From a virus: DNA of 64,000 nucleotides. A program made the position numbers and the translations under genes. The stretch lies in the IMG/VR virus record IMGVR_UViG_3300043436_001160, positions 1-64,000 of that record. The stretch is one strand, 5' to 3'. Positions 1 through 64,000 of this stretch are shown here, piece by piece (position 1 is the stretch's first letter; each line of letters begins with the position of its first letter). Below the pieces are notes generated by a model. That model saw nothing but the letters and a program-made list of their open reading frames with translations, had not been told where the DNA came from and did not search any database.

Positions 1-144
1 TTACCCCTACGGTCAGTAGGGTCAGTCCTTAGAATGCCTGTATGGGTCTTCTAGCGCCACTAAACCAGGCGCAATAGAAATATGGTCAGGTAGTAAGGTT
101 CTACCCCAATACTAGTAACTCAGTTGGTCGAAAGATCAACTGAG

Positions 145-468
145 GGTTTAAGGAGGTACCACATGCATTGGTAATTCTCTTCCCATAGGTTACAGTGTAT
201 ACGACTAAAGTATACACTGGATTGTTTCTATTGCGGAATCCCACCGCTTTATAACCTAAATGGGTGAGCCTCGTTGAAGGTCTGTGGGGAAGTAGCCCAC
301 ATCAACACTCGACTATGCGAGTATAAATAGAAGTTAAGCATAGTGCGTCCCCATGGTCACATGGGGGGTCCGACTGCTACAGCCGTGGCACCCGTAGACT
401 TGAAACATCTACGGCAACTATTGCCAGTTTCAACGGTCAAGGGCTACCTTATATGGAATACTTAAACC
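145..468 (+). other. Long-range loop-strand pairing in the RNA
   Basis: Bases 145-152 (GGTTTAAG) are the exact complement of 461-468 (CTTAAACC). The second copy sits inside the 12-base loop of the hairpin 450-459/472-481. The first lies directly after the GAAA-capped hairpin 119-144. A loop-strand match of eight bases (nine if base 144 is released from its helix) about 300 bases apart is typical of a compact tertiary fold. Pairing is seen; function is inferred. Confidence 0.65.
392..433 (+). other. Pseudoknot
   Basis: Stem 392-398/408-414 (CCGTAGA with TCTACGG) presents a nine-base loop whose TTGAAAC (400-406) is perfectly complementary to GTTTCAA at 427-433, giving a hairpin-type pseudoknot. 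A small GCAA/TTGC helix (414-417/421-424 region) can stack between them. This is direct sequence evidence for an RNA fold rather than a DNA site. Confidence 0.65.
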
Positions 469-506
469 CACATTCCATATAGGGCAGGCTAAATAGGGTT
501 ACATGG

Positions 507-538
507 GACCCCTTAGCGGAAACGCTATGGGGTCTTTT
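507..538 (+). terminator. Terminator-like hairpin within the RNA region
   Basis: A 12-base stem (one T:T mismatch) with a GAAA loop, 507-518/523-534, is followed directly by TTTT. It fits an intrinsic terminator of a first RNA of about 540 bases, or simply a domain of a longer RNA, because similar hairpins continue to position 1203. Confidence 0.4.
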
Positions 539-595
539 ACCGCAAGCAACCTAGCCCATAGGCGGTATATAAATAGTGGGACATCTTTTATGTTT

Positions 596-700
596 AGACC
601 TGAGCATGTCATTAAAAGGCTCAAGACACAGCAAGGCAAGTATCCAAATAGTTCTGAGGAACGGCGCGCAGGATACCCGACTTGCAGACCTGAGCATGTC
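596..700 (+). repeat. Duplicated 15-base motif framing a bulged hairpin
   Basis: AGACCTGAGCATGTC occurs at 596-610 and again at 686-700, 90 bases apart. In each copy the internal GAGC can pair with a downstream GCTC (619-622 and 711-714 region), so the same small hairpin is built twice. Between the copies lies a long stem, 636-640/681-685 plus 641-645/671-675, with a five-base bulge and a GTTC/GAAC cap at 651-662. This is a duplicated structural module inside the candidate RNA. Confidence 0.6.
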
Positions 701-1222
701 CTGTTAAACTGCTCAAAGCTAAAACCTTTGGGATGCCTGAATTAAGGCTCGCTGGTGCCCCCGTAAGTTCCCATAAAGGCGGCGTATTCGTCAAGGCCAA
801 GTCATACCAGGATTCTTGGCACACACTAACCGCAGTTAGAATTCCCTAAAGAATTCTGCTGTAAAGGACTCCCCAGTATTGAGTATTCAAGTGGGGATAC
901 GCGGGATGCACCCGTGCAGGCTTACCACAAGCCCGTGTTATACCCTACCAAGTGGAGGTGGGCCTCAACAGATTGCTGGGCGTCTGTTGTTGATTAAATG
1001 CTCACCGTGTTACTCCGAGCGGGCAATTCGGGGTGTACCATAATCTTATGGGATATTGTTTATGGCCTAAGAAACCCAAGGTAATGTGGCACCAAAGGGC
1101 ACTATGCAAATAAATTGGTACTTTATTTGTAGATATTAAACCCTGTGTTGACCGAGCAGACCAATTCGGTCCCTTATAAGATGTACTCTCGCGTTGAGAG
1201 TACGCCTTTACAGGAGAGTATA

Positions 1223-1411
1223 ATGGAAATCTCAGAAAAGTTGGCGTTTCTTTGGGTTACGGTAATGGGTATGGTTCTTGTTGGTTCTGCAATTGCAGAA
1301 CTTCCATATGAATCATATCTCATTGGTGGTATTGGGTTTATGCTGCTTTTGTTTGCAGGATGGGCATTTGTCTCTAATGTATCTCAACGATACAAGATTG
1401 TGAAGGTTTAA
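1223..1411 (+). CDS. Small two-helix membrane protein
   Basis: This 62-residue protein has two hydrophobic segments, about residues 7-24 and 32-51, separated by a short charged hairpin, so it probably sits in the inner membrane as a helical hairpin. The start at 1223 is preferred over upstream in-frame codons because AGGAG (1212-1216) lies seven bases before it. A perfect 8-bp hairpin (1183-1203) sits just upstream in the leader. Its stop overlaps the next start in TAATG. The function is not recognised; early-gene position suggests host takeover or membrane effects, which is inference. Confidence 0.7.
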   Translation: MEISEKLAFLWVTVMGMVLVGSAIAELPYESYLIGGIGFMLLLFAGWAFVSNVSQRYKIVKV

Positions 1412-1476
1412 TGGAGGATTGGGAACTCTTAGCAGAATGGGAAGAATTAATGGCTTCCTATGAGAAGGATGAGTAA
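1411..1476 (+). CDS. Tiny acidic protein, 21 residues
   Basis: A 21-codon frame, rich in Glu and Trp, begins in the TAATG overlap with the preceding gene and ends in a TAATG overlap with the next. Overlap on both sides argues for real, translationally coupled expression. No family is recognised. Confidence 0.5.
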   Translation: MEDWELLAEWEELMASYEKDE

Positions 1477-1568
1477 TGGCTATACTTACCCTGGTTTACG
1501 GGGTAGGTATAGCAATTGCAATCTGTATAGGTATTGTTTATAACGTAATTAAAAGGATTAAAAAGTGA
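1476..1568 (+). CDS. Tiny single-pass membrane protein, 30 residues
   Basis: A 30-residue frame with one hydrophobic helix (about residues 2-22) followed by a Lys/Arg-rich tail (KRIKK), the usual shape of a small phage inner-membrane peptide. It is coupled to both neighbours: TAATG upstream and GTGA downstream. Function unknown. Confidence 0.55.
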   Translation: MAILTLVYGVGIAIAICIGIVYNVIKRIKK

Positions 1569-1816
1569 ACAACGGAATTCGAATTGCTCTTTGGGAAGTT
1601 CAAACATCTAACCCAAACTCCCCTAAGTTTAACGGAATTGTTACAATTGATGGTAAGGAACATAAAGTTTCTTTGTGGGATAATTCAGGCGCAACTCACC
1701 CTCGGGCACCTCGCCTTAAGGGTAAGACATCTCGCCCCTCCCCAAAGGAAGATGTGTCAATGATTAGTCAGGAAGTTTTGGTTCCCGAAGATTCCTGGTA
1801 TACATTGCCTTTCTAA
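1565..1816 (+). CDS. Small conserved-looking early protein, GTG start
   Basis: An 83-residue soluble protein starting at GTG within a GTGA overlap. A core of short strands around NGIVTIDGKEHKVSLWDN is followed by a Pro/Lys/Arg-rich segment (about residues 41-60) and an acidic-hydrophobic tail. The core reminds me of small uncharacterised proteins in other marine and freshwater podoviruses, but I cannot name a family. It closes the first small operon; a strong terminator follows five bases later. Confidence 0.7.
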   Translation: MNNGIRIALWEVQTSNPNSPKFNGIVTIDGKEHKVSLWDNSGATHPRAPRLKGKTSRPSPKEDVSMISQEVLVPEDSWYTLPF

Positions 1817-1820
1817 CCAA

Positions 1821-1853
1821 CAGGAATCTAGGGAAACCTAGGTTCCTGTTTTT
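1821..1853 (+). terminator. Intrinsic terminator
   Basis: CAGGAATCTAGG, GAAA loop, CCTAGGTTCCTG (one mismatch), then TTTTT. It ends the operon 1223-1816. Confidence 0.85.
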
Positions 1854-1965
1854 ATCCCAATACCCTAGTATATAGCTAGGGTTATAAACCTAAGATACTT
1901 AGGTATTAATAATATATAGTATTATTATACCTAGGTATTAAAACTTAAGTAACCTAGGAGAGTAT
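1854..1965 (+). promoter_or_regulatory. Palindrome cluster, candidate operator/promoter region
   Basis: A very AT-rich gap between operons holds consecutive inverted repeats: 1862-1868/1876-1882 (ACCCTAG/CTAGGGT) and 1889-1894/1898-1903 (CCTAAG/CTTAGG), then near-palindromes with CCTAGG cores. TAGGTATTAA occurs twice, at 1900-1909 and 1932-1941, 32 bp apart. The shared half-sites suggest repeated protein-binding sites controlling the operon at 1966, and the run 1903-1930 (only A and T apart from a G) could include a promoter. No recognisable -35/-10 pair was assigned. The ribosome site TAGGAG lies at its right end. Confidence 0.4.
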
Positions 1966-2163
1966 ATGGTCGCAAGTATTCCAGAAGATCGTGTCTTTAT
2001 TGTCACCATTTCTACTGATGTCATCTACCAGATTGCAGCATTTGAAGATGTGCATGATGCTGCACACTTTATTAGTTTATTGGGTGTTGCTTGTTCTTTG
2101 GAACAAGATACCCGATCTATGGTTCAATGTAAGGTTACTCCCAAGCACTTCTACAGGAATTAA
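1966..2163 (+). CDS. Small early protein of unknown function
   Basis: A 65-residue protein opened by AGGAGAG a few bases upstream. It alternates strands and helices (VFIVTISTDVIYQIAAFEDVHDAAHFI), suggesting a small alpha/beta fold. It heads the second early operon, after the palindrome cluster, with two bases to the next gene. No family recognised. Confidence 0.7.
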   Translation: MVASIPEDRVFIVTISTDVIYQIAAFEDVHDAAHFISLLGVACSLEQDTRSMVQCKVTPKHFYRN

Positions 2164-2165
2164 CA

Positions 2166-2534
2166 ATGATTATTGACGAAGTAAAGAATCGCTCAGGAGC
2201 TACCTTAATTGGTAGCCTAAATTATGGCGATGGTTGGCAAGGTACTCAGTACTATGTATGGAAAAAGGATAATAAATATTCTTATAGTACATACACCTAT
2301 GGTACTTGTGCTCTTTGTGATTGGCATCAATCTTTAACTGATGCATATTACGAAGAAACTCAGGAATATACCAATCCTCCTTTGTCTGTTTACGAGCCCA
2401 TCGTTTTACATCACTTGGATCAACTGTCTAAATGGACAACCAAAGAAGAATTGATTAACCTAAGTCATATGATCTTTGGTGTTGCAGAAGGTGAAGAAGA
2501 AAACCAATTTAAACAAATCTTGGAGAATAACTAA
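2166..2534 (+). CDS. Early protein of unknown function
   Basis: A 122-residue acidic protein rich in Tyr and Trp in its first half (GDGWQGTQYYVWKKD; CALCDWHQ) and helical towards the C terminus. The CxxC pair near residue 50 could bind metal but lacks a second pair. It overlaps the next start by one base. Not recognised. Confidence 0.7.
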   Translation: MIIDEVKNRSGATLIGSLNYGDGWQGTQYYVWKKDNKYSYSTYTYGTCALCDWHQSLTDAYYEETQEYTNPPLSVYEPIVLHHLDQLSKWTTKEELINLSHMIFGVAEGEEENQFKQILENN

Positions 2535-2926
2535 TGGGTCTTGATACCTTTGCAGCTTATGGACCAGCTCATGCTTTGTATGTAGATGGTTCTGATAATT
2601 GTATTCCAGATGAATTGTTTCCTAATAACTACCTATGTGGTGGGGGCTTTTCAAATGGAATAAATTCATTCCGAGGTAAAGTCTACAACAATTGGATTGA
2701 ATGGTGTACTAATGGTCAATACACTTTGTACACTGAAGAACTCTCAGAAAATCAAGTAAAAGATATTTATGAAGCTTTGTATCGTAAGCAAGAAGAATAC
2801 GATTTCAAAGACTTTGAAGAACAGACTGGAAATAGATGGGAAATTTCTTATACAGAAACCCAACGTATCCTCAAATGGTTTGAGGTTGTTGTTAAGAACA
2901 AGGGTATTGTAATTAACTGGTGGTAA
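2534..2926 (+). CDS. Conserved-type phage hypothetical protein (MGLDTFA)
   Basis: A 130-residue protein beginning MGLDTFAAYGP with a Gly-rich segment (CGGGFSNG) and a helical C-terminal half. The MGLDT-type opening and Gly-rich block are seen in many uncharacterised phage proteins, but no activity is known to me. It is coupled to the preceding gene by one-base overlap and is two bases from the next gene. Confidence 0.7.
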   Translation: MGLDTFAAYGPAHALYVDGSDNCIPDELFPNNYLCGGGFSNGINSFRGKVYNNWIEWCTNGQYTLYTEELSENQVKDIYEALYRKQEEYDFKDFEEQTGNRWEISYTETQRILKWFEVVVKNKGIVINWW

Positions 2927-2928
2927 CT

Positions 2929-3297
2929 ATGAAAAAGATGAATATTGAATTCATTCAAGGTAAGCGTAACCTTCGTGCAAACAAGATCGCAAAGTATGCA
3001 GAAACCAAAAAGATTTCTAAGATGGAAGCTGCAATCTTTATCGACTTCAATGCACCTAAGACAACCAATCGTAAGATGTTGAACCAAGCTGGTTACTCAC
3101 TTAAGCAAGTAAAAGCAACCAATTGTTTTAAGGTTATTGATGCTCTTAAGATGATTGGTGTCAATGTTATTGGCTATGAAGAACTGGATAAGAAAACTCT
3201 TGGTCGTATCTTGACCAAGGTTATCAATGAAGAAGTTAATGAATGTTGGGGTGGTCCCGACATGCAAGAATTTGTAGATGTAAATCAAGGAATCTAA
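2929..3297 (+). CDS. Basic early protein of unknown function
   Basis: A 122-residue lysine-rich, mainly helical protein. The ATG at 2929 is chosen because it follows the previous stop directly, while the upstream in-frame codon has no ribosome site. High charge (for example KRNLRANKIAKYAETKK) suggests nucleic-acid contact, which is only an inference. No family recognised. Confidence 0.7.
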   Translation: MKKMNIEFIQGKRNLRANKIAKYAETKKISKMEAAIFIDFNAPKTTNRKMLNQAGYSLKQVKATNCFKVIDALKMIGVNVIGYEELDKKTLGRILTKVINEEVNECWGGPDMQEFVDVNQGI

Positions 3298-3302
3298 AAC
3301 AA

Positions 3303-3554
3303 ATGTCACAACCAATTACTGAAGTCGTTAGCACCATTTCTTATACTGTTCCTACCAAGAAGCTTTCTGTTAGTTACAACTGCTTCTACAAGACCAACTA
3401 TGAGTATAATTCAGATCCCAGAATTAGTTTGGTTCTCGGTGAATCAAGTGTTTATTTGACAATGAATGAGGCAGAACACCTTCTTCAATCAATCAAACGA
3501 ATGTTGGAAGTAGATGATCGACTCCCAAACGAAATCAATGACCGTGCCTTCTGA
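3303..3554 (+). CDS. Small early protein
   Basis: An 83-residue protein beginning MSQPITEVV. The start at 3303 is preferred because it lies just after the previous stop at 3297. Strand-rich N-terminal half (YTVPTKKLSVSYNCFYK) and a helical C-terminal half. Function unknown. Confidence 0.65.
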   Translation: MSQPITEVVSTISYTVPTKKLSVSYNCFYKTNYEYNSDPRISLVLGESSVYLTMNEAEHLLQSIKRMLEVDDRLPNEINDRAF

Positions 3555-3571
3555 TGAGGAGGACTGGTTCT

Positions 3572-3796
3572 ATGACGAACCAAATGAGTACGAAACTGAT
3601 TCTCAATACCAGTCCATCAACTGCTGGGATTATCAACGATCTCTTCAATCATGGAGTCATTGCTGATTTCTCAGAAGATGGATGGGTATTGTACAAACGT
3701 GAATGGTATCCAATTGATACATTCCTAGAAAGGTATATGATTAATGAGTATCTTTACTCAAGTGGGTTCAGATGTAACCCAAACGTCCAGCCTTGA
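3572..3796 (+). CDS. Small early protein
   Basis: A 74-residue protein with start chosen at 3572, nine bases after GGAGG (3558-3562); an in-frame ATG at 3554 lacks such a site. Its end overlaps the start of the DUF932 gene by about 50 bases in another frame. The sequence is mixed alpha/beta (WVLYKREWYPIDTFLERYM). Not recognised. Confidence 0.6.
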   Translation: MTNQMSTKLILNTSPSTAGIINDLFNHGVIADFSEDGWVLYKREWYPIDTFLERYMINEYLYSSGFRCNPNVQP

Positions 3797-4688
3797 CGAA
3801 GCAATGCAACAGGCTGATTTGAATTGGACTGTATCTAAGCGTCCAATCTATGTTCCAACTCAAACAGAATATGCAACTACTAACAAGTGGTTTGCCAATA
3901 CTCGTGATGATCTGGACCATATCCTTGGTATTGTAGGTCCTGATTATCAAATCATTCAAAACTCTGAGCTTGCTTACATGGCAAGTCGAGTTTGTGGAGC
4001 TGATGTCAAGGTCGAAACCTGTGGTTCTATTCAAGGAGGCCAACGTGTTTGGCTGCAATTGTCTAGTAATCCATTTGCCGTAGGTCCAAAGAAGGATGAG
4101 GTTCAACCTAAGTTCCTGTTGACCAACGGCCATACTGGTATGCATCCTCTGGCTGCATTGCCTACAACTGTTCGTGTGATTTGTGAAAACACATTGAACA
4201 TGGCGTTGAACACAGGTCGTAAGAACAATATGATGATTACCCTTAAGCACACGGGTAACATCCAAGATCGTCTTGAATCATTGATTAATGCAATCCATGA
4301 ATTCAAGGATCGTACTCAGAACTTCCAAGAGAAGGCTGAGGTTCTTGCTAATAAATCTGTGTCTACAGAGTTTGTCCAGAACTTCTGGACTAATGTTTAT
4401 ATGGATATGTTTGGCAATATCCATAGCAATCCAACAACAGAACAACAGAACGAAGACAACAAGGATGCACGTTCAACAATGATCAAGTGGTCAAATACAT
4501 TTGATCTTGAAACTCCTGTGTCTGGTTCTAATCTCTGGACTGCTATGAATGCAGTTACATATTGGATTGATCACAACCAAATCTATCGAGGCAATAACAA
4601 GGCAGAGAATCGCTTTGTTGATGTCCTCTTTGGTACTGGTGCCAAGGAAAAGGTCGCAGTTATGGATCGTGCTCTTAGCATGGTCTAA
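3744..4688 (+). CDS. DUF932-family (phage/plasmid TIGR03299-like) protein
   Basis: The 314-residue protein matches the pattern of the DUF932/TIGR03299 family, common in phages and plasmids. It has the N-terminal region up to about residue 80 with LGIVGPDYQIIQN, the LTNGHTGMHPLAALPTTVRVICENTL block in the middle, and a helical C-terminal half ending in a NRFVDVLFG-type segment. The biochemical role of the family is not settled. It is the last gene of the early operon, followed within 12 bases by a strong terminator, so it is probably expressed early and in quantity. Confidence 0.85.
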   Translation: MSIFTQVGSDVTQTSSLDEAMQQADLNWTVSKRPIYVPTQTEYATTNKWFANTRDDLDHILGIVGPDYQIIQNSELAYMASRVCGADVKVETCGSIQGGQRVWLQLSSNPFAVGPKKDEVQPKFLLTNGHTGMHPLAALPTTVRVICENTLNMALNTGRKNNMMITLKHTGNIQDRLESLINAIHEFKDRTQNFQEKAEVLANKSVSTEFVQNFWTNVYMDMFGNIHSNPTTEQQNEDNKDARSTMIKWSNTFDLETPVSGSNLWTAMNAVTYWIDHNQIYRGNNKAENRFVDVLFGTGAKEKVAVMDRALSMV

Positions 4689-4699
4689 ACAAACCCAGA

Positions 4700-4730
4700 A
4701 CCACAAGGGAGAAATCCCTTGTGGTTTTTT
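4700..4730 (+). terminator. Strong intrinsic terminator
   Basis: Perfect 11-bp stem ACCACAAGGGA/TCCCTTGTGGT with a GAAA loop and six T residues, directly after the DUF932 gene. Confidence 0.95.
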
Positions 4731-4821
4731 ATGCTAAAAGTACTAGACATTACAGCTCGTATGGTATTATACCACCCCACAGGGGAGGTTGTTCTCCCTT
4801 ATCATGAAGAAAGGAGGACCA

Positions 4822-5271
4822 TTGTTATCGAAGATTCAATTCAGAATTTATCAATTACCGACTCCGATAAATCGCTTTGTAGATCTATATCAGAAATTTG
4901 TATGCAAGTGGAACCATTGCTCAATACAAGTGGATGATGTTGTAATACACTTCTTTGATGATTGGCCCATTGCAAAATGGTCAGATGCCAAAGCTGATAC
5001 TAAGTTACTTAAACCAGATCATGTTGTGTACATTAGTACAATGGATGTTAACTGGAAAGAACTTAGAGAATATTGTAATTCTCTAAAGCCAATGACAACT
5101 TGGGATCATGTTGTTCGTTATGTCTCACCTTGGACTTTGTTTACAATTCCTAAAAAGAATGACTGTGTATATCGTTGTTCTCTTGTATTAAATAAACTAT
5201 ATGGTTTTCCTATATGTAATGGATCACCAGATCACTTGTATAAGATGGTAAAAGATTATGTCAAAAGTTAA
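4822..5271 (+). CDS. Possible NlpC/P60-like cysteine peptidase-type protein
   Basis: The 149-residue frame probably starts at TTG 4822, four bases after a perfect AAGGAGG (4811-4817); the ATG at 4804 has no ribosome site. Near the C terminus KNDCVYRCSLVLNKLYG followed by GSPDHLYKMV resembles the Cys-helix and closing segment of papain/NlpC-like phage proteins, with an upstream His (TTWDHVVRYV) as possible partner. If so it could be a lysin or amidase. This is a weak motif call; an unrelated fold is possible. No other peptidoglycan hydrolase is evident in the window. Its end overlaps thyX by 14 bases. Confidence 0.4.
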   Translation: MLSKIQFRIYQLPTPINRFVDLYQKFVCKWNHCSIQVDDVVIHFFDDWPIAKWSDAKADTKLLKPDHVVYISTMDVNWKELREYCNSLKPMTTWDHVVRYVSPWTLFTIPKKNDCVYRCSLVLNKLYGFPICNGSPDHLYKMVKDYVKS

Positions 5272-5908
5272 ATACATTTCTCATATGGGAGATGATCTAA
5301 TGGTTGTTAATGCTGCTAGAGTTTCATTCAAGAAACAAAGTAATACTCTTGAAGAAAAAGATATTAAACTAATTAATTATCTTGCTAAGCATAAGCATTG
5401 GACACCCTTTGCTCATCCCCAAATTTGTCTACATATCAAGGCACCATTTCCTATTCGAACCCAGTTCTTTAAACATAAGGTTGGATTCGTAGAGAATGAA
5501 GTATCTCGTCGTTATGTTGATGACGATCCAGAATACTTCTATCCACGTTGGTCATCACGACCAACCAACATGAAACAAGGTGCTGGAGATCATGTTGAAA
5601 CTGATCTTCAGAATAAAGCATATCTAATCTATTCGCAAGCAATTGAAGCATGTAATAATGCTTACAAAGATTTGTTAAAGATTGGTATTGCACCTGAACA
5701 ATCTAGAATGATCTTACCACTCGGTACTTATACTGAATGGTATTGGACTGGTAGCCTTGCTGCATACGCAAGATTCTATGCACAACGCTCTGATCCTCAT
5801 GCACAAGCAGAGATTAGAGAATATGCAGAAGAGATTGGGTCAATCATTAGTGGGTTGTTTCCTGTATCTTGGTCTGCTATAGTTAACAATCATAAAGAAT
5901 CCAGTTAA
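5258..5908 (+). CDS. thyX: Flavin-dependent thymidylate synthase ThyX
   Basis: ThyX makes dTMP from dUMP using FAD, NADPH and methylene-tetrahydrofolate. The 216-residue length is typical. The signature helix-loop is seen as KHKVGFVENEVSRRYV (residues 72-87), the phage variant of RHRxxSxNExSxRY, one residue longer and with Lys for both Arg. Downstream are EQSRMILPLGTYTEWYW and RSDPHAQAEIREYA, the conserved FAD/dUMP-binding regions (RxDxHAQxEIR). It stands just before the RNA polymerase and would use dUMP from the deaminase encoded at 10616. Confidence 0.95.
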   Translation: MSKVKYISHMGDDLMVVNAARVSFKKQSNTLEEKDIKLINYLAKHKHWTPFAHPQICLHIKAPFPIRTQFFKHKVGFVENEVSRRYVDDDPEYFYPRWSSRPTNMKQGAGDHVETDLQNKAYLIYSQAIEACNNAYKDLLKIGIAPEQSRMILPLGTYTEWYWTGSLAAYARFYAQRSDPHAQAEIREYAEEIGSIISGLFPVSWSAIVNNHKESS

Positions 5909-5954
5909 CCATGCTTGTAGCTATGCTACATTCACTATTTAAAAAAGGAACTAT

Positions 5955-8390
5955 ATGCTAGAGGCATGGAATAAACTTAGTAAAGAAACTAAAGAAAATA
6001 GAGTAACTTTACAAAAACTTTATGAAGAAGAGTTACTAGAGAACGGTACTGAAAAGTACTGGCGAGAGTATGGTCGAGCCCCAGATGAGGGTAAGCCAGA
6101 ACAATTGCTACTTGAATCAGCCGTAATCCACCTCACTCCATTCTATCAAAAATGGATTGATGAATGTTCTAATAATCGTAAGTCTCCAGATTGGTTAGCT
6201 CCATTGTTATGTATTGGTGCTGCTAAAATGGCTGATATTACAATTAGAAATGTAATGCGTTTGTTCTTAACAAGAAACACATTACAAAACTTTGATGATT
6301 CAATAGGCATTCCAAGTAATGCACCTATTGCTCAGCAAGTTGCTAAGTTAATTGCAGATGATGTTATTTCAATTATCGCATATCAACAGGCAAAGAAAAG
6401 ATTCTCAGAAGATTGGCGTAAACAATCTAAGTTTATTAAGAACTGGACTGTTAAACGATGCAAAGCATTTACCCTCAAGGTAACTAAGCTTCCTAAACTA
6501 AAGGCCAAAGAGAAAGAAGATCTCGGTCATAATATGCTTAGGATTGCTTTGGCTTCTGATATCTTAATTAGTCGTATCCATTGGAATGGTAAGAATAAAA
6601 AGTCTCTTCTTGTTTCCTTTGCTCCTTGGATTCTCAAGGAACTAAGCAAGCGACATGAACTACTTGAACAAGCCTGTCTTGTTTACCGTCCAATGATTTG
6701 CCCACCTGTGCAGCATACTAATAAAGAAGATGGTGGATTCCTATCGCCATGGATTCGCAAGAAGATGATTAAACGATATCATCCTGTTGGTGCTAATCCT
6801 AAGGATTGGGATTCACGTCCATCTGAATTGGTATTGCGTGGTCTTAATGCCCTTGCAACTACAGAGTGGTCAGTTAATAAGCAAGTCTATGATGTTATGA
6901 AAACTATGTTTGAGAATGATTATCGAATTGCTAATCTTCCAGCATATACATTCCAAGACTTTGCCTTTAGTCGTACTTATCCAGAAGATGGGACTAAAGA
7001 ACAACAAGCCAAGTGGATGCAAGAATCTAATGAAGCTTGGGGTGAATGGTACAAAGAAGAACAAGCACGATCAAGAATGATTGTCCGCCTTGAGCTTGCT
7101 AAGAAAATGGCAAGTTGGGATTTCTTCTACATGCCATACACTTTGGATTTTAGAGGTCGAGCATATTCAGTATGTGAGTTGTTGTCTCCTCAGGGTATTG
7201 ACTTTGATCGTGGTCTAATCCACTTTGCTGTACCTAGGAAACAATCTCCGCAAGGTTTGCGGTGGTTAAAGATTCATATTGCTAATCTCTTTGACCAAGA
7301 TAAGAAATCCTTTGAAGAACGAATTCAATGGGTTGATTCTAATATTGATATGTTGCTTAGGATTGCAGAAGATCCATATGCTAATAAAGAATGGATTGAT
7401 CTAAGCAAGAAGAAGAACAAATCATTCCAACGCCTTGCAGCAATCTTTGAAATTGCCCGTAAGGATGGAATGACTCAACTTCCAATTCAAATGGATGGCG
7501 CTAATAATGGTGGACAACATTGGTCTGCTATTATGCGTAACAGAAAACTTGCTGTGCTTACTAATCTTATTAAGACTGATAAGCCTCAAGATTTGTATCA
7601 GTTTGTAGCAGATGCTGCAACTGAACACATGCAAGCTAATCCTGATAACAAATGGTTTCCAGCATTCCTTGAATATTGGAATAATGAATTACCTAGAAAT
7701 GTAACTAAGCGTCCCACAATGTGTGATGCATATGGTCTTACATTCTACGGTATGCAGAAATATGTAAAACAGGAAGGCCATGTTGATTGGGTTAGTAAAG
7801 AACAACGAGGTGGTGCCGTTGTTGAACTAAGCCGAGCTATTCAAGCTGGCCTAGGAGAAACAATGGAATCTCCAAACAAAGGTAAAGAATGGTTGCGTGA
7901 AGTTGCAGATATCCTCAATGCAATGAATAAACCATTTGTTTGGACTACCCCAAGTGGGTTTGAGGTGCATCATGTTTATAATCAAGTACTTGAAAGAGTC
8001 AGTTATGCTGAGTTATTTAATCGTCAGCAACTTGTGTTCTGCACTGTTACGGAAGATCTTGATGGTAAAGCGCAGTATCTTGCAATTTCTCCAAACTTCA
8101 TCCATTCATTAGATGCAGCACATATGTTTATGACTATCTCCCAAATGCTTGATGAAGGTATGTCTGCTTATTCGTTTGTACATGATTCATATGGAACTTA
8201 TGCTCCTGATGTTGATAAGATGCATGTACTACTGAGAGAAGAATTCATCAAGATTCATAAGGAGAATCAACTTGAAAGACTCAAGAAAGAAATTGAAGAA
8301 AGATACGGCATCTACCTCCCAGAATGCCCCCAACAAGAAAACGAATTCGAAGTCGAAGAAGTCATTGAATCAGAATACTTCTTTGCCTAA
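5955..8390 (+). CDS. T7-type single-subunit DNA-directed RNA polymerase
   Basis: This 811-residue enzyme (T7: 883) transcribes phage genes from phage promoters. All core motifs are present: DFRGR at 398-402; motif A QMDGANNGGQHW with Asp514; motif B with R581, K585 and Y593 in the exact R-x3-K-x7-Y spacing of T7 R627/K631/Y639; motif C FVHDSYG with H743 and catalytic D744. The C terminus ends EYFFA, matching the aromatic/Ala foot of T7 polymerase (FAFA). The N-terminal promoter-recognition domain is divergent and shorter. The specificity-loop region differs from T7, so promoter sequence cannot be predicted from it. AAGGA precedes the start. Confidence 0.97.
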   Translation: MLEAWNKLSKETKENRVTLQKLYEEELLENGTEKYWREYGRAPDEGKPEQLLLESAVIHLTPFYQKWIDECSNNRKSPDWLAPLLCIGAAKMADITIRNVMRLFLTRNTLQNFDDSIGIPSNAPIAQQVAKLIADDVISIIAYQQAKKRFSEDWRKQSKFIKNWTVKRCKAFTLKVTKLPKLKAKEKEDLGHNMLRIALASDILISRIHWNGKNKKSLLVSFAPWILKELSKRHELLEQACLVYRPMICPPVQHTNKEDGGFLSPWIRKKMIKRYHPVGANPKDWDSRPSELVLRGLNALATTEWSVNKQVYDVMKTMFENDYRIANLPAYTFQDFAFSRTYPEDGTKEQQAKWMQESNEAWGEWYKEEQARSRMIVRLELAKKMASWDFFYMPYTLDFRGRAYSVCELLSPQGIDFDRGLIHFAVPRKQSPQGLRWLKIHIANLFDQDKKSFEERIQWVDSNIDMLLRIAEDPYANKEWIDLSKKKNKSFQRLAAIFEIARKDGMTQLPIQMDGANNGGQHWSAIMRNRKLAVLTNLIKTDKPQDLYQFVADAATEHMQANPDNKWFPAFLEYWNNELPRNVTKRPTMCDAYGLTFYGMQKYVKQEGHVDWVSKEQRGGAVVELSRAIQAGLGETMESPNKGKEWLREVADILNAMNKPFVWTTPSGFEVHHVYNQVLERVSYAELFNRQQLVFCTVTEDLDGKAQYLAISPNFIHSLDAAHMFMTISQMLDEGMSAYSFVHDSYGTYAPDVDKMHVLLREEFIKIHKENQLERLKKEIEERYGIYLPECPQQENEFEVEEVIESEYFFA

Positions 8391-8652
8391 GAATGTTATC
8401 TATCCAGATAAAATACCTAAGCTTGTTAAGGTTCTATGGGTCGATGCTATGACTATTGGTGGGGCTGAATGGTTAGGTAAAGAGGAAGCCAAGTCTTCTG
8501 CTAAAGAACCACTACCAATGATGTTAACGGTAGGTTTTGTTCTCCATAATGACGAAGAACAAATCTCCTTAACTTCAACAATCGGCCCTGGTGAGACTGC
8601 TCAGGTAAACAAAATACCTAAGCGAATGGTGATTAAGATTGAGGAAGTATAA
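8383..8652 (+). CDS. Small conserved phage protein after the RNA polymerase
   Basis: About 89 residues if it starts at TTG 8383, overlapping the polymerase stop. An ATG at 8272 in the same frame would add a Lys-rich, low-complexity leader that looks like out-of-frame polymerase sequence, so I prefer 8383. The core (KVLWVDAMTIGGAEWLG and the block LTSTIGPGETAQVNKIPK) resembles a conserved small protein of T7-like phages in which a loading or assembly role is not known. It is coupled to the next gene by TAATG. Confidence 0.65.
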   Translation: MPKNVIYPDKIPKLVKVLWVDAMTIGGAEWLGKEEAKSSAKEPLPMMLTVGFVLHNDEEQISLTSTIGPGETAQVNKIPKRMVIKIEEV

Positions 8653-8789
8653 TGGCAGAGCAAAAGAATATTCGTCGTAAGGATTATAAAGAATTTAATC
8701 CTGAAAAATTTAAAAGAGAACAAGAACGCAAACGACGTCAACAACAACGTCAGAATGCACGGAGAAATAAGTATGGACAAGATTCCTGA
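8652..8789 (+). CDS. Very basic 45-residue protein
   Basis: A 45-residue frame dominated by Lys, Arg and Gln (KREQERKRRQQQRQNARRNK), certainly cationic and probably a helix that binds nucleic acid or an acidic partner. It starts in the TAATG overlap with the previous gene and overlaps the next by 17 bases. No family recognised. Confidence 0.6.
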   Translation: MAEQKNIRRKDYKEFNPEKFKREQERKRRQQQRQNARRNKYGQDS

Positions 8790-8949
8790 GTTTTATAATT
8801 ATTATCAACGACTACATGTAGAGGGTAAGTTCAATGTATATGAACCTATTCCTCAAGATAATGGTGAACCATTGCCACCTCTAGCTGTTCAATGGAAAGA
8901 AGATGCCAAGCGCAGATGGGGGAAGAATGAGAACACTGGTAATCGGTGA
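8773..8949 (+). CDS. Small acidic/Pro-rich protein
   Basis: A 58-residue protein with start at 8773 preceded by GGAGA. It is helical at the N terminus (IPEFYNYYQRLHVEG), Pro-rich in the centre and charged at the end. It overlaps the phosphoesterase start by 23 bases. Function unknown. Confidence 0.6.
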   Translation: MDKIPEFYNYYQRLHVEGKFNVYEPIPQDNGEPLPPLAVQWKEDAKRRWGKNENTGNR

Positions 8950-9580
8950 CTTACATTGTCCAGCAGATCATGAAGACTATCTTCACTTTTGTCTTGACAT
9001 GAAACGTAAATATAAAACAAACAATACCGTGTTCATTGGTGACATCATTGATCATGAAGCTATCTCAGCACATGACAAGAATCCATCATTGCCAGGTCCC
9101 ATTGATGAGTTGGCCCAAGCAAGAGAAGGTATACGCAAATGGTACAATGCATTTAAGAATGCATCTGTATGTATTGGTAATCACGATGCACGGGTACAAA
9201 AGAAAGCAGTAAAGAATGGTATTCCTGAGGTTTATCTTAAATCTTATTGTGATGTGTATAATACTCCCACTTGGAATTGGGATTATAATTTTGAGTTCAA
9301 TGGTGTTTATTATGTTCATGGCGATGGTTGGGGCGGTCAGTACCCTTCATTCAACGCTGCCAAAGCAAGACTACAATCAGTAGTCTGTGGACATCACCAT
9401 AGCCTTGCTGCTATTAATTGGATTAAAGGACCGACAACCATGTATTTTGGTATGAATGTTGGCTGCGGCGTGGATCAGCGTCACCCAGCACTTTCATATT
9501 CAAAGCCACACCTTAAGAAAGCCATCCTAAGTTGTGGTATTGTTATTGATGGCACACAACCTTATTTGGAGATTATGTAA
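8927..9580 (+). CDS. Calcineurin-like metallophosphoesterase
   Basis: This 217-residue enzyme should hydrolyse phosphoester bonds using two metal ions. The metal ligands are seen in order: GDLH (D8, H10), GDIIDHE, GNHDAR, an isolated HGDGWG, and the closing GHHH. These match the D-x-H, GDxxD, GNHD/E and GHxH signature of the family. The start at 8927 is favoured by GGGGGAAG just upstream. The substrate is not predictable; related phage enzymes act on nucleotides, cyclic nucleotides or DNA ends. The position between polymerase and ssDNA-binding genes suggests nucleic-acid metabolism. Confidence 0.85.
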   Translation: MRTLVIGDLHCPADHEDYLHFCLDMKRKYKTNNTVFIGDIIDHEAISAHDKNPSLPGPIDELAQAREGIRKWYNAFKNASVCIGNHDARVQKKAVKNGIPEVYLKSYCDVYNTPTWNWDYNFEFNGVYYVHGDGWGGQYPSFNAAKARLQSVVCGHHHSLAAINWIKGPTTMYFGMNVGCGVDQRHPALSYSKPHLKKAILSCGIVIDGTQPYLEIM

Positions 9581-9762
9581 TGAGTGAAGAAACTACAAAG
9601 GAACAACAAGTAAACGCTGTTCCAACCGAAGCTGTAGTTGCATACTTGTCGGATCTTTACCGACAACTTGATGCACTTAGCTTTAACATCCGTACTAATA
9701 TTAACAACATCATGCCAAAGGTAGATGGAGAAGTTACCAATGCCAGCACCGACCAAAGCTAA
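9580..9762 (+). CDS. Small hypothetical protein
   Basis: A 60-residue acidic, mostly helical protein (TEAVVAYLSDLYRQLDALSFNIRTNIN). It begins in a TAATG overlap with the phosphoesterase and overlaps the ssDNA-binding gene. Possibly a small adaptor; not recognised. Confidence 0.6.
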   Translation: MSEETTKEQQVNAVPTEAVVAYLSDLYRQLDALSFNIRTNINNIMPKVDGEVTNASTDQS

Positions 9763-10225
9763 ATATGCTAAGCCCTTCGTGACGGGCAATGTCACTGTTA
9801 AGTGGTCACACCTTATGTCCCCAGACGACAAGTTCGGAAATCCAAATCATTCTGTAACTGTTGAGCTTACACCTGAGTTGCAAAAGCAACTTCAATCGTC
9901 TGTCAAGGAACTTGGTGGTAAGAAGATCAACGGTCTCAAGGATGCTGATGGAATCAAGACCATCAAGTTTAAGAATGTCCTTAAGGCTAAGGAAGGCATC
10001 AAGACTTTCCCAGTCATTGGTCCTGATACCAAGCCAACTGATACCGTACCATTCGGTTCAGATGTAGTCAGGGTCAAGGTCACTCCTGCGCTCATTGGTC
10101 GAGACAATTCGGTTTCATTCTATATGGAATCAATTCAATTGATTGAGCGTAACTACGTTGGACAGAACTCAGAATTTACTGATGTAAGCAATAAGCCCAT
10201 CAGTGATGATGAAGTTCCATTCTAA
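9740..10225 (+). CDS. Single-stranded DNA-binding protein, T7 gp2.5-like
   Basis: A 161-residue OB-fold-type protein expected to coat single-stranded DNA and coordinate polymerase and helicase. The strand-rich body (GNVTVKWSHLMSPDDKFGNPNHSV, VVRVKVTPALIGR, VSFYMESIQLIE) is followed by a flexible linker and an acidic tail ending DDEVPF, the acidic-plus-aromatic end used by phage SSBs to contact the replisome. Length and neighbours fit gp2.5. GGAG (9727-9730) favours the ATG at 9740 over that at 9725. Confidence 0.85.
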   Translation: MPAPTKAKYAKPFVTGNVTVKWSHLMSPDDKFGNPNHSVTVELTPELQKQLQSSVKELGGKKINGLKDADGIKTIKFKNVLKAKEGIKTFPVIGPDTKPTDTVPFGSDVVRVKVTPALIGRDNSVSFYMESIQLIERNYVGQNSEFTDVSNKPISDDEVPF

Positions 10226-10236
10226 GTAGGTGACTC

Positions 10237-10638
10237 ATGCGGAGTTATAAGTTCCCAATCAATCCCGTTGCTGCATCACGTCCTCGTGTCAGCAAGTTCG
10301 GAGCATATTTCACGGGACCTTATAAGAAGTTCCGCTCGGCGGCTGCTATTATAATCAATAGAATCCTCGGGCGGAACTTCACTCCAATGAGTGGAAAACT
10401 TGCAGTTGATATAAAATGTTTTGTAACAAGACCTAAAACAACTAAGCTAGAATACCCAAGAGCTGATGTAGATAACTACAGCAAAGCCATTCTAGATTCG
10501 TTAAATGGTAAGTTGTGGGATGATGACTCACAGATCATTGCTTTGTTCATATCAAAGCAATGGGCAGACTGCGGTGAAGAAGGTTACTTCATTGTAGATA
10601 TTGAGGAAATCAAAGTTGAACATCGAAAAGTATCGTGA
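10237..10638 (+). CDS. RusA-like Holliday junction resolvase
   Basis: RusA cuts four-way DNA junctions. The 133-residue protein shows the family layout: an N-terminal strand with PVAASRPRVSKFG, then PRADVDNYSKAILDSLNGKLWDDDSQI. There the Asp residues of the ADVDNY and WDDDSQI motifs match the RusA catalytic D-x-D-N and D-D-S/Q pattern, and the C-terminal strand follows. In T7 this job is done by endonuclease I (gp3), which I do not see here, so RusA is probably the functional replacement for resolving recombination and replication branches before packaging. AGGTG precedes the ATG. Confidence 0.88.
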   Translation: MRSYKFPINPVAASRPRVSKFGAYFTGPYKKFRSAAAIIINRILGRNFTPMSGKLAVDIKCFVTRPKTTKLEYPRADVDNYSKAILDSLNGKLWDDDSQIIALFISKQWADCGEEGYFIVDIEEIKVEHRKVS

Positions 10639-10987
10639 AATAGCAAGAGAAGAATTCTTTAATATTGATCAATATAGATCACACAATCATGTATCAATTA
10701 TCTTACAAGATAATCGTATACTTGGTATTGGAATTAATAAGAGAAAGACCCATCCTCTAGCCGCAAAGTATGGCTATAGGAGCTGCGAACTCCACAGCGA
10801 ACTCGATGCACTCTTAAAAGTTCCAAAGAATAATAGAGATAATCTTACCTTGCTTAACTTCAGGTTTGGTCCAAAGGGAGATATGAAGTTATCCAAACCT
10901 TGTAAGCTATGCTTGCCGTGGTGTATGGAGACATTTGTAGAAATACATTACTCCGTTCCCAATGGATTAATTCAATTGGATTATTAA
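10616..10987 (+). CDS. Cytidine/dCMP deaminase-like zinc protein
   Basis: A 123-residue member of the deaminase superfamily. CELHSELDALL carries the H-x-E zinc/proton-shuttle motif and KPCKLCLPW the PCxxC zinc motif. The shortness and order fit a single deaminase domain. The likely reaction is deamination of dCMP or cytidine, yielding dUMP for ThyX; an RNA- or DNA-editing role cannot be excluded. TTG 10616 is chosen as start because GAGG lies nine bases upstream. It overlaps rusA by 23 bases. Confidence 0.75.
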   Translation: MNIEKYREIAREEFFNIDQYRSHNHVSIILQDNRILGIGINKRKTHPLAAKYGYRSCELHSELDALLKVPKNNRDNLTLLNFRFGPKGDMKLSKPCKLCLPWCMETFVEIHYSVPNGLIQLDY

Positions 10988-10992
10988 GGTCA

Positions 10993-11084
10993 AGCTATTG
11001 GCTGGTGCCAACTATGCCTAACGTGTTCGCAGACATGTTAATAATATGGTGGCATGGTGGGGGTTCGATTCCCCCAGATAGCTG
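10993..11084 (+). ncRNA. Divergent tRNA-like element
   Basis: A 7-bp acceptor-like helix (10993-10999 with 11077-11083), a perfect T arm (GGGGG, loop TTCGATT, CCCCC at 11059-11075) and a short D-like hairpin TTGGC-TGGT-GCCAA (10998-11011) are present. The middle is not a normal anticodon arm. It is a long hairpin based on ATGCC/GGCAT holding ACGTGT-TCGCAG-ACATGT with a six-base loop. No anticodon can be assigned. It is directly upstream of a canonical tRNA, so it is either a tRNA remodelled in the anticodon/variable region or a tRNA mimic. Confidence 0.5.
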
Positions 11085-11089
11085 TACAT

Positions 11090-11167
11090 GGTAGGGTGCC
11101 TGATAGATTTGGTAAAAGGTCGTGACTTATAATCGCGCTCATGTGGGTTCGACTCCCACCCCTACTA
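11090..11167 (+). tRNA. tRNA-Ile (anticodon TAT)
   Basis: Acceptor GGTAGGG/CCCTACT (one G:T), D arm CCT...AGG with GG in the loop, anticodon arm CGTGA-CTTATAA-TCGCG giving TAT at 11128-11130, and T arm GTGGG-TTCGACT-CCCAC. It reads AUA, a rare codon in most GC-rich bacteria but frequent in this AT-rich genome. Confidence 0.9.
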
Positions 11168-11174
11168 CTATAAT

Positions 11175-11200
11175 GGGCAGTGCGTTACTGCCCTGTTTTT
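11175..11200 (+). terminator. Intrinsic terminator after tRNA-Ile
   Basis: Perfect 7-bp stem GGGCAGT/ACTGCCC with loop GCGTT, then TGTTTTT. It ends the transcript carrying the deaminase gene and the tRNAs. Confidence 0.85.
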
Positions 11201-11216
11201 ATCCCAAGGAGATAAA

Positions 11217-11429
11217 ATGTCAAAGAAAATGTCGGTAACAATTGATGTAGTTCGAAGTATCACAGAAATTTGGTACTTTGATATTGAAGATGATGCTAAT
11301 CCAGAGAGCATCTTCCAAGATATTAAAAACAATCCAAACATTCTCTGGACTAAGTTTGATTCTAATATGGATTTCTCAGAAGACTTTGATGAAATGGTAA
11401 GTCAGGTGGTAGATTATGAAGTCGAATAA
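11217..11429 (+). CDS. Small acidic hypothetical protein
   Basis: A 70-residue, strongly acidic protein with a good ribosome site (AAGGAG, eight bases upstream). The sequence suggests a small alpha/beta unit with a long acidic C-terminal half (DFSEDFDEMVSQVVDYEVE). Its end overlaps the next gene by 14 bases. No family recognised. Confidence 0.65.
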   Translation: MSKKMSVTIDVVRSITEIWYFDIEDDANPESIFQDIKNNPNILWTKFDSNMDFSEDFDEMVSQVVDYEVE

Positions 11430-11610
11430 GATGCATGCAATTGTTGTTTTGCCTGATGGTGAAACTTGGAATACTGTAGATAGCTGTAGTATTTGTATCA
11501 TTACAGATGAAGATCTACAAAAACTTGTTAATGAAGAGATTGATGCACGGGATCTAATTCCACCTGTTGAAATTGGTTTGGGAGTCTATTACCATGGATC
11601 TGGAGGATGA
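11416..11610 (+). CDS. Small hypothetical protein
   Basis: A 64-residue protein overlapping the preceding gene. It starts with strands (MHAIVVLPDGETWNTVDSCSICIITDED) reminiscent of a small phage conserved fold, then a helix and a Gly-rich tail. An alternative ATG lies at 11431. Function unknown. Confidence 0.6.
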   Translation: MKSNKMHAIVVLPDGETWNTVDSCSICIITDEDLQKLVNEEIDARDLIPPVEIGLGVYYHGSGG

Positions 11611-11617
11611 CGCACAT

Positions 11618-11899
11618 ATGAACACACACATTGAAACAACTACTGTACAAGAAGTAATTAACGTACCCATTATGGTTTCCCCTGATTTGTACAATCAACT
11701 TGCTGATCTTGTACTACAACGTATTGAAGACAGCACAACATTCCGTGAGATTGTTGATGCTCGTATTGAACATTGGATGAATCGTAACTTTGATATCAAT
11801 GATTACGAAACCAGTGGACTTAAGGAAGATATTATGGATTCAGTTCGGTTTGATTTGAAGCAAAGCATCCGTGCTGAAGTCGAGATCTTTGTAGACTAA
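11618..11899 (+). CDS. Small acidic helical protein
   Basis: A 93-residue acidic protein. Start 11618 follows GGAGG (11602-11606); an in-frame ATG at 11594 is also possible. The sequence is almost wholly helical (LYNQLADLVLQRIEDSTTFREIVDARIEHW and a second helical half). No family recognised; a role as a protein-binding modulator is only a guess. Confidence 0.6.
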   Translation: MNTHIETTTVQEVINVPIMVSPDLYNQLADLVLQRIEDSTTFREIVDARIEHWMNRNFDINDYETSGLKEDIMDSVRFDLKQSIRAEVEIFVD

Positions 11900-11908
11900 G
11901 GAGCAACA

Positions 11909-12379
11909 ATGAAGAAGAACATTATGAACAAGTGGGTCAAAGCCCTTTGCTCTGGCAAGTACAAGCAGGGTCGTGCAAGGCTTTGTACTGTAAATGGCAG
12001 AACAGGTAACGAGTCCTATTGTTGCCTCGGTGTCCTTACTGATCTCTACCTCAAAGAGCGTAAGCGACAGAAGAAGGGTCCTAATATCAAGTTCTTCCAT
12101 ACCTATACAAAGGAAGACATGGCCCACGATCGTAACTTTTCTAAGTGGGTGATTGATGGAGAAGATGGTTGTCTTCCTCCCGAGGTAGCAGAGTGGGCTG
12201 GATTCAATACAGCTACGGATGACTATAAGACTGGTTGCTTTAGCAATGGCAAAACTAGAATTGATCTTGCTCTCTTTAACGACGGTGGTTTTGATCCTAT
12301 GGATGTAAACAAAACTGCTAAGCCCAAGTCATTTAAGCAGATTGCTGCCGTAATCGAAAAAAACTACGAGCACATCTAA
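11909..12379 (+). CDS. Conserved-type hypothetical protein with Cys motifs
   Basis: This 156-residue protein has the pattern of a widespread uncharacterised phage/bacterial family: WVKALCSGKYKQGRARLC, then YCCLGVLTDLY, then LPPEVAEWAGF, and a helical end with SFKQIAAVIE. The Cys residues suggest metal binding or a structural disulfide. I cannot assign activity. AAGGAG sits seven bases before the start, and the tRNA cluster follows immediately. Confidence 0.75.
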   Translation: MKKNIMNKWVKALCSGKYKQGRARLCTVNGRTGNESYCCLGVLTDLYLKERKRQKKGPNIKFFHTYTKEDMAHDRNFSKWVIDGEDGCLPPEVAEWAGFNTATDDYKTGCFSNGKTRIDLALFNDGGFDPMDVNKTAKPKSFKQIAAVIEKNYEHI

Positions 12380-12383
12380 CAGG

Positions 12384-12474
12384 TGGGGATGCAGCCATGT
12401 AGGAAATGGCAGAGGTGACAAGCCTTGTCCTAGCATAGAAGCTAGACAACTCAGTGCAAATCTGAGCATCCCAC
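12384..12474 (+). ncRNA. Divergent type II tRNA-like element
   Basis: The D arm GCCA...TGGC (12394-12410, loop with GG), a variable-type hairpin CTAGC-ATAGAA-GCTAG (12430-12445) and the T arm CTCAG-TGCAAAT-CTGAG (12450-12466) are clear. The acceptor pairs TGGG(G)ATG with CATCCCA, needing one bulged G. The anticodon arm (about 12412-12428) barely pairs, and the seven-base loop lacks the universal T33, so no isotype is given. It precedes tRNA-Arg by a few bases. It is a damaged Leu/Ser/Tyr-type tRNA or a tRNA mimic. Confidence 0.5.
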
Positions 12475-12477
12475 TTT

Positions 12478-12551
12478 ATTTCCATAGCTCAACTGGATAG
12501 AGCAACAGCCTTCTAAGCTGTAGGTTGCTGGTTCAAGTCCAGCTGGAAATG
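12478..12551 (+). tRNA. tRNA-Arg (anticodon TCT)
   Basis: Perfect acceptor ATTTCCA/TGGAAAT, D arm GCTC...GAGC, anticodon arm ACAGC-CTTCTAA-GCTGT with TCT at 12512-12514, T arm GCTGG-TTCAAGT-CCAGC. It reads AGA, common in AT-rich phages. Confidence 0.95.
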
Positions 12552-12568
12552 TTAAAGGAGTATCACAA

Positions 12569-12766
12569 ATGGATTATCACGATATCGAAAATCTTGAAAT
12601 TAAACTAGAAATTCTTGAGGAACGTATTTACAATGCCTCTATCCTCTTGGCTGATTGGGATGGTTACTATAATCCCAAAAATAAAAAAGGTAATGCAGAA
12701 GAACTTGCTAAGTTAATTGAAGAAGCGTATATAATTTTACAAGGAAAAAGTTGGAAGGAAAATTAA
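12569..12766 (+). CDS. Small hypothetical protein
   Basis: A 65-residue charged, helical protein preceded by AAAGGAG. Sequence such as ENLEIKLEILEERIYNASIL indicates a coiled-coil start. It is two bases upstream of a membrane protein gene. Not recognised. Confidence 0.65.
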   Translation: MDYHDIENLEIKLEILEERIYNASILLADWDGYYNPKNKKGNAEELAKLIEEAYIILQGKSWKEN

Positions 12767-12768
12767 AT

Positions 12769-13212
12769 ATGGAAGAACTTAAGTTAATCATTACAATCAT
12801 TAGTTTTATTGGTGTTATTATTTTTATTCTAATTGCTTGGAATAATGACAAGTTAATTCAGCAACTACAAAAAGATAATACAAGTAATCAAGATGCACTA
12901 AATCAACGATTGCTTAATCTTGAAGAACATTGGAATAAACGTCTTCGGGATACGCAAAATTATTTTACACACTCTAATGCATCCAATAACGACCTTCTTT
13001 ATAAGAAATTAGATAACCTGTCTACTTGCTATAGTTCAACCGAAAGTCGTGTATCTGATCTTGCATCTAGACTTTGGTTGGTAGAAGGTAATATACAATC
13101 TCTTCAACCATACATAAGACAACTGAGCCTTAAGAAGTTAATTAAGACTTCTGCTAATGTTCAAAAAGGTTTTATTAAGGAACTAAAGGAAATTGAGAAT
13201 GAACTCAAATGA
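12769..13212 (+). CDS. Membrane-anchored coiled-coil protein
   Basis: A 147-residue protein with one N-terminal transmembrane helix (about residues 5-24, LIITIISFIGVIIFILIAW), followed by a long hydrophilic helical region with heptad-like spacing. The ATG at 12769 places the helix right at the N terminus and has AGGAAAA upstream; an in-frame ATG at 12751 is less likely. The layout resembles class II holin-like or membrane-tethered phage proteins; position among replication genes argues against lysis. Function unknown. Confidence 0.65.
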   Translation: MEELKLIITIISFIGVIIFILIAWNNDKLIQQLQKDNTSNQDALNQRLLNLEEHWNKRLRDTQNYFTHSNASNNDLLYKKLDNLSTCYSSTESRVSDLASRLWLVEGNIQSLQPYIRQLSLKKLIKTSANVQKGFIKELKEIENELK

Positions 13213-13417
13213 AATCCTTAAACTCTTGGAAAATGCAATTGACTATTCGTCAACAACTGATTACCACTTTGGCTTTACCGCCAAAGAAATTCACCGTAAG
13301 TGTATTGCCCATATTAGATTGTTGGATCAGGAAAACCAAACGCTAAGAGAAATGCTTGAAAATTGTAAAGATACTAAAACATTCCATCTTGGCTGGGGTA
13401 AAGGAAAGGATGAGTAA
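13199..13417 (+). CDS. Small hypothetical protein
   Basis: A 72-residue helical protein. ATG 13199 is preferred over an upstream TTG; purine-rich AAAGGAAA lies a few bases before. It contains ENQTLREMLENCK, a short coiled-coil-like stretch. Overlaps the preceding gene by 14 bases. Not recognised. Confidence 0.6.
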   Translation: MNSNEILKLLENAIDYSSTTDYHFGFTAKEIHRKCIAHIRLLDQENQTLREMLENCKDTKTFHLGWGKGKDE

Positions 13418-13419
13418 TC

Positions 13420-13533
13420 ATGGATATAGCTGAAGAGCTTTGTAAATGTACTCTATGTGGTTGTTGGGATTATCCTGTCAACCATCACAACGATTGCTCT
13501 ATTTGTGCAAGGTTGCAATATGGAGATGATTGA
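13420..13533 (+). CDS. Tiny zinc-ribbon-like protein, 37 residues
   Basis: A 37-residue frame with CKCTLCGC, then HH and CSIC. Paired Cys motifs in such a short protein suggest a zinc knuckle or ribbon that could contact nucleic acid or protein. It follows the previous stop by two bases and overlaps the next frame. No family recognised. Confidence 0.5.
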   Translation: MDIAEELCKCTLCGCWDYPVNHHNDCSICARLQYGDD

Positions 13534-13579
13534 AGAAGCAGACTATTGGAATAATTATTTTAAGACTCACTATAGGTGA
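13520..13579 (+). CDS. Possible 19-residue peptide
   Basis: A 20-codon frame overlapping the zinc-ribbon-like gene and ending inside the T7-promoter-like hairpin. It is very short; overlap with its neighbour is the only support. Confidence 0.25.
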   Translation: MEMIEEADYWNNYFKTHYR

Positions 13580-13582
13580 GTC
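13558..13582 (+). promoter_or_regulatory. T7-promoter-like sequence and hairpin
   Basis: GACTCACTATAGG (13564-13576) is identical to 13 consecutive bases of the T7 consensus promoter around the start site, placing +1 near 13575, just before two tRNAs and the primase-helicase gene. The same bases form a perfect 7-bp inverted repeat GACTCAC/GTGAGTC (13564-13570/13576-13582). I found no second copy in the window, so the match may reflect the hairpin alone. Confidence 0.4.
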
Positions 13583-13586
13583 ACTT

Positions 13587-13667
13587 GGCTTCGTGGCGGA
13601 ATGGCATACGCAGCGGACTTAAAATCCGTAGCCGCAAGGCGTGGGGGTTCAAGTCCCCCCGAAGCTA
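13587..13667 (+). tRNA. tRNA-Leu (anticodon TAA)
   Basis: Type II tRNA: acceptor GGCTTCG/CGAAGCT (first pair G:T), D arm with GGCGGAATGGCATACG form, anticodon loop CTTAAAA giving TAA (13620-13622), long variable arm with GCCGCAAGGC, T arm GGGGG-TTCAAGT-CCCCC. It reads UUA. Confidence 0.95.
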
Positions 13668-13670
13668 CTG

Positions 13671-13743
13671 GCCCTTATAGCTCAGTTGGTAGAGCAACCG
13701 ACTTTTAATCGGTTGGTCGCAGGTTCAAGTCCTGCTGGGGGCA
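13671..13743 (+). tRNA. tRNA-Lys (anticodon TTT)
   Basis: Acceptor GCCCTTA/TGGGGGC (two G:T), D arm GCTC...GAGC, anticodon arm ACCGA-CTTTTAA-TCGGT with TTT at 13704-13706, T arm GCAGG-TTCAAGT-CCTGC. It reads AAA/AAG, used heavily by the small Lys-rich proteins here. Confidence 0.96.
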
Positions 13744-13770
13744 TTGTTAATTTTTACTTAAGGAGTAATT

Positions 13771-15489
13771 ATGGAAACTGAATCAAAAGTAGTATCGCGT
13801 AAACGCTGTCCTAAATGTGCAGCACAGGGTAATGATACATCTGGTAACAATCTTGCTGTCTATGATGACGGCCATAGTTATTGTTATGCTTGTGAATTTT
13901 ATATCAAAGGAAACAAACCAATGGAAACAATTGTAGAAGAGACACCAACATATGCTACAGAAAAGTTCCGAACAGGTGAGATCAAGGCTTTACCACACCG
14001 ACGAATTAACGATAAAACTACTAGACAGTATGGATATGAAACAACCAACACAGGAGCAGAGGTTGAAAATTTCTACCATGCGGATGGTACACTACAAGCT
14101 CAACATATCCGATATGATGGAAAGAAGTTTGCTTGGCTTGGCGACACCTCCAATTTGCAGTTCTATGGTCAACAACTGTTTCCTAGTGGTGGCAAGAGGA
14201 TTCTCATTACAGAAGGAGCCATTGATTGCCTTACCATGGCCCAACTATTTGACAATAAATACCCAGTTGTGTCCATCCCAAATGGAGTTAATTCAGCTGT
14301 AAGATGTGTCAAAGATAATTATGATTACCTTGCTTCCTTTGAAACAATTGTAATTTGTTTCGATATGGATGATCCTGGTCAACGTGCAGCACGAGAAGTT
14401 GCTGAGATCTTACCTCCTGGTAAGGCTAAGATTATGTCATTGCCTCGTAAAGATCCAAATGAAATGCTGATTAATGCTGAGTCTGCTCAGTTGCTTCAAG
14501 CATATTGGAATGCAAAGACATACTCACCTGATTCAATTCTACACGTCAGTCAAATTGTTTCAGAGAATGAGAACTCATCAGTTCAAGTCTATGAGTATCC
14601 TTGGGATTCTCTAACAACATTCATGATTGGTCAGGACTCTGGCCGTCTTAATCTGTGGACAAGTGCCACGGGTCACGGCAAGTCCACTATCATCAGAGAG
14701 CTAATGGTCGATCATCTCAACCACGGTCGTGCTGTTGGTGGCGTCTTCCTAGAAGAATCTCCAGAACAAACTGTAGATGACCTTATCTCACTTAAGATTG
14801 GTAAGCCAGTCCGTAAGATTATGTCTCAACGTCAACTCAATGAACTTCGTAAATCCAACAACAAGTCTATTGTTGATATGGTAGAAGATAATCTAACTGA
14901 GGAAGAATATGCTGAAGCAAAGACCTATATTAGCTCTAAGCCTCTTTATCTTTATGATCATATCGGTAATGCTAATATCAATAACATTATTAATCGCCTT
15001 GAGTACATGGCTGTTGGCTTGGATTGCAAAGTCATATTCCTTGACCACATCACTTTGCTTGGTAATATGCTATTGTCTAGTGGTTCTGATTTCGGTAATG
15101 ATGAAAGACTTGTTCTTGACTCGGTAATGAAGAAGCTCCGTGAACTAGTCGAACGCACTGGTGTCACACTCCATGTCATTGCCCATATCAAGAAGACTGA
15201 TAAGAATGTAGACGAAGGTGATCGAATCAACCTTAACGATCTCCGTGGCTCAGGTTCTCTTGCTCAGATTGCAGATAATGTCTTTGCACTTGAACGTAAT
15301 GCTCAGCACCCAGATCCATTGACTTGTAACACAACCAACGTACGAGTCCTTAAGAATCGTAAGGGTGGTCGTAGAGGTATTGCTACAGCATTGTTCTACA
15401 ATGACCAAACATCCAAGCTTATGGATGTTCCATTCGTACTTACCCCTGAAGGAGAGGTGCTTTATCGCTATGAACAAGCTGGTGTTTGA
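13771..15489 (+). CDS. T7 gp4-like primase-helicase
   Basis: A 572-residue bifunctional replication protein: an N-terminal primase that lays RNA primers and a C-terminal DnaB/RecA-type hexameric helicase. Residues C13, C16, C38 and C41 form the primase zinc finger. The TOPRIM catalytic core shows LITEGAIDCL (E148) and CFDMDDPGQ (D198-D201). The helicase has Walker A GHGKST (G301-K304-S305), an acidic EESPE motif about 30 residues later, VIFLDHITLL as Walker B, and VIAHIKK for the sensor/H4 region. Length matches T7 gp4 (566). AAGGAG precedes the start; tRNA-Lys lies just upstream. Confidence 0.96.
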   Translation: METESKVVSRKRCPKCAAQGNDTSGNNLAVYDDGHSYCYACEFYIKGNKPMETIVEETPTYATEKFRTGEIKALPHRRINDKTTRQYGYETTNTGAEVENFYHADGTLQAQHIRYDGKKFAWLGDTSNLQFYGQQLFPSGGKRILITEGAIDCLTMAQLFDNKYPVVSIPNGVNSAVRCVKDNYDYLASFETIVICFDMDDPGQRAAREVAEILPPGKAKIMSLPRKDPNEMLINAESAQLLQAYWNAKTYSPDSILHVSQIVSENENSSVQVYEYPWDSLTTFMIGQDSGRLNLWTSATGHGKSTIIRELMVDHLNHGRAVGGVFLEESPEQTVDDLISLKIGKPVRKIMSQRQLNELRKSNNKSIVDMVEDNLTEEEYAEAKTYISSKPLYLYDHIGNANINNIINRLEYMAVGLDCKVIFLDHITLLGNMLLSSGSDFGNDERLVLDSVMKKLRELVERTGVTLHVIAHIKKTDKNVDEGDRINLNDLRGSGSLAQIADNVFALERNAQHPDPLTCNTTNVRVLKNRKGGRRGIATALFYNDQTSKLMDVPFVLTPEGEVLYRYEQAGV

Positions 15490-17191
15490 CATTGAGGCTA
15501 ATGGTCTTAATGAAGTTGTTGCTGGTAAGAAAGATACATATTTACCAGAAGCAAATAAGATTTGGTGTATGTCCATCAAGGATATTGAAACTGGAGAATC
15601 CCTGTTATTTGAACAGGATAATCTAGCTGATGGTGTTGAAATACTTAGAAATGCAGAGCTAATCATTGGTCATAATATTCTTGGATTTGATATTCCATTA
15701 ATTGAACGACTCTATAGCCCTCTGAATAAACAACCTTATACTGAAATCCTAGATACATTAATCCTAAGTCGAATGATGTATGGGGATAATCCACCAACAA
15801 AGGATCAATCCCATTCTCTGTTGGCATGGGGTGAATATCTTGGTGAATCCAAGATTGATTATCAAGGTGGTTGGGATTCATATACAGAAGAAATGGGTAA
15901 ATATTGCCTACAAGATTCTGTTGTAACTGCAAAGATATGGGATCACTTTAGTCAGCAAAACTATATGGTTCAATATAGTCGCGCTATTAGAATGGAACAT
16001 GTCGTAGCAGATATGATCAAGCGTCAAGTAGAAGCTGGGTTTGGATTTGACATTGACAAAGCTGAAGCCTTAGAAATGGAGCTGCTAATTGAAAAGTCAC
16101 AGATCGAAGACACAATGCGTCGAATCTTCCCAGACAAGATCATTGTTAGACATTCTGAGAAAACAGGAAAGCGACTCAAAGACAAAGTTGAAGTATTCAA
16201 TCCAGGTTCTCGACAACAAATCGCAGAACGCCTCCAAGAAAAGTATGGTTGGGAGCCAAGTACAACGGACAAAGGCAACCCCAAAGTGGACCATGAAGTT
16301 CTATCTAACCTAGAATATCCTGAAGCCAAAACCCTATGTGAATATTTCGATCTCATTAAACTAATGAGTCAAGTATCTGATTGGGTAGGCCGTGCTCGTA
16401 AATCTAGAGATGGCCGTATTCATGGTTATATTAATACTCTTGGTGCTGTGACTGGTCGTATGTCTAGTAAAGAACCAAACATTCAACAAGTCCACTCTGA
16501 CCCTAGAGCAAGAGCATTGTTTGTTCCTAAAAAGAATTGGGTTCTTGTTGGTTCAGACCTCAAAGGTTTAGAGCTAAGAATGCTTGCTCATTATCTATAT
16601 CCATTTGATAATGGTTCATATGCCAAGGAAGTTTGTGAAGGAGATATCCATACTCACAATCAAAAGGCTATGGAACTAGAGTCTAGAAATACAGCTAAGA
16701 CTGCAATCTATTGCTTCTTGTATGGTGGTGGTGATGAGAAGTTTGCCAAGACTATTGGCTCTTCTACTTACAAAGCCAAACAAACCAAAAATAAACTACT
16801 TAGTAATATTCCTGGACTTAAGAAGTTGATTGAGAATTGTCGATTTGATACCTTAGATAAAGGTTTTGTCAAGCCGTTTAATTGGCGACCTGTCTTTGTT
16901 CGTAAAGAACACGCTGCTCTCAATACCTTGCTTCAATCCTCTGGTGCTCATATTGCCAAGGCTTGGGCTTGTGTAGCTGATCAACGTCTTAAGATGGAAA
17001 TTGGTCAAGATAAATTTAACTGGGTTGCTTCTGTTCATGACGAACTACAAGTAGAATGTCATCCAGATGTAGCTCATAAAGTTGGTAACATTCTCTGCGA
17101 ATCTGCAACCACTGCTGGTGAATTACTACGCAGCAATTGTAAGATTGAGGCAGAATACAAAATTGGAAATAATTGGTCGGAGACACACTAA
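15470..17191 (+). CDS. Family A DNA polymerase, T7 gp5-like
   Basis: The 573-residue replicative polymerase (T7: 704) has a 3'-5' proofreading domain: FDIEANGL (D7, E9), HNILGFD (D74), Y145-x3-D149. It has the palm/fingers motifs: A SDLKGLELR with D363, B K410...Y414...Y418G, and C VHDELQ with H523, D524. The residue equivalent to E. coli Pol I F762 is Tyr414, as in T7. The start 15470 follows GGAGAGG and overlaps the helicase gene by 20 bases. The enzyme is shorter than T7's, partly in the thumb/thioredoxin-binding region, so a host processivity factor may not be used; this is inference. Confidence 0.96.
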   Translation: MNKLVFDIEANGLNEVVAGKKDTYLPEANKIWCMSIKDIETGESLLFEQDNLADGVEILRNAELIIGHNILGFDIPLIERLYSPLNKQPYTEILDTLILSRMMYGDNPPTKDQSHSLLAWGEYLGESKIDYQGGWDSYTEEMGKYCLQDSVVTAKIWDHFSQQNYMVQYSRAIRMEHVVADMIKRQVEAGFGFDIDKAEALEMELLIEKSQIEDTMRRIFPDKIIVRHSEKTGKRLKDKVEVFNPGSRQQIAERLQEKYGWEPSTTDKGNPKVDHEVLSNLEYPEAKTLCEYFDLIKLMSQVSDWVGRARKSRDGRIHGYINTLGAVTGRMSSKEPNIQQVHSDPRARALFVPKKNWVLVGSDLKGLELRMLAHYLYPFDNGSYAKEVCEGDIHTHNQKAMELESRNTAKTAIYCFLYGGGDEKFAKTIGSSTYKAKQTKNKLLSNIPGLKKLIENCRFDTLDKGFVKPFNWRPVFVRKEHAALNTLLQSSGAHIAKAWACVADQRLKMEIGQDKFNWVASVHDELQVECHPDVAHKVGNILCESATTAGELLRSNCKIEAEYKIGNNWSETH

Positions 17192-17412
17192 TGCCACGAG
17201 ATTATAAAGATGAATACGAAAAGTTTCAATCCTCAACTAAATCAAAGAAAGACCGAGCCCACCGTAATAAAGTACGACGCAAAGCTTTAAGAGATGGTCG
17301 AGTTAAAAAGGGTGATGGAAAAGATATTGATCATATTGATGGAAACCCAAGAAACAATTCTAAAAAGAATTTAAGAGTTGTTAAAAAATCAACCAACCGA
17401 GCTAAAAAATGA
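17191..17412 (+). CDS. Small HNH-like protein
   Basis: A 73-residue, very basic protein with KDIDHIDGNPRNNSKKNLRVV, the DH...N...N core of HNH nucleases, preceded by a basic helix (DRAHRNKVRRKALRDG). Such small proteins are common beside phage replication genes; they may nick DNA or simply keep the fold. It starts in the TAATG overlap with the polymerase stop. A degenerate or minimal nuclease is possible, since the third catalytic His is not obvious. Confidence 0.7.
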   Translation: MPRDYKDEYEKFQSSTKSKKDRAHRNKVRRKALRDGRVKKGDGKDIDHIDGNPRNNSKKNLRVVKKSTNRAKK

Positions 17413-17498
17413 AAGACATATTTCTTTGGATTGCTGTTGGTGTTTTAGTATACACTTTTTATCAAATGTTACGTTTTGTGTGGGGCGATGATGAATGA
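17409..17498 (+). CDS. Tiny single-pass membrane protein, 29 residues
   Basis: A 29-residue frame with one hydrophobic helix (FLWIAVGVLVYTFYQML) and an acidic end (WGDDE). ATGA overlap links it to the HNH-like gene. Function unknown. Confidence 0.5.
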   Translation: MKDIFLWIAVGVLVYTFYQMLRFVWGDDE

Positions 17499-17646
17499 CG
17501 CAGTTTATTTTATGCGCCAAGTAAACGAGTTTATAGCTAGTAATCCAAATCACCCAATTGTAATCAAATATAATCGTGGAGATATTGGATTAGGTTATAT
17601 TATTCGACATTGGCAGGAGATTCATAATGAGAATTATTCAAATTAG
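17488..17646 (+). CDS. Small hypothetical protein, 52 residues
   Basis: A 52-residue alpha/beta-looking protein (MRQVNEFIASNPNHPIVIKYNRGDIGLGYIIRHWQE) overlapping its neighbours on both sides by 11 and 20 bases. Starts at 17488 or 17491. No family recognised. Confidence 0.55.
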   Translation: MMNDAVYFMRQVNEFIASNPNHPIVIKYNRGDIGLGYIIRHWQEIHNENYSN

Positions 17647-18289
17647 TGGTAAGGGCAGGGTAGGTAAAACTACCCTTGCTCATTTAATCGCCAAGTATTC
17701 ACTTGATCTTGGTTTTAATCCAGTAATCCTTCCATTTGCAGATGCTATTAAAAAGATGGCTGAGGCAAATGGAATTACTAAAGAAGCAGATTCAACACAA
17801 TATCGTGAATTCTGCCAAAAGCTTGGTGCTTCAAGACGAGCCGAAGATCCAGACTACTGGGTTACTAGGACTTATGAAACAATCCAAGAATACATGCTTA
17901 AAGAAATTGACAATAAGAAAGAGAAACCTAACTTTGAATATGTTATTATTCAAGATGATGTTAGGTATACAAATGAACTTGCCTTTGGGCGAGATCTTGT
18001 AGCTACTCAAATCTTTGTTTCTTCTGATTATAGAGAATTGTCAGAAGATAAAGCTGAATGGAGAAACCATGAAAGCGAAGCTCTTGCTAATGTAGTAGAA
18101 GAGTCTTTTACTGGTGAAGCTCCAAATGATTATGATGAAACCTTTGATATTATTATCTTTAATGGAGATGGTTATCTACCAACTTTAGAAAAGGAAGTAA
18201 AGAATAATCTTCAGTTGTGGTTGGATATTGGTTATTTAGAACTTTCAGAAATAGAGGACTTGAATGAAACCAACGGAAGCGATTCTTGA
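17627..18289 (+). CDS. Deoxynucleoside monophosphate kinase
   Basis: A 220-residue P-loop kinase that should phosphorylate dNMPs to dNDPs. The Walker A loop is GKGRVGKTT (residues 8-16). A helical lid region follows with EFCQKLGASRRAEDPDYWVTRTYE, typical of phage dNMP kinases (T4 gp1/T5-like), and VIIQDDVRYTNELAFG supplies the Walker B/DVR segment. It belongs to the nucleotide module with ThyX, deaminase and RNR, and overlaps the exonuclease gene by 26 bases. The ribosome site CAGGAG lies seven bases upstream. Confidence 0.82.
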   Translation: MRIIQISGKGRVGKTTLAHLIAKYSLDLGFNPVILPFADAIKKMAEANGITKEADSTQYREFCQKLGASRRAEDPDYWVTRTYETIQEYMLKEIDNKKEKPNFEYVIIQDDVRYTNELAFGRDLVATQIFVSSDYRELSEDKAEWRNHESEALANVVEESFTGEAPNDYDETFDIIIFNGDGYLPTLEKEVKNNLQLWLDIGYLELSEIEDLNETNGSDS

Positions 18290-19067
18290 TGGAGATATCA
18301 TTGCCTATAGAGCGGCTTTCTGGGCTGATTCTGAAGGCATTGAAGACCTTCCTGGTCGCATTGCACAAGATATAAAGAACTGGACCCCTGAGGGTGTAGA
18401 TACTATTTATATTGCAATGTCATGTCCTAGAAGTCACAACTACCGTCGAATGTTGTGGCCTGTCTATAAACAACATCGTGATGATTATAAATCCCCTGAC
18501 TCAATGGGAGTGGCTTTAGAATGTATTTACGATATACCCAATACCACAGTACGTTGTGTGAACAACCTAGAAGCAGACGACCTTATTGGAATGTTGGTGT
18601 CCGAAGGCAGGGCAATTGGAGTGACGGTAGACAAGGATCTACGTCAGATTCCAGGCTGGCATTGGAACCCCGACAAGGAACCAGAACCAGTCCAGGTATC
18701 TGGAGAAGAGGCCGATAAGTACTTCTATCAACAATGGATGACTGGGGATACTACAGATAATATCTGGGGTCTATGGAAAGTAGGCCCAGCCAAAGCTAAA
18801 AAGATATTAGATAATAACCCCAAGGAAACATGGGATGAGCTTATTATGACTATGTATAAGGAAGAAGACTGGGCTAAGCGGCCTGAAAATAAACGACCTG
18901 TTGAGATGTTTCGGGAAGAATTTGCCCTATCTCAAGCACGTTGTGTTCGTATTTTGCGTACTGGGGATTATGACAAGGATAACCATAAGGTAAACTTATG
19001 GGTCCCAAATAACCTTGCAGTTAGAAACATTTTGGATTTATCGAAGGGAGTTATAGAGAATGAGTAA
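18264..19067 (+). CDS. 5'-3' exonuclease, T7 gp6-like (FEN family)
   Basis: A 267-residue structure-specific 5'-3' exonuclease, which removes primers and degrades host DNA in T7-like phages. Metal ligands appear as ILDGDIIAYRAAF at the N terminus, LEADDLIGML centrally, VTVDKDLRQIPG, and TGDTTDNIWG, followed by the helix-hairpin-helix VGPAKAKKIL. Order and spacing match PIN-like FEN nucleases. GAGG precedes the ATG. The end overlaps the reductase gene by eight bases. Confidence 0.92.
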   Translation: MKPTEAILDGDIIAYRAAFWADSEGIEDLPGRIAQDIKNWTPEGVDTIYIAMSCPRSHNYRRMLWPVYKQHRDDYKSPDSMGVALECIYDIPNTTVRCVNNLEADDLIGMLVSEGRAIGVTVDKDLRQIPGWHWNPDKEPEPVQVSGEEADKYFYQQWMTGDTTDNIWGLWKVGPAKAKKILDNNPKETWDELIMTMYKEEDWAKRPENKRPVEMFREEFALSQARCVRILRTGDYDKDNHKVNLWVPNNLAVRNILDLSKGVIENE

Positions 19068-20976
19068 GTTACTACAAGAGTTTACCGCCATTGACAAGTA
19101 CTGTCGGTGGATTCCAGAAAAGAATAGACGAGAGTCATGGAATGAAGCTGTGGATCGTTATTTCAATTATCTTATTAAGAGACTAGATCTCAAGGATCGT
19201 CTTAATAATGAGGATTGGATGGAGCTTCACAAAGCAAAGGACTTGATGAAAGAGTATCAAGTCTTTGGTTCTATGCGTGCTCTAATGACGGCTGGCCCAG
19301 CCTTGGATAAGGATGATGTCGCAGCTTATAATTGTTGCTACATTGCAATCAACGATCCCCAAGACTTTGGAAATATCCTGTATACACTAGCCTGTGGTAC
19401 TGGGGTTGGGTTCTCAGTTGAACGAGACAATATTAACAACCTACCTATAATTGCAGAAACAATTACCAAAGTAGATGAAAAGTTAGTTGTCCCAGATTCA
19501 AGAGAAGGTTGGGCTGATACCTATGTTGCCTTTATTAAGGGTTTGTATAATGGCAAGCACTATGAAGTAGACTTTAGTGAGATTCGTCCTGCTGGAACAA
19601 GACTCAAGACCTTTGGTGGTCGAGCTTCTGGTCCAGAACCATATATTAAATTGATTAAGTTTACTGCCAAGGTATTCCATAATGCCAAGGGTCGTAAGCT
19701 TAAGTCATTAGAAGTACATGATCTTGTTTGTCAGGTTGCCGAGTCAATCATTTCAGGTGGTGTACGTCGCTCTGCTTTGATTTCTTTGTCTGATCTTTCA
19801 GATAATGAAATGGCACATGCAAAGTCTGGACCCTGGTGGGAAACCCATGGTCGTAGATCATTAGCTAATAATTCAGCTGTGTATGAAACAAAACCAGATA
19901 TGGGTATGTTCTTACACGAATGGTCAGCTTTGTACAATAGTCGATCTGGTGAACGTGGTGTCTGTAATCGAGAAGCAATGCGAAAGTTTGCAGAACGAGC
20001 AGGACGAGATACTAACTATGCATTTGGTACAAATCCATGTTCAGAAATTATTCTACGTCCAGATCAATTCTGTAATCTCTCAACCATTGCTGTTCGTCCA
20101 GACGACCAAGCTCCACAACTTATAGATAAGATTAGATATGCAACCATTCTTGGTACTCTTCAGTCAGCTCTTACTGATTTCAAATACTTTGCATCCCGAA
20201 GACAAATTAACTTCAAAAATAATTGCGAAGAGGAGCGACTACTTGGAGTATCTATGACTGGTATCTTTGATAATATCTATACCAATGGTGGTCATGGTCC
20301 CCAAGAATTACAAAAGTTACTAGAAGCTTTACGTTATGTTGCTCATGCAACAAATGAAAAATGGGCAAAGCTAATTGATATTTCTCCAAGTAAATCAATT
20401 ACTTGTATTAAACCAGAAGGAACTACTAGCTGTGTAGCTGGTACTGCATCTGGTTTACATCCAAGACATAGTAAGTTTTATATTCGACGTAGCCAAATGC
20501 CCGTAGGATCACCAATGACTCAGTTCCTTAAGGATGCTGGAGTTCCTTGGCAACCATTCTTCTATAGTCCAGAAACTATGGTTGTGTTTGAATTCCCTGT
20601 TAAGGCAGACTTTGGTGTTACTCAAGATCAAATTAATGCAATAGGTCATCTTAATTTGTGGTTAGCATATCAACTTTGGTATTGTGACCACAAACCAAGT
20701 GTTACTGTAAACTATACAGATAAAGATTTCCTGTCTATTGGTAATTGGTTATGGACTAATTGGCATTATGTTTCAGGTGTATCTTTCTTACCCAAGGATG
20801 ACAACACATATGAACATACGCCATTTGAAACTATTACTGAAGAACAGTATAATGAGTTAAATGCTAAGATGCCAGAGTCTATTGATTGGAGTCTTCTTTC
20901 AAAGTATGAACAAGAAGATACAACTAAGTCATCCCATGCTATGGTTTGCACAGCAGCAGGATGTGAATTAACCTAA
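19060..20976 (+). CDS. nrdJ: Class II (adenosylcobalamin-dependent) ribonucleotide reductase
   Basis: A 638-residue enzyme converting ribonucleoside tri- or diphosphates to deoxy forms with B12 as radical source; no separate small subunit is present. Seen: YNCCYI (C92/C93), ACGTGVGFSVER, NPCSEI with C327 and E329 at the active site, PEGTTSCVAGTASGLHPRHS, and a C-terminal Cys pair (MVCTAAGCELT) for re-reduction. Length and layout fit the monomeric class II type. It works without oxygen but needs host cobalamin, so the host should make or import B12. AAGGGAG lies upstream of the start. Confidence 0.93.
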   Translation: MSKLLQEFTAIDKYCRWIPEKNRRESWNEAVDRYFNYLIKRLDLKDRLNNEDWMELHKAKDLMKEYQVFGSMRALMTAGPALDKDDVAAYNCCYIAINDPQDFGNILYTLACGTGVGFSVERDNINNLPIIAETITKVDEKLVVPDSREGWADTYVAFIKGLYNGKHYEVDFSEIRPAGTRLKTFGGRASGPEPYIKLIKFTAKVFHNAKGRKLKSLEVHDLVCQVAESIISGGVRRSALISLSDLSDNEMAHAKSGPWWETHGRRSLANNSAVYETKPDMGMFLHEWSALYNSRSGERGVCNREAMRKFAERAGRDTNYAFGTNPCSEIILRPDQFCNLSTIAVRPDDQAPQLIDKIRYATILGTLQSALTDFKYFASRRQINFKNNCEEERLLGVSMTGIFDNIYTNGGHGPQELQKLLEALRYVAHATNEKWAKLIDISPSKSITCIKPEGTTSCVAGTASGLHPRHSKFYIRRSQMPVGSPMTQFLKDAGVPWQPFFYSPETMVVFEFPVKADFGVTQDQINAIGHLNLWLAYQLWYCDHKPSVTVNYTDKDFLSIGNWLWTNWHYVSGVSFLPKDDNTYEHTPFETITEEQYNELNAKMPESIDWSLLSKYEQEDTTKSSHAMVCTAAGCELT

Positions 20977-20985
20977 GGAGTTATT

Positions 20986-21213
20986 ATGCCAACAATGTTT
21001 ATTGAGTCCGAGTATGATATGGATCAGGCGTTAGCCGAGACTATTAAATTAGTACAGCTAAAAGAAGCCACCCTTGATGTCGGCTTTAATAACATTAAAA
21101 TGGTGAATATTTTTCTAGATAATCTACATAATTCTCTTCAAGAGAATAAGATTACTCCAGAAGATAAGAAGTTTCAGCTCAATATAATGGTTAAGAACAA
21201 TGAACAGAATTGA
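20986..21213 (+). CDS. Small helical protein
   Basis: A 75-residue acidic helical protein preceded by AAGGAG, nine bases after nrdJ. The sequence suggests two helices (LAETIKLVQLKEATLDVGFNN and a second amphipathic one). It overlaps the next gene by 14 bases. No family recognised. Confidence 0.65.
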   Translation: MPTMFIESEYDMDQALAETIKLVQLKEATLDVGFNNIKMVNIFLDNLHNSLQENKITPEDKKFQLNIMVKNNEQN

Positions 21214-21406
21214 AATTCTTTTAAAGCAACATCGTGAGGGCGGGGTCCAGAACAAGGATCTCGCCCTCTGTTTGCATTACATCAACCAACTACAACTAGA
21301 AAAGATTAAAAATGAAACAAGAGTTTCACATACCGAAGGAACTGATTCAGTACCTGGAGAAATTAATAATCCTAGTCCCAAACGATCTAAAACTAAAGGA
21401 CTTTGA
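21200..21406 (+). CDS. Small hypothetical protein
   Basis: A 68-residue protein: charged N-terminal helix (EILLKQHREGGVQNKDLALCLHYINQLQLEK) then a Ser/Pro/Lys tail. It overlaps both neighbours, including a 171-base frame beginning at 21312. Position just before the portal suggests a late-gene boundary. Unknown function. Confidence 0.5.
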   Translation: MNRIEILLKQHREGGVQNKDLALCLHYINQLQLEKIKNETRVSHTEGTDSVPGEINNPSPKRSKTKGL

Positions 21407-21482
21407 TAGAGGTTTCAAGGCTGGTCAATTAGAAGTTTTAAATAAACTTCGTGCTTTATTAGAATCTCAAGAAAGGAGGTAA
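21312..21482 (+). CDS. Small helical protein before the portal
   Basis: A 56-residue frame (MKQEFHIPKELIQYLEKL ...) overlapping the previous gene and ending two bases before the next. Helical, with a coiled-coil-like C terminus. No family recognised; the overlap supports translation coupling. Confidence 0.5.
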   Translation: MKQEFHIPKELIQYLEKLIILVPNDLKLKDFDRGFKAGQLEVLNKLRALLESQERR

Positions 21483-21484
21483 CT

Positions 21485-21841
21485 ATGGGTAAAGGTGGAG
21501 GTGGTGGCGGATTAAATTCCGAACAACAAAAAGAACAAATGCGTTTGCAAGAAGAGATGTATACTCGGCAAATGGCTCTTCAACAACAATACCAAAAGGA
21601 AGCCGAAGAACGGTTACGTCTAGAAAGAGAACGAGAAAGACAACTTGAATTCTTACGCCGAACTGAAGCTGCTGAAGCTAAAGAAACCTCAAGAGTAAGA
21701 GAAGAAAAACAAGAAGCATCATTATTTAGAGAAATGACTGGACAATCAGCTCAAGAATCCAGTGATTTTGGTGGTGGCTTTAATTTAGATATGCCTACAA
21801 TTGAAAGACCTGGTTACGAACAAGAAGATAGACCACTCTAA
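21485..21841 (+). CDS. Gly/Gln/Glu-rich coiled-coil protein
   Basis: A 118-residue protein with an N-terminal GKGGGGGG run, then a long Q/E/R-rich helix (about residues 15-85) that would form an extended coiled coil, and an acidic disordered tail. AAAGGAGG lies just upstream. Directly before the portal gene it may be a virion or assembly protein, similar in position to small T7 gp6.7/7-type genes. Function is not established. Confidence 0.65.
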   Translation: MGKGGGGGGLNSEQQKEQMRLQEEMYTRQMALQQQYQKEAEERLRLERERERQLEFLRRTEAAEAKETSRVREEKQEASLFREMTGQSAQESSDFGGGFNLDMPTIERPGYEQEDRPL

Positions 21842-21850
21842 GGAGAGACA

Positions 21851-23458
21851 ATGAACCAAGAAAAGACTATTAAAGATAGATGGTTAACACTCCATAATAA
21901 AAGAACTACTAAGTTAGATAAAGCAAGAGCATGTGCTGCAATTACAGTACCAACCTTGTTACCTTATCAATCAATGACTGGAGAAGATAACCTCTTTCAA
22001 ACCTATTCTTCGGTTCAGTCTAGAGGTGTAACTTCTTTGGCAAGTAAGATCCTCAGTGTTCTCATTCCACTAAACGATACTCCATTCTTTTCGTTTGGTT
22101 TAAAGAATGGTCGAGAACCTACTCCAGATATTAAGGAATATCTAGATAAGTTATCTTTCCAAGTTTATAGAAAATTAATATCAAATAACTTGCGAGAGAT
22201 GGCTTATCTCGCTATTCAACATTTAATTGTTATTGGTGATGTTTTAATTATTATGGAAAACGATTACAGTTTCCGAGTAATTAGACTTGATCAATTCGTT
22301 GTCCGAAGAGATGTTAATGGTTCTGTAAAAGAGTTTATCTATTTAGAATTTATTTCCCCAAGTAATGAGGAACCAGCAAGTGCCTATGATTTCCTTTCGG
22401 GCGAAGAAACACAAACAGGTTATAAAACAATATACATTAGAGTATCACAAGACGAAGACACAAAGCAATGGAAAGTTGAAAAAGAAATGGAAGGCAATAC
22501 CTTTGATACTGGGTATTATGATGTTCTTCCTTATATTATGTTGCGTTGGTCTAATATTGCTGGTGAAGATTACGGACGTTCTCATGTCGAAGATATTTAT
22601 TCAGACATTCGTACCCTTGAGTCCTATAGCCGTGCCCTTATTCAAGGTATGGCCGCTGGTTCAACTTTCTTTATGGGTATTGATCCCGCAGGAATTACTG
22701 AAATAGATGATCTTGCTGGTGCTCAGAATGGTCAATGGGTTGCAGCTAGAAAGAACGATGTCTTTGTAATCTCCCCCAGTGAAACCATGAATCCTCAGCT
22801 CCAATCATCTAGCGCAGCTGTAGAAGCTATGCGTAAAGAGGTAGGCCAAGGCTTCCTATTACAGACCGCAGCCATGCCTACAGGAGATCGTGTCACAGCA
22901 ACGGCTATTAGAGCCGTAGGTAACGAGCTAGAAACCATTCTAGGTGGTACATTCTCTGCTATTGCTAGAGACTTTATGATTCCAATTATCAAGAGAACAA
23001 TCTACTTGATGTTAGAAAATAATGAAATTGATCAACGCATGGCTCAGCAGTTTGATGAAGATAATGGTATTCTTAATATCGAAATCCTAACTGGTTTACA
23101 ATCACTTAGTCGAGAGTCCGATATTACTAAACTATTACAGATGGGTGAAATGATTCGTAACCTTCCACCTGAAGCGGCATCATCCTTTAAGTGGGAATCC
23201 TATGCTCGCGCTTTGATTACTTCTATGGGCTTTGATGCTAACAACTGGGTTCGCAGTGCCGAAGAAATCAAACAAGAAAAGATGGAAATGGCTAAGGCTC
23301 AGCAACAAATGGAAATGCAAAAGATGTTTGCAGGAGCCGCTGCAAATGCTATGGGTGGCGCTGCTCAACAAGATCTAATTAATACAGGTGGTGAAAATAT
23401 TCCACCTAATATGGCTCAACAAGCAATGCAAATGTTAGGAGGACAACCAAATGGCTAA
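21851..23458 (+). CDS. Portal (head-tail connector), T7 gp8-like
   Basis: The 535-residue protein matches T7 gp8 in length (536) and character. It opens with a helical region and the LLPYQSMTGEDNLFQTYSSVQSRGV-type segment typical of podovirus portals, followed by LNDTPFFSF. The middle carries VEDIYSDIRTLESYSRALIQG, the stem/wing helix region, and the end is Gln/Met-rich (KAQQQMEMQKMFAGAAANAMGG). It forms the dodecameric ring at one capsid vertex through which DNA is packaged and ejected. AAGGAG precedes the start. The stop overlaps the following gene by eight bases. Confidence 0.93.
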   Translation: MNQEKTIKDRWLTLHNKRTTKLDKARACAAITVPTLLPYQSMTGEDNLFQTYSSVQSRGVTSLASKILSVLIPLNDTPFFSFGLKNGREPTPDIKEYLDKLSFQVYRKLISNNLREMAYLAIQHLIVIGDVLIIMENDYSFRVIRLDQFVVRRDVNGSVKEFIYLEFISPSNEEPASAYDFLSGEETQTGYKTIYIRVSQDEDTKQWKVEKEMEGNTFDTGYYDVLPYIMLRWSNIAGEDYGRSHVEDIYSDIRTLESYSRALIQGMAAGSTFFMGIDPAGITEIDDLAGAQNGQWVAARKNDVFVISPSETMNPQLQSSSAAVEAMRKEVGQGFLLQTAAMPTGDRVTATAIRAVGNELETILGGTFSAIARDFMIPIIKRTIYLMLENNEIDQRMAQQFDEDNGILNIEILTGLQSLSRESDITKLLQMGEMIRNLPPEAASSFKWESYARALITSMGFDANNWVRSAEEIKQEKMEMAKAQQQMEMQKMFAGAAANAMGGAAQQDLINTGGENIPPNMAQQAMQMLGGQPNG

Positions 23459-23750
23459 ACGACCTGATAAAAAATCAATGCCTTGTAATAAACCCAGAGC
23501 ATCTACCTCTGCTGGTAAAAAGAAAATGGTTAAAGCATGTGCCAATGGTCAAGAAAAAATCATTCACTTTGGAGCAAAAGGTTATGGTCACAACTATAGT
23601 TCGGAAGCTCGTAAGTCTTTCAAAGCACGGCATAACTGCGACGCTGCGGATAATAAACTAACTGCTAAATACTGGGCCTGTAAGAATCTTTGGGCAGGGC
23701 CTGGTGGTTCAAAGGCATCTTGTCCTAAGGGTAGAAAGTGTAAAGGATGA
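23451..23750 (+). CDS. Basic Cys/Lys-rich small virion-type protein
   Basis: A 99-residue strongly basic protein with regularly spaced Cys (MPCNKPR, KACANG, HNCDAA, WACKN, ASCPKGRKCKG) and a central HFGAKGYGHNYSSEARKSFKARHNC motif seen in uncharacterised phage structural-region proteins. Charge suggests DNA packing; Cys suggests metal or disulfides. It overlaps the portal and the following fibre gene by a few bases. First of a set of similar small proteins in this region. Confidence 0.65.
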   Translation: MAKRPDKKSMPCNKPRASTSAGKKKMVKACANGQEKIIHFGAKGYGHNYSSEARKSFKARHNCDAADNKLTAKYWACKNLWAGPGGSKASCPKGRKCKG

Positions 23751-25933
23751 CTGATAGAAAACAATCTGCTGTTGCTAGACGTTTAGCTAAATTAAATGAT
23801 GCGGTAATTATTCAAAACGAAACAACCACTAATCAATTAATTTCACAACAGGTTAACACAAATACCCTTGGAATTAGTAACCTCAACAGTGAAGTTTACA
23901 GTCTTCAAAATCAAAATAATAATCTAGCAAGTTCTTTGCAGTTTCAACTAGACGACACTCAACCTACTTCGTTGATGGCTAGAGTTATTGATTTAGAAAA
24001 CAATCCATCTGGTGGCGGTGGTGGAGGTATTGATCCAACAGATCCAACCCAACCAATATTAATTGTTGATAATTTTCTTATCCAACCCAATGGCGATCCT
24101 GATGGTACTTTTCCTAGTCCTTATATTTATCCAGCTGCAAATACAACAGTTTTAAATACTAATGGTTTAAATATTTTAAATACTGAATCTGAAGTAGATC
24201 ATAATGGTATTATAATTGCGAGATTAACATCTGGTAATAATTTTCCCGTTACACTAACTTTAGGACAACGAGATACATCAGATATTTGTAGGTTAGCTGA
24301 TTTAAATTCTTTATATTTTATCTTAAAAACTCCTAATACATTAGAGCATTCTATTAGAATAGGTTTAATGGATAACTTTGCAAACTCACCAAGTGCTGAA
24401 GAAATTGTTTTTGAAAGATTAGTTGGTGAGGCTAATATTAGTGTAGTAACTAGGACTGGTGGAGTTGAAACTAAAACAGGTACTGGTGTTGCTTATACAG
24501 CTAACACATGGTATACTTTTAAAGTTGCTAAAACAAGTAGTACAACAGTAGACTTTACAGTTAATACTACGCTTATAAACCAAACAACAAACATTCCAAC
24601 TGGTTTTCTTAATGTTGGTATTCAGGTTGTTGGTAATAATAACTCAGTAGATGAAGACTTTAAGCTTGACTTTTTTAGTCTTAAATTAGGAGATGTAACT
24701 CCAGTATTACCTACAGGTACTACTGTAGAAGGTACCCCTAATGAAGTAGAAGTTACAAGTGTTGGTTCGGTTTATACTGTAGGATTGCCTGATAATGTAA
24801 CTATAACTGGAACTTTAACTGCTGATGATGTTTTATCAAAGGTTTCAGGTCCAACTGTTGTTGATTGTAAAAACACATCTGGAATTACTTTACCTAAAGG
24901 AACACCTGTTTATATTTCAGGTACTGTAGGTGGTTCAGGTGTTATTGAAGTTCAAAAATCTTTTAATGATAATCCTGCTACAATGCCAGCTATTGGTTTG
25001 CTATACACTGAAATTGTAAGTAATGGATTTGGGCATGTTGTTTTACTTGGTAGTTTATCAAATGTAGCTACAAACATCTTTACTTTAGGTTCAACTTTAT
25101 ATGTCGATCAAAGTATTGGTGGAAATACAATAGGACTAACACAAACTCGTCCTACAGGTGTTGATCAGTTAGTGCAGAATATTGGAAGAGTTGGTAGATC
25201 CCAACAAAATACTGGAGAAATATTAGTTACGGGGGCTGGCAGAACAAATGCAATTCCCAATGATGTTTATTTATCTAATATTGTAGATGGTGATCCAACA
25301 AACCCAACAACATCTATTAATTTTTATGAAGATTTCTTTGGTAATTCAACAGAATCTGGTGAAACAGGTACACATGGTTGGACTGTTTTAAATGGTGTTG
25401 TTGCTCAAGTAACATCAGAATCAAATCATCCTGGTATAATAAGGTTTAGAGGCTCATTAACTGCTAATCAAGTTGCATTTTTTTCATTAAGTATTGCTTC
25501 TGCTATAAATTCATTTGCTACTTCACAATTTAACATGACTAATTTTATTTTTAAACAAGTGCAAACAGAAACTGATACAACAAGAATTTTAGGTTGTGTT
25601 GATTCTATGAATAGTATTACTCCCTTAGGAGTATACATTAGAAAATCTGTAGGTAGTAATGACTATTATGCTGTTGTTAAAAACGCATTAACAGAGAATA
25701 CAGCTTTGTTATTTACACAAGATACAACGTGGAGAAATATTAAAATTACTAAAGTTGGGTCTAATTATCAATTTACAGTAAATGGAAATAGTCCTGTAAC
25801 AGTTTCACCACCAGGTGGAAATATGCCTGGGTTACTAACTATTGCTGTTTTACATGCATCTAATGCTGCGGGTTTAACACGAAACGTAGATTTAGATTTT
25901 TGGTCATTTAAATTGTCTAGTATGACTAGATAA
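23747..25933 (+). CDS. Putative receptor-binding fibre with two lectin-like domains
   Basis: This 728-residue beta-rich protein begins with a helical/coiled part (about residues 1-85) and a Gly-rich hinge (GGGGGG). It then shows two related modules of about 200 residues, around 100-310 and 515-728, each ending in a DLDFWSFKL or KLDFFSLKL type strand. The pattern (NTWYTFKVAKTSSTTVDFTVN; TTWRNIKITKVGSNYQFTVN) resembles concanavalin-like lectin folds. A beta-rich spacer lies between. It likely binds surface glycans. Its place right after the portal is unusual for T7-like phages. Confidence 0.6.
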   Translation: MTDRKQSAVARRLAKLNDAVIIQNETTTNQLISQQVNTNTLGISNLNSEVYSLQNQNNNLASSLQFQLDDTQPTSLMARVIDLENNPSGGGGGGIDPTDPTQPILIVDNFLIQPNGDPDGTFPSPYIYPAANTTVLNTNGLNILNTESEVDHNGIIIARLTSGNNFPVTLTLGQRDTSDICRLADLNSLYFILKTPNTLEHSIRIGLMDNFANSPSAEEIVFERLVGEANISVVTRTGGVETKTGTGVAYTANTWYTFKVAKTSSTTVDFTVNTTLINQTTNIPTGFLNVGIQVVGNNNSVDEDFKLDFFSLKLGDVTPVLPTGTTVEGTPNEVEVTSVGSVYTVGLPDNVTITGTLTADDVLSKVSGPTVVDCKNTSGITLPKGTPVYISGTVGGSGVIEVQKSFNDNPATMPAIGLLYTEIVSNGFGHVVLLGSLSNVATNIFTLGSTLYVDQSIGGNTIGLTQTRPTGVDQLVQNIGRVGRSQQNTGEILVTGAGRTNAIPNDVYLSNIVDGDPTNPTTSINFYEDFFGNSTESGETGTHGWTVLNGVVAQVTSESNHPGIIRFRGSLTANQVAFFSLSIASAINSFATSQFNMTNFIFKQVQTETDTTRILGCVDSMNSITPLGVYIRKSVGSNDYYAVVKNALTENTALLFTQDTTWRNIKITKVGSNYQFTVNGNSPVTVSPPGGNMPGLLTIAVLHASNAAGLTRNVDLDFWSFKLSSMTR

Positions 25934-25942
25934 GGAGATTAT

Positions 25943-27751
25943 ATGGCAATTAAAGGAATAGCTGCAAACATACCAATTAAAAGTGTAGACTTTGTTGAGT
26001 ATTATTATACAAGTACAACTGATGAAGAAAATGTAACCACACATACTGTTACAGTTGTTTTTAATAAACATGTTTATGGTGGTAGATTTTCAGGTAGTAC
26101 TGAAACTGATGCTTTTAATAAAGCTAAAGAACTTGTTAAAGGATGTTTAGTTAAATCTGGTTGCTTTACTCCAGATACTAGAATTAATAACATTAAATTT
26201 AAAAAATATGGCTTTCCTCCAGAAATTCCACTTGTAGACAATACTGTAAATTACATGGATTTTGAATCTACAGAAGGCACTTTAAATGTTACTTCAATGT
26301 CTCGCACAGTTAGTGGAATTAATACTACTGTGACTCTTAGTGTTGATCATGATGACTTTATGTTTGGTCCTGGAGATATTTTAAATGTTATTAAAAACGG
26401 AGTAACAATACCGATTACTACAGACGAACAAACTATAACTGTAAATAATGGTGATACGTTACAATTCTATGTACAACATGGTCTTTCTGGAAATTACCAA
26501 ATTAGTGGATGGATTATGTTACGAAATGTGGCTAATTCAAATACTGTAGTAGGTGCTTTTTATCCAGTCGTAAATACTGGTGTAGTACCAGATAATACAT
26601 TTGATACTTTTTACTTTAATGATGTAAATTATCCAAGCCCATATCCTACTCATGTTGATGTATTTATAGCAACAGAAATTGAAACTTTAACTGGAATTAA
26701 TGCACCAACAACTATTGGATTTCAAGATACTAGAAGAGGTGGACCACCTCGTGTTCAACTTTGGTATAAACTAGTTCACAATAATGGAAATCCTGTACCA
26801 GATTTTCCTGATCCATCTTCCTTAAGTTCTTATCCAGCAAATGGATCTTGGACAGCTAGTCCATATTATTCTGGTTATACTCAATACGATTTAATTAATA
26901 TGCCACCAGTAAATGTTCCTTATAATAATTCAAAATTAAGATTAGTTTTGCGAGGATTTGCAACTAATTTTAATGACACCAGAATTAGAATTAATAACCT
27001 TACTACTTCATCAATAATTAGTGATTTTGGTCTATATATAAAAGATCAATATGGATATCCAGCACAGTTTTTTCAAATACCAGATTTGGAATCAGGTACA
27101 GAAACAACACCAACGTATACAGCAACAAAAAAGACTGCAATAAGGTTTTTTATAAAGCCAGAGACAAGCGATATACAAGGTACTGGTAGTATTCGTATTT
27201 ATAAAAATGAAAGTATTTATCTTGAAGCAAATGCAAATGGTTCAGAAAACTATGCATTTAGGTATGTTCAAGTTACAAATCCATATCTATATGATCTCGT
27301 ACATCTTGATGTTGGCGATACTTTTAGAATTGAAACTGCTTTTACACCAAATCCAGCAGGAAGCTATGCTACGTTATATTTGTATAATCTGGGGCAACAA
27401 TGGGGTATGATTGAAGAGGTGTTTATTTATGATGGGTGTTTGTTAACTAGTACAGTTGTAAATTACTTAGGTCTTCCTGATAATGGCCCAGAACTAACAG
27501 CTATGCGTTCATTGCGAGAACACTATAAGGATATAGAAGGTTATTCTGCAATTATTAAAGATTATTATAAGAATTCGCCTAAGATTATCCAAGCCATCAA
27601 TGCTTTGCCAGATCCAAGCATTGAATATAATTATGTATTTACTACTGTTACTAGTGTAATGAATTATGTTAATACAGAACAATGGCAACAAGCACATGAT
27701 GAATACATGGCTATGTACAATACTCTAAAGAGTCGGTACATTACAGAATAA
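25943..27751 (+). CDS. Putative virion structural protein
   Basis: A 602-residue protein, Thr/Asn/Tyr-rich and strand-dominated for about the first 530 residues, then a helical C-terminal domain (LTAMRSLREHYKDIEGYSAIIKDYY onwards). Composition resembles phage fibres and baseplate-type proteins. No enzyme motif is visible. AAGGAG precedes the start. It lies among receptor-binding and small basic proteins, which supports a virion role; the exact function is unknown. Confidence 0.55.
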   Translation: MAIKGIAANIPIKSVDFVEYYYTSTTDEENVTTHTVTVVFNKHVYGGRFSGSTETDAFNKAKELVKGCLVKSGCFTPDTRINNIKFKKYGFPPEIPLVDNTVNYMDFESTEGTLNVTSMSRTVSGINTTVTLSVDHDDFMFGPGDILNVIKNGVTIPITTDEQTITVNNGDTLQFYVQHGLSGNYQISGWIMLRNVANSNTVVGAFYPVVNTGVVPDNTFDTFYFNDVNYPSPYPTHVDVFIATEIETLTGINAPTTIGFQDTRRGGPPRVQLWYKLVHNNGNPVPDFPDPSSLSSYPANGSWTASPYYSGYTQYDLINMPPVNVPYNNSKLRLVLRGFATNFNDTRIRINNLTTSSIISDFGLYIKDQYGYPAQFFQIPDLESGTETTPTYTATKKTAIRFFIKPETSDIQGTGSIRIYKNESIYLEANANGSENYAFRYVQVTNPYLYDLVHLDVGDTFRIETAFTPNPAGSYATLYLYNLGQQWGMIEEVFIYDGCLLTSTVVNYLGLPDNGPELTAMRSLREHYKDIEGYSAIIKDYYKNSPKIIQAINALPDPSIEYNYVFTTVTSVMNYVNTEQWQQAHDEYMAMYNTLKSRYITE

Positions 27752-27760
27752 GGAAACCAT

Positions 27761-27934
27761 ATGGCAAGTAAAAAGAATTGGATTCAAGGAGCTATTAAAC
27801 GACCAGGAGCTTTAACAAAGAAAGCTAAGGCTGCTGGTAAGTCTATTTCTTCCTATTGCAAAAGTGGTAAACTAACCACACAAACCAAACGTCAATGTAA
27901 TTTAGCTAAGACCCTTAAGGGTTTCAACAAATAA
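27761..27934 (+). CDS. Lys-rich 57-residue protein
   Basis: Begins MASKKNWIQGAIKRPGALTKKAKAAGKS with two Cys later (SSYCKSG, KRQCNLAK). Highly basic, with a helix-forming Lys/Ala repeat. The GALTKKAKAAG pattern is seen in other tiny phage structural-region proteins. AAGGAAA lies upstream. Probably binds DNA in the capsid; inference only. Confidence 0.65.
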   Translation: MASKKNWIQGAIKRPGALTKKAKAAGKSISSYCKSGKLTTQTKRQCNLAKTLKGFNK

Positions 27935-27951
27935 CCTAGGAGTTAGAATCT

Positions 27952-28092
27952 ATGCCTAAGGATGCATGTTATAAAAAAGTTATGAAGGCATATAAAGGTA
28001 AGTCTAGTGCTTACGCTTCAGGTTCTATGGTTAAATGCCGTAAGGTAGGGGCCAAGAACTGGGGTAATAAGACCAAGAAAGGAGGGCGCTAA
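27952..28092 (+). CDS. Lys-rich 46-residue protein
   Basis: A 46-residue basic protein with two Cys (KDACYKKV, MVKCRKVG) and a Gly/Lys tail (GNKTKKGGR). TAGGAG lies upstream. Similar in size and make-up to its neighbours; candidate DNA-condensing or virion protein. Confidence 0.6.
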   Translation: MPKDACYKKVMKAYKGKSSAYASGSMVKCRKVGAKNWGNKTKKGGR

Positions 28093-28093
28093 G

Positions 28094-28207
28094 ATGCCAA
28101 AAGTAGGTAAGAAATCATTCCCTTACACAGCTAAGGGCAAGGCCGATGCAAAGGCCGAAGCCAAGAAGACTGGTAAGAAGATGTCACCAAAGAAGGGTAT
28201 GAAGTAA
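28094..28207 (+). CDS. Lys-rich 37-residue protein
   Basis: A 37-residue frame (MPKVGKKSFPYTAKGKADAKAEAKK ... GMK) with histone-tail-like Lys/Ala composition. AGGAGG lies upstream, and it ends in a TAATG overlap with the next gene. Confidence 0.6.
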   Translation: MPKVGKKSFPYTAKGKADAKAEAKKTGKKMSPKKGMK

Positions 28208-28443
28208 TGGCTGACTTTTCCTTAGAAAAAAAGGAAGGTCTGCATGGTTGGTTCAAGCGGAACAATGGTAAGGGCTGGATAAACTGTAAGACGGGTGGGC
28301 CATGTGGTCGAAAGTCTGCCAAGTCTGGCGGCTCTTATCCCGCTTGCCGACCAACCAAAGCCCAATGTACAGCTAAAGGTGTAAAGGCTAAGAAAAGTTC
28401 TAAACCAGTGTCTTGGGAATCCAAGAAGAAAGGAAAAAAATAA
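28207..28443 (+). CDS. Basic Cys-containing phage protein (GLHGWFKRNNGKGW type)
   Basis: A 78-residue basic protein carrying GLHGWFKRNNGKGWINCK and GGSYPACRPTKAQC, a recognisable conserved motif pair in small marine/freshwater phage proteins (DUF5872-like as I recall it). The Cys pair may form a small structural or metal site. It is coupled by TAATG on both sides to other Lys-rich tiny genes, which suggests coordinated, high expression in the structural phase. Confidence 0.65.
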   Translation: MADFSLEKKEGLHGWFKRNNGKGWINCKTGGPCGRKSAKSGGSYPACRPTKAQCTAKGVKAKKSSKPVSWESKKKGKK

Positions 28444-28514
28444 TGGCAAAGAAAAAGAAAATGTCTTCTAAGAAGAAACCCAAGATGTCCTGTGGATGCG
28501 GAGATAAGAAATGA
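28443..28514 (+). CDS. Lys-rich 23-residue peptide
   Basis: A 23-residue frame (MAKKKKMSSKKKPKMSCGCG then DKK) coupled by TAATG to the previous gene. Lys-rich with a Cys-Gly-Cys end. Short, but composition matches the cluster. Confidence 0.5.
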   Translation: MAKKKKMSSKKKPKMSCGCGDKK

Positions 28515-28536
28515 TTCCATTAAAAGGAGAGTATAA

Positions 28537-31500
28537 ATGACAAGCTTTTTTAGACCAGCTGGAGTTAAATGCTCAAATTGGGTTTACGCTGATAAAGATT
28601 CCCCTTATGTAAAATTTAAAAAATTTTTGTTTGAACAAAATACAGGAAGAACTGATGTTATATTCTTTAGTTCGGCTGCATCTGGTTTAGAAACAAAAAT
28701 AGATGAAGATACGTCAACAAGTCCTCATACTTATCATTGTGTTGGTGGATTAATTGATGGAATTGCAAAAGCAATAATTGTAGGAAATCCTAGTATTAAT
28801 CGACCAGGTAGATCATTATATGCTACTAGTGTCAAACTTGGATATGAATCAAATGTTGTTCCTGGCTATAATAGATTTAATTCTAATACATGGAGTACAC
28901 CTAATACAACAGGAGCTGGTGGATTTTTAGCAGGAACAAGTGTAGCTTACGATAGTTATTTTTATTATACAAGAGGAACAAAAAACCAAACTGGCTATTC
29001 TTATTTTAGTTTACCAGTATATAGTGGAAGTAGTAATCAAGTTCAATCACAGTATAATCCAGAAACAGATCAAGTAGACTTACTAAGTTGGAAGGATTTC
29101 TGGGCTACGGCTACTTTTGGTATGGATTTAATTAGCGTAGACGAACTTACAGTATCTTCTCCATTAAATAAAAAACTTAAAGGACAAAGGGGTTCTAGTT
29201 TTTCTGGAGCAAGTTCAATTTTAACAAGTAATATTTCGTATTTTCAAAATAGATTACCTGTAACATTAAGTCAAACTCCCGAACAACCTCAAAGGTTTTG
29301 GGATGTTTTAAATCCAGTTTTAATTGCAAAAAATAAACAATTTAAAATAGGTGTTGGATATATTGAAAATGGAATTGTTACAGAAGTTTTTCAAACGCAT
29401 AGAGATTTAGGATATGCTCCTACTAATGTTGTTGCTGTTGGTATGACTGAAGCACAGGTTATTCAAAATGGTTTATCTATAACTTCTCTTTCTGGTATTG
29501 ATGATTTAGTTGTATTTACTACTAATCCAATAGCAGAATGGTATGGTATGGAAGGCGTACCAGATTCTCTTAAACTTGATGATTGGAATATTTTATTTGC
29601 TTCTGTACTGAATAAAAAATTAATTATAAGAACATTTACAACTGAACAAATAGTTGCTATAAGAAACTTAAATATTAATCCAAATACCCCAACTACTGAG
29701 GGTGAGTACAACTCTTTTGATGGTTATCTTTATGATCAAGATACATATCTTTTACGTTGGATGTGGGCAAATCCACAAACAATTAGTGGTCCAGACACTA
29801 ACTCAAGACAATCACGAGCAAATCAAGTAATACAAACTTGGGGTTTAGCTTTACGAAGTGTTGATTCTTCAATAAGTGTTGATCAAAATGGTTTACCCTA
29901 TTTAAGAACATTTGGAACATCTTCTCACTTGTATACAAATTGTGGATTTCATATAACAGATTATTCTTGTGATAAACAAGGTTTAATCACATTAACAGAG
30001 ACAAATCCTCAAATACCAGGATATCCCTTAACATTAAGTAGTATAAACCCTTGTGGATTTTTCTTATTAACAAAAGATGATACACCTGAATTAACAGGAA
30101 CAAGCCCTTCACCTACTATTTTTAAAGATAGATGTATGCTTGTGCGTCCATCTCTTGGTAAAGTTTTTAGTAGTATTATCCCATCTAAAGGTGGTTTACA
30201 ACCAGTTTCTAGAGAATTAACAACTACTGAAAAAAACAATTTACTGGGAATATTTAAATCACCAGATTTCTTTTATGTTTGTAGTGTTTTTACAATAGAA
30301 AGCTATACAGGTGCTGGTGCTTCAAGAAAATCAAATGTAGCTCCTATTCCTTCTAGCCAAATTACTTATACTGCACATGCAAAAACTATTGGAAGTGGAA
30401 GTACACTAACCCAGATTAGAACTCCTTTTACTAATACTGCATATGCTGGAAACGAAGTTGTACTTTTTCCTACAGTTGATACTCCAATAGAAGAGAAACT
30501 ACGAAGAAAATTAGTTAGACAGGTACAAGGTATTCCTGTTAACTTACAGGCAGTTAATTCTGATTGGTCAAAATCAGAGTTACGTTTTGGATTCTTAGGT
30601 AAAGATACTGCTAATATTACAGGTGGAAATTTAGCAATAGGTATTCAATACGGTATTGATATAGCAAATCAACATGGCATTTCTTTTACAAAAGGTGAAT
30701 CTAAAACAAAGTTTAGAAGTGGAGATGCTGCCTATAATTATGATAATGGAATGAATTCTGGAAGAGGTTTATTTTTAACTGAACTTCTTTTAGCAATTAA
30801 AGAAAGACAACAAGGTTTTGACGATACAGCATTGAATGAACAAACTACTGGTCTTTTATTAAATGGAATTAATACAAAGAAAAAATTAATTATTTTCTAT
30901 GAAATTGGAATTTGGGAAGAATCTAATCCTAATTCATCTTACTTAGGACATAATGCATATAAATATCTTCTTCATGAAAAAACTGGTTTAGCTGCTAATG
31001 GGGTTTATTTTAATAATGGACTAGCTGTTAATTCAGTATTTCCTATTACAAATTTACTTAAGTTGTGTGGCTATAGTGATGATGAGTATGTAATTGTTTT
31101 CTATACTCCAGCGGGTCTAACGCAAACTAATTTACCATCAAAAGATACAGATAATCCACCAGAAAATGCTATATATTCTAATATTAATCGCTCGTTGTTT
31201 ACTAGATCTTCAGAAATATTTGTTAATAATGTTTTAGCTGCTAATGGTTTATATAATAATCCTTGGATAAATTTTAATAATAATGTAACTGATACAGGTT
31301 TTAGGCTTTTTAAAAATTCTTTTTATGTAAACTTAGGATCTATTCCTACAATTATTGAAGCACTTTCAAACGCAAATGTAATACCAAACGAGGAAGATTG
31401 GTATGTAAATGATGGGGAAGTAACAGATTTTACTAAGTTTACTCCAGAAGGAAATCTAGCTATTGGTCAATTATTTATTGATTATATATACACAGCTGGA

Positions 31501-31722
31501 CTACCTTCTGTTCAGTTTGTTCCTCCTTGGCTTCCTCCATTTTCTAGAATGCTTAATTACACTACTGATCCAGTTTCTGGAAGTACTCTTGATTTTGTCA
31601 CAATTTCTACCGATCCCATAGATATTGAACCATACTTAGTATCATTTGATGCATTGTGTGATCAAGGTAATATCCAAGCTAAACGTACTCTTTCTAGATA
31701 TAAAACTAAAATTTTACAATAA
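28537..31722 (+). CDS. Large putative virion/fibre protein
   Basis: A 1,061-residue protein, Ser/Thr/Asn-rich and predicted beta-rich with local helical parts (VIPTEEKLRRKLVRQVQG region). It has no enzymatic motif that I can recognise. AAAGGAGAG precedes the start. Size, composition and location between the fibre-like proteins and scaffold suggest a tail spike, fibre or capsid-attached protein. It shares no obvious repeat with the 728-residue protein upstream. Confidence 0.55.
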   Translation: MTSFFRPAGVKCSNWVYADKDSPYVKFKKFLFEQNTGRTDVIFFSSAASGLETKIDEDTSTSPHTYHCVGGLIDGIAKAIIVGNPSINRPGRSLYATSVKLGYESNVVPGYNRFNSNTWSTPNTTGAGGFLAGTSVAYDSYFYYTRGTKNQTGYSYFSLPVYSGSSNQVQSQYNPETDQVDLLSWKDFWATATFGMDLISVDELTVSSPLNKKLKGQRGSSFSGASSILTSNISYFQNRLPVTLSQTPEQPQRFWDVLNPVLIAKNKQFKIGVGYIENGIVTEVFQTHRDLGYAPTNVVAVGMTEAQVIQNGLSITSLSGIDDLVVFTTNPIAEWYGMEGVPDSLKLDDWNILFASVLNKKLIIRTFTTEQIVAIRNLNINPNTPTTEGEYNSFDGYLYDQDTYLLRWMWANPQTISGPDTNSRQSRANQVIQTWGLALRSVDSSISVDQNGLPYLRTFGTSSHLYTNCGFHITDYSCDKQGLITLTETNPQIPGYPLTLSSINPCGFFLLTKDDTPELTGTSPSPTIFKDRCMLVRPSLGKVFSSIIPSKGGLQPVSRELTTTEKNNLLGIFKSPDFFYVCSVFTIESYTGAGASRKSNVAPIPSSQITYTAHAKTIGSGSTLTQIRTPFTNTAYAGNEVVLFPTVDTPIEEKLRRKLVRQVQGIPVNLQAVNSDWSKSELRFGFLGKDTANITGGNLAIGIQYGIDIANQHGISFTKGESKTKFRSGDAAYNYDNGMNSGRGLFLTELLLAIKERQQGFDDTALNEQTTGLLLNGINTKKKLIIFYEIGIWEESNPNSSYLGHNAYKYLLHEKTGLAANGVYFNNGLAVNSVFPITNLLKLCGYSDDEYVIVFYTPAGLTQTNLPSKDTDNPPENAIYSNINRSLFTRSSEIFVNNVLAANGLYNNPWINFNNNVTDTGFRLFKNSFYVNLGSIPTIIEALSNANVIPNEEDWYVNDGEVTDFTKFTPEGNLAIGQLFIDYIYTAGLPSVQFVPPWLPPFSRMLNYTTDPVSGSTLDFVTISTDPIDIEPYLVSFDALCDQGNIQAKRTLSRYKTKILQ

Positions 31723-31733
31723 AGGAATAATCC

Positions 31734-32237
31734 ATGCCAACTATTTCATTTCAACAAGGTGTAGCTTTAGCTATGGGGGCGTATATTGATCCAGCTAATG
31801 ACTCTAATAATGAAACATTTACCTTAGTAGCGGAGGGTGGAGATACTAATCTTAACTATGTAAATCGCTATGGAAAAACTGTTTTTGGTCGAAACCCAAG
31901 AAAAAACAATGCAATTGATAATAGACTTAGATCAATTTTTCATTACTTAATTACAGGTCAACCAGGTAGTGCATCTACAATAAACTTTGCTGAAAACTCA
32001 GCAGGAACACAACTTGCTAATCTAGGTAGTATAGCTTTTTTAATAGCTTCTACAACTACTGCTGTAGCTGATTCTGATCTTACTGGAAAAGATGTAGTAT
32101 TTACTGGATATAATGCAACACATAAACAGTTAGATTATAGGGCTGGTGGTGATATCGACAATAATAGTTCTGTTTCTAAGGTTGAAAGAAACTACCACCG
32201 AACTGGTTTAGCTATTTGGAACAAACTAAAGAAATGA
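31734..32237 (+). CDS. Small putative structural protein
   Basis: A 167-residue protein: N-terminal Gly-rich segment (MGAYIDPANDSNNETFTL), an FGRNPRKNNAIDNRLRSIFHY basic-helical block, and a hydrophobic middle (LGSIAFLIASTTTAVA) that could be a strand or membrane-like segment. AAGGAA precedes the start. It may be a capsid decoration or head-fibre protein; not established. Confidence 0.5.
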   Translation: MPTISFQQGVALAMGAYIDPANDSNNETFTLVAEGGDTNLNYVNRYGKTVFGRNPRKNNAIDNRLRSIFHYLITGQPGSASTINFAENSAGTQLANLGSIAFLIASTTTAVADSDLTGKDVVFTGYNATHKQLDYRAGGDIDNNSSVSKVERNYHRTGLAIWNKLKK

Positions 32238-32244
32238 GGTTACA

Positions 32245-32415
32245 ATGAGTAGAATGCCAATGATGGGTATGGGTATGCCAACTGGTTATGGTCCTGGTAT
32301 GATGGAATCTCAGATGGGTCTTGGTGCTCAAATGCCAATGCCTGAAGAGAAACCAATGCCAAAAAAGAAAAAACCAACAAAGAAAAAAACCAGTAAGAAA
32401 GCAAAGAAAAAATGA
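32245..32415 (+). CDS. Met/Gly-rich then Lys-rich 56-residue protein
   Basis: The first 30 residues are Met/Gly/Pro-rich (MSRMPMMGMGMPTGYGPGMM), the last 26 almost all Lys/Pro/Thr. The two-part composition suggests a sticky N-terminal anchor and a DNA-binding tail. It follows the previous stop by seven bases and overlaps the next by ATGA. Confidence 0.6.
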   Translation: MSRMPMMGMGMPTGYGPGMMESQMGLGAQMPMPEEKPMPKKKKPTKKKTSKKAKKK

Positions 32416-32510
32416 AAAAGAAATGTGATATGAATTATATTAAAGAACGTACTGGTCCAAAGCCAGATTCTAAAAAACCAATAACAAAGAAAAAAACTAA
32501 GACTCGGTAA
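32412..32510 (+). CDS. Lys-rich 32-residue peptide
   Basis: A 32-residue basic frame (MKKKCDMNYIKERTGPKPDS ...) in ATGA overlap with the preceding gene. Same type as the Lys-rich set; short, so moderate support. Confidence 0.5.
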   Translation: MKKKCDMNYIKERTGPKPDSKKPITKKKTKTR

Positions 32511-32536
32511 TCCGAACAATCTTAAAGGAGAGTTAA

Positions 32537-33469
32537 ATGTTAGATACAAACAATGCTGAACAATCTCAACCTGTCGAGACTCAGCCAATCATTGCTACAC
32601 CAATCCAATCAGAAGATCCACAAACAACCCATGAACGTGCTATGTTTATGAAATATGTTCAAGATCAAGGGCAAAAGATCCCTAGTAATTTTAAATCTGC
32701 TGATGATTGGTTTAACAGTTTAATTGAAGCCCGCAAGGGATTCACTCAAGCCAGACAGGAAATAGCTTCTCTAAAGAAGCAGTATAATCAAAATGGGGTG
32801 ACTAATCCTAACTATGTGGGGGACTCACCTCAAGCTCAGGTTCAACCAGAACCAGTCGAGGATCTTTCTGGCGTTCCAGAAGATCTAAAGATTACACCAC
32901 CACCTACTACTCAGCCTGGATCTACGGCTCGGGTTAGTGCAGAAGATTGGCTTCGTTGGGGCAAGGAAATTGACTTAACGGGTGCCGTAAGTGCAACTAC
33001 TCGTAAAGAGATTCAGGCTAAAATGGGTGCTGATGAAGTAATCATTGAGCAAATGATTAAGGGTCGTAAAGCATTAGCAAAGCAATCTTGGGAAGATGCG
33101 GCAGTTGTCGTGGGCGGAAGTGACAACCTTAAGCGTCTATTCAAATGGGCTCAAGAGTCCAAGCCAGCTGATGAAGTTGCGGCTATTAATCGCTCTCTTC
33201 AAACAAACGCCTATAAGAATGTCCTCCTAGGTCTTAAGGCTGAATATGAGCAAACACAACCACAGGCAAAGCCCAAGGCTCAGGAACCCAAGGCTATGCA
33301 GAATCGGGTTAATCCCTCTCAAGTTCCACAATCCGTACAGGTGTTTAAAAATCTTGCTGAACAACAAGCTGCTTTAAGAGATCCAAGGTATCGTGTTGAT
33401 ACCAACTACAGAAAAGCAGTTGAAACAATGGTTGTTAATACATCTCGGTATGGTTTTAGAAATCGTTAA
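32537..33469 (+). CDS. Capsid scaffold/assembly protein, T7 gp9-like
   Basis: A 310-residue acidic, Gln/Pro/Glu-rich protein preceding the major capsid gene, the usual place of the scaffold. It is mostly helical with Pro-rich linkers (about residues 70-130) and a basic, helical C-terminal region ending RYRVDTNYRKAVETMVVN, as expected for the end that contacts the capsid protein. It guides procapsid assembly and leaves before or during packaging. AAAGGAG precedes the start. Confidence 0.82.
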   Translation: MLDTNNAEQSQPVETQPIIATPIQSEDPQTTHERAMFMKYVQDQGQKIPSNFKSADDWFNSLIEARKGFTQARQEIASLKKQYNQNGVTNPNYVGDSPQAQVQPEPVEDLSGVPEDLKITPPPTTQPGSTARVSAEDWLRWGKEIDLTGAVSATTRKEIQAKMGADEVIIEQMIKGRKALAKQSWEDAAVVVGGSDNLKRLFKWAQESKPADEVAAINRSLQTNAYKNVLLGLKAEYEQTQPQAKPKAQEPKAMQNRVNPSQVPQSVQVFKNLAEQQAALRDPRYRVDTNYRKAVETMVVNTSRYGFRNR

Positions 33470-33567
33470 CTCCGTATAATCCATTAGGACACGGACTAAT
33501 TAATAATTTCTCCTTCGTTAATGTTTATTTAATTTAAAAAAAAGTTTCTATATAAGGAGAAACAAAT
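33470..33567 (+). promoter_or_regulatory. Leader of the capsid gene
   Basis: A 98-base gap before the most abundant virion gene. It holds an imperfect CCGT...ACGG hairpin (33472-33494 region), an AT run with ATTAATAAT (a string also found at 1905-1913), and a strong AAGGAG site. A phage promoter is likely here but no sequence shared with other gaps was firmly identified. Confidence 0.35.
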
Positions 33568-34965
33568 ATGCCAGGTGATAACGTAACATCATTATTTCCT
33601 TTAGATTCGGGTACTAACGTATTCCCAACAGGTGGTGCACTTTCAGCTGAAAATCATTTATGGCCTAAGGGTGGACAGGCTGCTGATCCTAGTTCTCTTC
33701 CGTTGACTTCTGGTGCATCAAATCCAGATTACTGGCTTCCTATTTGGTCAGGCGAAGTAATTAATGCATATGACCAATATAATATTTTTGAACCAATGGT
33801 TGTTACTGAAACCATTGAATCAGGTACAACCAAGCGTTTCCCAATTACTGGTGTCGTTGGACACAAAGGTATTTGGAGTGCTGGTGAAGAATTAGTTGGA
33901 GATTCAGGTATTTCTACTCCAGGTTGGTTCGATATCTCACTCGATCAACGCCCAATGGCTGCGTTCTTTGAACTTGACGATATCCACCTCATGCTTACCC
34001 AATGGGATTATCGTGCTGAACTAGCACGTCAAGCTGGTCTTGCTCTTGCTAATGTTCGTGATAAGCAGATTGCTTGCATGATTGCTCAAGGTGCATTTGC
34101 CGCTAATCGTAATCCATTTGGTACTGGTCTTGCTGGTATGAATAATACATCATACGGTGGTGGTTATAAGTTTGTACCAAATTCAGTATTTAATAATCTT
34201 GGTAATCGTGGTACTGGTGTAACTGATACTCAACGAACCGACGCTGCTCTTGCACTTCTTCAACACCTTGAATATTACATGGTTAATCTCCAAGAACAAG
34301 ATGTTCCAGCTGGTGAAGTCTACTGCGCTGTATCCCCAGCTGCTTTCCATGACATTCGTGCTCTTGGTATTGCTCGTGATGCTACTGGTCTTGTTGGTGG
34401 TGCTGGTCGTCCATTCTTTGGTGGTGTATCTGAAGCTGGTGGTCTTGGTGCTGGCCTTAATCAAGGTATGTTTAACATTGGTGATATGCTAGAATACATG
34501 GGTATCAAGATCATCAAGAGCAACCACCTTGCCCAACTTGATGGTAATCGTATACTTTCAAACGGCACTGGTACTGGTGCAGTTGGTACTCTTGCCAATA
34601 AACCAAAAGCCGTTAGCGGCTCAACTGGTTTAGTTACTGATGCTGGTGTTATTCGTGACCTTGGCGATCAAAAGTATAACTTTGACTGGTGCCGCGATGA
34701 TGATGGTACCTATGTTACTACTGCTACTACTCCACTAAATAATGGTGCACCAACTGGTACTATTAATCCAGTTAAAGCCTTAATTTGGCAACGCAATGCT
34801 GTATGTTCACTACGCCTACAGGGTATGAAAGTTGAAACAGTTAAGGATGTCCGTCGTGGTACTTTCTTTACTGTAGCTAGTATCATGGGTGGTGCAGGTA
34901 TTCTTCGCCCAGAGCTTTGTGCTGCAATTCAAGGTACATATCCAATTACCTCAATTACTACTTAA
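33568..34965 (+). CDS. Major capsid protein, T7 gp10-like
   Basis: A 465-residue HK97-fold capsid protein. Features typical of podovirus capsids are seen: an N-terminal arm, the E-loop region with TKRFPITGVVGHKGIWSAGEELVG, a PMAAFFELDDIHLMLTQWDYRAELARQ spine helix, and a P-domain ending with the HDIRALGIARDATG segment. Glycine-rich loops follow (VGGAGRPFFGGVSEAGGLGAG). Codons are the most uniform in the window. A strong terminator sits 35 bases downstream, as in T7 after gp10, and a good ribosome site upstream, so high expression is expected. Confidence 0.93.
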   Translation: MPGDNVTSLFPLDSGTNVFPTGGALSAENHLWPKGGQAADPSSLPLTSGASNPDYWLPIWSGEVINAYDQYNIFEPMVVTETIESGTTKRFPITGVVGHKGIWSAGEELVGDSGISTPGWFDISLDQRPMAAFFELDDIHLMLTQWDYRAELARQAGLALANVRDKQIACMIAQGAFAANRNPFGTGLAGMNNTSYGGGYKFVPNSVFNNLGNRGTGVTDTQRTDAALALLQHLEYYMVNLQEQDVPAGEVYCAVSPAAFHDIRALGIARDATGLVGGAGRPFFGGVSEAGGLGAGLNQGMFNIGDMLEYMGIKIIKSNHLAQLDGNRILSNGTGTGAVGTLANKPKAVSGSTGLVTDAGVIRDLGDQKYNFDWCRDDDGTYVTTATTPLNNGAPTGTINPVKALIWQRNAVCSLRLQGMKVETVKDVRRGTFFTVASIMGGAGILRPELCAAIQGTYPITSITT

Positions 34966-34999
34966 TTTTAGTGTTAACTAATTACATTTTATTACTTGT

Positions 35000-35035
35000 A
35001 CCTAGGGGGTCGAAAGGCCCCCTAGGTATTTTTTT
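35000..35035 (+). terminator. Strong terminator after the capsid gene
   Basis: ACCTAGGGGGTC, GAAA loop, GGCCCCCTAGGT (12 bp, one G:T), then ATTTTTTT. It matches the position of the T7 late terminator after gene 10. Confidence 0.95.
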
Positions 35036-35048
35036 CTCAGGAGTACTT

Positions 35049-35219
35049 ATGTCTTTAAAATCATATAATCCAATTCAAATGTCTTCTAGAGGTCTTGGCG
35101 ATACCGTAGCTAAGGTGGCAAACAAACTGGGATTTAAAAAAACCCCAGGATGTGGTTGCGAAAAACGTCAAGAAATGTTAAACAAACTTGTGCCTTATAA
35201 GCAGAAGGGAGGTAAGTAA
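35049..35219 (+). CDS. Small phage protein with CxC-KRQ motif
   Basis: A 56-residue protein with GLGDTVAKVANKLGF and GCGCEKRQEMLNKLVPY. The latter motif recurs in short uncharacterised phage proteins located in structural operons. The start 35049 follows CAGGAG. It ends in a TAATG overlap with the tail-tube gene. Two Cys and many Lys make it another possible nucleic-acid or zinc binder. Confidence 0.65.
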   Translation: MSLKSYNPIQMSSRGLGDTVAKVANKLGFKKTPGCGCEKRQEMLNKLVPYKQKGGK

Positions 35220-35890
35220 TGGGACTATACAGCTATGTAGATGCAGTTAATCACATGCTATTGTCCTCGGGTGAACACATAGTAAATGATCTTAGTACAG
35301 ATGCGGGTGTCGATACAAGTGTTGCTCAGTTCATACTTAATCAAACTATAAAAGCAGCTGTAATGAGAGGTATAGCAAACAATAGATATGTTGCTACCTT
35401 TACTCCTGAAACAGCTGGTGTTAACGTAGGTAAGATAATCTTACCCGATACTGCTTGTTATGCTCAAGTTGTTGAACCTCTGTTCGATCCTACGACGGGG
35501 GAGGTGATCCAAACTACTATTAAGTCCAATCCAACAAGGTTGTTCAACATCACCAAGCAGACTGATATATTTGATAAGGCATTAAAAATTGAGGTTATTG
35601 TAACACTTAATAACGCAGCAAACAACTATGGTTGGGATGACATTGATTCTGCTTTACAAAGAGGAATCATGGAAACTGCTGCTAGAGAGTATCAGGCTAT
35701 AACCCAAGGTGATCTAGACGTCGATAAGCGTATGGCTATGCGAGAACAATACCATCTTTCTCGTGGCCGAGCTTCTGATGTTTTTAAGAAAAATAGATCT
35801 ATATTACTAGGTGATCATGGAACTAGAGCAGCTGTCGATAGACGTGGCATTCTCTCTAATGATCCATACTTTACAAGAACGAGGTTCTAA
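35219..35890 (+). CDS. Tail tubular protein A, T7 gp11-like (gatekeeper)
   Basis: A 223-residue protein in the gp11 slot, close to T7 gp11 in length (196). It opens with a helical segment (YSYVDAVNHMLLSSGE) typical of adaptor/gatekeeper proteins, followed by strands (YVATFTPETAGVNVGKIILP) and a C-terminal helical DLDVDKRMAMREQYHLSRGRAS block. It attaches under the portal and recruits the nozzle. One-base overlaps join it to both neighbours. Confidence 0.88.
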   Translation: MGLYSYVDAVNHMLLSSGEHIVNDLSTDAGVDTSVAQFILNQTIKAAVMRGIANNRYVATFTPETAGVNVGKIILPDTACYAQVVEPLFDPTTGEVIQTTIKSNPTRLFNITKQTDIFDKALKIEVIVTLNNAANNYGWDDIDSALQRGIMETAAREYQAITQGDLDVDKRMAMREQYHLSRGRASDVFKKNRSILLGDHGTRAAVDRRGILSNDPYFTRTRF

Positions 35891-38610
35891 TGGCTTTTGC
35901 AAGACTTCCAATTAATACACTAAGTGGTGGCGTAGGGCGACAAGCACCTACTAAGAGACTAACCAGTGAGGCTGAAAACATAGATAACTGCCTCGTTACT
36001 CTTGAGAAGTCTGTTGAAAAAAGACCACCACTTACTTATGTATCCACCAGTACTGGAAATAGTTATCTAGATGTTGCTAATGTTGAGGTTCCTGCGGGAT
36101 TAAACTTTAATACTGATAACCTTTATTTTCACTTTCTAGATATTGATGGATACAATCGTTATTGCATTATTATTAATAGAGCAGGATATCCATTTGATCC
36201 TGTAGTTCAAAACTCTTTTACCCACAGTGGTCATACAATTAATCTTTCTGATTTTATAACTGTTTATAGAATTGAACCTACTCAATGGATTAAAGAAACT
36301 GTAGATAACTCTGCTGGAATTACTAATACATCTGGGTTTAATCGAGCAGTTTATGAATACTTGACATATGGAAATAGAGCAACAACTGCTAATTATTATT
36401 TAGCAGGAGAGAATATTGTCAATGTTACACCGTCTTCTGTTAATGAAACTTTTGGCTCTACTGACTTTGATGTAGGTTTGTTACTATGGAATAAAAAAAT
36501 TCCTATTGATTATTTACCAGATAATAGAAACTTAGAGACTGGTATTTCTTCAACTAACTGGATTAGTTCATTCCCAAATAATGAATACATTCACTCAGGT
36601 GATGTAATCAATTACAAGAGAACAAGTCCACCCCAAACCTTATTACCTGTTGATGAAGACTTAATTGATTCTGATCGTTATTGGATTAACGTAAGAGATG
36701 ATGTTATTTTAAATATTAATCCAGATACCTTAGAGGAAGAAGAAGAAGGCCAGAGTAGAGAAAACTTTAGTGAGATTCCTCAGTTTCCAGCATCTGAAGT
36801 TTATAATGATGTTAGAGATTTTAATGGCTATAGAGCCAGTAGAATGATCTATGATTACTATGACAAGCCTCATAATATTTCTATTCCTGGTGGTGGTATT
36901 GTATGGACAAAGGATCATTATTATCCAAGTTCACCCCTGCCAGCAGAAGATAGAGATGGTAATACAGACTACCTTGGATTAGGAAAAGTCTACGCTGCAA
37001 GAAATAATTACTTAACATTTCCTGCTAGTTTTTATAGAGCAACACGTTATACCAAGAATCCATACTTTGAACGACTACGCAGTGAAGGTCCTAACTCTGT
37101 AATAGACCACCGTACTTTCCCTATTTGGATTTACAAAGACTTTACAGACCAAGGTAAGTGGAAGGTTAAACACATGCCTTTGGTTCCACGACGATCTGGA
37201 ACAAGTCTTAGCAACCCTGGGCCTAAAGCTTTAGAGCGAAAAGAAACAATCCAATCAGTATCTATTTGGAAGAATAGACTTTGGATTGCTACTGAAAATA
37301 CAATTATGGCTAGTAGAACTAACTCATTCTTTGATTTCTGGGTATCAGATATTTCTAATATAGTAGAAACAGATCCTATTGATATCCAAGCAAGCGTGGG
37401 TGCTTATAACAAACTGACTTATATTGTACCGTTCCAAAATATTCTAATTGTTTTGGGTGCTGGTTCAACTCAGTTTGAAGTACGAGGTGGCTCCAATGAT
37501 GTAGGTATTTCTCCGTTTAACGTCGAGTTTAGACCTACTTCATTCTTTAGTACTTCTAAAGTAACAGCTCCACAGAAAATGGGTACAAATGTTTTCTTTG
37601 TAAATGATAAAAAAATGTATATGTATCTTAGTGGTAGTTCCTTTAGTGATGAGTACTCAACTTCAATGGACATTAGTCATCACTGTAGAGATTATCTTCC
37701 TTCTGATATCTCAGCTTTAGGTGTTAGCTCGGCAACAAGTACTGTATTTATGGTAGATCAAAGTGCCCCTAACTATATGTATTTATTTACATTTAGAACT
37801 AATGGTGATAAGATTTCTCAGAATGCATTCCATAGATGGGTATTATCTTCTAATGATAATATTAAATCTATTAAGGCATATGAAAAAGATCTTTACATAA
37901 TTAGTAAAAGACCAACTGGACCAGTTATTAATAATCTTCCTAATAAGCTTTGTGTTTATTTTGTTTCTTTAGAAACTGTACCTTACACAACACCTATGTT
38001 AGATTGGTTAATTACTAAACAACCAGAAGGTAGTTTGTTTGGAGGTAAAACAAAGATTATCCTTCCTTACTATGATCCCAATGTTAGTTATGTTTCTTTA
38101 ACTAATGCTTCTTGGGGTTCAGAGCAATATAAGGTTATTGCTGTAGCTTCTGGAGATATCTCTTATAATGCTTCCACTAATAATACAGAAATCTTTATTA
38201 CTGGTGATTATAGGGCATATCCTGTTTCTATTGGACGAACATATCAAATGAATGTTGAATTGTCTCAGCAAGTCTATAGATCAGCTCAAGATCCTAATTC
38301 AGTTTATGAAGGCGTACTTAACCTTAAGAAGATAACTACTAGACACTTGTATTCAGGTTCATATGATTTAGTTGTTGAGCGTCGGGGTCGTTTAGATAAT
38401 CCTGTTACATTCTATCCACTAGATACCAACAGCATTATAGATACTTTAGCTCAACTTAGGATAGATAGGGTTGGGGAACATTTGGTAAAGATCCTCAGTT
38501 ACTCTGAGAATTGTAAAATCTTTATCAGATCATCTTATCCAACCCCGTGTAATATATCAAATATAGAGATTGTTGGTAACTTTAGATCTCTAAATACCAG
38601 CATTGAATAA
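35890..38610 (+). CDS. Tail tubular protein B / nozzle, T7 gp12-like
   Basis: A 906-residue protein (T7 gp12: 794) with the family opening MAFARLPINTLSGGVGRQAP and an ENIDNCLVTLEKSVEKRPP segment, then a long beta-propeller-like region and many Asn/Tyr/Pro loops. It forms the hexameric tail nozzle through which DNA passes and on which fibres dock. Overlap with gp11-like gene by one base; eight bases to the tail fibre. Confidence 0.9.
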   Translation: MAFARLPINTLSGGVGRQAPTKRLTSEAENIDNCLVTLEKSVEKRPPLTYVSTSTGNSYLDVANVEVPAGLNFNTDNLYFHFLDIDGYNRYCIIINRAGYPFDPVVQNSFTHSGHTINLSDFITVYRIEPTQWIKETVDNSAGITNTSGFNRAVYEYLTYGNRATTANYYLAGENIVNVTPSSVNETFGSTDFDVGLLLWNKKIPIDYLPDNRNLETGISSTNWISSFPNNEYIHSGDVINYKRTSPPQTLLPVDEDLIDSDRYWINVRDDVILNINPDTLEEEEEGQSRENFSEIPQFPASEVYNDVRDFNGYRASRMIYDYYDKPHNISIPGGGIVWTKDHYYPSSPLPAEDRDGNTDYLGLGKVYAARNNYLTFPASFYRATRYTKNPYFERLRSEGPNSVIDHRTFPIWIYKDFTDQGKWKVKHMPLVPRRSGTSLSNPGPKALERKETIQSVSIWKNRLWIATENTIMASRTNSFFDFWVSDISNIVETDPIDIQASVGAYNKLTYIVPFQNILIVLGAGSTQFEVRGGSNDVGISPFNVEFRPTSFFSTSKVTAPQKMGTNVFFVNDKKMYMYLSGSSFSDEYSTSMDISHHCRDYLPSDISALGVSSATSTVFMVDQSAPNYMYLFTFRTNGDKISQNAFHRWVLSSNDNIKSIKAYEKDLYIISKRPTGPVINNLPNKLCVYFVSLETVPYTTPMLDWLITKQPEGSLFGGKTKIILPYYDPNVSYVSLTNASWGSEQYKVIAVASGDISYNASTNNTEIFITGDYRAYPVSIGRTYQMNVELSQQVYRSAQDPNSVYEGVLNLKKITTRHLYSGSYDLVVERRGRLDNPVTFYPLDTNSIIDTLAQLRIDRVGEHLVKILSYSENCKIFIRSSYPTPCNISNIEIVGNFRSLNTSIE

Positions 38611-38619
38611 GGAGAAAGC

Positions 38620-41600
38620 ATGCCTTGTTATGATTATTTAACTACGAATTCTTCGTTATTTACAAATACAGAAGTAACTTTGCCTATTAGTGGCACTACT
38701 TATTCCTATAATTCTTTATATTGGATTTGTAATTATTCAGTTTCAACTCAGTTAAAAGTATTTAAGAAGAGCTCTACAACAAGTAATACTGTTCAGTTGA
38801 TTTTAAATACAGACTTTACTATTAATGAAACTAATGCTACTATTAATATTACAGCATCTTTAGTTGGTTTTGATCAGATTGTGCTACAAAGATCTACCCT
38901 TAGTGATCGCATGATTACTAATTTTTCAGAAGGCGCTAAACTTACCGCTAAAGATCTTAATGATTGTTTCTATCAGTTGTTATTTGTAACTCAAGAAAAA
39001 GACTTTACTAACTCAACCGTTAATGTTAATTACTCTTTAGCAACCGCAGTTAGTGCGTGGGTAAATGGAACTTCATATACAATTGGTAGTATTGTTTCAT
39101 ATAACAATAAAATTTATAAATGTATCCAAGCCACCAGTAGCATTGATCCAACTAATGTTTCATTCTGGACAATGATTAATCCAACACTTAATGGATTTTA
39201 TATTACAGGAACTAACTCTAGTTTAGAGTTTGACTTTAGTAATTTACAAGCTGGACATGCTATTATTTGGAATGGAACTAAGTTTGTATCTAATGCCTTT
39301 AGTGGTTCTATTTCAAATCTATCAGATGTCGATACAACTCCCGTAGCTAATAAAGATATCTTAGTATATGATACTTCTAATGGTAATAAATGGACTGCAA
39401 AAAGTCCAACAGTTGATATTACCCAAGCACAACTTCTTTTTGCAGATAGAACATTCTATCCTCCAACAAACCTTTCATGGTACAACGGAACTGGACTTAA
39501 TGTTTCTTCAGTAACACAACTTGGTGGATTTAAAAATAACTCTAATCAATGGGTAGTTACAGATCCTCCTACAGTTTATCATATTATTAAGAAAATTCTA
39601 CCAGCTGAAGAAGATCCAGTTACTTATTTTACCAATGTAACCAATAGTCTTGAAGATGTTTCAGATCGTTTGTCAAATCCAATTAAGATTAAACTAGAAT
39701 GGAATTTAAATCAAGGTAGAATTAATACCGCAAAATCAGATGGTTTTGATAATCTTGGCAATTATAAATCAATGTATTGGAATAAACCCAATGAATTATA
39801 CAGTGCATCTGGTTATAATTTAACAGGTCCTTTGCCACTTGTATTTCATGGAGTACAATCTGTAGATTCTCCAGTTACTAAAGTATATACAAGTCCTTAT
39901 TTCAATAGAACAACTGTCTCAGCAAGTGAAACATCCTATACATCAAAACTATATGGTTATGGTATTGCAGCTTTCTATCTTAGTGTACCAGAGTGTTATA
40001 CAACAACACTTAAGATGCCTATATTTAGTTTAACATCTGGAGAAGAACAACTATTTTATTTACCAGTGGCGTCTGGATCAAACCTTGATACTACTGGGAT
40101 TAGTAATGCATTTAATTCAATCTCAGCTGAAGGTGGTACATTTAATAACGGTAATGTAAATTTTAAAGATTTTTATCTTTTACATCTCCGTGATATGTGT
40201 TTTGCTGGAGTAAGACAACCAGGTAGTTATAGTGTAAGCGCTAGTCCACAACAACGAGATAAAATTGCTCGATTAATGAAAAATTACTTTATAGCTGCGG
40301 ATTATGATTTTAGTTATATTGGAGATACTTTAACTAACACTATAAATTATAAACGACTTGAAACAGCAGAATCAGCTATTAGTTGTATGTGGAAAATTCC
40401 TGCTACAATTATTTACTATAATAAACAATCTTTAGCAATGGCATCAACAGCTGAAGGTTCAATTAATACAAGTAATAGTTTTACCAATGAAAAACCAACT
40501 GTAAGATTTCAGGGTTGGAATCGTTTACAAAAAACAGAAAATTTAGATAGTACAACTAGTAATAGATGGGAAGGTGTTTATGCCAAAGCAGATAAACTAT
40601 GGACTGCTTGGCAACAACGATGGCTTACAGAAAATACTAATACCTATGATTATCGTTTTAATGAAGCAGATATTGATTGGTTCACCAGTAATGTTGGAGT
40701 CGTAGACACAAGTACATTAAATCCACATTTAGATTTGTACAGACAAAGTTATGATTATCCTAGTTATACAGCTAATACTTATATTAGTGGTTACACAGCT
40801 ATTTCTGCTGGTAGTGTTGTTCCATGGGCTTTTAGGCCAAATGATATACACGCAGGAGGTGGACTTCCTGATAATGCTGGATATACTGGTGTTTACCAAA
40901 GTTTTGTAGATCAGAATGCTATATTTTCTAATGCTCATAACTTTGTTCCTAATCCCGAAGATGAATATGTTTTTAGAGTTGTAGCTAAGAAAGGTGTTAT
41001 TAGTAATTATTTTATTGATGCACTTAGAGATAAACTTAAATCATCAATTATCTTGGAATATGGTTTAACCGACAATGCAAATTATCAATCTAAGAATAGT
41101 GTAACTACTAATACAAGTATTTATAAAAATCAATACAGTCAACTAGAAGCATCTAGTGCCAGAGTTTGGTCTAAAACAGATTTATCAAAGTTAAAAGTAT
41201 ATATTAAGAATGAATCAGTTGAAACTTATGCAGGTGATACTCGTTATGTAATTACCTTAGCAATTCGTGTGCCACGTTTAAAATCTTTAGGATATTCTAA
41301 AGTTTATAGAAAGTTTTCTGATGCAGAAACAGGACATCCACAAAGAGACAGTAATGCTGATGATACCGAAATTGACTCAGGCCCTTGGGGTTTTACATTA
41401 GGTCCTATTACTGGAGCTGCAACTCCAGTGTTATTCGGTACAGTAGCAAATAATAAAAATATTTATACTTATGATGCAATGGGAATTTATACTATGTATA
41501 ATGAAGTTGGTATTGGTTCTAGAGCTTATGGTATTGCAAATCGTGTCGAGTGTGCTGTAAAGTTTACAAACCTAGGTATTCCTAGTAATCTTTGGATTCG

Positions 41601-41679
41601 TTTATCTGTTTTAAATACAGATGGAACTTTAGCTTTAATTAATAGTGGTGGATTTAATTCTTTAGCAACTCAAGAATAA
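38620..41679 (+). CDS. Tail fibre, T7 gp17-like N terminus with CBM5/12-like module
   Basis: A 1,019-residue fibre. The first 125 residues match the T7 gp17-type tail-attachment domain: YDYLTTNSSLFTNTEV..., a FTINETNATINITASLVG beta block, RSTLSDRMITNFSEGAKLTAKDLN and a helical QLLFVTQEKDF. Residues 147-183 (W147...NGTSYTIGSIVSYNNKIYKC...W183) have the spacing of chitin/cellulose-binding CBM5/12 modules. The rest is a large beta-rich receptor-binding part with no enzyme motif. It should mediate host recognition. Confidence 0.85.
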   Translation: MPCYDYLTTNSSLFTNTEVTLPISGTTYSYNSLYWICNYSVSTQLKVFKKSSTTSNTVQLILNTDFTINETNATINITASLVGFDQIVLQRSTLSDRMITNFSEGAKLTAKDLNDCFYQLLFVTQEKDFTNSTVNVNYSLATAVSAWVNGTSYTIGSIVSYNNKIYKCIQATSSIDPTNVSFWTMINPTLNGFYITGTNSSLEFDFSNLQAGHAIIWNGTKFVSNAFSGSISNLSDVDTTPVANKDILVYDTSNGNKWTAKSPTVDITQAQLLFADRTFYPPTNLSWYNGTGLNVSSVTQLGGFKNNSNQWVVTDPPTVYHIIKKILPAEEDPVTYFTNVTNSLEDVSDRLSNPIKIKLEWNLNQGRINTAKSDGFDNLGNYKSMYWNKPNELYSASGYNLTGPLPLVFHGVQSVDSPVTKVYTSPYFNRTTVSASETSYTSKLYGYGIAAFYLSVPECYTTTLKMPIFSLTSGEEQLFYLPVASGSNLDTTGISNAFNSISAEGGTFNNGNVNFKDFYLLHLRDMCFAGVRQPGSYSVSASPQQRDKIARLMKNYFIAADYDFSYIGDTLTNTINYKRLETAESAISCMWKIPATIIYYNKQSLAMASTAEGSINTSNSFTNEKPTVRFQGWNRLQKTENLDSTTSNRWEGVYAKADKLWTAWQQRWLTENTNTYDYRFNEADIDWFTSNVGVVDTSTLNPHLDLYRQSYDYPSYTANTYISGYTAISAGSVVPWAFRPNDIHAGGGLPDNAGYTGVYQSFVDQNAIFSNAHNFVPNPEDEYVFRVVAKKGVISNYFIDALRDKLKSSIILEYGLTDNANYQSKNSVTTNTSIYKNQYSQLEASSARVWSKTDLSKLKVYIKNESVETYAGDTRYVITLAIRVPRLKSLGYSKVYRKFSDAETGHPQRDSNADDTEIDSGPWGFTLGPITGAATPVLFGTVANNKNIYTYDAMGIYTMYNEVGIGSRAYGIANRVECAVKFTNLGIPSNLWIRLSVLNTDGTLALINSGGFNSLATQE

Positions 41680-41689
41680 GGAGAAACTA

Positions 41690-41956
41690 ATGGAGGAAAA
41701 GAATCGTAATAGTCCAACAGTTGTACTTCAATGGTTTCAACTTATTGTATTAGCTATTGGTGTTGGTGGATTTTTTATTGATATCGGAAAAAGAAGTCAA
41801 TTAATTGATAAAACTGATAAAGATTTAGCTGAGTTAAAGATTATTGTTCAAGATTTGGTTAAAGCCCAGATTCAAGTTTCATCTAATGATGCTCGTCACG
41901 GTGCAATGCTAGATGATTTAAAACAAAGAGTTATAGAATTGGAGAAACGTAAATGA
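41690..41956 (+). CDS. Holin-like membrane protein
   Basis: An 88-residue protein with one transmembrane helix (about residues 10-31) followed by a charged coiled coil (KTDKDLAELKIIVQDLVKAQ ... LKQRVIELEKRK), the layout of small phage holin/XhlA-type proteins. It opens the lysis-packaging cassette after the tail fibre, as gp17.5 does in T7. AAGGAG lies upstream, and the stop overlaps the next start. Confidence 0.65.
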   Translation: MEEKNRNSPTVVLQWFQLIVLAIGVGGFFIDIGKRSQLIDKTDKDLAELKIIVQDLVKAQIQVSSNDARHGAMLDDLKQRVIELEKRK

Positions 41957-42513
41957 AGTATTTTTTACTGTTAATATTATTTACCCTAGCAAGTTGCAAA
42001 TCTCCAACTAAAACTATTGCAGAAAATGCAAATGTAGTTCAAGAGTCTGCACAGTCAAGTAAGGAACGCTTCCAAAAAATTGAAGAAGCCACTAAAACCG
42101 AGCTTATTGATGTAGAGTCAATCCAGTCTGAATCTCAAGCTGGAGTTCAAGAACAAGAAGTAATTATTAATCTAACTAAGTCTACTTTAGTTGCGTTAAC
42201 TAAAGTAGAAGACGAAGTACCTTGGTGGGCAAGTTTATTAACTTATATTATGATTACCCTTAGTCTTATATCTATAGTATTCTTACTATGGTACACAGGT
42301 TTAGGTAATTTATTAAAAGGTATATTTTACTCACTAGGTTTATTTATTCCTAAGGCTAAACTAGAGCAAGCTGATATAGCACGAAAAGCTTTAGCACAGG
42401 ATAATCCTGTTACAGCACGGGAAATGGTAGCTGCACTCAGGGCATCTGATCCTGCCTTTGATGCAGCATTCAAGAAAACAAAGGAGACAAAAAATGACAA
42501 CAGTATTAGCTAG
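41953..42513 (+). CDS. Lipoprotein with one membrane helix, spanin-like candidate
   Basis: A 186-residue protein with a lipoprotein signal (FLLLILFTLASC15, lipobox Leu-Ala-Ser-Cys), a helical periplasmic coiled-coil part (about 20-85), a transmembrane helix (about 91-115) and a charged cytoplasmic tail. A lipidated N terminus plus an inner-membrane helix is the design of a unimolecular spanin that fuses inner and outer membranes. A spanin fits lysis of a Gram-negative-type envelope. The exact type is not proven. Confidence 0.55.
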   Translation: MKYFLLLILFTLASCKSPTKTIAENANVVQESAQSSKERFQKIEEATKTELIDVESIQSESQAGVQEQEVIINLTKSTLVALTKVEDEVPWWASLLTYIMITLSLISIVFLLWYTGLGNLLKGIFYSLGLFIPKAKLEQADIARKALAQDNPVTAREMVAALRASDPAFDAAFKKTKETKNDNSIS

Positions 42514-42631
42514 TTTTGAATCGTTCCTCGGTAGTGTTTGGTTTGCTGGTATGCTTGCAGTAGTTGGTTATATTGTAGGCCATATCTTCCCAATCTCAAA
42601 GATTGCTGAGTTATTTGGTAAGAAGCCATGA
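42494..42631 (+). CDS. Small holin-like membrane protein, 45 residues
   Basis: A 45-residue frame with one or two hydrophobic segments (FLGSVWFAGMLAVVGYIVGHIF) and a Lys tail. It overlaps the upstream gene and, by ATGA, the small terminase gene. A second holin or antiholin is plausible. Confidence 0.55.
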   Translation: MTTVLASFESFLGSVWFAGMLAVVGYIVGHIFPISKIAELFGKKP

Positions 42632-42849
42632 AAGAAAAGTTAAATCAATTACAAGATCTTCTTTTAGATTGTTTGGTTAATGATTTACAAGATCCAGATC
42701 GACGTACACCAGGTTTATATACCGTTATTAGAGGCATCCTCAGTGATCACAAGGATCAAGTAAACAAGATCCCAAGTGAGTCTATAGAAGCCGTAGAGCA
42801 AGCTATTAAAGATGCTGCTCCATTTAAGATTAAGAAAGCAGCTTATTAA
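42628..42849 (+). CDS. terS: Small terminase subunit, T7 gp18-like
   Basis: A 73-residue helical acidic protein (LQDLLLDCLVNDLQDPDRRTPGLYTVIRGILSDHKDQVNK ... basic end) with the short TerS pattern of T7-like phages, where a helical DNA-binding part precedes a loop. T7 gp18 is 89 residues. Location between holin-like genes and, after one insertion, the large terminase supports packaging function. ATGA overlap with the preceding gene. Confidence 0.65.
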   Translation: MKEKLNQLQDLLLDCLVNDLQDPDRRTPGLYTVIRGILSDHKDQVNKIPSESIEAVEQAIKDAAPFKIKKAAY

Positions 42850-42850
42850 T

Positions 42851-43507
42851 ATGAAGATTACTTTTGCTAGTGTATTGTTTATTTCATCAGCCGCATGTGC
42901 TGAAGTTATTGTTGCTAATAATCCAGTTGTAGATACAGTTGGATTTTACTCAGATGCTTTTGATTCCAAAGGATCATATACTTATGCTCAAAGTGGAGCA
43001 CAAGGTTTTGATCTTGAAGAAGCATATTCAACTTCATCTATTCGTTGGTGGGGTTCCATGAATGGTTTTAATGATCAAGGTTTAACCAATATTGATTGTT
43101 TCCAAATCATTGTGTGGAATACAGACTTTGAAACTCACGTAACAAACCAAAAGATTGATCTTTCAGGTATTACTGTTACTGCAACTGGTGATTATAATTT
43201 TTTTGGTCAACCAGTCTATGAGTTTTACGTTCCGTTTACATTCCAAGTTGCAGCAGGAAGTTACTTTATGAATATTGGTGCTCAACTTAATGATGCTATG
43301 GGTGATCAGTTTGTTTGGTCGCAAGGCCAAAATGTAAATCAGTTTTGGTTTACAGACGAAAATGCACAAAACAAGTGGGGTGATTGGCGCCCACTTCCTA
43401 CCTTCATCGGCAATACCGCTGGTGGTGCATTTCAATTGAATGCTCCAACCCCAGGTGCTATTGCTTTGGTTGGTATGGCTGGTTTAATTAGTCGTCGTAG
43501 ACGATAA
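42851..43507 (+). CDS. Secreted PEP-CTERM-like (exosortase substrate-type) protein
   Basis: A 218-residue protein with an N-terminal signal peptide (KITFASVLFISSAACA, cleavage likely before EVIV) and a strand-rich body with WWGSMNGFNDQG and QVAAGSYFMNIG. It has a C-terminal tail PTPG (199-202), a hydrophobic stretch and RRRR (215-218). This tripartite tail is the PEP-CTERM form that exosortase/archaeosortase processes in bacteria; the PTPG...RRRR spelling is familiar from Planctomycetes. It lies one base after terS and nine bases before terL, an odd place for a surface protein. It may decorate the host surface, for example in superinfection exclusion; that is inference. Confidence 0.8.
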   Translation: MKITFASVLFISSAACAEVIVANNPVVDTVGFYSDAFDSKGSYTYAQSGAQGFDLEEAYSTSSIRWWGSMNGFNDQGLTNIDCFQIIVWNTDFETHVTNQKIDLSGITVTATGDYNFFGQPVYEFYVPFTFQVAAGSYFMNIGAQLNDAMGDQFVWSQGQNVNQFWFTDENAQNKWGDWRPLPTFIGNTAGGAFQLNAPTPGAIALVGMAGLISRRRR

Positions 43508-43516
43508 GGAGATTGG

Positions 43517-45184
43517 ATGAAGATTCCTCAAGAAGTATTAGATGATTTTAGAAACCATTTGTATTTTTGTTTTAAGCATCTTGGTCTTGGGGAACCTACC
43601 AAAATCCAATACGAAATTGCACGAGAGATTCAAGAAGGTGCCAATGACTGTATCCTGACGGCAGGACGCGGTACTGGTAAGTCTACTATTACAGCTTGTT
43701 TAGCAAGTTGGGAGTGGCTTAAGGACCCAAACCTCACCTTCTTGGTTCTTTCTAATACTCAAGGCAAAGCTATAGATTTTGTCTCACAGGCTAGAAAGAT
43801 CTTATCGGTAGTTCCGTATTGTCAATTCATGATCCCACGGGATCAGGATAAAGATAACGCACTTGGTTTTAACTTAGCGGTTAGAACTAAGTTTACACAA
43901 GATCTAAACTGTGCTGCCAGAGGTATCACAGGACAGATCACAGGTCTACACGCAGACCGTGTAGTACTTGACGATATTGAGGTTTCGGGTAAAAATGAAA
44001 CCCCAGTAGGTAAAGAAACATTACTTAAGAAACTAGCAGAATTAGAGTCTATTAGAAATAAAGGTTCAAGAGTTATCTTCCTAGGTACTCCCCATTATCA
44101 GGACTCTGTTTATAATGTTCTTAAAGAATCCTACCCTATGATTAAGTATCCAGCCGAGATGCCAGACATCTCCGTACCCCATGAGGTCGAGGATGTGGCT
44201 CCTTGGGTCCTAGGATTGGATATAAAGCCAGGGGACGCTACACAGCCAGAGAGATTCGACCGAGAGGAGCTTGCCTCCAGATCGGCTAAAATCGGCCCTA
44301 GTCACTATGCTTTACAATACAAGCTTATTACCAGCTTAGCGGACCAAGATAGATATCCTCTTAAGTTACGGGACCTAGTGGTATTAGATGTAGATCCAGA
44401 GGTAGGTCCAGATAAAATTGTATGGCAAGGTCAGAACCCAATGCCAGGAATTCCTGTGTTTGGAATCGCAGGAGATATAGTTCCAGTTCCTATGCATGTG
44501 TCTAATAACTACCTTAAGTATCAACACATGCATCTCTGTATTGACCCAAGTGGACGAGGTACAGATGAAACAGGACTTTGTGTAGCGTCTGTCCTAAGTG
44601 GAACTATTTTTATACACGAACTACTAGGCATCAGTGGTGGCTATGATGATGGAACTTTAATGAAAATTGCCAAATTAGTTAATGAATATCAGATTCCCCT
44701 AGTTAGGGTAGAGTCTAACTTTGGTGATGGTTTGTTTACTAAAGTACTTACACCATTCCTAATCCAACACTGTGGTAGGGTTGGTATAGAAGAGTATAGA
44801 GTTACAGGTCAAAAAGAATTAAGAATTATATCTACTCTTGAGCCTGTAATGGCAATGCATAGATTGGTTATATCTAGAAAAGCAATTAAAGATCAAAACA
44901 ATCAAATGCAAATTACAAGACTACACAGGGGCCGAGGAGCCTTAAAGCATGATGATCGGGTGGATGTATTATCTGCTGCTGTGGAGTTTTATAAATCGCA
45001 TATGTCTTTAGATACAAGCAAGGCATCCGAAGATATTAAACAAAAAGAATGGGAAAAAAGAGTTAAAGACTGGGCTAATAATTTTAGAGCCAGTGATTAT
45101 GTTCCTTGCTCTGGAGCAACCCGAGTGGTTGCAACAAATCAAAAAAAGAAATCAAAAAACTCTAATAAACAATGGGGTTGGTAA
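43517..45184 (+). CDS. terL: Large terminase subunit, T7 gp19-like
   Basis: The 555-residue packaging motor: ATPase plus headful/terminal nuclease. Walker A GRGTGKST (G50-T57), Walker B VVLDDIE (D152-D153, E155), and the RNase H-like nuclease metal residues in IDPSGRG (D343), VRVESNFGDG (E399) and KHDDRVD (D479/D480). The order and length match T7 gp19 (586). It translocates DNA into the procapsid with ATP and cuts concatemers. AAGGAG lies upstream. Confidence 0.95.
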   Translation: MKIPQEVLDDFRNHLYFCFKHLGLGEPTKIQYEIAREIQEGANDCILTAGRGTGKSTITACLASWEWLKDPNLTFLVLSNTQGKAIDFVSQARKILSVVPYCQFMIPRDQDKDNALGFNLAVRTKFTQDLNCAARGITGQITGLHADRVVLDDIEVSGKNETPVGKETLLKKLAELESIRNKGSRVIFLGTPHYQDSVYNVLKESYPMIKYPAEMPDISVPHEVEDVAPWVLGLDIKPGDATQPERFDREELASRSAKIGPSHYALQYKLITSLADQDRYPLKLRDLVVLDVDPEVGPDKIVWQGQNPMPGIPVFGIAGDIVPVPMHVSNNYLKYQHMHLCIDPSGRGTDETGLCVASVLSGTIFIHELLGISGGYDDGTLMKIAKLVNEYQIPLVRVESNFGDGLFTKVLTPFLIQHCGRVGIEEYRVTGQKELRIISTLEPVMAMHRLVISRKAIKDQNNQMQITRLHRGRGALKHDDRVDVLSAAVEFYKSHMSLDTSKASEDIKQKEWEKRVKDWANNFRASDYVPCSGATRVVATNQKKKSKNSNKQWGW

Positions 45185-45195
45185 GGAGATAACAC

Positions 45196-46029
45196 ATGGA
45201 CCCAATGACCGTCATAGCCCTCGGTGGTGCAATTGCTGGGGGCGCAAGTTCAATTTTTGGAGGAATGGCTCAAGGAGCCGCTGCTCGTTTACGGAATCAA
45301 CAAGCAACACAACGGTGGATTCAAGAAAATACTCAACGTACTTTTGCAAATGCCCGTGAACAGTTTATGTCTACCTATAACTTTGCTCAACAAGCTAAAA
45401 GAAATGCAGCTATTGCTGAGTCTGCCTATGCAACACAATATGAAGCTACACAAAACCTAAAACAAATTGAGAGTTTTCAGCATCGTCAACTCGCAAGACA
45501 AAAGGCTCAAACATCAGCTTCTTTATTAAATGCTATGGGCAGTAGTGGAATCTCGCCATCAAGTGGTTTATATGCTTCTTTAGCAACCGCACAAGCATTA
45601 GATGCTCTTAATAATATTTCTCAATTAAAGAAAAATATTCAAATGCAAAAATCAAATATTGATAAAGAATTTAGAGCACAAATGTCAGCACAAACTGAAA
45701 ATATATTTATGCCAAATATTGTGGGTTACATGGATGCACCTATGCTAGAAGATGCCTCAGCACTTGAGACAGCTGGTATAATTTCTGGTGCTTTACAAAT
45801 TGGTAGTGCATTTGCTGGTGCTGCTGTAGGAGCTGCTGGAAGTTCTGGCTCTACTACAGGAACCACTGGAAATCCTAGTGGAACTCGTTCTATTGGTAAT
45901 AATACTTCTACAGTAAATCAATTTGGAACTGATGTAAGTAGAGCACCCATAGGTTACAATGTAGCATCTACTGCTTCTGGTTCTACATTAAGTAGACAAC
46001 CACAAATGTTTAGTGTTTTTAGGAGATAA
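45196..46029 (+). CDS. Internal virion protein, T7 gp14-like
   Basis: A 277-residue protein: N-terminal Gly/Ala-rich hydrophobic segment (IALGGAIAGGASSIFGGMAQGAAA), long Gln/Ala-rich helices in the middle (about 30-180), and a Gly/Ser/Thr-rich tail. This is the layout of gp14-type ejection proteins that form the outer-membrane end of the DNA-delivery channel. T7 gp14 is 196 residues. Unlike in T7, it stands downstream of the terminase. AAGGAGA precedes the start. Confidence 0.72.
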   Translation: MDPMTVIALGGAIAGGASSIFGGMAQGAAARLRNQQATQRWIQENTQRTFANAREQFMSTYNFAQQAKRNAAIAESAYATQYEATQNLKQIESFQHRQLARQKAQTSASLLNAMGSSGISPSSGLYASLATAQALDALNNISQLKKNIQMQKSNIDKEFRAQMSAQTENIFMPNIVGYMDAPMLEDASALETAGIISGALQIGSAFAGAAVGAAGSSGSTTGTTGNPSGTRSIGNNTSTVNQFGTDVSRAPIGYNVASTASGSTLSRQPQMFSVFRR

Positions 46030-46031
46030 TT

Positions 46032-49000
46032 ATGTCAAGAGCAAATATTCAATCTCTATTACAAATGCAACCCATTGAGCCATTACAAGCTCAACGAACT
46101 CCTGTTGAGTTTAAAGAATCATCTTTTTCAGGAGGACAATTCCGACCTGGCGAAATGTCAGCTTTACCCGCTAAGTCTTCTGAAGTTTATATGTATGAAG
46201 CATTAGCGGAAATTGCTTCGGGAACACAACAAAGTTTAAATATTTTTGCTGATATAGGCCAAAGAATTGAAAATGAAACAATTCAAAACAGTGAAATTGA
46301 ATGGGAAAGAATTGATGCATTAGAGATTGATCCTAGAGAAAAAGTACAAATGTTTAATAAACATTTAGAAAATAATTCTACTATTTTGTCTGGTGATGCA
46401 TGGAAACGTAAGTTAACTAATAGAATGGCAAAATCATGGGGACCTGATGCCTTTGAACAATTTGTTTCAGATGAGTATAATTCTCAGGCAAAAGAATGGG
46501 ATAAGTTTGATGGGAAAATGGGTCCTGTTTTATCAGATGAATTCTTAGAAGTATTTGCTAAAAACAATCCTTCATTAGTTGGTTCAAACTTTTATACCTC
46601 TTTACGCAATGCAACTACAGCTCAGTTAGTTGAACAAGAACAAATGCTTGTAACCAATCAACTATTAGGAGCAAAAATACAAGAGTTTTCTCTTCCTTCG
46701 GACTTATTATCTGGATTGGCTGATGGTTCATTGGATATTGAACAAGCAAGAAAAATAAATCCAAAAGTTGTTACTCTTTTAGAGCAAGCTTATTCATACA
46801 CAGATAGAACAGCACATGCAGACGTGTTTAAAAAAGAATTCTATGATGCTACTGCTGACATGGTTTCTACCTTTGATCCTGATATCCAATATCAAGTAAG
46901 AGTAAAGCTTTCTGAAATATTGCCAAAGATTGAAGCTGATTTTTGGAATGCATCTAGATTACTTAGGAAAAATAATAATGATAGAATGAAACAAGCTTTA
47001 GCAGCTTCAGCTTCATTAGGGTTTCTTTCAGCTCCAAATCCACAAACCCTAAAGACATTTGGAGAACAGAGTAGAGCTGCCCTCTCTAATATGAATGATA
47101 TACAGCAAGAGCAATATTTAAGAGATGCTTATACACAAATTTATAATGGACTAGCTACTAACCAATATCCAGAATTTTATGATGCTGCTTCTTTTACTTT
47201 ATTACCTCCAGCACAACAATTAGAAATTGTAGATAATCTATTTAAAGAGTCTTTTGGCCCTGGTTTAGATGGAGTATTAAAAGATAAAACTTCAGATTTT
47301 AAAGATTTAGATTCTACTGTAAAATACCTTTCAAGTGCTTTTAAAGTTTCTAAGCAGGGACAACAATTGTGGGGTGGATTACTAAGTTCTGTAGAGTCTT
47401 CAACGAAACAAATTATTGATGGAATTACTTTAGATCCTAATATTCCTTTAGAAACAAGTTTAGGTAGTTTTGTCGATGATCTAGACGCCAAACTTGGATT
47501 AACTAGAGACTTAGTTCAAAGTGGTTCTACACCAGAAGAAGCAAGAAACCTTATTGAATCTTTATTCTTTACAGAGCAACGAGATGCTGAAGGTAACATA
47601 ATTAAAGATGCAAATGGACAGCCTATTGTTACGCCTAGAACAGATACTATTCAACAAATGATTAACGAAGGAAATGTAGATGTTCTTGTCCCATTTACTA
47701 AAGCTGGGTTATCTTACGAAGCTATAGAAAAACTTCGTGGATATGTTGTTAATATTATAGAAGCAAAAGCTAGAAATGCTCCAAAGGGTGGAACTGCTAC
47801 CACCCTTGATAAAAGAAAATACCTAACAACTGAAAGTGCTTTAGGAGCTTTAATCAGTGAGCCAGGTCTTTTAAATGCTGTAGATACCTATAGCGCTAAT
47901 CCAAGCCGATTAAACGAATTAAGTCCCGAAGCTCAACAAGATTTTAATATGCTTATACAAGCTAAAGCTAAAATAGATTATGAAGCACGCACTGTTGCTT
48001 TAAATGTTTTAGTATCTGCTGGTAAAATAACTGAACAAGAGTTAGAACTATACCTTAAACCACAATCAGCTCAAACACTTCAGGAACAGACCCAAAGATT
48101 TAAGACTATAGAAAAAATTAACACAGAAGTAAATAAATATTATGGTGTTAATCTTGAAGGAATGACTGTTCTTGATCCAACTAAACCAATATCATGGGAT
48201 TCAATAGCTAATCAAGAGTGGACATTTACAGGAGACAACGGTGTTGAATACTTAGCTAATACAGGCAATTGGTTAGGTTTACGAACTGCAATGATTGCAC
48301 GAACCATGCATCAACTACCAGAAAGTACATCTAATGAGTTCTTTAGTCAGTTTAGAAGACAATTTGCAAAACTTGGTAATGGTTCTATTGCTAATGTAAA
48401 ACCACATGAACTTTATCCAGTATTATTTGTTGCACGGGGATTAGCGTTAACTGGAACAAACTTTAATTTCTCGGTTGATATGTCTAATCAAGGTAATAAA
48501 GTTTTTGAAAGTTTAGTAAAGTTTATTGCTACATCTGATATTCCAACTAGCGTAAGCGGAGTAGATAATAAAGCTAGTCAGTTTTTATCTATTGTACAAG
48601 CAGCATCTAGAGTAATGGGCAACCCTTCAGAAAAGATATCTGTAATTCCTGGTGCTGAAGCTAAGTCTATTTCAGAAACTGCTTCCGATGTTATTACACA
48701 GATTGGAACAGGAAGAATTCATAGTTTTTATGGACTTAATGAAGAGGATTTTAAAAAACAAAAAGTTTCGGATAAAACAACACAGGTTGTTGCTCAACTT
48801 TTTGGTATAGCAGGGCGTACTACAGAAGAAAGCCTAGTAAATGTATATAATCTTATTAGCCCTTTGTTTGCTAGTAATTCATCATTTGCCCAAACAGGAA
48901 ATATTTTACCTCCTACTTACAATGGAAGTATGATGGTTCAACTTCCTAACCAAGATCCAAAACCATTTAATTCACTTTCAGTGGATGAAAAGCTTGTTTA

Positions 49001-50075
49001 TTATTTTGATGCCTTAGGAAAAACAGATCGTAGAGAAGCTGAAGGTGTTTTAATGACTTTACTTTCACTACAACAATCGGTTCCTCCAGATCAATTACCA
49101 GTTGGTACAGCAAATAATGCAGCAAATCGTATTCAGGCTATGAGATCTTTATCAGAAACAACTAGAGAATTTAACCTAAGAAACTCATCTTTAGGTGGTG
49201 TTCCTTTCTACAGTGTACAATTTGCTCCACGAAACTGGGATTATTATATGTTTCCTGGTTGGTCCCCAAATATTATTAGACAAGGAACTACATTACCAAG
49301 TTTAGACACTAGTTATGATCCTTCTGCATCAGCAAGAAGTCCTGAGTTTGTTCTTAAGCAAGCACTACAGGCTACCTTTCCTGAAGGTATTCCTCTTTCC
49401 TTTTCTGATATGAGTGATATAATGGATAAGAGTTCTGATCCTAATGCAAGATCTTTATTTAGAAGTGACTTTGAAAATGCCTTTAGTGATGGTACTACTT
49501 TTGAAAGTCGTCGTGGAGTACGAAAAGGTTTAGATCCAGTTGATTTATATGTTGCTTCAACCCTTAGTTTACCAGCTTCCAGAGAAAACTTAGACTGGTT
49601 AATAAAAACATATGTTTCTCCTGAAGGTATTCAATTATTAGAAAGTAAATCAAACGAAATACAAGCAATGAGTAATGAACTTGCAAAACAAACTGTAGGA
49701 GCTTCTGATGTTACAGTTTTTGAAATGTTAAAAAAAATAGATCCAGAAACATATAAGGCTGTAACTCAAAAACTACAAGAATTAAAGCTTGGTTTAAATG
49801 AAGCAAATAAAACTGCTAGATTCTCTACAAATCCAACTAGAACACAAGCTTCTATTTATTATAGAGATAAAAACGGTAATCACCAAAATATACCAATTTA
49901 CACTTTACCATCCCAACCAACTACGTCAACAGCAAGTGCTGTAAACCATAGACGCCTTGTTCGTTGGACTAAAACTATGCTTGAATTAGATAGGCTTCAA
50001 AAGCCACAAGACTTAAGAACCACCCCAAAACCACAAAAAACTTTTGGTGGACCACTAGAAAGAACTAAACTATGA
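46032..50075 (+). CDS. Internal virion (ejection) protein, gp15-like position
   Basis: A 1,347-residue mostly helical, Gln/Asn-rich protein (T7 gp15: 747) without visible enzyme motif. It starts two bases after the gp14-like gene and its stop overlaps the next start. The N-terminal part (FKESSFSGGQFRPGEMSAL) and long helical repeats suit a protein packed inside the capsid and ejected across the periplasm. Identity rests on gene order and composition, not on motif. Confidence 0.6.
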   Translation: MSRANIQSLLQMQPIEPLQAQRTPVEFKESSFSGGQFRPGEMSALPAKSSEVYMYEALAEIASGTQQSLNIFADIGQRIENETIQNSEIEWERIDALEIDPREKVQMFNKHLENNSTILSGDAWKRKLTNRMAKSWGPDAFEQFVSDEYNSQAKEWDKFDGKMGPVLSDEFLEVFAKNNPSLVGSNFYTSLRNATTAQLVEQEQMLVTNQLLGAKIQEFSLPSDLLSGLADGSLDIEQARKINPKVVTLLEQAYSYTDRTAHADVFKKEFYDATADMVSTFDPDIQYQVRVKLSEILPKIEADFWNASRLLRKNNNDRMKQALAASASLGFLSAPNPQTLKTFGEQSRAALSNMNDIQQEQYLRDAYTQIYNGLATNQYPEFYDAASFTLLPPAQQLEIVDNLFKESFGPGLDGVLKDKTSDFKDLDSTVKYLSSAFKVSKQGQQLWGGLLSSVESSTKQIIDGITLDPNIPLETSLGSFVDDLDAKLGLTRDLVQSGSTPEEARNLIESLFFTEQRDAEGNIIKDANGQPIVTPRTDTIQQMINEGNVDVLVPFTKAGLSYEAIEKLRGYVVNIIEAKARNAPKGGTATTLDKRKYLTTESALGALISEPGLLNAVDTYSANPSRLNELSPEAQQDFNMLIQAKAKIDYEARTVALNVLVSAGKITEQELELYLKPQSAQTLQEQTQRFKTIEKINTEVNKYYGVNLEGMTVLDPTKPISWDSIANQEWTFTGDNGVEYLANTGNWLGLRTAMIARTMHQLPESTSNEFFSQFRRQFAKLGNGSIANVKPHELYPVLFVARGLALTGTNFNFSVDMSNQGNKVFESLVKFIATSDIPTSVSGVDNKASQFLSIVQAASRVMGNPSEKISVIPGAEAKSISETASDVITQIGTGRIHSFYGLNEEDFKKQKVSDKTTQVVAQLFGIAGRTTEESLVNVYNLISPLFASNSSFAQTGNILPPTYNGSMMVQLPNQDPKPFNSLSVDEKLVYYFDALGKTDRREAEGVLMTLLSLQQSVPPDQLPVGTANNAANRIQAMRSLSETTREFNLRNSSLGGVPFYSVQFAPRNWDYYMFPGWSPNIIRQGTTLPSLDTSYDPSASARSPEFVLKQALQATFPEGIPLSFSDMSDIMDKSSDPNARSLFRSDFENAFSDGTTFESRRGVRKGLDPVDLYVASTLSLPASRENLDWLIKTYVSPEGIQLLESKSNEIQAMSNELAKQTVGASDVTVFEMLKKIDPETYKAVTQKLQELKLGLNEANKTARFSTNPTRTQASIYYRDKNGNHQNIPIYTLPSQPTTSTASAVNHRRLVRWTKTMLELDRLQKPQDLRTTPKPQKTFGGPLERTKL

Positions 50076-53000
50076 GTATGTTTACAAATAATCCTATTAA
50101 TTTAGGACTAACTACTACAAGCAATCAACCTAGTGAAGAATCTTCTGTTTATTTTGGTCCTGTTGATAAAGAAAACATTAGAAAAACTATGTTAATGTTT
50201 GGTTTTGATGCAACTGTTAAAGAAAGACAAAGAAACCAAGAACTTGCTTTAGCGGATGAAAACAAAGCTAACGAAGTTTCTGAATACTTTAAAAGATTTA
50301 AGGAAAGAAAAAATAAAGAAGAAGAAGTAATTGAATCTTATGCCCAAGAGTTAGGTTATGATCAAAAAGGATTATTATCTTACGATCCCAACTCAGGTGG
50401 TAAGTTTAAAATGGGAACTTTAGGTTTTCATGATGCAAATGTTGTAGCAAATTACAATGGTCAATTACTTGAGTTAATGACTACAAACCAAAATACTATT
50501 TGGGCACAAACAAATGCTTTTATGAACACAGATCTTTTTAATGCATCTACCGCATTAGAACCGATTGTAGAAACTGTTCCTATGTTTCAATTAGACCTAG
50601 CAACAGGAACATACTTTAAACCAGATGGCACAACACTATTAATGAAAGATCTTAGAGATACCGCAGGTATTAATCTTGATACTATGGGTATTTCATTTAA
50701 CCCAGACGATCCTGTAACTCCTAATACTATTGTTGGTTTTGGTCTTGAACAAGCACCAATTTTAGCTGAAAGCGTTTTATTAACACAACGGACTAAATCA
50801 CCAGGTATTAAAGCTTTATTACGAAATGAATTTGAAGAATCATTTTTTAATGAACGAGTTGGATCTAATATAGTTAATAATTTTGATAGATATTTGTTAA
50901 AGCCATGGGGTTCAGCAGCTACAGATCTTTCTCTCTGGCCTGTTTTGGATGCTATTGAAGGTTTAGTTTCTCCTGAAACAACAAACCCAGCATGGATTGC
51001 TTTACATAGTTCTAATAAAATTAATGGATCTGAAATGGTTAATGAACTTCAAACTAGAGATCCAGTTCTTTATAAAGCATGGACAGACGAGGGTGTTGAT
51101 TGGGAATACCTAAAAGGCGTTAAAAATGCTGGTGAGTTTAGGTCTTACGTTAATGGTGTATTTATCAATAATGCAATTGCAAGAACCTTAAAATCCCATC
51201 AACAAATACATCCATATTGGACATATGTTAAAGAAGCAAGACACGCGATCTACAGTACCTTAACTTCTGGGGATGCTGTAGGTCAAACAGCAATCATGGT
51301 TGCTACTGCTGGTACTAGTACTGTTTTTTCATTAGGTCTTACTGCACGATCTGCTATAGTTGGTGCAACCAGAACAGCAGCAACTTCTTCTAATAACTTT
51401 AGATTTGGTATTAAAGGAGCCTTGGCTGTAAGACAGAATCTTAAACGAATAAATGCGGCTTTACCTGTTAATCTTCCTGGAACTATATTAGAAATTGCAG
51501 CTAAGAAAGCTGGAACTAAGTTTCCAAGATTAACGGCATTAAATAATACTATAAAAGGAACTAACCTTAGTGCACTAAAGGGAGCTAAGTTAGTTAAAGG
51601 TGCATTTAAAACAGGAGCACTTTGGAGTGCTGGACAAGCTGTAGAGGGTTTTGTTGAAGAAGGCGTTACAAGTTTAATCAATCAAGGATATGATTATTCT
51701 TTAGGATTTAGATCTCATTTAGATTTAGCAAATACATTTGAACAAGCACTTTATGGTGCTATTATGGAACCAATATTAGGCGGTGCCCTTGCTCCTTTAA
51801 ACTTTACAACTGCTAAGATTATTAATAGTCCTAATACTATTATTAATGCTGGTGCTCGTTATTTTAATCTAAGTCCATCTAGAGCCAGAGAATTTAATGC
51901 TTATTTATCAGCTATACAAGGTAGTTTTGATGACTTAGATCCTTTAGCAGCAGAAATGAGAATTCAGCATATTACTAGGGGTTTAATGTTTGAACGAACA
52001 TTTGGTAAGTATACATCAGAAGGATACGACTCTATTGAAAAAGCTTATACATCCCTAGCAAACCTAGGCCATCAAGTAAGTGCTCTTAGCGGAAAACTAA
52101 ATACAACATCTTTATTAGATGCTGGTATTATATTTGGTGAAACACTAGAAAAACTAAATACTGACTATAGACAAAATAGGTTAAACCAAGAACAACTAAA
52201 TAATATTGATGAGGCAATTAAAGCAGATGTTTTTATTCGGGATAAAGATGGAACTCTTAGATTGAACAAAAATCTTGCAGAGTCCTTTTTATTAATTACA
52301 ACTTTAGGTGGTTTAGGTCGAAGTAATAATAACTCTTTATTAAGTTTAAATTTTTTTAAAGCTCAACATGATAACATTGTAACAGAAAAACTTAAAAAAG
52401 AAAATGAAGAGTTAGTAAAAAAAATTGAAGATCCAAATACTCCAATAGAAGAAAAAGAAAAACTACAAGAAGAACTAGATAGTAAAGTTTCTGAGCGTGT
52501 AAAAACTATTAGTAAAGATGTTATCGAACAAGTAGAAAAACAACAACAATTGTTTTTTAAAGTATTTCCTATTGTACAAGAAACTATAGAGTCTTTTGAA
52601 ATTGATCCACAAACTAACAACTCTATTCAAGCCGCTACAAACAGTATATTACAGACATTACAGGAACCAACAAACCGATTACAAAAATTCGCAGAAAGTT
52701 TAAAAAATCAAGAAGATACTAAGGGTACTCCTATAGATACTGGGGCTACTGAGGGTACTGGGGCTACTGAGGATACTGGGGCTACTGAGGGTACTGGGGC
52801 TACTGAGGGTACTGGGGCTACTGAGGGTACCCCTATAGATACTGGGGATATTGAGGGTACTCCTATAGATACTGGAGATACTGAGGGTACTGAAGCTTTT
52901 AAGTTTTCTCTTTTAGATCTACCATTATCAGGAGAAACTTTTGAACAGTTTTCAACTTTACTTAAATCCGTGGATATAGAAACGAATGGATATGTTAATT

Positions 53001-53122
53001 CGTTTGTTAATATACATAAAGAAGACAGCGAAAAACAAGCCAAAGCATTGATAGAGTTAGCTCCATTATATGATAAAGAAGAGCTTAAAAAAGAATTACA
53101 AACACAGATTAATTGCTCATAA
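50072..53122 (+). CDS. Internal virion protein with hydrophobic core and repeat tract
   Basis: A 1,016-residue protein. Residues about 400-540 hold several hydrophobic or Ala-rich helices (TAIMVATAGTSTVFSLGLTA, ALWSAGQAVEGFVEEG), as expected for an ejection protein entering the membrane. Around 770-840 is a charged coiled coil. Residues about 888-945 form a GATEGT-type tandem repeat. It overlaps the upstream gene by four bases. No enzymatic motif seen. Confidence 0.55.
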   Translation: MSMFTNNPINLGLTTTSNQPSEESSVYFGPVDKENIRKTMLMFGFDATVKERQRNQELALADENKANEVSEYFKRFKERKNKEEEVIESYAQELGYDQKGLLSYDPNSGGKFKMGTLGFHDANVVANYNGQLLELMTTNQNTIWAQTNAFMNTDLFNASTALEPIVETVPMFQLDLATGTYFKPDGTTLLMKDLRDTAGINLDTMGISFNPDDPVTPNTIVGFGLEQAPILAESVLLTQRTKSPGIKALLRNEFEESFFNERVGSNIVNNFDRYLLKPWGSAATDLSLWPVLDAIEGLVSPETTNPAWIALHSSNKINGSEMVNELQTRDPVLYKAWTDEGVDWEYLKGVKNAGEFRSYVNGVFINNAIARTLKSHQQIHPYWTYVKEARHAIYSTLTSGDAVGQTAIMVATAGTSTVFSLGLTARSAIVGATRTAATSSNNFRFGIKGALAVRQNLKRINAALPVNLPGTILEIAAKKAGTKFPRLTALNNTIKGTNLSALKGAKLVKGAFKTGALWSAGQAVEGFVEEGVTSLINQGYDYSLGFRSHLDLANTFEQALYGAIMEPILGGALAPLNFTTAKIINSPNTIINAGARYFNLSPSRAREFNAYLSAIQGSFDDLDPLAAEMRIQHITRGLMFERTFGKYTSEGYDSIEKAYTSLANLGHQVSALSGKLNTTSLLDAGIIFGETLEKLNTDYRQNRLNQEQLNNIDEAIKADVFIRDKDGTLRLNKNLAESFLLITTLGGLGRSNNNSLLSLNFFKAQHDNIVTEKLKKENEELVKKIEDPNTPIEEKEKLQEELDSKVSERVKTISKDVIEQVEKQQQLFFKVFPIVQETIESFEIDPQTNNSIQAATNSILQTLQEPTNRLQKFAESLKNQEDTKGTPIDTGATEGTGATEDTGATEGTGATEGTGATEGTPIDTGDIEGTPIDTGDTEGTEAFKFSLLDLPLSGETFEQFSTLLKSVDIETNGYVNSFVNIHKEDSEKQAKALIELAPLYDKEELKKELQTQINCS
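52731..52890 (+). repeat. In-frame 18-base tandem repeat (GATEGT)
   Basis: Tandem, slightly varied copies of an 18-base unit, GGGGCTACTGAGGGTACT (also with GAGGATACT and a CCTATAGATACTGGG variant), stay in frame and encode GATEGT, GATEDT and PIDTG units, a flexible acidic linker. Near-identity of the units implies recent expansion by slippage or recombination, so length may vary between isolates. Confidence 0.85.
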
Positions 53123-53136
53123 GGAGAATTTAAAAT

Positions 53137-56100
53137 ATGTTATGCGACATTCCAAATATTACTAAAGAATTTGAAAAACTAATTTCTAAGGGTGTTCCTG
53201 TTGACACAGCTGAAATAATTATTAGAGGAAAACTCCGAGCAGCATCTAATCCAGTTTCAGAAAAAGTATTGAATGAACTTTTTCCAAAGCCAATAGCTCA
53301 GGAATTAACCGAAGATGAAAAGAATGAATTAGCAGATATTTGGGATACAATTGCTACTAGATTTTCTACACCAAGTAGAGATTTTTATGTTGAGTTTTTA
53401 GATAGTATTGGTAAAGCAGATTTACGAGAAACCTTTGGATTAATTGTTGGAGATAAACAACAAAGGTTATTTGAACTTGTTAAAAAAAGTGGATTAGACA
53501 TTGAAAACTACCAAGTAGTTCAATATCAACATATTAATCGAATTAATGAACTTATTACTGCACATCAAAAACTTGGAAACGAAGAGTTTGTAAAAGATCT
53601 TCAAGATGTTCTATTAAAAGAACAAGCTAAACTTGAGCAACGAAAAGAAAACGCTAATAATCTCGGAGAAAAAATTAAAGAACGTGAGATTAAAGCCGCT
53701 GTAATTAAAAGTCTTTTAGCAATAGCAGAAAAAATTGATATTTCTATTATAACCGAAACTGAAAAAGTTTTTAAAGCAGACCTAGAAAATCTATTATCTA
53801 AGATTGAAAAATACGTTGAAACAGCTAAAAACCTAAGAGCTAAGTTAGATAGAGCATATACAGCATGGAAAGCTGCTGATCCAACTAGACGATCAAAATT
53901 ACGAGAAACTTACTATAAGTTAAAGAAAGAACTAACACCAAAAATCAAAGAAGCAACTAAAGAAGGCGCTAAGTTAGTTCGAGAATCAGACAAAAAACGA
54001 CTTGAGTTTATTTCAAAAACTTATAAAGATCGTTTAGGTAAAAGTCTAGGAGCAAGGGATAAAACCTTTAGTGAAGTTATCTTTAGATTAGAACAAGAAC
54101 TAAATAAAATACAAGGTGAAATGGTTAACCTTAGTCTTAGAGCCGTAGCTCAAGATACAACTAATCTTACCAGATCAACAAGTGAAATTATTACCCATCA
54201 AACTCGTATGCGTACAGTTGCTGAAGCTGGTGCTAAGATGCGTGTTGATAATTTTGTTGCTCGACTTGATACTACAAATGCACCCACTTTACAGGAACTT
54301 ACTGAAACTTTTGGTGAACCCGCATACAATATGATTGTGAATCAACGCGATCCTATTAAACTTGCGGATGGAAGCGAAACTAAAGACTTAACCAATCCAA
54401 ATAAAAAAGAAATTATTGCAGCTGGACGTCTTTGGAAAAACTTAATGATGCAAACAGCAACTGCTGGATTCTATTCAGAAGATCCTGCTGATATTACAGA
54501 AGAAGCAATAAACCTTATTGAAACTATTGCAATGGGTCGTACTATAGTGGATTCATCCTCTCCTGAAGCCATTGATCCTTCCTTTGCTCCAGCTAATACT
54601 GCTGAAGATCGTCTAGCAATGGCAACCCCAGGCGTTATTCCAGATTATAATAGATTTAAAACTGAAGATGAAGCAGTACGAGCACTTGAAGGAACAATCC
54701 GTCGTTTATACAGTGTATTTGGATTTAAACATTTTAATGGTATAATTCCAGAAAAACTTATCAGACAGGTATTAGATCCTAAGTTAATGGACATTAATCC
54801 CAAAGCTTGGCAAAGTGCTCAAATTTCCTATCTTAAGTCTAAACCTTTTAACGATATTCAAACACAAGATCAAATCAATTTACGTCGGGGTATGATCCTT
54901 AGTCATGGTGGAAACCCTGATATCATGCCTGAGTTTAACGATCCATTGTGGTTTGGTGATAATTCAAAACTAATTTCTTTTGATATTGAAACTTTTGGTG
55001 ATATTTATCATCCAACTGATAAAGTAGATGGTGTTTACTCTATTCAAATTAAAATGAAAGATGGTATTCATCCACCTCAAACAAAGATTTTAGTAAACAG
55101 TGGTGGTGTCTTAGTAGATGCAAAGTCCGTTATTACACCTGATAGAGATCCTATTACCAAGGATCAACTAACTAAGTTTTTGGGAGATTTAGAAAACTTC
55201 CAGAATGAAGGCTTTAAGGTTATTACTCATAATGGTAATAATTTTGATTTTCCTCAATTAAAAAAACATGTTAATGATGTTGATTTATTAGCAAGAGTTG
55301 CTATTCGAAGTATTGACTTATTGGCAAATATTACATCAGCTGTTCCTGGTAGAACATGGCATCAAAAACAAAAGACTAAGGGTAAAAAACTTAAAGAACT
55401 GGCTAAAGCAAACTTGCCAGAAGCTACTCCTCGTACAGCTTATGATGGAAGAGTTCAATTTACAAGCGGCTATCCTATTGATTTAACTACAGGAACTGAG
55501 ATTAAACTTAGTTCTGATGGTATTAAACCACTATGGGATGAAGCTAAAGCTTCTGGAGAGTGGTATCGTTTTGATGCTTATTCTGAAAATGACGCTGACA
55601 TTACGATTGATTTGTTTGAATACATGTTTAATTCAAAAACAAGTGAATTAAAACTAATCAGCGAAGGATCAGTTTCACCATCTATAATTTCAGTTGGAAA
55701 ACCACTAAGTAATCTATTCTTAAATAACGATACAACCCATATTTCTGGTGATTCTTTAGAAAATTCATTAGGTGATCTTAAAAACATTACACCACAGATG
55801 ACTGATCAAATCGAATCAGCGTTATATACCGAAGCTGGAGGATACGATGCTCATAAAGTATTGGATATCTTTACTGGCTGGTGGTTAAAAGCACTAATGG
55901 GTAATGAAATTAAATATGGAAGAAAACTAGAACAAATTAAACAAGCTCTTGCAATCAAAGCAGAAAAAGAAGTTTTGTTTGATACTATTCTTGTAGATAT
56001 CGCTGGCAAAAATCGTAACGCAATTGGACCATTACTCAAAACAAAGTTTGACAAATATGGTTTTGTTTTAACTTTAAACTATAAAACCGATGGTGTTACC

Positions 56101-59100
56101 GATGGTTTAGTGGAAATTAATGATGAATCAGATCCAACGACTGGTAATTTTAAAATAGAAGGTACATTTAATGAGTCTATTTTATACTCTCAACGAGTAT
56201 CTGATCCTGAAAGATATGAAAACGCTGTACTTAAGTCTTTCCTTGAAACAATTAATAACCCTAAAATTAAATACCGATTTAGAAAAGCACTTGAAACTAG
56301 AGTTAATGCAAGAAAACGTCTTGAAGATGAAACCGATGCTGAGTATTGGAACTCCGTTATTAAAGATTACTTAAGACCATTAATTCCAGGTTTCTTTACT
56401 TTAGCTGATTTTGGTAATAGTAATGTAGACTGGAAACCAGCAGATGAAGTTGGAATTGCTATTGCTCAGGTTATGATGGATCAAAAGCCAGGAATGACTG
56501 TTTCTGATGTTTTAATCCATAACGGCCACAGTATTGAAGAGATATTCCAAATTGACGAGCAAGCACAATTTAAGTCTCAAGGTTCTCTTGGAAGACGAAA
56601 AGAACTAGCAGTCTTAGATCCTCTTGATGTTAACATGGCACAACCACATGCCTTATCTAAGGAAGAAGCAGCATACGATGGATTTAGATTAATCCAACGT
56701 GTAAACCATTTATTAGATATGAATATTGATCTAACAATGGAATCAGATATCGAAGCATGGTTAAAAAAACCAATTAAGCAAGAAGAAGGTGATGCTATTG
56801 CTTCAATCGTTAATGAACAAATCTTAAGCATTGTACCAGATGTTGCAGCTCGTGGGGTCTTTACCAGTATACCATCCTTAGCTGAAAAGAAACGAATAAC
56901 AGAAGAACATTTATATAATATTCCAAAATTACTAATGTCAATTAACCACGATTGTTTCTACATTGGTATTGGACAACCACAAAGATTTTTAAATGAAGAT
57001 CTTCCTGTATTCTTCTTTAACGATGCTATTAACCCAGGTGGACCAACTGGAGCTGCTTTAATGGGTGGCGCTATGGATCAACTTGCATGGATGATTAACT
57101 TTGGTATGGTTACAGATCAAGAGTTTAATACTATTCTTGGTTCTGTCGAGCGAGGTATTGAACTACTTCGTCGTGAGGGTCCTAACGCAATAGCTATTGG
57201 AAATAAAACCGATTATGCATTCCAAGGTAAACACAATATCCTAGCAATGATGTTAGCTATGCAAGATGGAAATTTAAATCTTGTAAATGATATCTTAGCT
57301 AAATTTGGTGCTACTGATGGTATGGGTAATGTTGCAACTTTAGAATCAGAAAGAATTATTGTTAATAAAAAGGATCTTGGAGATCCTAGATTTAAGGTTT
57401 ATGATTTATTATTTGGATACAAAGAAAGACAAGCTGATGGTACTGAAAAAACTATTGATGGTATTTTCCCAGACATGTTAGATAATCCAGATAAATATAA
57501 ACTTACAGTAGAAGTACACAATTCACTTAAATCAATTGGACCTAAACTTAATAATCTTGCAGCAGATAGAACCAAACTTAAAGAGTTTTTTAAAGGCGCA
57601 ATTACCCCTAGAATGTACCAAGCAGGTTTACCTGGTATTACTAAGGGTTTATCTGATAAAAACGCAGCAAATGATTTAGGATTTACCGAAGAAGAAATTG
57701 ACTCTTTAGCTACTGTTTTACTACGAGCTAACATGATTGAAAATATGTCTATTGTTGATGCAGCTTTAGGATTTTCATCAACAGACATTAAAGAACTAAA
57801 GACAATTCTATTAAACTATAAGCAAAAATTAAGTGCAGATAAGTTAAGAGCTTACGTTGGATCTAGTGCAACTAAAGCAGCTAAAGATAAAGCTGCAAGA
57901 CTAAATTCTCTTAAGGGTTGGTATAGTAAATCTTTAGATCAAGTTTCCAATAGTCTTGCTAGATTTAAAGGTATTTCACCTATTGATGTAAGAAGAAAAA
58001 CTGAAGTAGAAACAGAAAAAGAAAAAATTAAAAAAGATTGGGAAACTCGTTTAACAGAAGCTTCTGAAATCTGGAATACCCGTGCAGTTGAAGATATGTC
58101 TACAGATGAGTATCATACTCTTATGTATGATCTAAATGTTGTTCTTGCTGGAGGTAAAGAAGCACTAGAAAACCAACTAATGTTATATGCTTTAAGACGT
58201 AGAGCAGCAACTCCATATGTAATTGAAGAAGATGCTATTGATTTACAACAATTAGTATCTACGCCTCATATTAGTAAAGAGGATTATCAACGATGGTTAA
58301 ATAAAGAAATATTCTTTAGATATGGCGTAGAAGCCGCCAGCGGACGTAACCACATGGTTGGATGGTATGGTATTGGACCAGAGGGTTCAAAGTATGCTCA
58401 ACCAAGAGTTGTGGCTCCGAAAGATTCAACCGATGTTGAAAGAGATCTCTTTAAAAAAGAAATGGGAAGTGATTATAATCCATTTGGTTTATGGGATATT
58501 AAAGAAATTACATCCAAAACTACTAGGGATATGGATACTTTATTTTTACGTTCAGTTATGATTGATCTAGCAAGATTCTATAAACCACCAGTTTTTACTG
58601 GTTATCCAATGATGGCAGAATCTAGAGAAATGTATTTTAAAGCAGTTGAAGAAAGATCTGCTCGGGAAATTGAAGCCCAAGAAAAAGCTCAATATCTTGA
58701 TTCATTTGCAGATGAACATGAGTTTACTATTAATGGAGAAACAATTACCAATAAAGAGCGTAAAGTTCGTAATCGTAAACTATCGGGAACTGTAGGTCAA
58801 CGAGTTCGTATGCGTACTAAGTTAAGTGGTACAGGAAACGAATCTCTTGTTCTTGATGCTAAGATTGATGGTATTGGTGCATTACGACCAAACTACGCAG
58901 ATATTGACTTTACACAACGTGGTATTTATGCATTAGCACAGGCTCAGCATAGGGCTAGAATTAAAAACAATGAATCACTTACTTTAGCTAAAACCTTAGA
59001 TAAGCCAGATACTTTTGGTCCTAATGACTTTGTTGATAAATCTTTACGAGGATTCGTAAGTCCATGGGATAAAAACACAATGCCCTATATTCCTCAGTCA

Positions 59101-62100
59101 AGTGAGGATATCGGAGCTCTTGTTGCTTTGGGTTCTAAAAATGCTATTGAAGTAAAGGCTGTTCAGTTACAAAATACACTAGAGGCTTTTGCTAAAGAAA
59201 ACAATTTAGAAGATCTAGTTGCTAGGGGAGATTGGACACGCTTATTTGTTATTAAACAAATTAAAGAAAAAGCTTTATATCCTACTTTATCAACACTTAG
59301 AAAGATTCAAAAACCATCACCAACTAGTACATCCTTAGATAGAATGCTTCCAATTAAAGAAGCTCGGGTTAAGTTCCACGATGGTTTAATTAAAGTAGCT
59401 GGAATTAATAGCATTGCTCTTAGCGGAAACCATAAATTCTCGGTAACTGATCTTATGGCTTCTTTGGATGAAAGAGCTTTATCAATAGAGGACATAAACG
59501 AAATTAATTCACTATACGGAGAAGAGCCTGGTTGGATTCAAGTGTTGACTTGGTTAGCAACTAAAGGCAAAGTAAGTCGTTTAATGCCTTTGAAGTTTGG
59601 TTTAACTATTGATGCTGGTGTTATTGCTAGAGGCAAAGAAGGACGCCAAGGCATTCGTGGTACTTCACTTATTCCTATTACGTCCTTTGGCTTTGAGATT
59701 ATGCAAGTCTACCATTTTATCCAAAGTACTGAAATAGCTAGAAAAATAGCAACACGATTAGTTCCTGGTTCTGCTTTGGATACTCCTGCGGTTAAGAAAG
59801 ATTCAAATGGATTTATTATCCTTGAAAGTCTTAATCCATTATTAGATACTAAACTGTATAATCAAATCCTTCAAGAAACAATGCAAAATAAAGCTGAGTT
59901 GACAAAACAACTCATGACTACTTTTACTTTTGTATTAGATCGCAGTCAAACTTTACGCATAATGACTAACGCTGATCAAGTGTATAGAGAAGATGAAACA
60001 GAAGAATCTTTAACTAGACAGGGTATTACTAATGCAAATGTATTTACCCAAAAACTAGTAGATAATCCTGGTACTCTGTGGCTATTTACTCCAGATATGG
60101 TTACAGACATGCTAAACGAAATTAGCAATAATAAATTCTTTTCTGAATTTACATTGGGATATCAAACTAAAAAAGAATTATATCAGATTAAATCAGATGC
60201 TGATATCTTAGCGCAAGAAGAACAAGCTCAAATGTTTGAAAAGATGCGTGAAGATGAAGAAGATATGAACGATGCTCTTCTCATGTTGCATAAACTTAAT
60301 CCAGGTAAAGCTAAACCAATCATTATATCTGATTACCGTAAAACAGATCTAAACGGAAATCCTCGTTTAGTTATTGACTTCGGTGCTTACATGGTTAATG
60401 AAGCATATTATCGTGGAAGTCAAGCAAAAGACGTTGCCGAAGGTTCTTCTAATAATGTTAAAGTAAACTTACTAGTATCTAGAGATGGAACTACAGAACT
60501 TAAAAAAACTTCAGTAACTATTCCAACTGCTGATATGCCGTATGTTTCTACGTTAATAAATGTCATTAACAAAGCAAGAGCTTCGGGATTCCATGAACAA
60601 GCTGATAAGATTTCTGATTTTGTTGAGAAATATGGTAGAATTGAAAAAGAAACTGATCCTAAAGAACTAATAGTTAAAAAGAAATTCAAAGGTGTAAGAA
60701 CTAGTACTGTAGTTCTAAAACTTGCTGCAATGTCTTTTGAGTTGGCTGGTAATACTGAAGCACAGGAAGCGTTATTTACTTACTTTGGCTTTAGTAGTCC
60801 CGAAGAAGTAAAGACTCTTAAGACAAAACTAGCCCCAGTTCTTGATGCTATGTTATACACTACCTCAGTTGAACGACATGAAGTAGATTCTGCTTACTAT
60901 ATTACAAAGGCAAAACTTGAACGTCAAGACTTTGTTGATAAGAATCTTTCTAGAGATTCTGTATTTGTTTCTGAAATTAGTCGCCTTACAAACAAACCAG
61001 ATTCTAGAGAACTACGAATTAGTATTATGAAAGCAACTGATGAGGTAATTCAACCAATGGTTGAACCTGAAATTGCTTCTGATTTATTTAAAATTACAGC
61101 AAGCCCAGCGGTCTTTGCTGATCCAGATAGCTTTATGGATTCCTTTGCAGATCCTGGGGATAGAGCCATTGCTGAAAAGATTGTTGCTAATCTAGATCAA
61201 CTAGTTGCAGATGGTATTATTTCAGCTCGTGTTCGTGATATGAAACTAATGTTAATTGGAAAACTCAGTCAAAATAATATGGAGTTTATCCGTAACTTAG
61301 GATTTGAAGCTTATAGTTCAGACTCTGAACCGCTTATGTCAGCAAGTAAACGAAATGGTAAATATATTCTTGGATTGAATATTAAACTTGCCGAACTAAC
61401 AAATGAAACCGAAATGGTCTTTAGATTTGCTGAAGAATTATTACACATTGCTCGCGTTAAGTTTGTCAGTCAAAACTCACAAGAATGGAACAATGTTGTT
61501 GGTTTGTTTAGTGCAAATAGATCTAGGGGTATGGTTCGTGAGATGTTAGTTGCAATGAGTGGTAGAATGCCAACTGAAGAATTAGAGTCAAAGGTAAATT
61601 ATGCAATGTCTAATCCTGATGAATTTTTTGCTCATGTTGGGGCATTTGTATTACTAAAAGATTTATTTGGCAACAGTGAAACTTTAGACACCTTAGCCGC
61701 TAGATTCCAAGGTATTGCAGCAGCAACTTCACTTTGGAAACGAGCTTTCTTTATGATTAAGGGAATGGCTAAGAATATCTTAACTACATTTGCTAAACTT
61801 ACTAATGATCCTAATTATTCAGATCTTTACCAAGAAGCTGAAAAAGCAGTAATGGGTGTTATTGAGAATGGATTTGTAGCTAGAGGAGATGTTGGAAATC
61901 CAGATGCAGTTTATAATACATATAAGAATTCTGCAACTACTTTAAACAATAAAGTTATATCTCCTGTAGAGCAATCACAAATTACAATCCTTACTTCAGA
62001 AATACAAGCCTTAGAAACACTAAGAAACGCTGAAGTAGCCAAAGATGTAGCCACTAGAGATGCAGTGCTTATCAAGAAACTAAATAACGATATTGAAACA

Positions 62101-64000
62101 AAAACAAAAGATCGCAGAGCACTAGATGCAATTTCATTTATGGGTATCAGTCGGACTGAAGTTTCTGAAAAAATGCAAGCTCTAACTGCATGGCAAGCAA
62201 AAAGTAAACGACGTATTACCGAAAGTGAGATGTTAAGACAAGGAAACAGAAGAGCTTTTATTTCTCACTTTGTCACTAAGGGTATAGAAAGACGTGGTAA
62301 TAGAGTTGATACGCCATTTACATTAGCTGGAATCTTTAGAAACTCTTGGCTTTCTGGTCCACTAGGTGAAAAGATTATCTCAGGAGTTATTCAAAATGGT
62401 GCATTAAATGCATTAACAGCAACTGAACTTACATGGAATTCTCCATTTGCTCCCATGGTTGTAATTGCTGATCTGCTAGACCATACTGCGGCAACAACTT
62501 CAGGTAGTTTTAAATCAAATGTAGGTGGCATTGCTAATCAAAAGCATCAAATAGATGTGTATGCCCATAACGTCTTAAGAACATGGGGTGAAATTTCCTC
62601 AGAATATACAAAGCCTGAAAAGCAATTACAAATTGTAACCAGTGTTATTGAAGCACTTACCCTTAAGAAAACTCCAACGACAACTGATAAAAAGGAATAT
62701 GATTATATTCTAAAACTATCTGAAGCTATTAAACTTATGCGAGATCGTATGGTTGAATTGATGAATGAAAATCAATTGTTAGAACCAGGAGAAGATCTAA
62801 AGGTAGACGAGTTTCCAATTAAACTAAGAAACTTTTCATTGCTTTCTGAAGAACAACGAGAAGTTGGTTATACGGAAATTAGAAAAGCTTTGATGGATAA
62901 GCAACGAAGTTTACTAAAGCACAATGGAGAAAACTCTCCTTTCTCTAGTCTTGTATTATTTACTTCAGGATCTTTACCATATCTATTACCAACAGAAAAG
63001 ATGTCCCCTACCGATGCTAACTTTATTGAGATTGTAAAGAATGATATCAAGAGTGGAACAGCTACAGTAGTTACTTCAGGTCGTCAAGCTTTAATAAATC
63101 ACTTGATTAGAAAGATTGCAGACAAAGGAGTTAAAACTGGAACATATTCAAAGATAAGTGTATATGCTGATAACTCCTCTGAAGCTATTATGAATGACAT
63201 TCAAGATGAACTTTATTCTGTATGTTACATGACTAGAGAAGGTAACGTAACTATGAATAAAGCATTTGCTGGAATGACTACTCAGAATATGGAAGTATTG
63301 TTAAAAGATTACACAGATGCTATTGAACATAAAACAGTAGATTCTAAGACTAAAGAAAAATTTGATTCAATTAAATCAAACGAACAAGCAATGTCTTTGT
63401 TTAATATCCCAACCCAAGCTATTGGTATCTTACCACAAGCATTTGATACAATGGGATCTAATGATGTCTTGGCTATTGAATTCTTAAGTAAAGTTGGGGT
63501 TTCTTCTCACTTGTTTAGAAAAGATGCGTTCCACTTAAATGCAGAAGATGTATTTGTGAATGGCTCAGTTGAACTTAAGCAACTATTTGATTGGCATATT
63601 GATTCAGCTTTCAAGTCTTTAGCACGAGGTACAGGATATGACCTTGTTGAAAGAATCTTGTTACAAGAACTTTCAGGTATTCCTGGAGCTTACTTTAACA
63701 TTGCTCAGTTACTTAATATGCTAGAAGCTGAAACAAACTCTACTGGTGTAGAAGCTGCTAATTTCCATCTATTAGATGCATCAGGCACTCCAATTGATAA
63801 TACACGAAGTAAAGTTCTTATGCAACATGCTATTGAAAGAGCAAGATTAGCTCATAAAGAAATTCGTGGTACTTTAACTAATGATGATTTAGACTTAGGT
63901 AGTACAATGAGCAAAGTCAATTCCGCAGCAAAACAATTAGTTGCATTTAGATATGGTGTTAATATTAACTTTGCAACAGCTTTAGTTGAAGCACCTAACG
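53137..64000 (+). CDS. Giant virion/ejection protein with DEDDy exonuclease domain (partial)
   Basis: The frame stays open from ATG 53137 (AAGGAG seven bases upstream) for 3,621 complete codons to the window edge; the end is missing. Residues about 100-330 are coiled-coil rich. Residues 610-825 contain a 3'-5' exonuclease pattern: ISFDIETFG (D616, E618), HNGNNFDFPQL (D704), and YSENDAD (Y815-x3-D819), the DEDDy set. Near 2759-2775 RFAEELLHIARVKF resembles a zincin helix but has Glu instead of the first His. No RNA-polymerase motif was seen in the parts read. Gene order makes it the gp16-like internal protein, here giant and enzyme-bearing, like polyvalent phage proteins. Confidence 0.85.
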   Translation, partial: MLCDIPNITKEFEKLISKGVPVDTAEIIIRGKLRAASNPVSEKVLNELFPKPIAQELTEDEKNELADIWDTIATRFSTPSRDFYVEFLDSIGKADLRETFGLIVGDKQQRLFELVKKSGLDIENYQVVQYQHINRINELITAHQKLGNEEFVKDLQDVLLKEQAKLEQRKENANNLGEKIKEREIKAAVIKSLLAIAEKIDISIITETEKVFKADLENLLSKIEKYVETAKNLRAKLDRAYTAWKAADPTRRSKLRETYYKLKKELTPKIKEATKEGAKLVRESDKKRLEFISKTYKDRLGKSLGARDKTFSEVIFRLEQELNKIQGEMVNLSLRAVAQDTTNLTRSTSEIITHQTRMRTVAEAGAKMRVDNFVARLDTTNAPTLQELTETFGEPAYNMIVNQRDPIKLADGSETKDLTNPNKKEIIAAGRLWKNLMMQTATAGFYSEDPADITEEAINLIETIAMGRTIVDSSSPEAIDPSFAPANTAEDRLAMATPGVIPDYNRFKTEDEAVRALEGTIRRLYSVFGFKHFNGIIPEKLIRQVLDPKLMDINPKAWQSAQISYLKSKPFNDIQTQDQINLRRGMILSHGGNPDIMPEFNDPLWFGDNSKLISFDIETFGDIYHPTDKVDGVYSIQIKMKDGIHPPQTKILVNSGGVLVDAKSVITPDRDPITKDQLTKFLGDLENFQNEGFKVITHNGNNFDFPQLKKHVNDVDLLARVAIRSIDLLANITSAVPGRTWHQKQKTKGKKLKELAKANLPEATPRTAYDGRVQFTSGYPIDLTTGTEIKLSSDGIKPLWDEAKASGEWYRFDAYSENDADITIDLFEYMFNSKTSELKLISEGSVSPSIISVGKPLSNLFLNNDTTHISGDSLENSLGDLKNITPQMTDQIESALYTEAGGYDAHKVLDIFTGWWLKALMGNEIKYGRKLEQIKQALAIKAEKEVLFDTILVDIAGKNRNAIGPLLKTKFDKYGFVLTLNYKTDGVTDGLVEINDESDPTTGNFKIEGTFNESILYSQRVSDPERYENAVLKSFLETINNPKIKYRFRKALETRVNARKRLEDETDAEYWNSVIKDYLRPLIPGFFTLADFGNSNVDWKPADEVGIAIAQVMMDQKPGMTVSDVLIHNGHSIEEIFQIDEQAQFKSQGSLGRRKELAVLDPLDVNMAQPHALSKEEAAYDGFRLIQRVNHLLDMNIDLTMESDIEAWLKKPIKQEEGDAIASIVNEQILSIVPDVAARGVFTSIPSLAEKKRITEEHLYNIPKLLMSINHDCFYIGIGQPQRFLNEDLPVFFFNDAINPGGPTGAALMGGAMDQLAWMINFGMVTDQEFNTILGSVERGIELLRREGPNAIAIGNKTDYAFQGKHNILAMMLAMQDGNLNLVNDILAKFGATDGMGNVATLESERIIVNKKDLGDPRFKVYDLLFGYKERQADGTEKTIDGIFPDMLDNPDKYKLTVEVHNSLKSIGPKLNNLAADRTKLKEFFKGAITPRMYQAGLPGITKGLSDKNAANDLGFTEEEIDSLATVLLRANMIENMSIVDAALGFSSTDIKELKTILLNYKQKLSADKLRAYVGSSATKAAKDKAARLNSLKGWYSKSLDQVSNSLARFKGISPIDVRRKTEVETEKEKIKKDWETRLTEASEIWNTRAVEDMSTDEYHTLMYDLNVVLAGGKEALENQLMLYALRRRAATPYVIEEDAIDLQQLVSTPHISKEDYQRWLNKEIFFRYGVEAASGRNHMVGWYGIGPEGSKYAQPRVVAPKDSTDVERDLFKKEMGSDYNPFGLWDIKEITSKTTRDMDTLFLRSVMIDLARFYKPPVFTGYPMMAESREMYFKAVEERSAREIEAQEKAQYLDSFADEHEFTINGETITNKERKVRNRKLSGTVGQRVRMRTKLSGTGNESLVLDAKIDGIGALRPNYADIDFTQRGIYALAQAQHRARIKNNESLTLAKTLDKPDTFGPNDFVDKSLRGFVSPWDKNTMPYIPQSSEDIGALVALGSKNAIEVKAVQLQNTLEAFAKENNLEDLVARGDWTRLFVIKQIKEKALYPTLSTLRKIQKPSPTSTSLDRMLPIKEARVKFHDGLIKVAGINSIALSGNHKFSVTDLMASLDERALSIEDINEINSLYGEEPGWIQVLTWLATKGKVSRLMPLKFGLTIDAGVIARGKEGRQGIRGTSLIPITSFGFEIMQVYHFIQSTEIARKIATRLVPGSALDTPAVKKDSNGFIILESLNPLLDTKLYNQILQETMQNKAELTKQLMTTFTFVLDRSQTLRIMTNADQVYREDETEESLTRQGITNANVFTQKLVDNPGTLWLFTPDMVTDMLNEISNNKFFSEFTLGYQTKKELYQIKSDADILAQEEQAQMFEKMREDEEDMNDALLMLHKLNPGKAKPIIISDYRKTDLNGNPRLVIDFGAYMVNEAYYRGSQAKDVAEGSSNNVKVNLLVSRDGTTELKKTSVTIPTADMPYVSTLINVINKARASGFHEQADKISDFVEKYGRIEKETDPKELIVKKKFKGVRTSTVVLKLAAMSFELAGNTEAQEALFTYFGFSSPEEVKTLKTKLAPVLDAMLYTTSVERHEVDSAYYITKAKLERQDFVDKNLSRDSVFVSEISRLTNKPDSRELRISIMKATDEVIQPMVEPEIASDLFKITASPAVFADPDSFMDSFADPGDRAIAEKIVANLDQLVADGIISARVRDMKLMLIGKLSQNNMEFIRNLGFEAYSSDSEPLMSASKRNGKYILGLNIKLAELTNETEMVFRFAEELLHIARVKFVSQNSQEWNNVVGLFSANRSRGMVREMLVAMSGRMPTEELESKVNYAMSNPDEFFAHVGAFVLLKDLFGNSETLDTLAARFQGIAAATSLWKRAFFMIKGMAKNILTTFAKLTNDPNYSDLYQEAEKAVMGVIENGFVARGDVGNPDAVYNTYKNSATTLNNKVISPVEQSQITILTSEIQALETLRNAEVAKDVATRDAVLIKKLNNDIETKTKDRRALDAISFMGISRTEVSEKMQALTAWQAKSKRRITESEMLRQGNRRAFISHFVTKGIERRGNRVDTPFTLAGIFRNSWLSGPLGEKIISGVIQNGALNALTATELTWNSPFAPMVVIADLLDHTAATTSGSFKSNVGGIANQKHQIDVYAHNVLRTWGEISSEYTKPEKQLQIVTSVIEALTLKKTPTTTDKKEYDYILKLSEAIKLMRDRMVELMNENQLLEPGEDLKVDEFPIKLRNFSLLSEEQREVGYTEIRKALMDKQRSLLKHNGENSPFSSLVLFTSGSLPYLLPTEKMSPTDANFIEIVKNDIKSGTATVVTSGRQALINHLIRKIADKGVKTGTYSKISVYADNSSEAIMNDIQDELYSVCYMTREGNVTMNKAFAGMTTQNMEVLLKDYTDAIEHKTVDSKTKEKFDSIKSNEQAMSLFNIPTQAIGILPQAFDTMGSNDVLAIEFLSKVGVSSHLFRKDAFHLNAEDVFVNGSVELKQLFDWHIDSAFKSLARGTGYDLVERILLQELSGIPGAYFNIAQLLNMLEAETNSTGVEAANFHLLDASGTPIDNTRSKVLMQHAIERARLAHKEIRGTLTNDDLDLGSTMSKVNSAAKQLVAFRYGVNINFATALVEAPN

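Follow-up and report, generated by a model that had tools for sequence, protein, structure and literature searches.

A Pistol ribozyme and a conserved two-pseudoknot RNA domain in the early leader of a phage encoding a T7-like RNA polymerase

What kind of RNA is specified by the gene-free DNA at the start of this phage sequence? The original prediction held that positions 1-1203 fold as one giant ornate RNA, belonging to the GOLLD, ROOL or OLE class or to a new one, and are transcribed to the right. We find that the region is a real structured-RNA locus read in that direction, yet it is not a single giant RNA, and the class proposed for it was wrong.

Genomic position and non-coding character of the region

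The window, that is, the whole 64,000-nucleotide stretch analyzed, comprises positions 1-64000 of a 69,421-base virus record. The first ~273-274 bases of the record recur at its end with 98.5% identity; because the record ends overlap, the genome is taken to be ~69.1 kb long and to close on itself in the assembly. The overlap, together with homology to a related contig (L004) that continues across the junction, places the beginning of the locus before position 1, ~30 nt upstream of it. Besides an RNA polymerase, the phage encodes DNA primase/helicase, DNA polymerase, ribonucleotide reductase, head-tail adaptor, major head, tail and terminase proteins. The relevant landmarks are as follows.

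1224, + strand: ATG of the first early gene, with a ribosome-binding site (RBS) before it, directly downstream of the leader
5955-8390: single-subunit T7-like RNA polymerase
12.5-13.7 kb: three tRNAs, the one nearest to the locus at 12477

The non-coding region forms the junction between the end of the late genes and the start of the early genes. Upstream of the leader lie small genes with terminator hairpins after them (66048, 68554 and 69068). Gene-end terminators with GAAA or TTCG loops were found at these three places and at 1819 and 34998. That at 34998-35029, directly after the major head protein gene, is a strong intrinsic terminator whose GAAA-capped hairpin comes with a T run; it resembles the T7 terminator after gene 10. 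A search of the genome for a repeated intergenic motif that could represent a phage promoter found none, and promoter-like sites (phage or sigma-70) were fewer than in shuffled sequences. Relatives of the phage RNA polymerase, sought in bacterial genomes for host assignment, were not found there. Elsewhere in the genome, an array of near-identical 18-base repeats (TACTGGGGCTACTGAGGG) occupies 52738-52890 within an ORF. A 638-aa protein encoded at the late end (6621-8537 in L003) has no PHROGs or Pfam match, and its coding sequence likewise has an unusually stable predicted fold (z about -2 to -5); used as bait, this upstream protein retrieved two loci only.

Positions 1-1203 contain only short overlapping ORFs, on both strands, and a coding reading across the region was rejected; the claim that no credible gene is present thus stands. 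The locally higher GC content was likewise evident (0.477 in 1-1000 versus ~0.31-0.42 elsewhere). Hairpin density was compared with dinucleotide shuffles and with the other 1203-nt windows, and proved to be far above chance, as had been supposed. There are 12 perfect non-overlapping stems of at least 6 bp (shuffles: mean 2.4, maximum 7; other windows: mean 5.1, maximum 10) and nine of at least 7 bp (shuffles: mean 0.6, maximum 2; other windows: mean 1.7, maximum 5). The three-way junction proposed at 182-264 is present in the minimum free energy structure, and by eye a counterpart with different paired sequences can be recognized in L010. Several hairpins had been described as capped by GAAA; this is true of 119-144 and 507-534, the only two genuine caps. 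The idea that GAAA hairpins serve as tertiary-contact elements was set aside, since the same loops cap the gene-end terminators of this phage and a terminator reading is simpler.

Folding energy of 1-1203 as a whole gave z = -8.0 on the + strand and -5.5 on the - strand. It is unevenly distributed: local z is strong from about -200 to 700, and 200-nt windows in 601-1200 give values between about +0.8 and -1.5. Because the neighbouring upstream coding DNA also reaches z -5, fold z alone proves nothing. Thermodynamics being insufficient to carry the claim, relatives of the locus were compared.

The Pistol ribozyme and the conserved unit that follows it

Pistol ribozymes were discovered through genome mining. 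The sole non-tRNA match to Rfam in the window is a Pistol self-cleaving ribozyme (RF02679), with the following elements.

307-373, + strand: Pistol ribozyme, 60.7 bits (gathering score 34.5)
307-311/318-322, + strand: P1
313-317/339-343, + strand: loop pseudoknot
348-355/360-367, + strand: P3
G368/U369, + strand: predicted cleavage site, with the GU junction present

As the match is on the + strand, it fixes the rightward direction of the locus. Relaxing the Rfam threshold to E 5 over 1-2000 added no further credible match. Membership in GOLLD, ROOL or OLE was therefore rejected: no Rfam model matched, either in the whole window at gathering scores or in 1-2000 at E up to 5. The phage tRNAs lie ~11-12 kb away, so that the proximity to tRNAs often seen for GOLLD and ROOL does not apply either.

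Using the RNA polymerase as bait, we retrieved 28 related IMG/VR loci. Exactly one Pistol was present in 14 of 21 related records (the record containing the window included), always in the early-leader intergenic region; the remaining records, several of which are short fragments, gave no Pistol match. One further contig found through a module pattern (L197) brings the number of Pistol loci to 15. Two relatives whose RNA polymerase is only ~50% identical also carry a Pistol, and in one of them a small pseudoknot, described below, lies immediately upstream of it. The Pistols of the 13 other records, of L197, of these two relatives and of phage DS1 all score above the Rfam threshold.

Comparison of these loci showed the core of the ribozyme to be intact. 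A337, which is the catalytic purine, G338, G345, C346 and G347 correspond, in our own mapping, to A32, G33, G40, C41 and G42 of env25, where the roles of purine 32, G33 and G40-C41-G42 are described (PMC6154101). These positions are kept in 15/15 loci and in the phage DS1. Both P1 and the loop pseudoknot are 100% paired over the 15 loci, with two and four doubly changed pairs, respectively. Compensatory variants include ACTCG/CGAGT, ACTCA/TGAGT and ACTCC/GGAGT in P1, and CTATG/CATAG, TTGGA/TCCAA and CTAGG/CCTAG in the pseudoknot. P3 is paired in all eight sequences of A2, with variation on one side only; in L008 it carries a long insert and the core is intact. P2 is mostly non-canonical in the Rfam model alignment of the window copy, with two non-standard pairs.

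A search of isolate genomes by DNA sequence yielded a 45-nt match to the Pistol in Cellulosimicrobium phage DS1 (MW590223.1), short matches to the pseudoknot in two crAss-like phages, and nothing more. DS1, a cultured phage, carries the Pistol (66 bits), a leader and the small pseudoknot. The first base of its Pistol is the last base of the stop codon of the upstream gene; a leader of ~480 nt follows the ribozyme, carries the small pseudoknot towards its end and leads into an RBS and an ATG. Taken whole, the DS1 leader is no more stably folded than shuffled sequences (z -0.95). The Pistol of L035 likewise directly adjoins the stop codon of the gene upstream. Such an arrangement is as expected if the ribozyme splits the upstream message from a structured downstream RNA.

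Directly 3' of the Pistol lies a second conserved element, composed as follows.

374-506, + strand: conserved domain with covariation
392-398/408-414, + strand: hairpin A
401-406/427-432, + strand: PK1, pairing of the hairpin A loop with downstream sequence
450-459/472-481, + strand: hairpin B
465-469/496-500, + strand: PK2, pairing of the hairpin B loop with downstream sequence; the A-rich linker TAAATA precedes the downstream strand
507-538, + strand: GAAA-capped terminator-like hairpin (507-518/523-534), then TTTT

No unit other than that of the Pistol, this domain and the terminator-like hairpin is shared by all 15 loci. In 15/15 of them the Pistol is followed by hairpin A, hairpin B with PK2, a terminator-like hairpin and a short T run; PK1 is present in the loci outside group B (L014-L016). 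Segment 369-538 folds at z -5.6, pseudoknots excluded. Covariation among homologues, which the original prediction requires, was found, and it bears out a structured RNA. In an automatic MAFFT alignment of eight sequences, in which hairpins A and B are misaligned for some of the sequences, 21/56 pairs were changed on both sides, giving 49 such cells; shuffles gave 18.0 ± 2.9 (0/500 reached 49), and sliding the partner by 1-3 columns gave 0-16. Five pairs of the terminator-like hairpin have double changes in the alignment of eight sequences. With hand-delimited arms, PK2 is 100% paired over the 15 loci and 5/5 of its pairs are doubly changed (AACCC/GGGTT, AGGTC/GACCT, AAATT/AATTT, CGAGT/ACTCG), as are five pairs in hairpin A and six in hairpin B. 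Since hand delimitation is partly circular, the claim of covariation rests on the automatic alignment. In group B the domain has the same layout but hardly any similarity of sequence, and homology is judged there from architecture; within the group, CCAAATT/AATTTGG is replaced by CCGAGT/ACTCGG, a compensatory change. The ribozyme itself is of a known kind, and the RNA unit linked to it is new.

Mosaic flanks and a small widespread pseudoknot

The sequences on either side of the conserved unit contain the following elements.

1-306, + strand: variable 5' part of the leader, with several hairpins, a three-way junction at ~182-264 and a closing stem just before the Pistol
119-144 (GAAA loop) and 193-219, + strand: hairpins of the 5' part
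233-247, + strand: hairpin whose loop CCCA can pair with TGGG at 261-264
539-582, + strand: module C, hairpin ACCGC..GGCGGT with loop GCCCA pairing with downstream TGGG across a TATATAAATA linker
598-623, + strand: variant copy of the small pseudoknot, GACCTGAGCATGTC...GGCTCA
688-715, + strand: small H-type pseudoknot of ~27 nt; S1 xAC/GTx, S2 TGAGCA/TGCTCA, with AAAC before the 3' strand
831-902, + strand: module E, two stems around conserved TGTAnnGGACTC ... GATACGC
966-1009, + strand: module H, hairpin 966-972/983-989 with loop pairing downstream (TGGGC/GCTCA)
1183-1203, + strand: final hairpin of the leader, GTACTCTCGCGTTGAGAGTAC, upstream of the first early gene and its RBS

Judged by sequence comparison, 1-306 and 539-1203 are a mosaic of RNA modules that are lost, inserted or reordered between relatives, and the core stays intact while these flanks are swapped. 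Segment 1-306 is near-identical only in L004, and 227-306 also in L010 and L197. L004 is 97% identical over 1-558 and lacks 559-618 and 722-1206; L008 has 683-1227 and lacks 1-306. Module C precedes the Pistol in L018 and follows it in the window, and in L010 and L197 a small ORF separates the terminator-like hairpin from module C. The two contig ends of G006 (L034/L013) agree at 99% over 126 bases, a stretch that stops where the terminator-like hairpin ends; they differ over the next several hundred bases and then agree again at 90%, which suggests cassette exchange within one population.

Several of these elements are built alike: the loop of a hairpin pairs with sequence further 3', and the two are often separated by an A-rich linker. 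Module C, module H, PK2 and the Pistol all follow this plan. Module C was found in nine contigs, all within the clade of the window, with loop pairing variants GCCTG/CAGG and GTCCC/GGGAC. With its TATAAATA linker it has the same topology of P1 and loop pseudoknot as the Pistol; P3 and the active site are missing, and it is possibly a non-catalytic cousin. The module H loop pairing reads TGGGC/GCCCA in L028 and CTGCC/GGCAC in L197. Module E is homologous, with different stem sequences, in L008, L010, L028, L035 and L197. It was rejected as a widespread motif: outside the starting clade 13 contigs match its pattern, about the number expected by chance on a rough estimate, and among them the stems are present in L197 only. 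Sequences resembling a tRNA T-arm (GGTTCGAATC, GGTTCAAGTCC) occur ~440 nt after the Pistol in L010, at ~7868-7900 in L197 and ~150 nt after the Pistol in L183; ARAGORN reported no tRNA at the L010 or L183 sites, and these may be tRNA-like modules within the mosaic.

The small pseudoknot, found through this locus, is an apparently novel element not catalogued in Rfam: it had no match in Rfam 15, and in the open-access literature we found no description of it, an earlier report being possible. Its sequence reads xACCTGAGCATGTx'..AAACTGCTCA. Sought with a pattern in which S2 was fixed and the outer part of S1 free, it was present in at least 120 IMG/VR contigs (L044-L163 among them), where far fewer than one would be expected by chance on a rough estimate. 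In the 112 distinct copies the first free pair of S1 is always paired (106 Watson-Crick and six G-U; 50.7 expected if independent). Natural compensatory variants of S2 include TAAGCA, TGAGTA, TGAATA, TAAATA, TGACCA and TGGACA, and DS1 has TGGGCA (its copy lies at ~1908-1936 of L201). A Shine-Dalgarno-like site and start codon follow within 80 nt in 77 of the 112 copies, versus 28% of random positions. Among isolates, SIO1 carries the pseudoknot behind ribonucleotide reductase and the crAss-like phage cr7_1 ahead of DNA primase; in Lactobacillus prophage Lj771 and Staphylococcus phage StB12 it precedes the genes for scaffold and capsid. Present in isolates of very different hosts, it may be a general element of phage gene expression. 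A general co-occurrence with the Pistol was rejected: only 1/50 pseudoknot-bearing contigs carries the ribozyme, and the link between the two is therefore local. In L113, a sequence resembling a hammerhead ribozyme core by eye (CTGATGAGGCAAGACGAAAC) stands right after the pseudoknot copy as a candidate.

Proposed trimming of a ~170-nt RNA, its rivals and known systems

We favour, with slightly more confidence than doubt, the explanation that the Pistol and the terminator trim a discrete non-coding RNA of ~170 nt from the early leader of this uncultured freshwater phage of ~69 kb. Transcripts entering the leader from the left, between the last late and the first early genes, would fold the Pistol and be cut at G368/U369. 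The downstream product would begin with a 5'-hydroxyl, form a compact RNA of ~170 nt with two hairpin-loop pseudoknots and end at about U538; its 5' end would thus be made by its own ribozyme and its 3' end by termination. Hairpin 507-538 is the predicted site of that 3' end, and the terminator is probably weak or condition-dependent because its U tract has four residues only. Read-through would yield the early mRNA, whose 5' leader would carry the further pseudoknot modules, the small pseudoknot included. The released RNA may act as a separate molecule, most likely to regulate early transcription or to protect RNA ends. In favour of this explanation are the 60.7-bit Pistol with its conserved catalytic bases, the covariation of the core, its persistence beside swapped flanks and, in L008, next to the P3 insert, and the stop codons abutting the Pistol in L035 and DS1. 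Against it stand the U4 tract, the lack of any promoter motif found in the genome, the mostly non-canonical P2 and the near-absence of sequence similarity in the group B domain; moreover, a ribozyme and a terminator are also compatible with a purely cis-acting leader. A broader proposal, that 369-538 represents a new trans-acting family of phage RNAs matured by Pistol and terminator and also that the neighbouring pseudoknot is a widespread uncatalogued element controlling stability or translation of key operons in unrelated phages, we regard as doubtful.

The cis-acting leader is the chief rival. In it the Pistol would split the late from the early message, and the pseudoknots would either shield the resulting 5'-OH and 3'-cyclic-phosphate ends from exonucleases or stabilize the loading of ribosomes, with no free trans-acting RNA. 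The stop codons abutting the Pistol in L035 and DS1 agree with this, as do the start sites following the small pseudoknot (77/112 copies, control 28%) and its place ahead of the genes for scaffold and capsid in Lj771 and StB12. However, the unit with the strongest conservation has a terminator-like hairpin at its end, which a pure 5' leader would not need, and in the window this unit is far from a start codon; we consider this reading rather unlikely. A single giant RNA over 1-1203, of the GOLLD/ROOL/OLE class or a new one and perhaps forming a cage, would account for the hairpin density, fold energy and pseudoknots. It is disfavoured mainly because of the mosaic flanks: blocks are gained, lost and reordered independently, as in L004, with its two missing segments, and L018, with its displaced module C. 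The predicted cut at 368/369 and the mid-region hairpin ending at 538 would also break the unit, and no Rfam match to these classes was obtained up to E 5. Its probability is very low.

Antitermination and decoy readings are possible as well. A leader acting as put RNA does in phage HK022 would let polymerase pass the leader terminators into the early genes; put RNA acts on early transcription without protein factors (PMC9378689), and the leader lies between late-gene terminators and early genes and has terminator-like hairpins inside. Yet put consists of two stem-loops with no ribozyme, the likeness is one of arrangement, and cleavage by the ribozyme would detach the leader from the RNA still being synthesized, which makes this improbable. 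Least probable of all, to the point of being hardly credible, is a decoy or antitoxin whose pseudoknots would imitate an RNA antitoxin or tie up a host defence directed at RNA. Phage phiTE is reported to act in such a way against ToxIN (PMC3475682). The early position, rapid module turnover and several pseudoknots in series fit this picture, but no defence partner is known, the modules do not repeat a single unit in tandem, and the core, far from changing fast, is conserved. The trimming explanation gives the layout of stop codon or late terminator, Pistol, two-pseudoknot RNA and terminator-like hairpin a concrete and testable meaning, namely that a Pistol may trim a phage non-coding RNA. As DS1 is cultured and carries both the Pistol and the small pseudoknot, the question is open to bench testing.

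An association of Pistol with phages is already known (PMC4604425). The copy described here shares with its family P1, the loop pseudoknot, P3, the equivalents of purine 32, G33 and G40-C41-G42, and the GU junction; unlike the family elsewhere, it is a fixed part of the early leader of one clade, and the two-pseudoknot domain and terminator-like hairpin downstream are no part of the Pistol family. With GOLLD and ROOL the locus has in common a large structured non-coding region with pseudoknots in a phage, and GOLLD also has a variable 5' part (PMC12286853), but it has no covariance-model match, does not lie beside tRNAs, has no single conserved fold and contains a ribozyme. HK022 put RNA is likewise a structured RNA in a phage early leader (PMC9378689); its two stem-loops come with no ribozyme, whereas a Pistol is present here. 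The theta (HDV-like) ribozymes of gut phages are small phage ribozymes trimming a neighbouring non-coding RNA (PMC10879173). They belong to another ribozyme class and are placed for tRNA 3'-end trimming, whereas in the phage leader a non-tRNA RNA would gain its 5' end.
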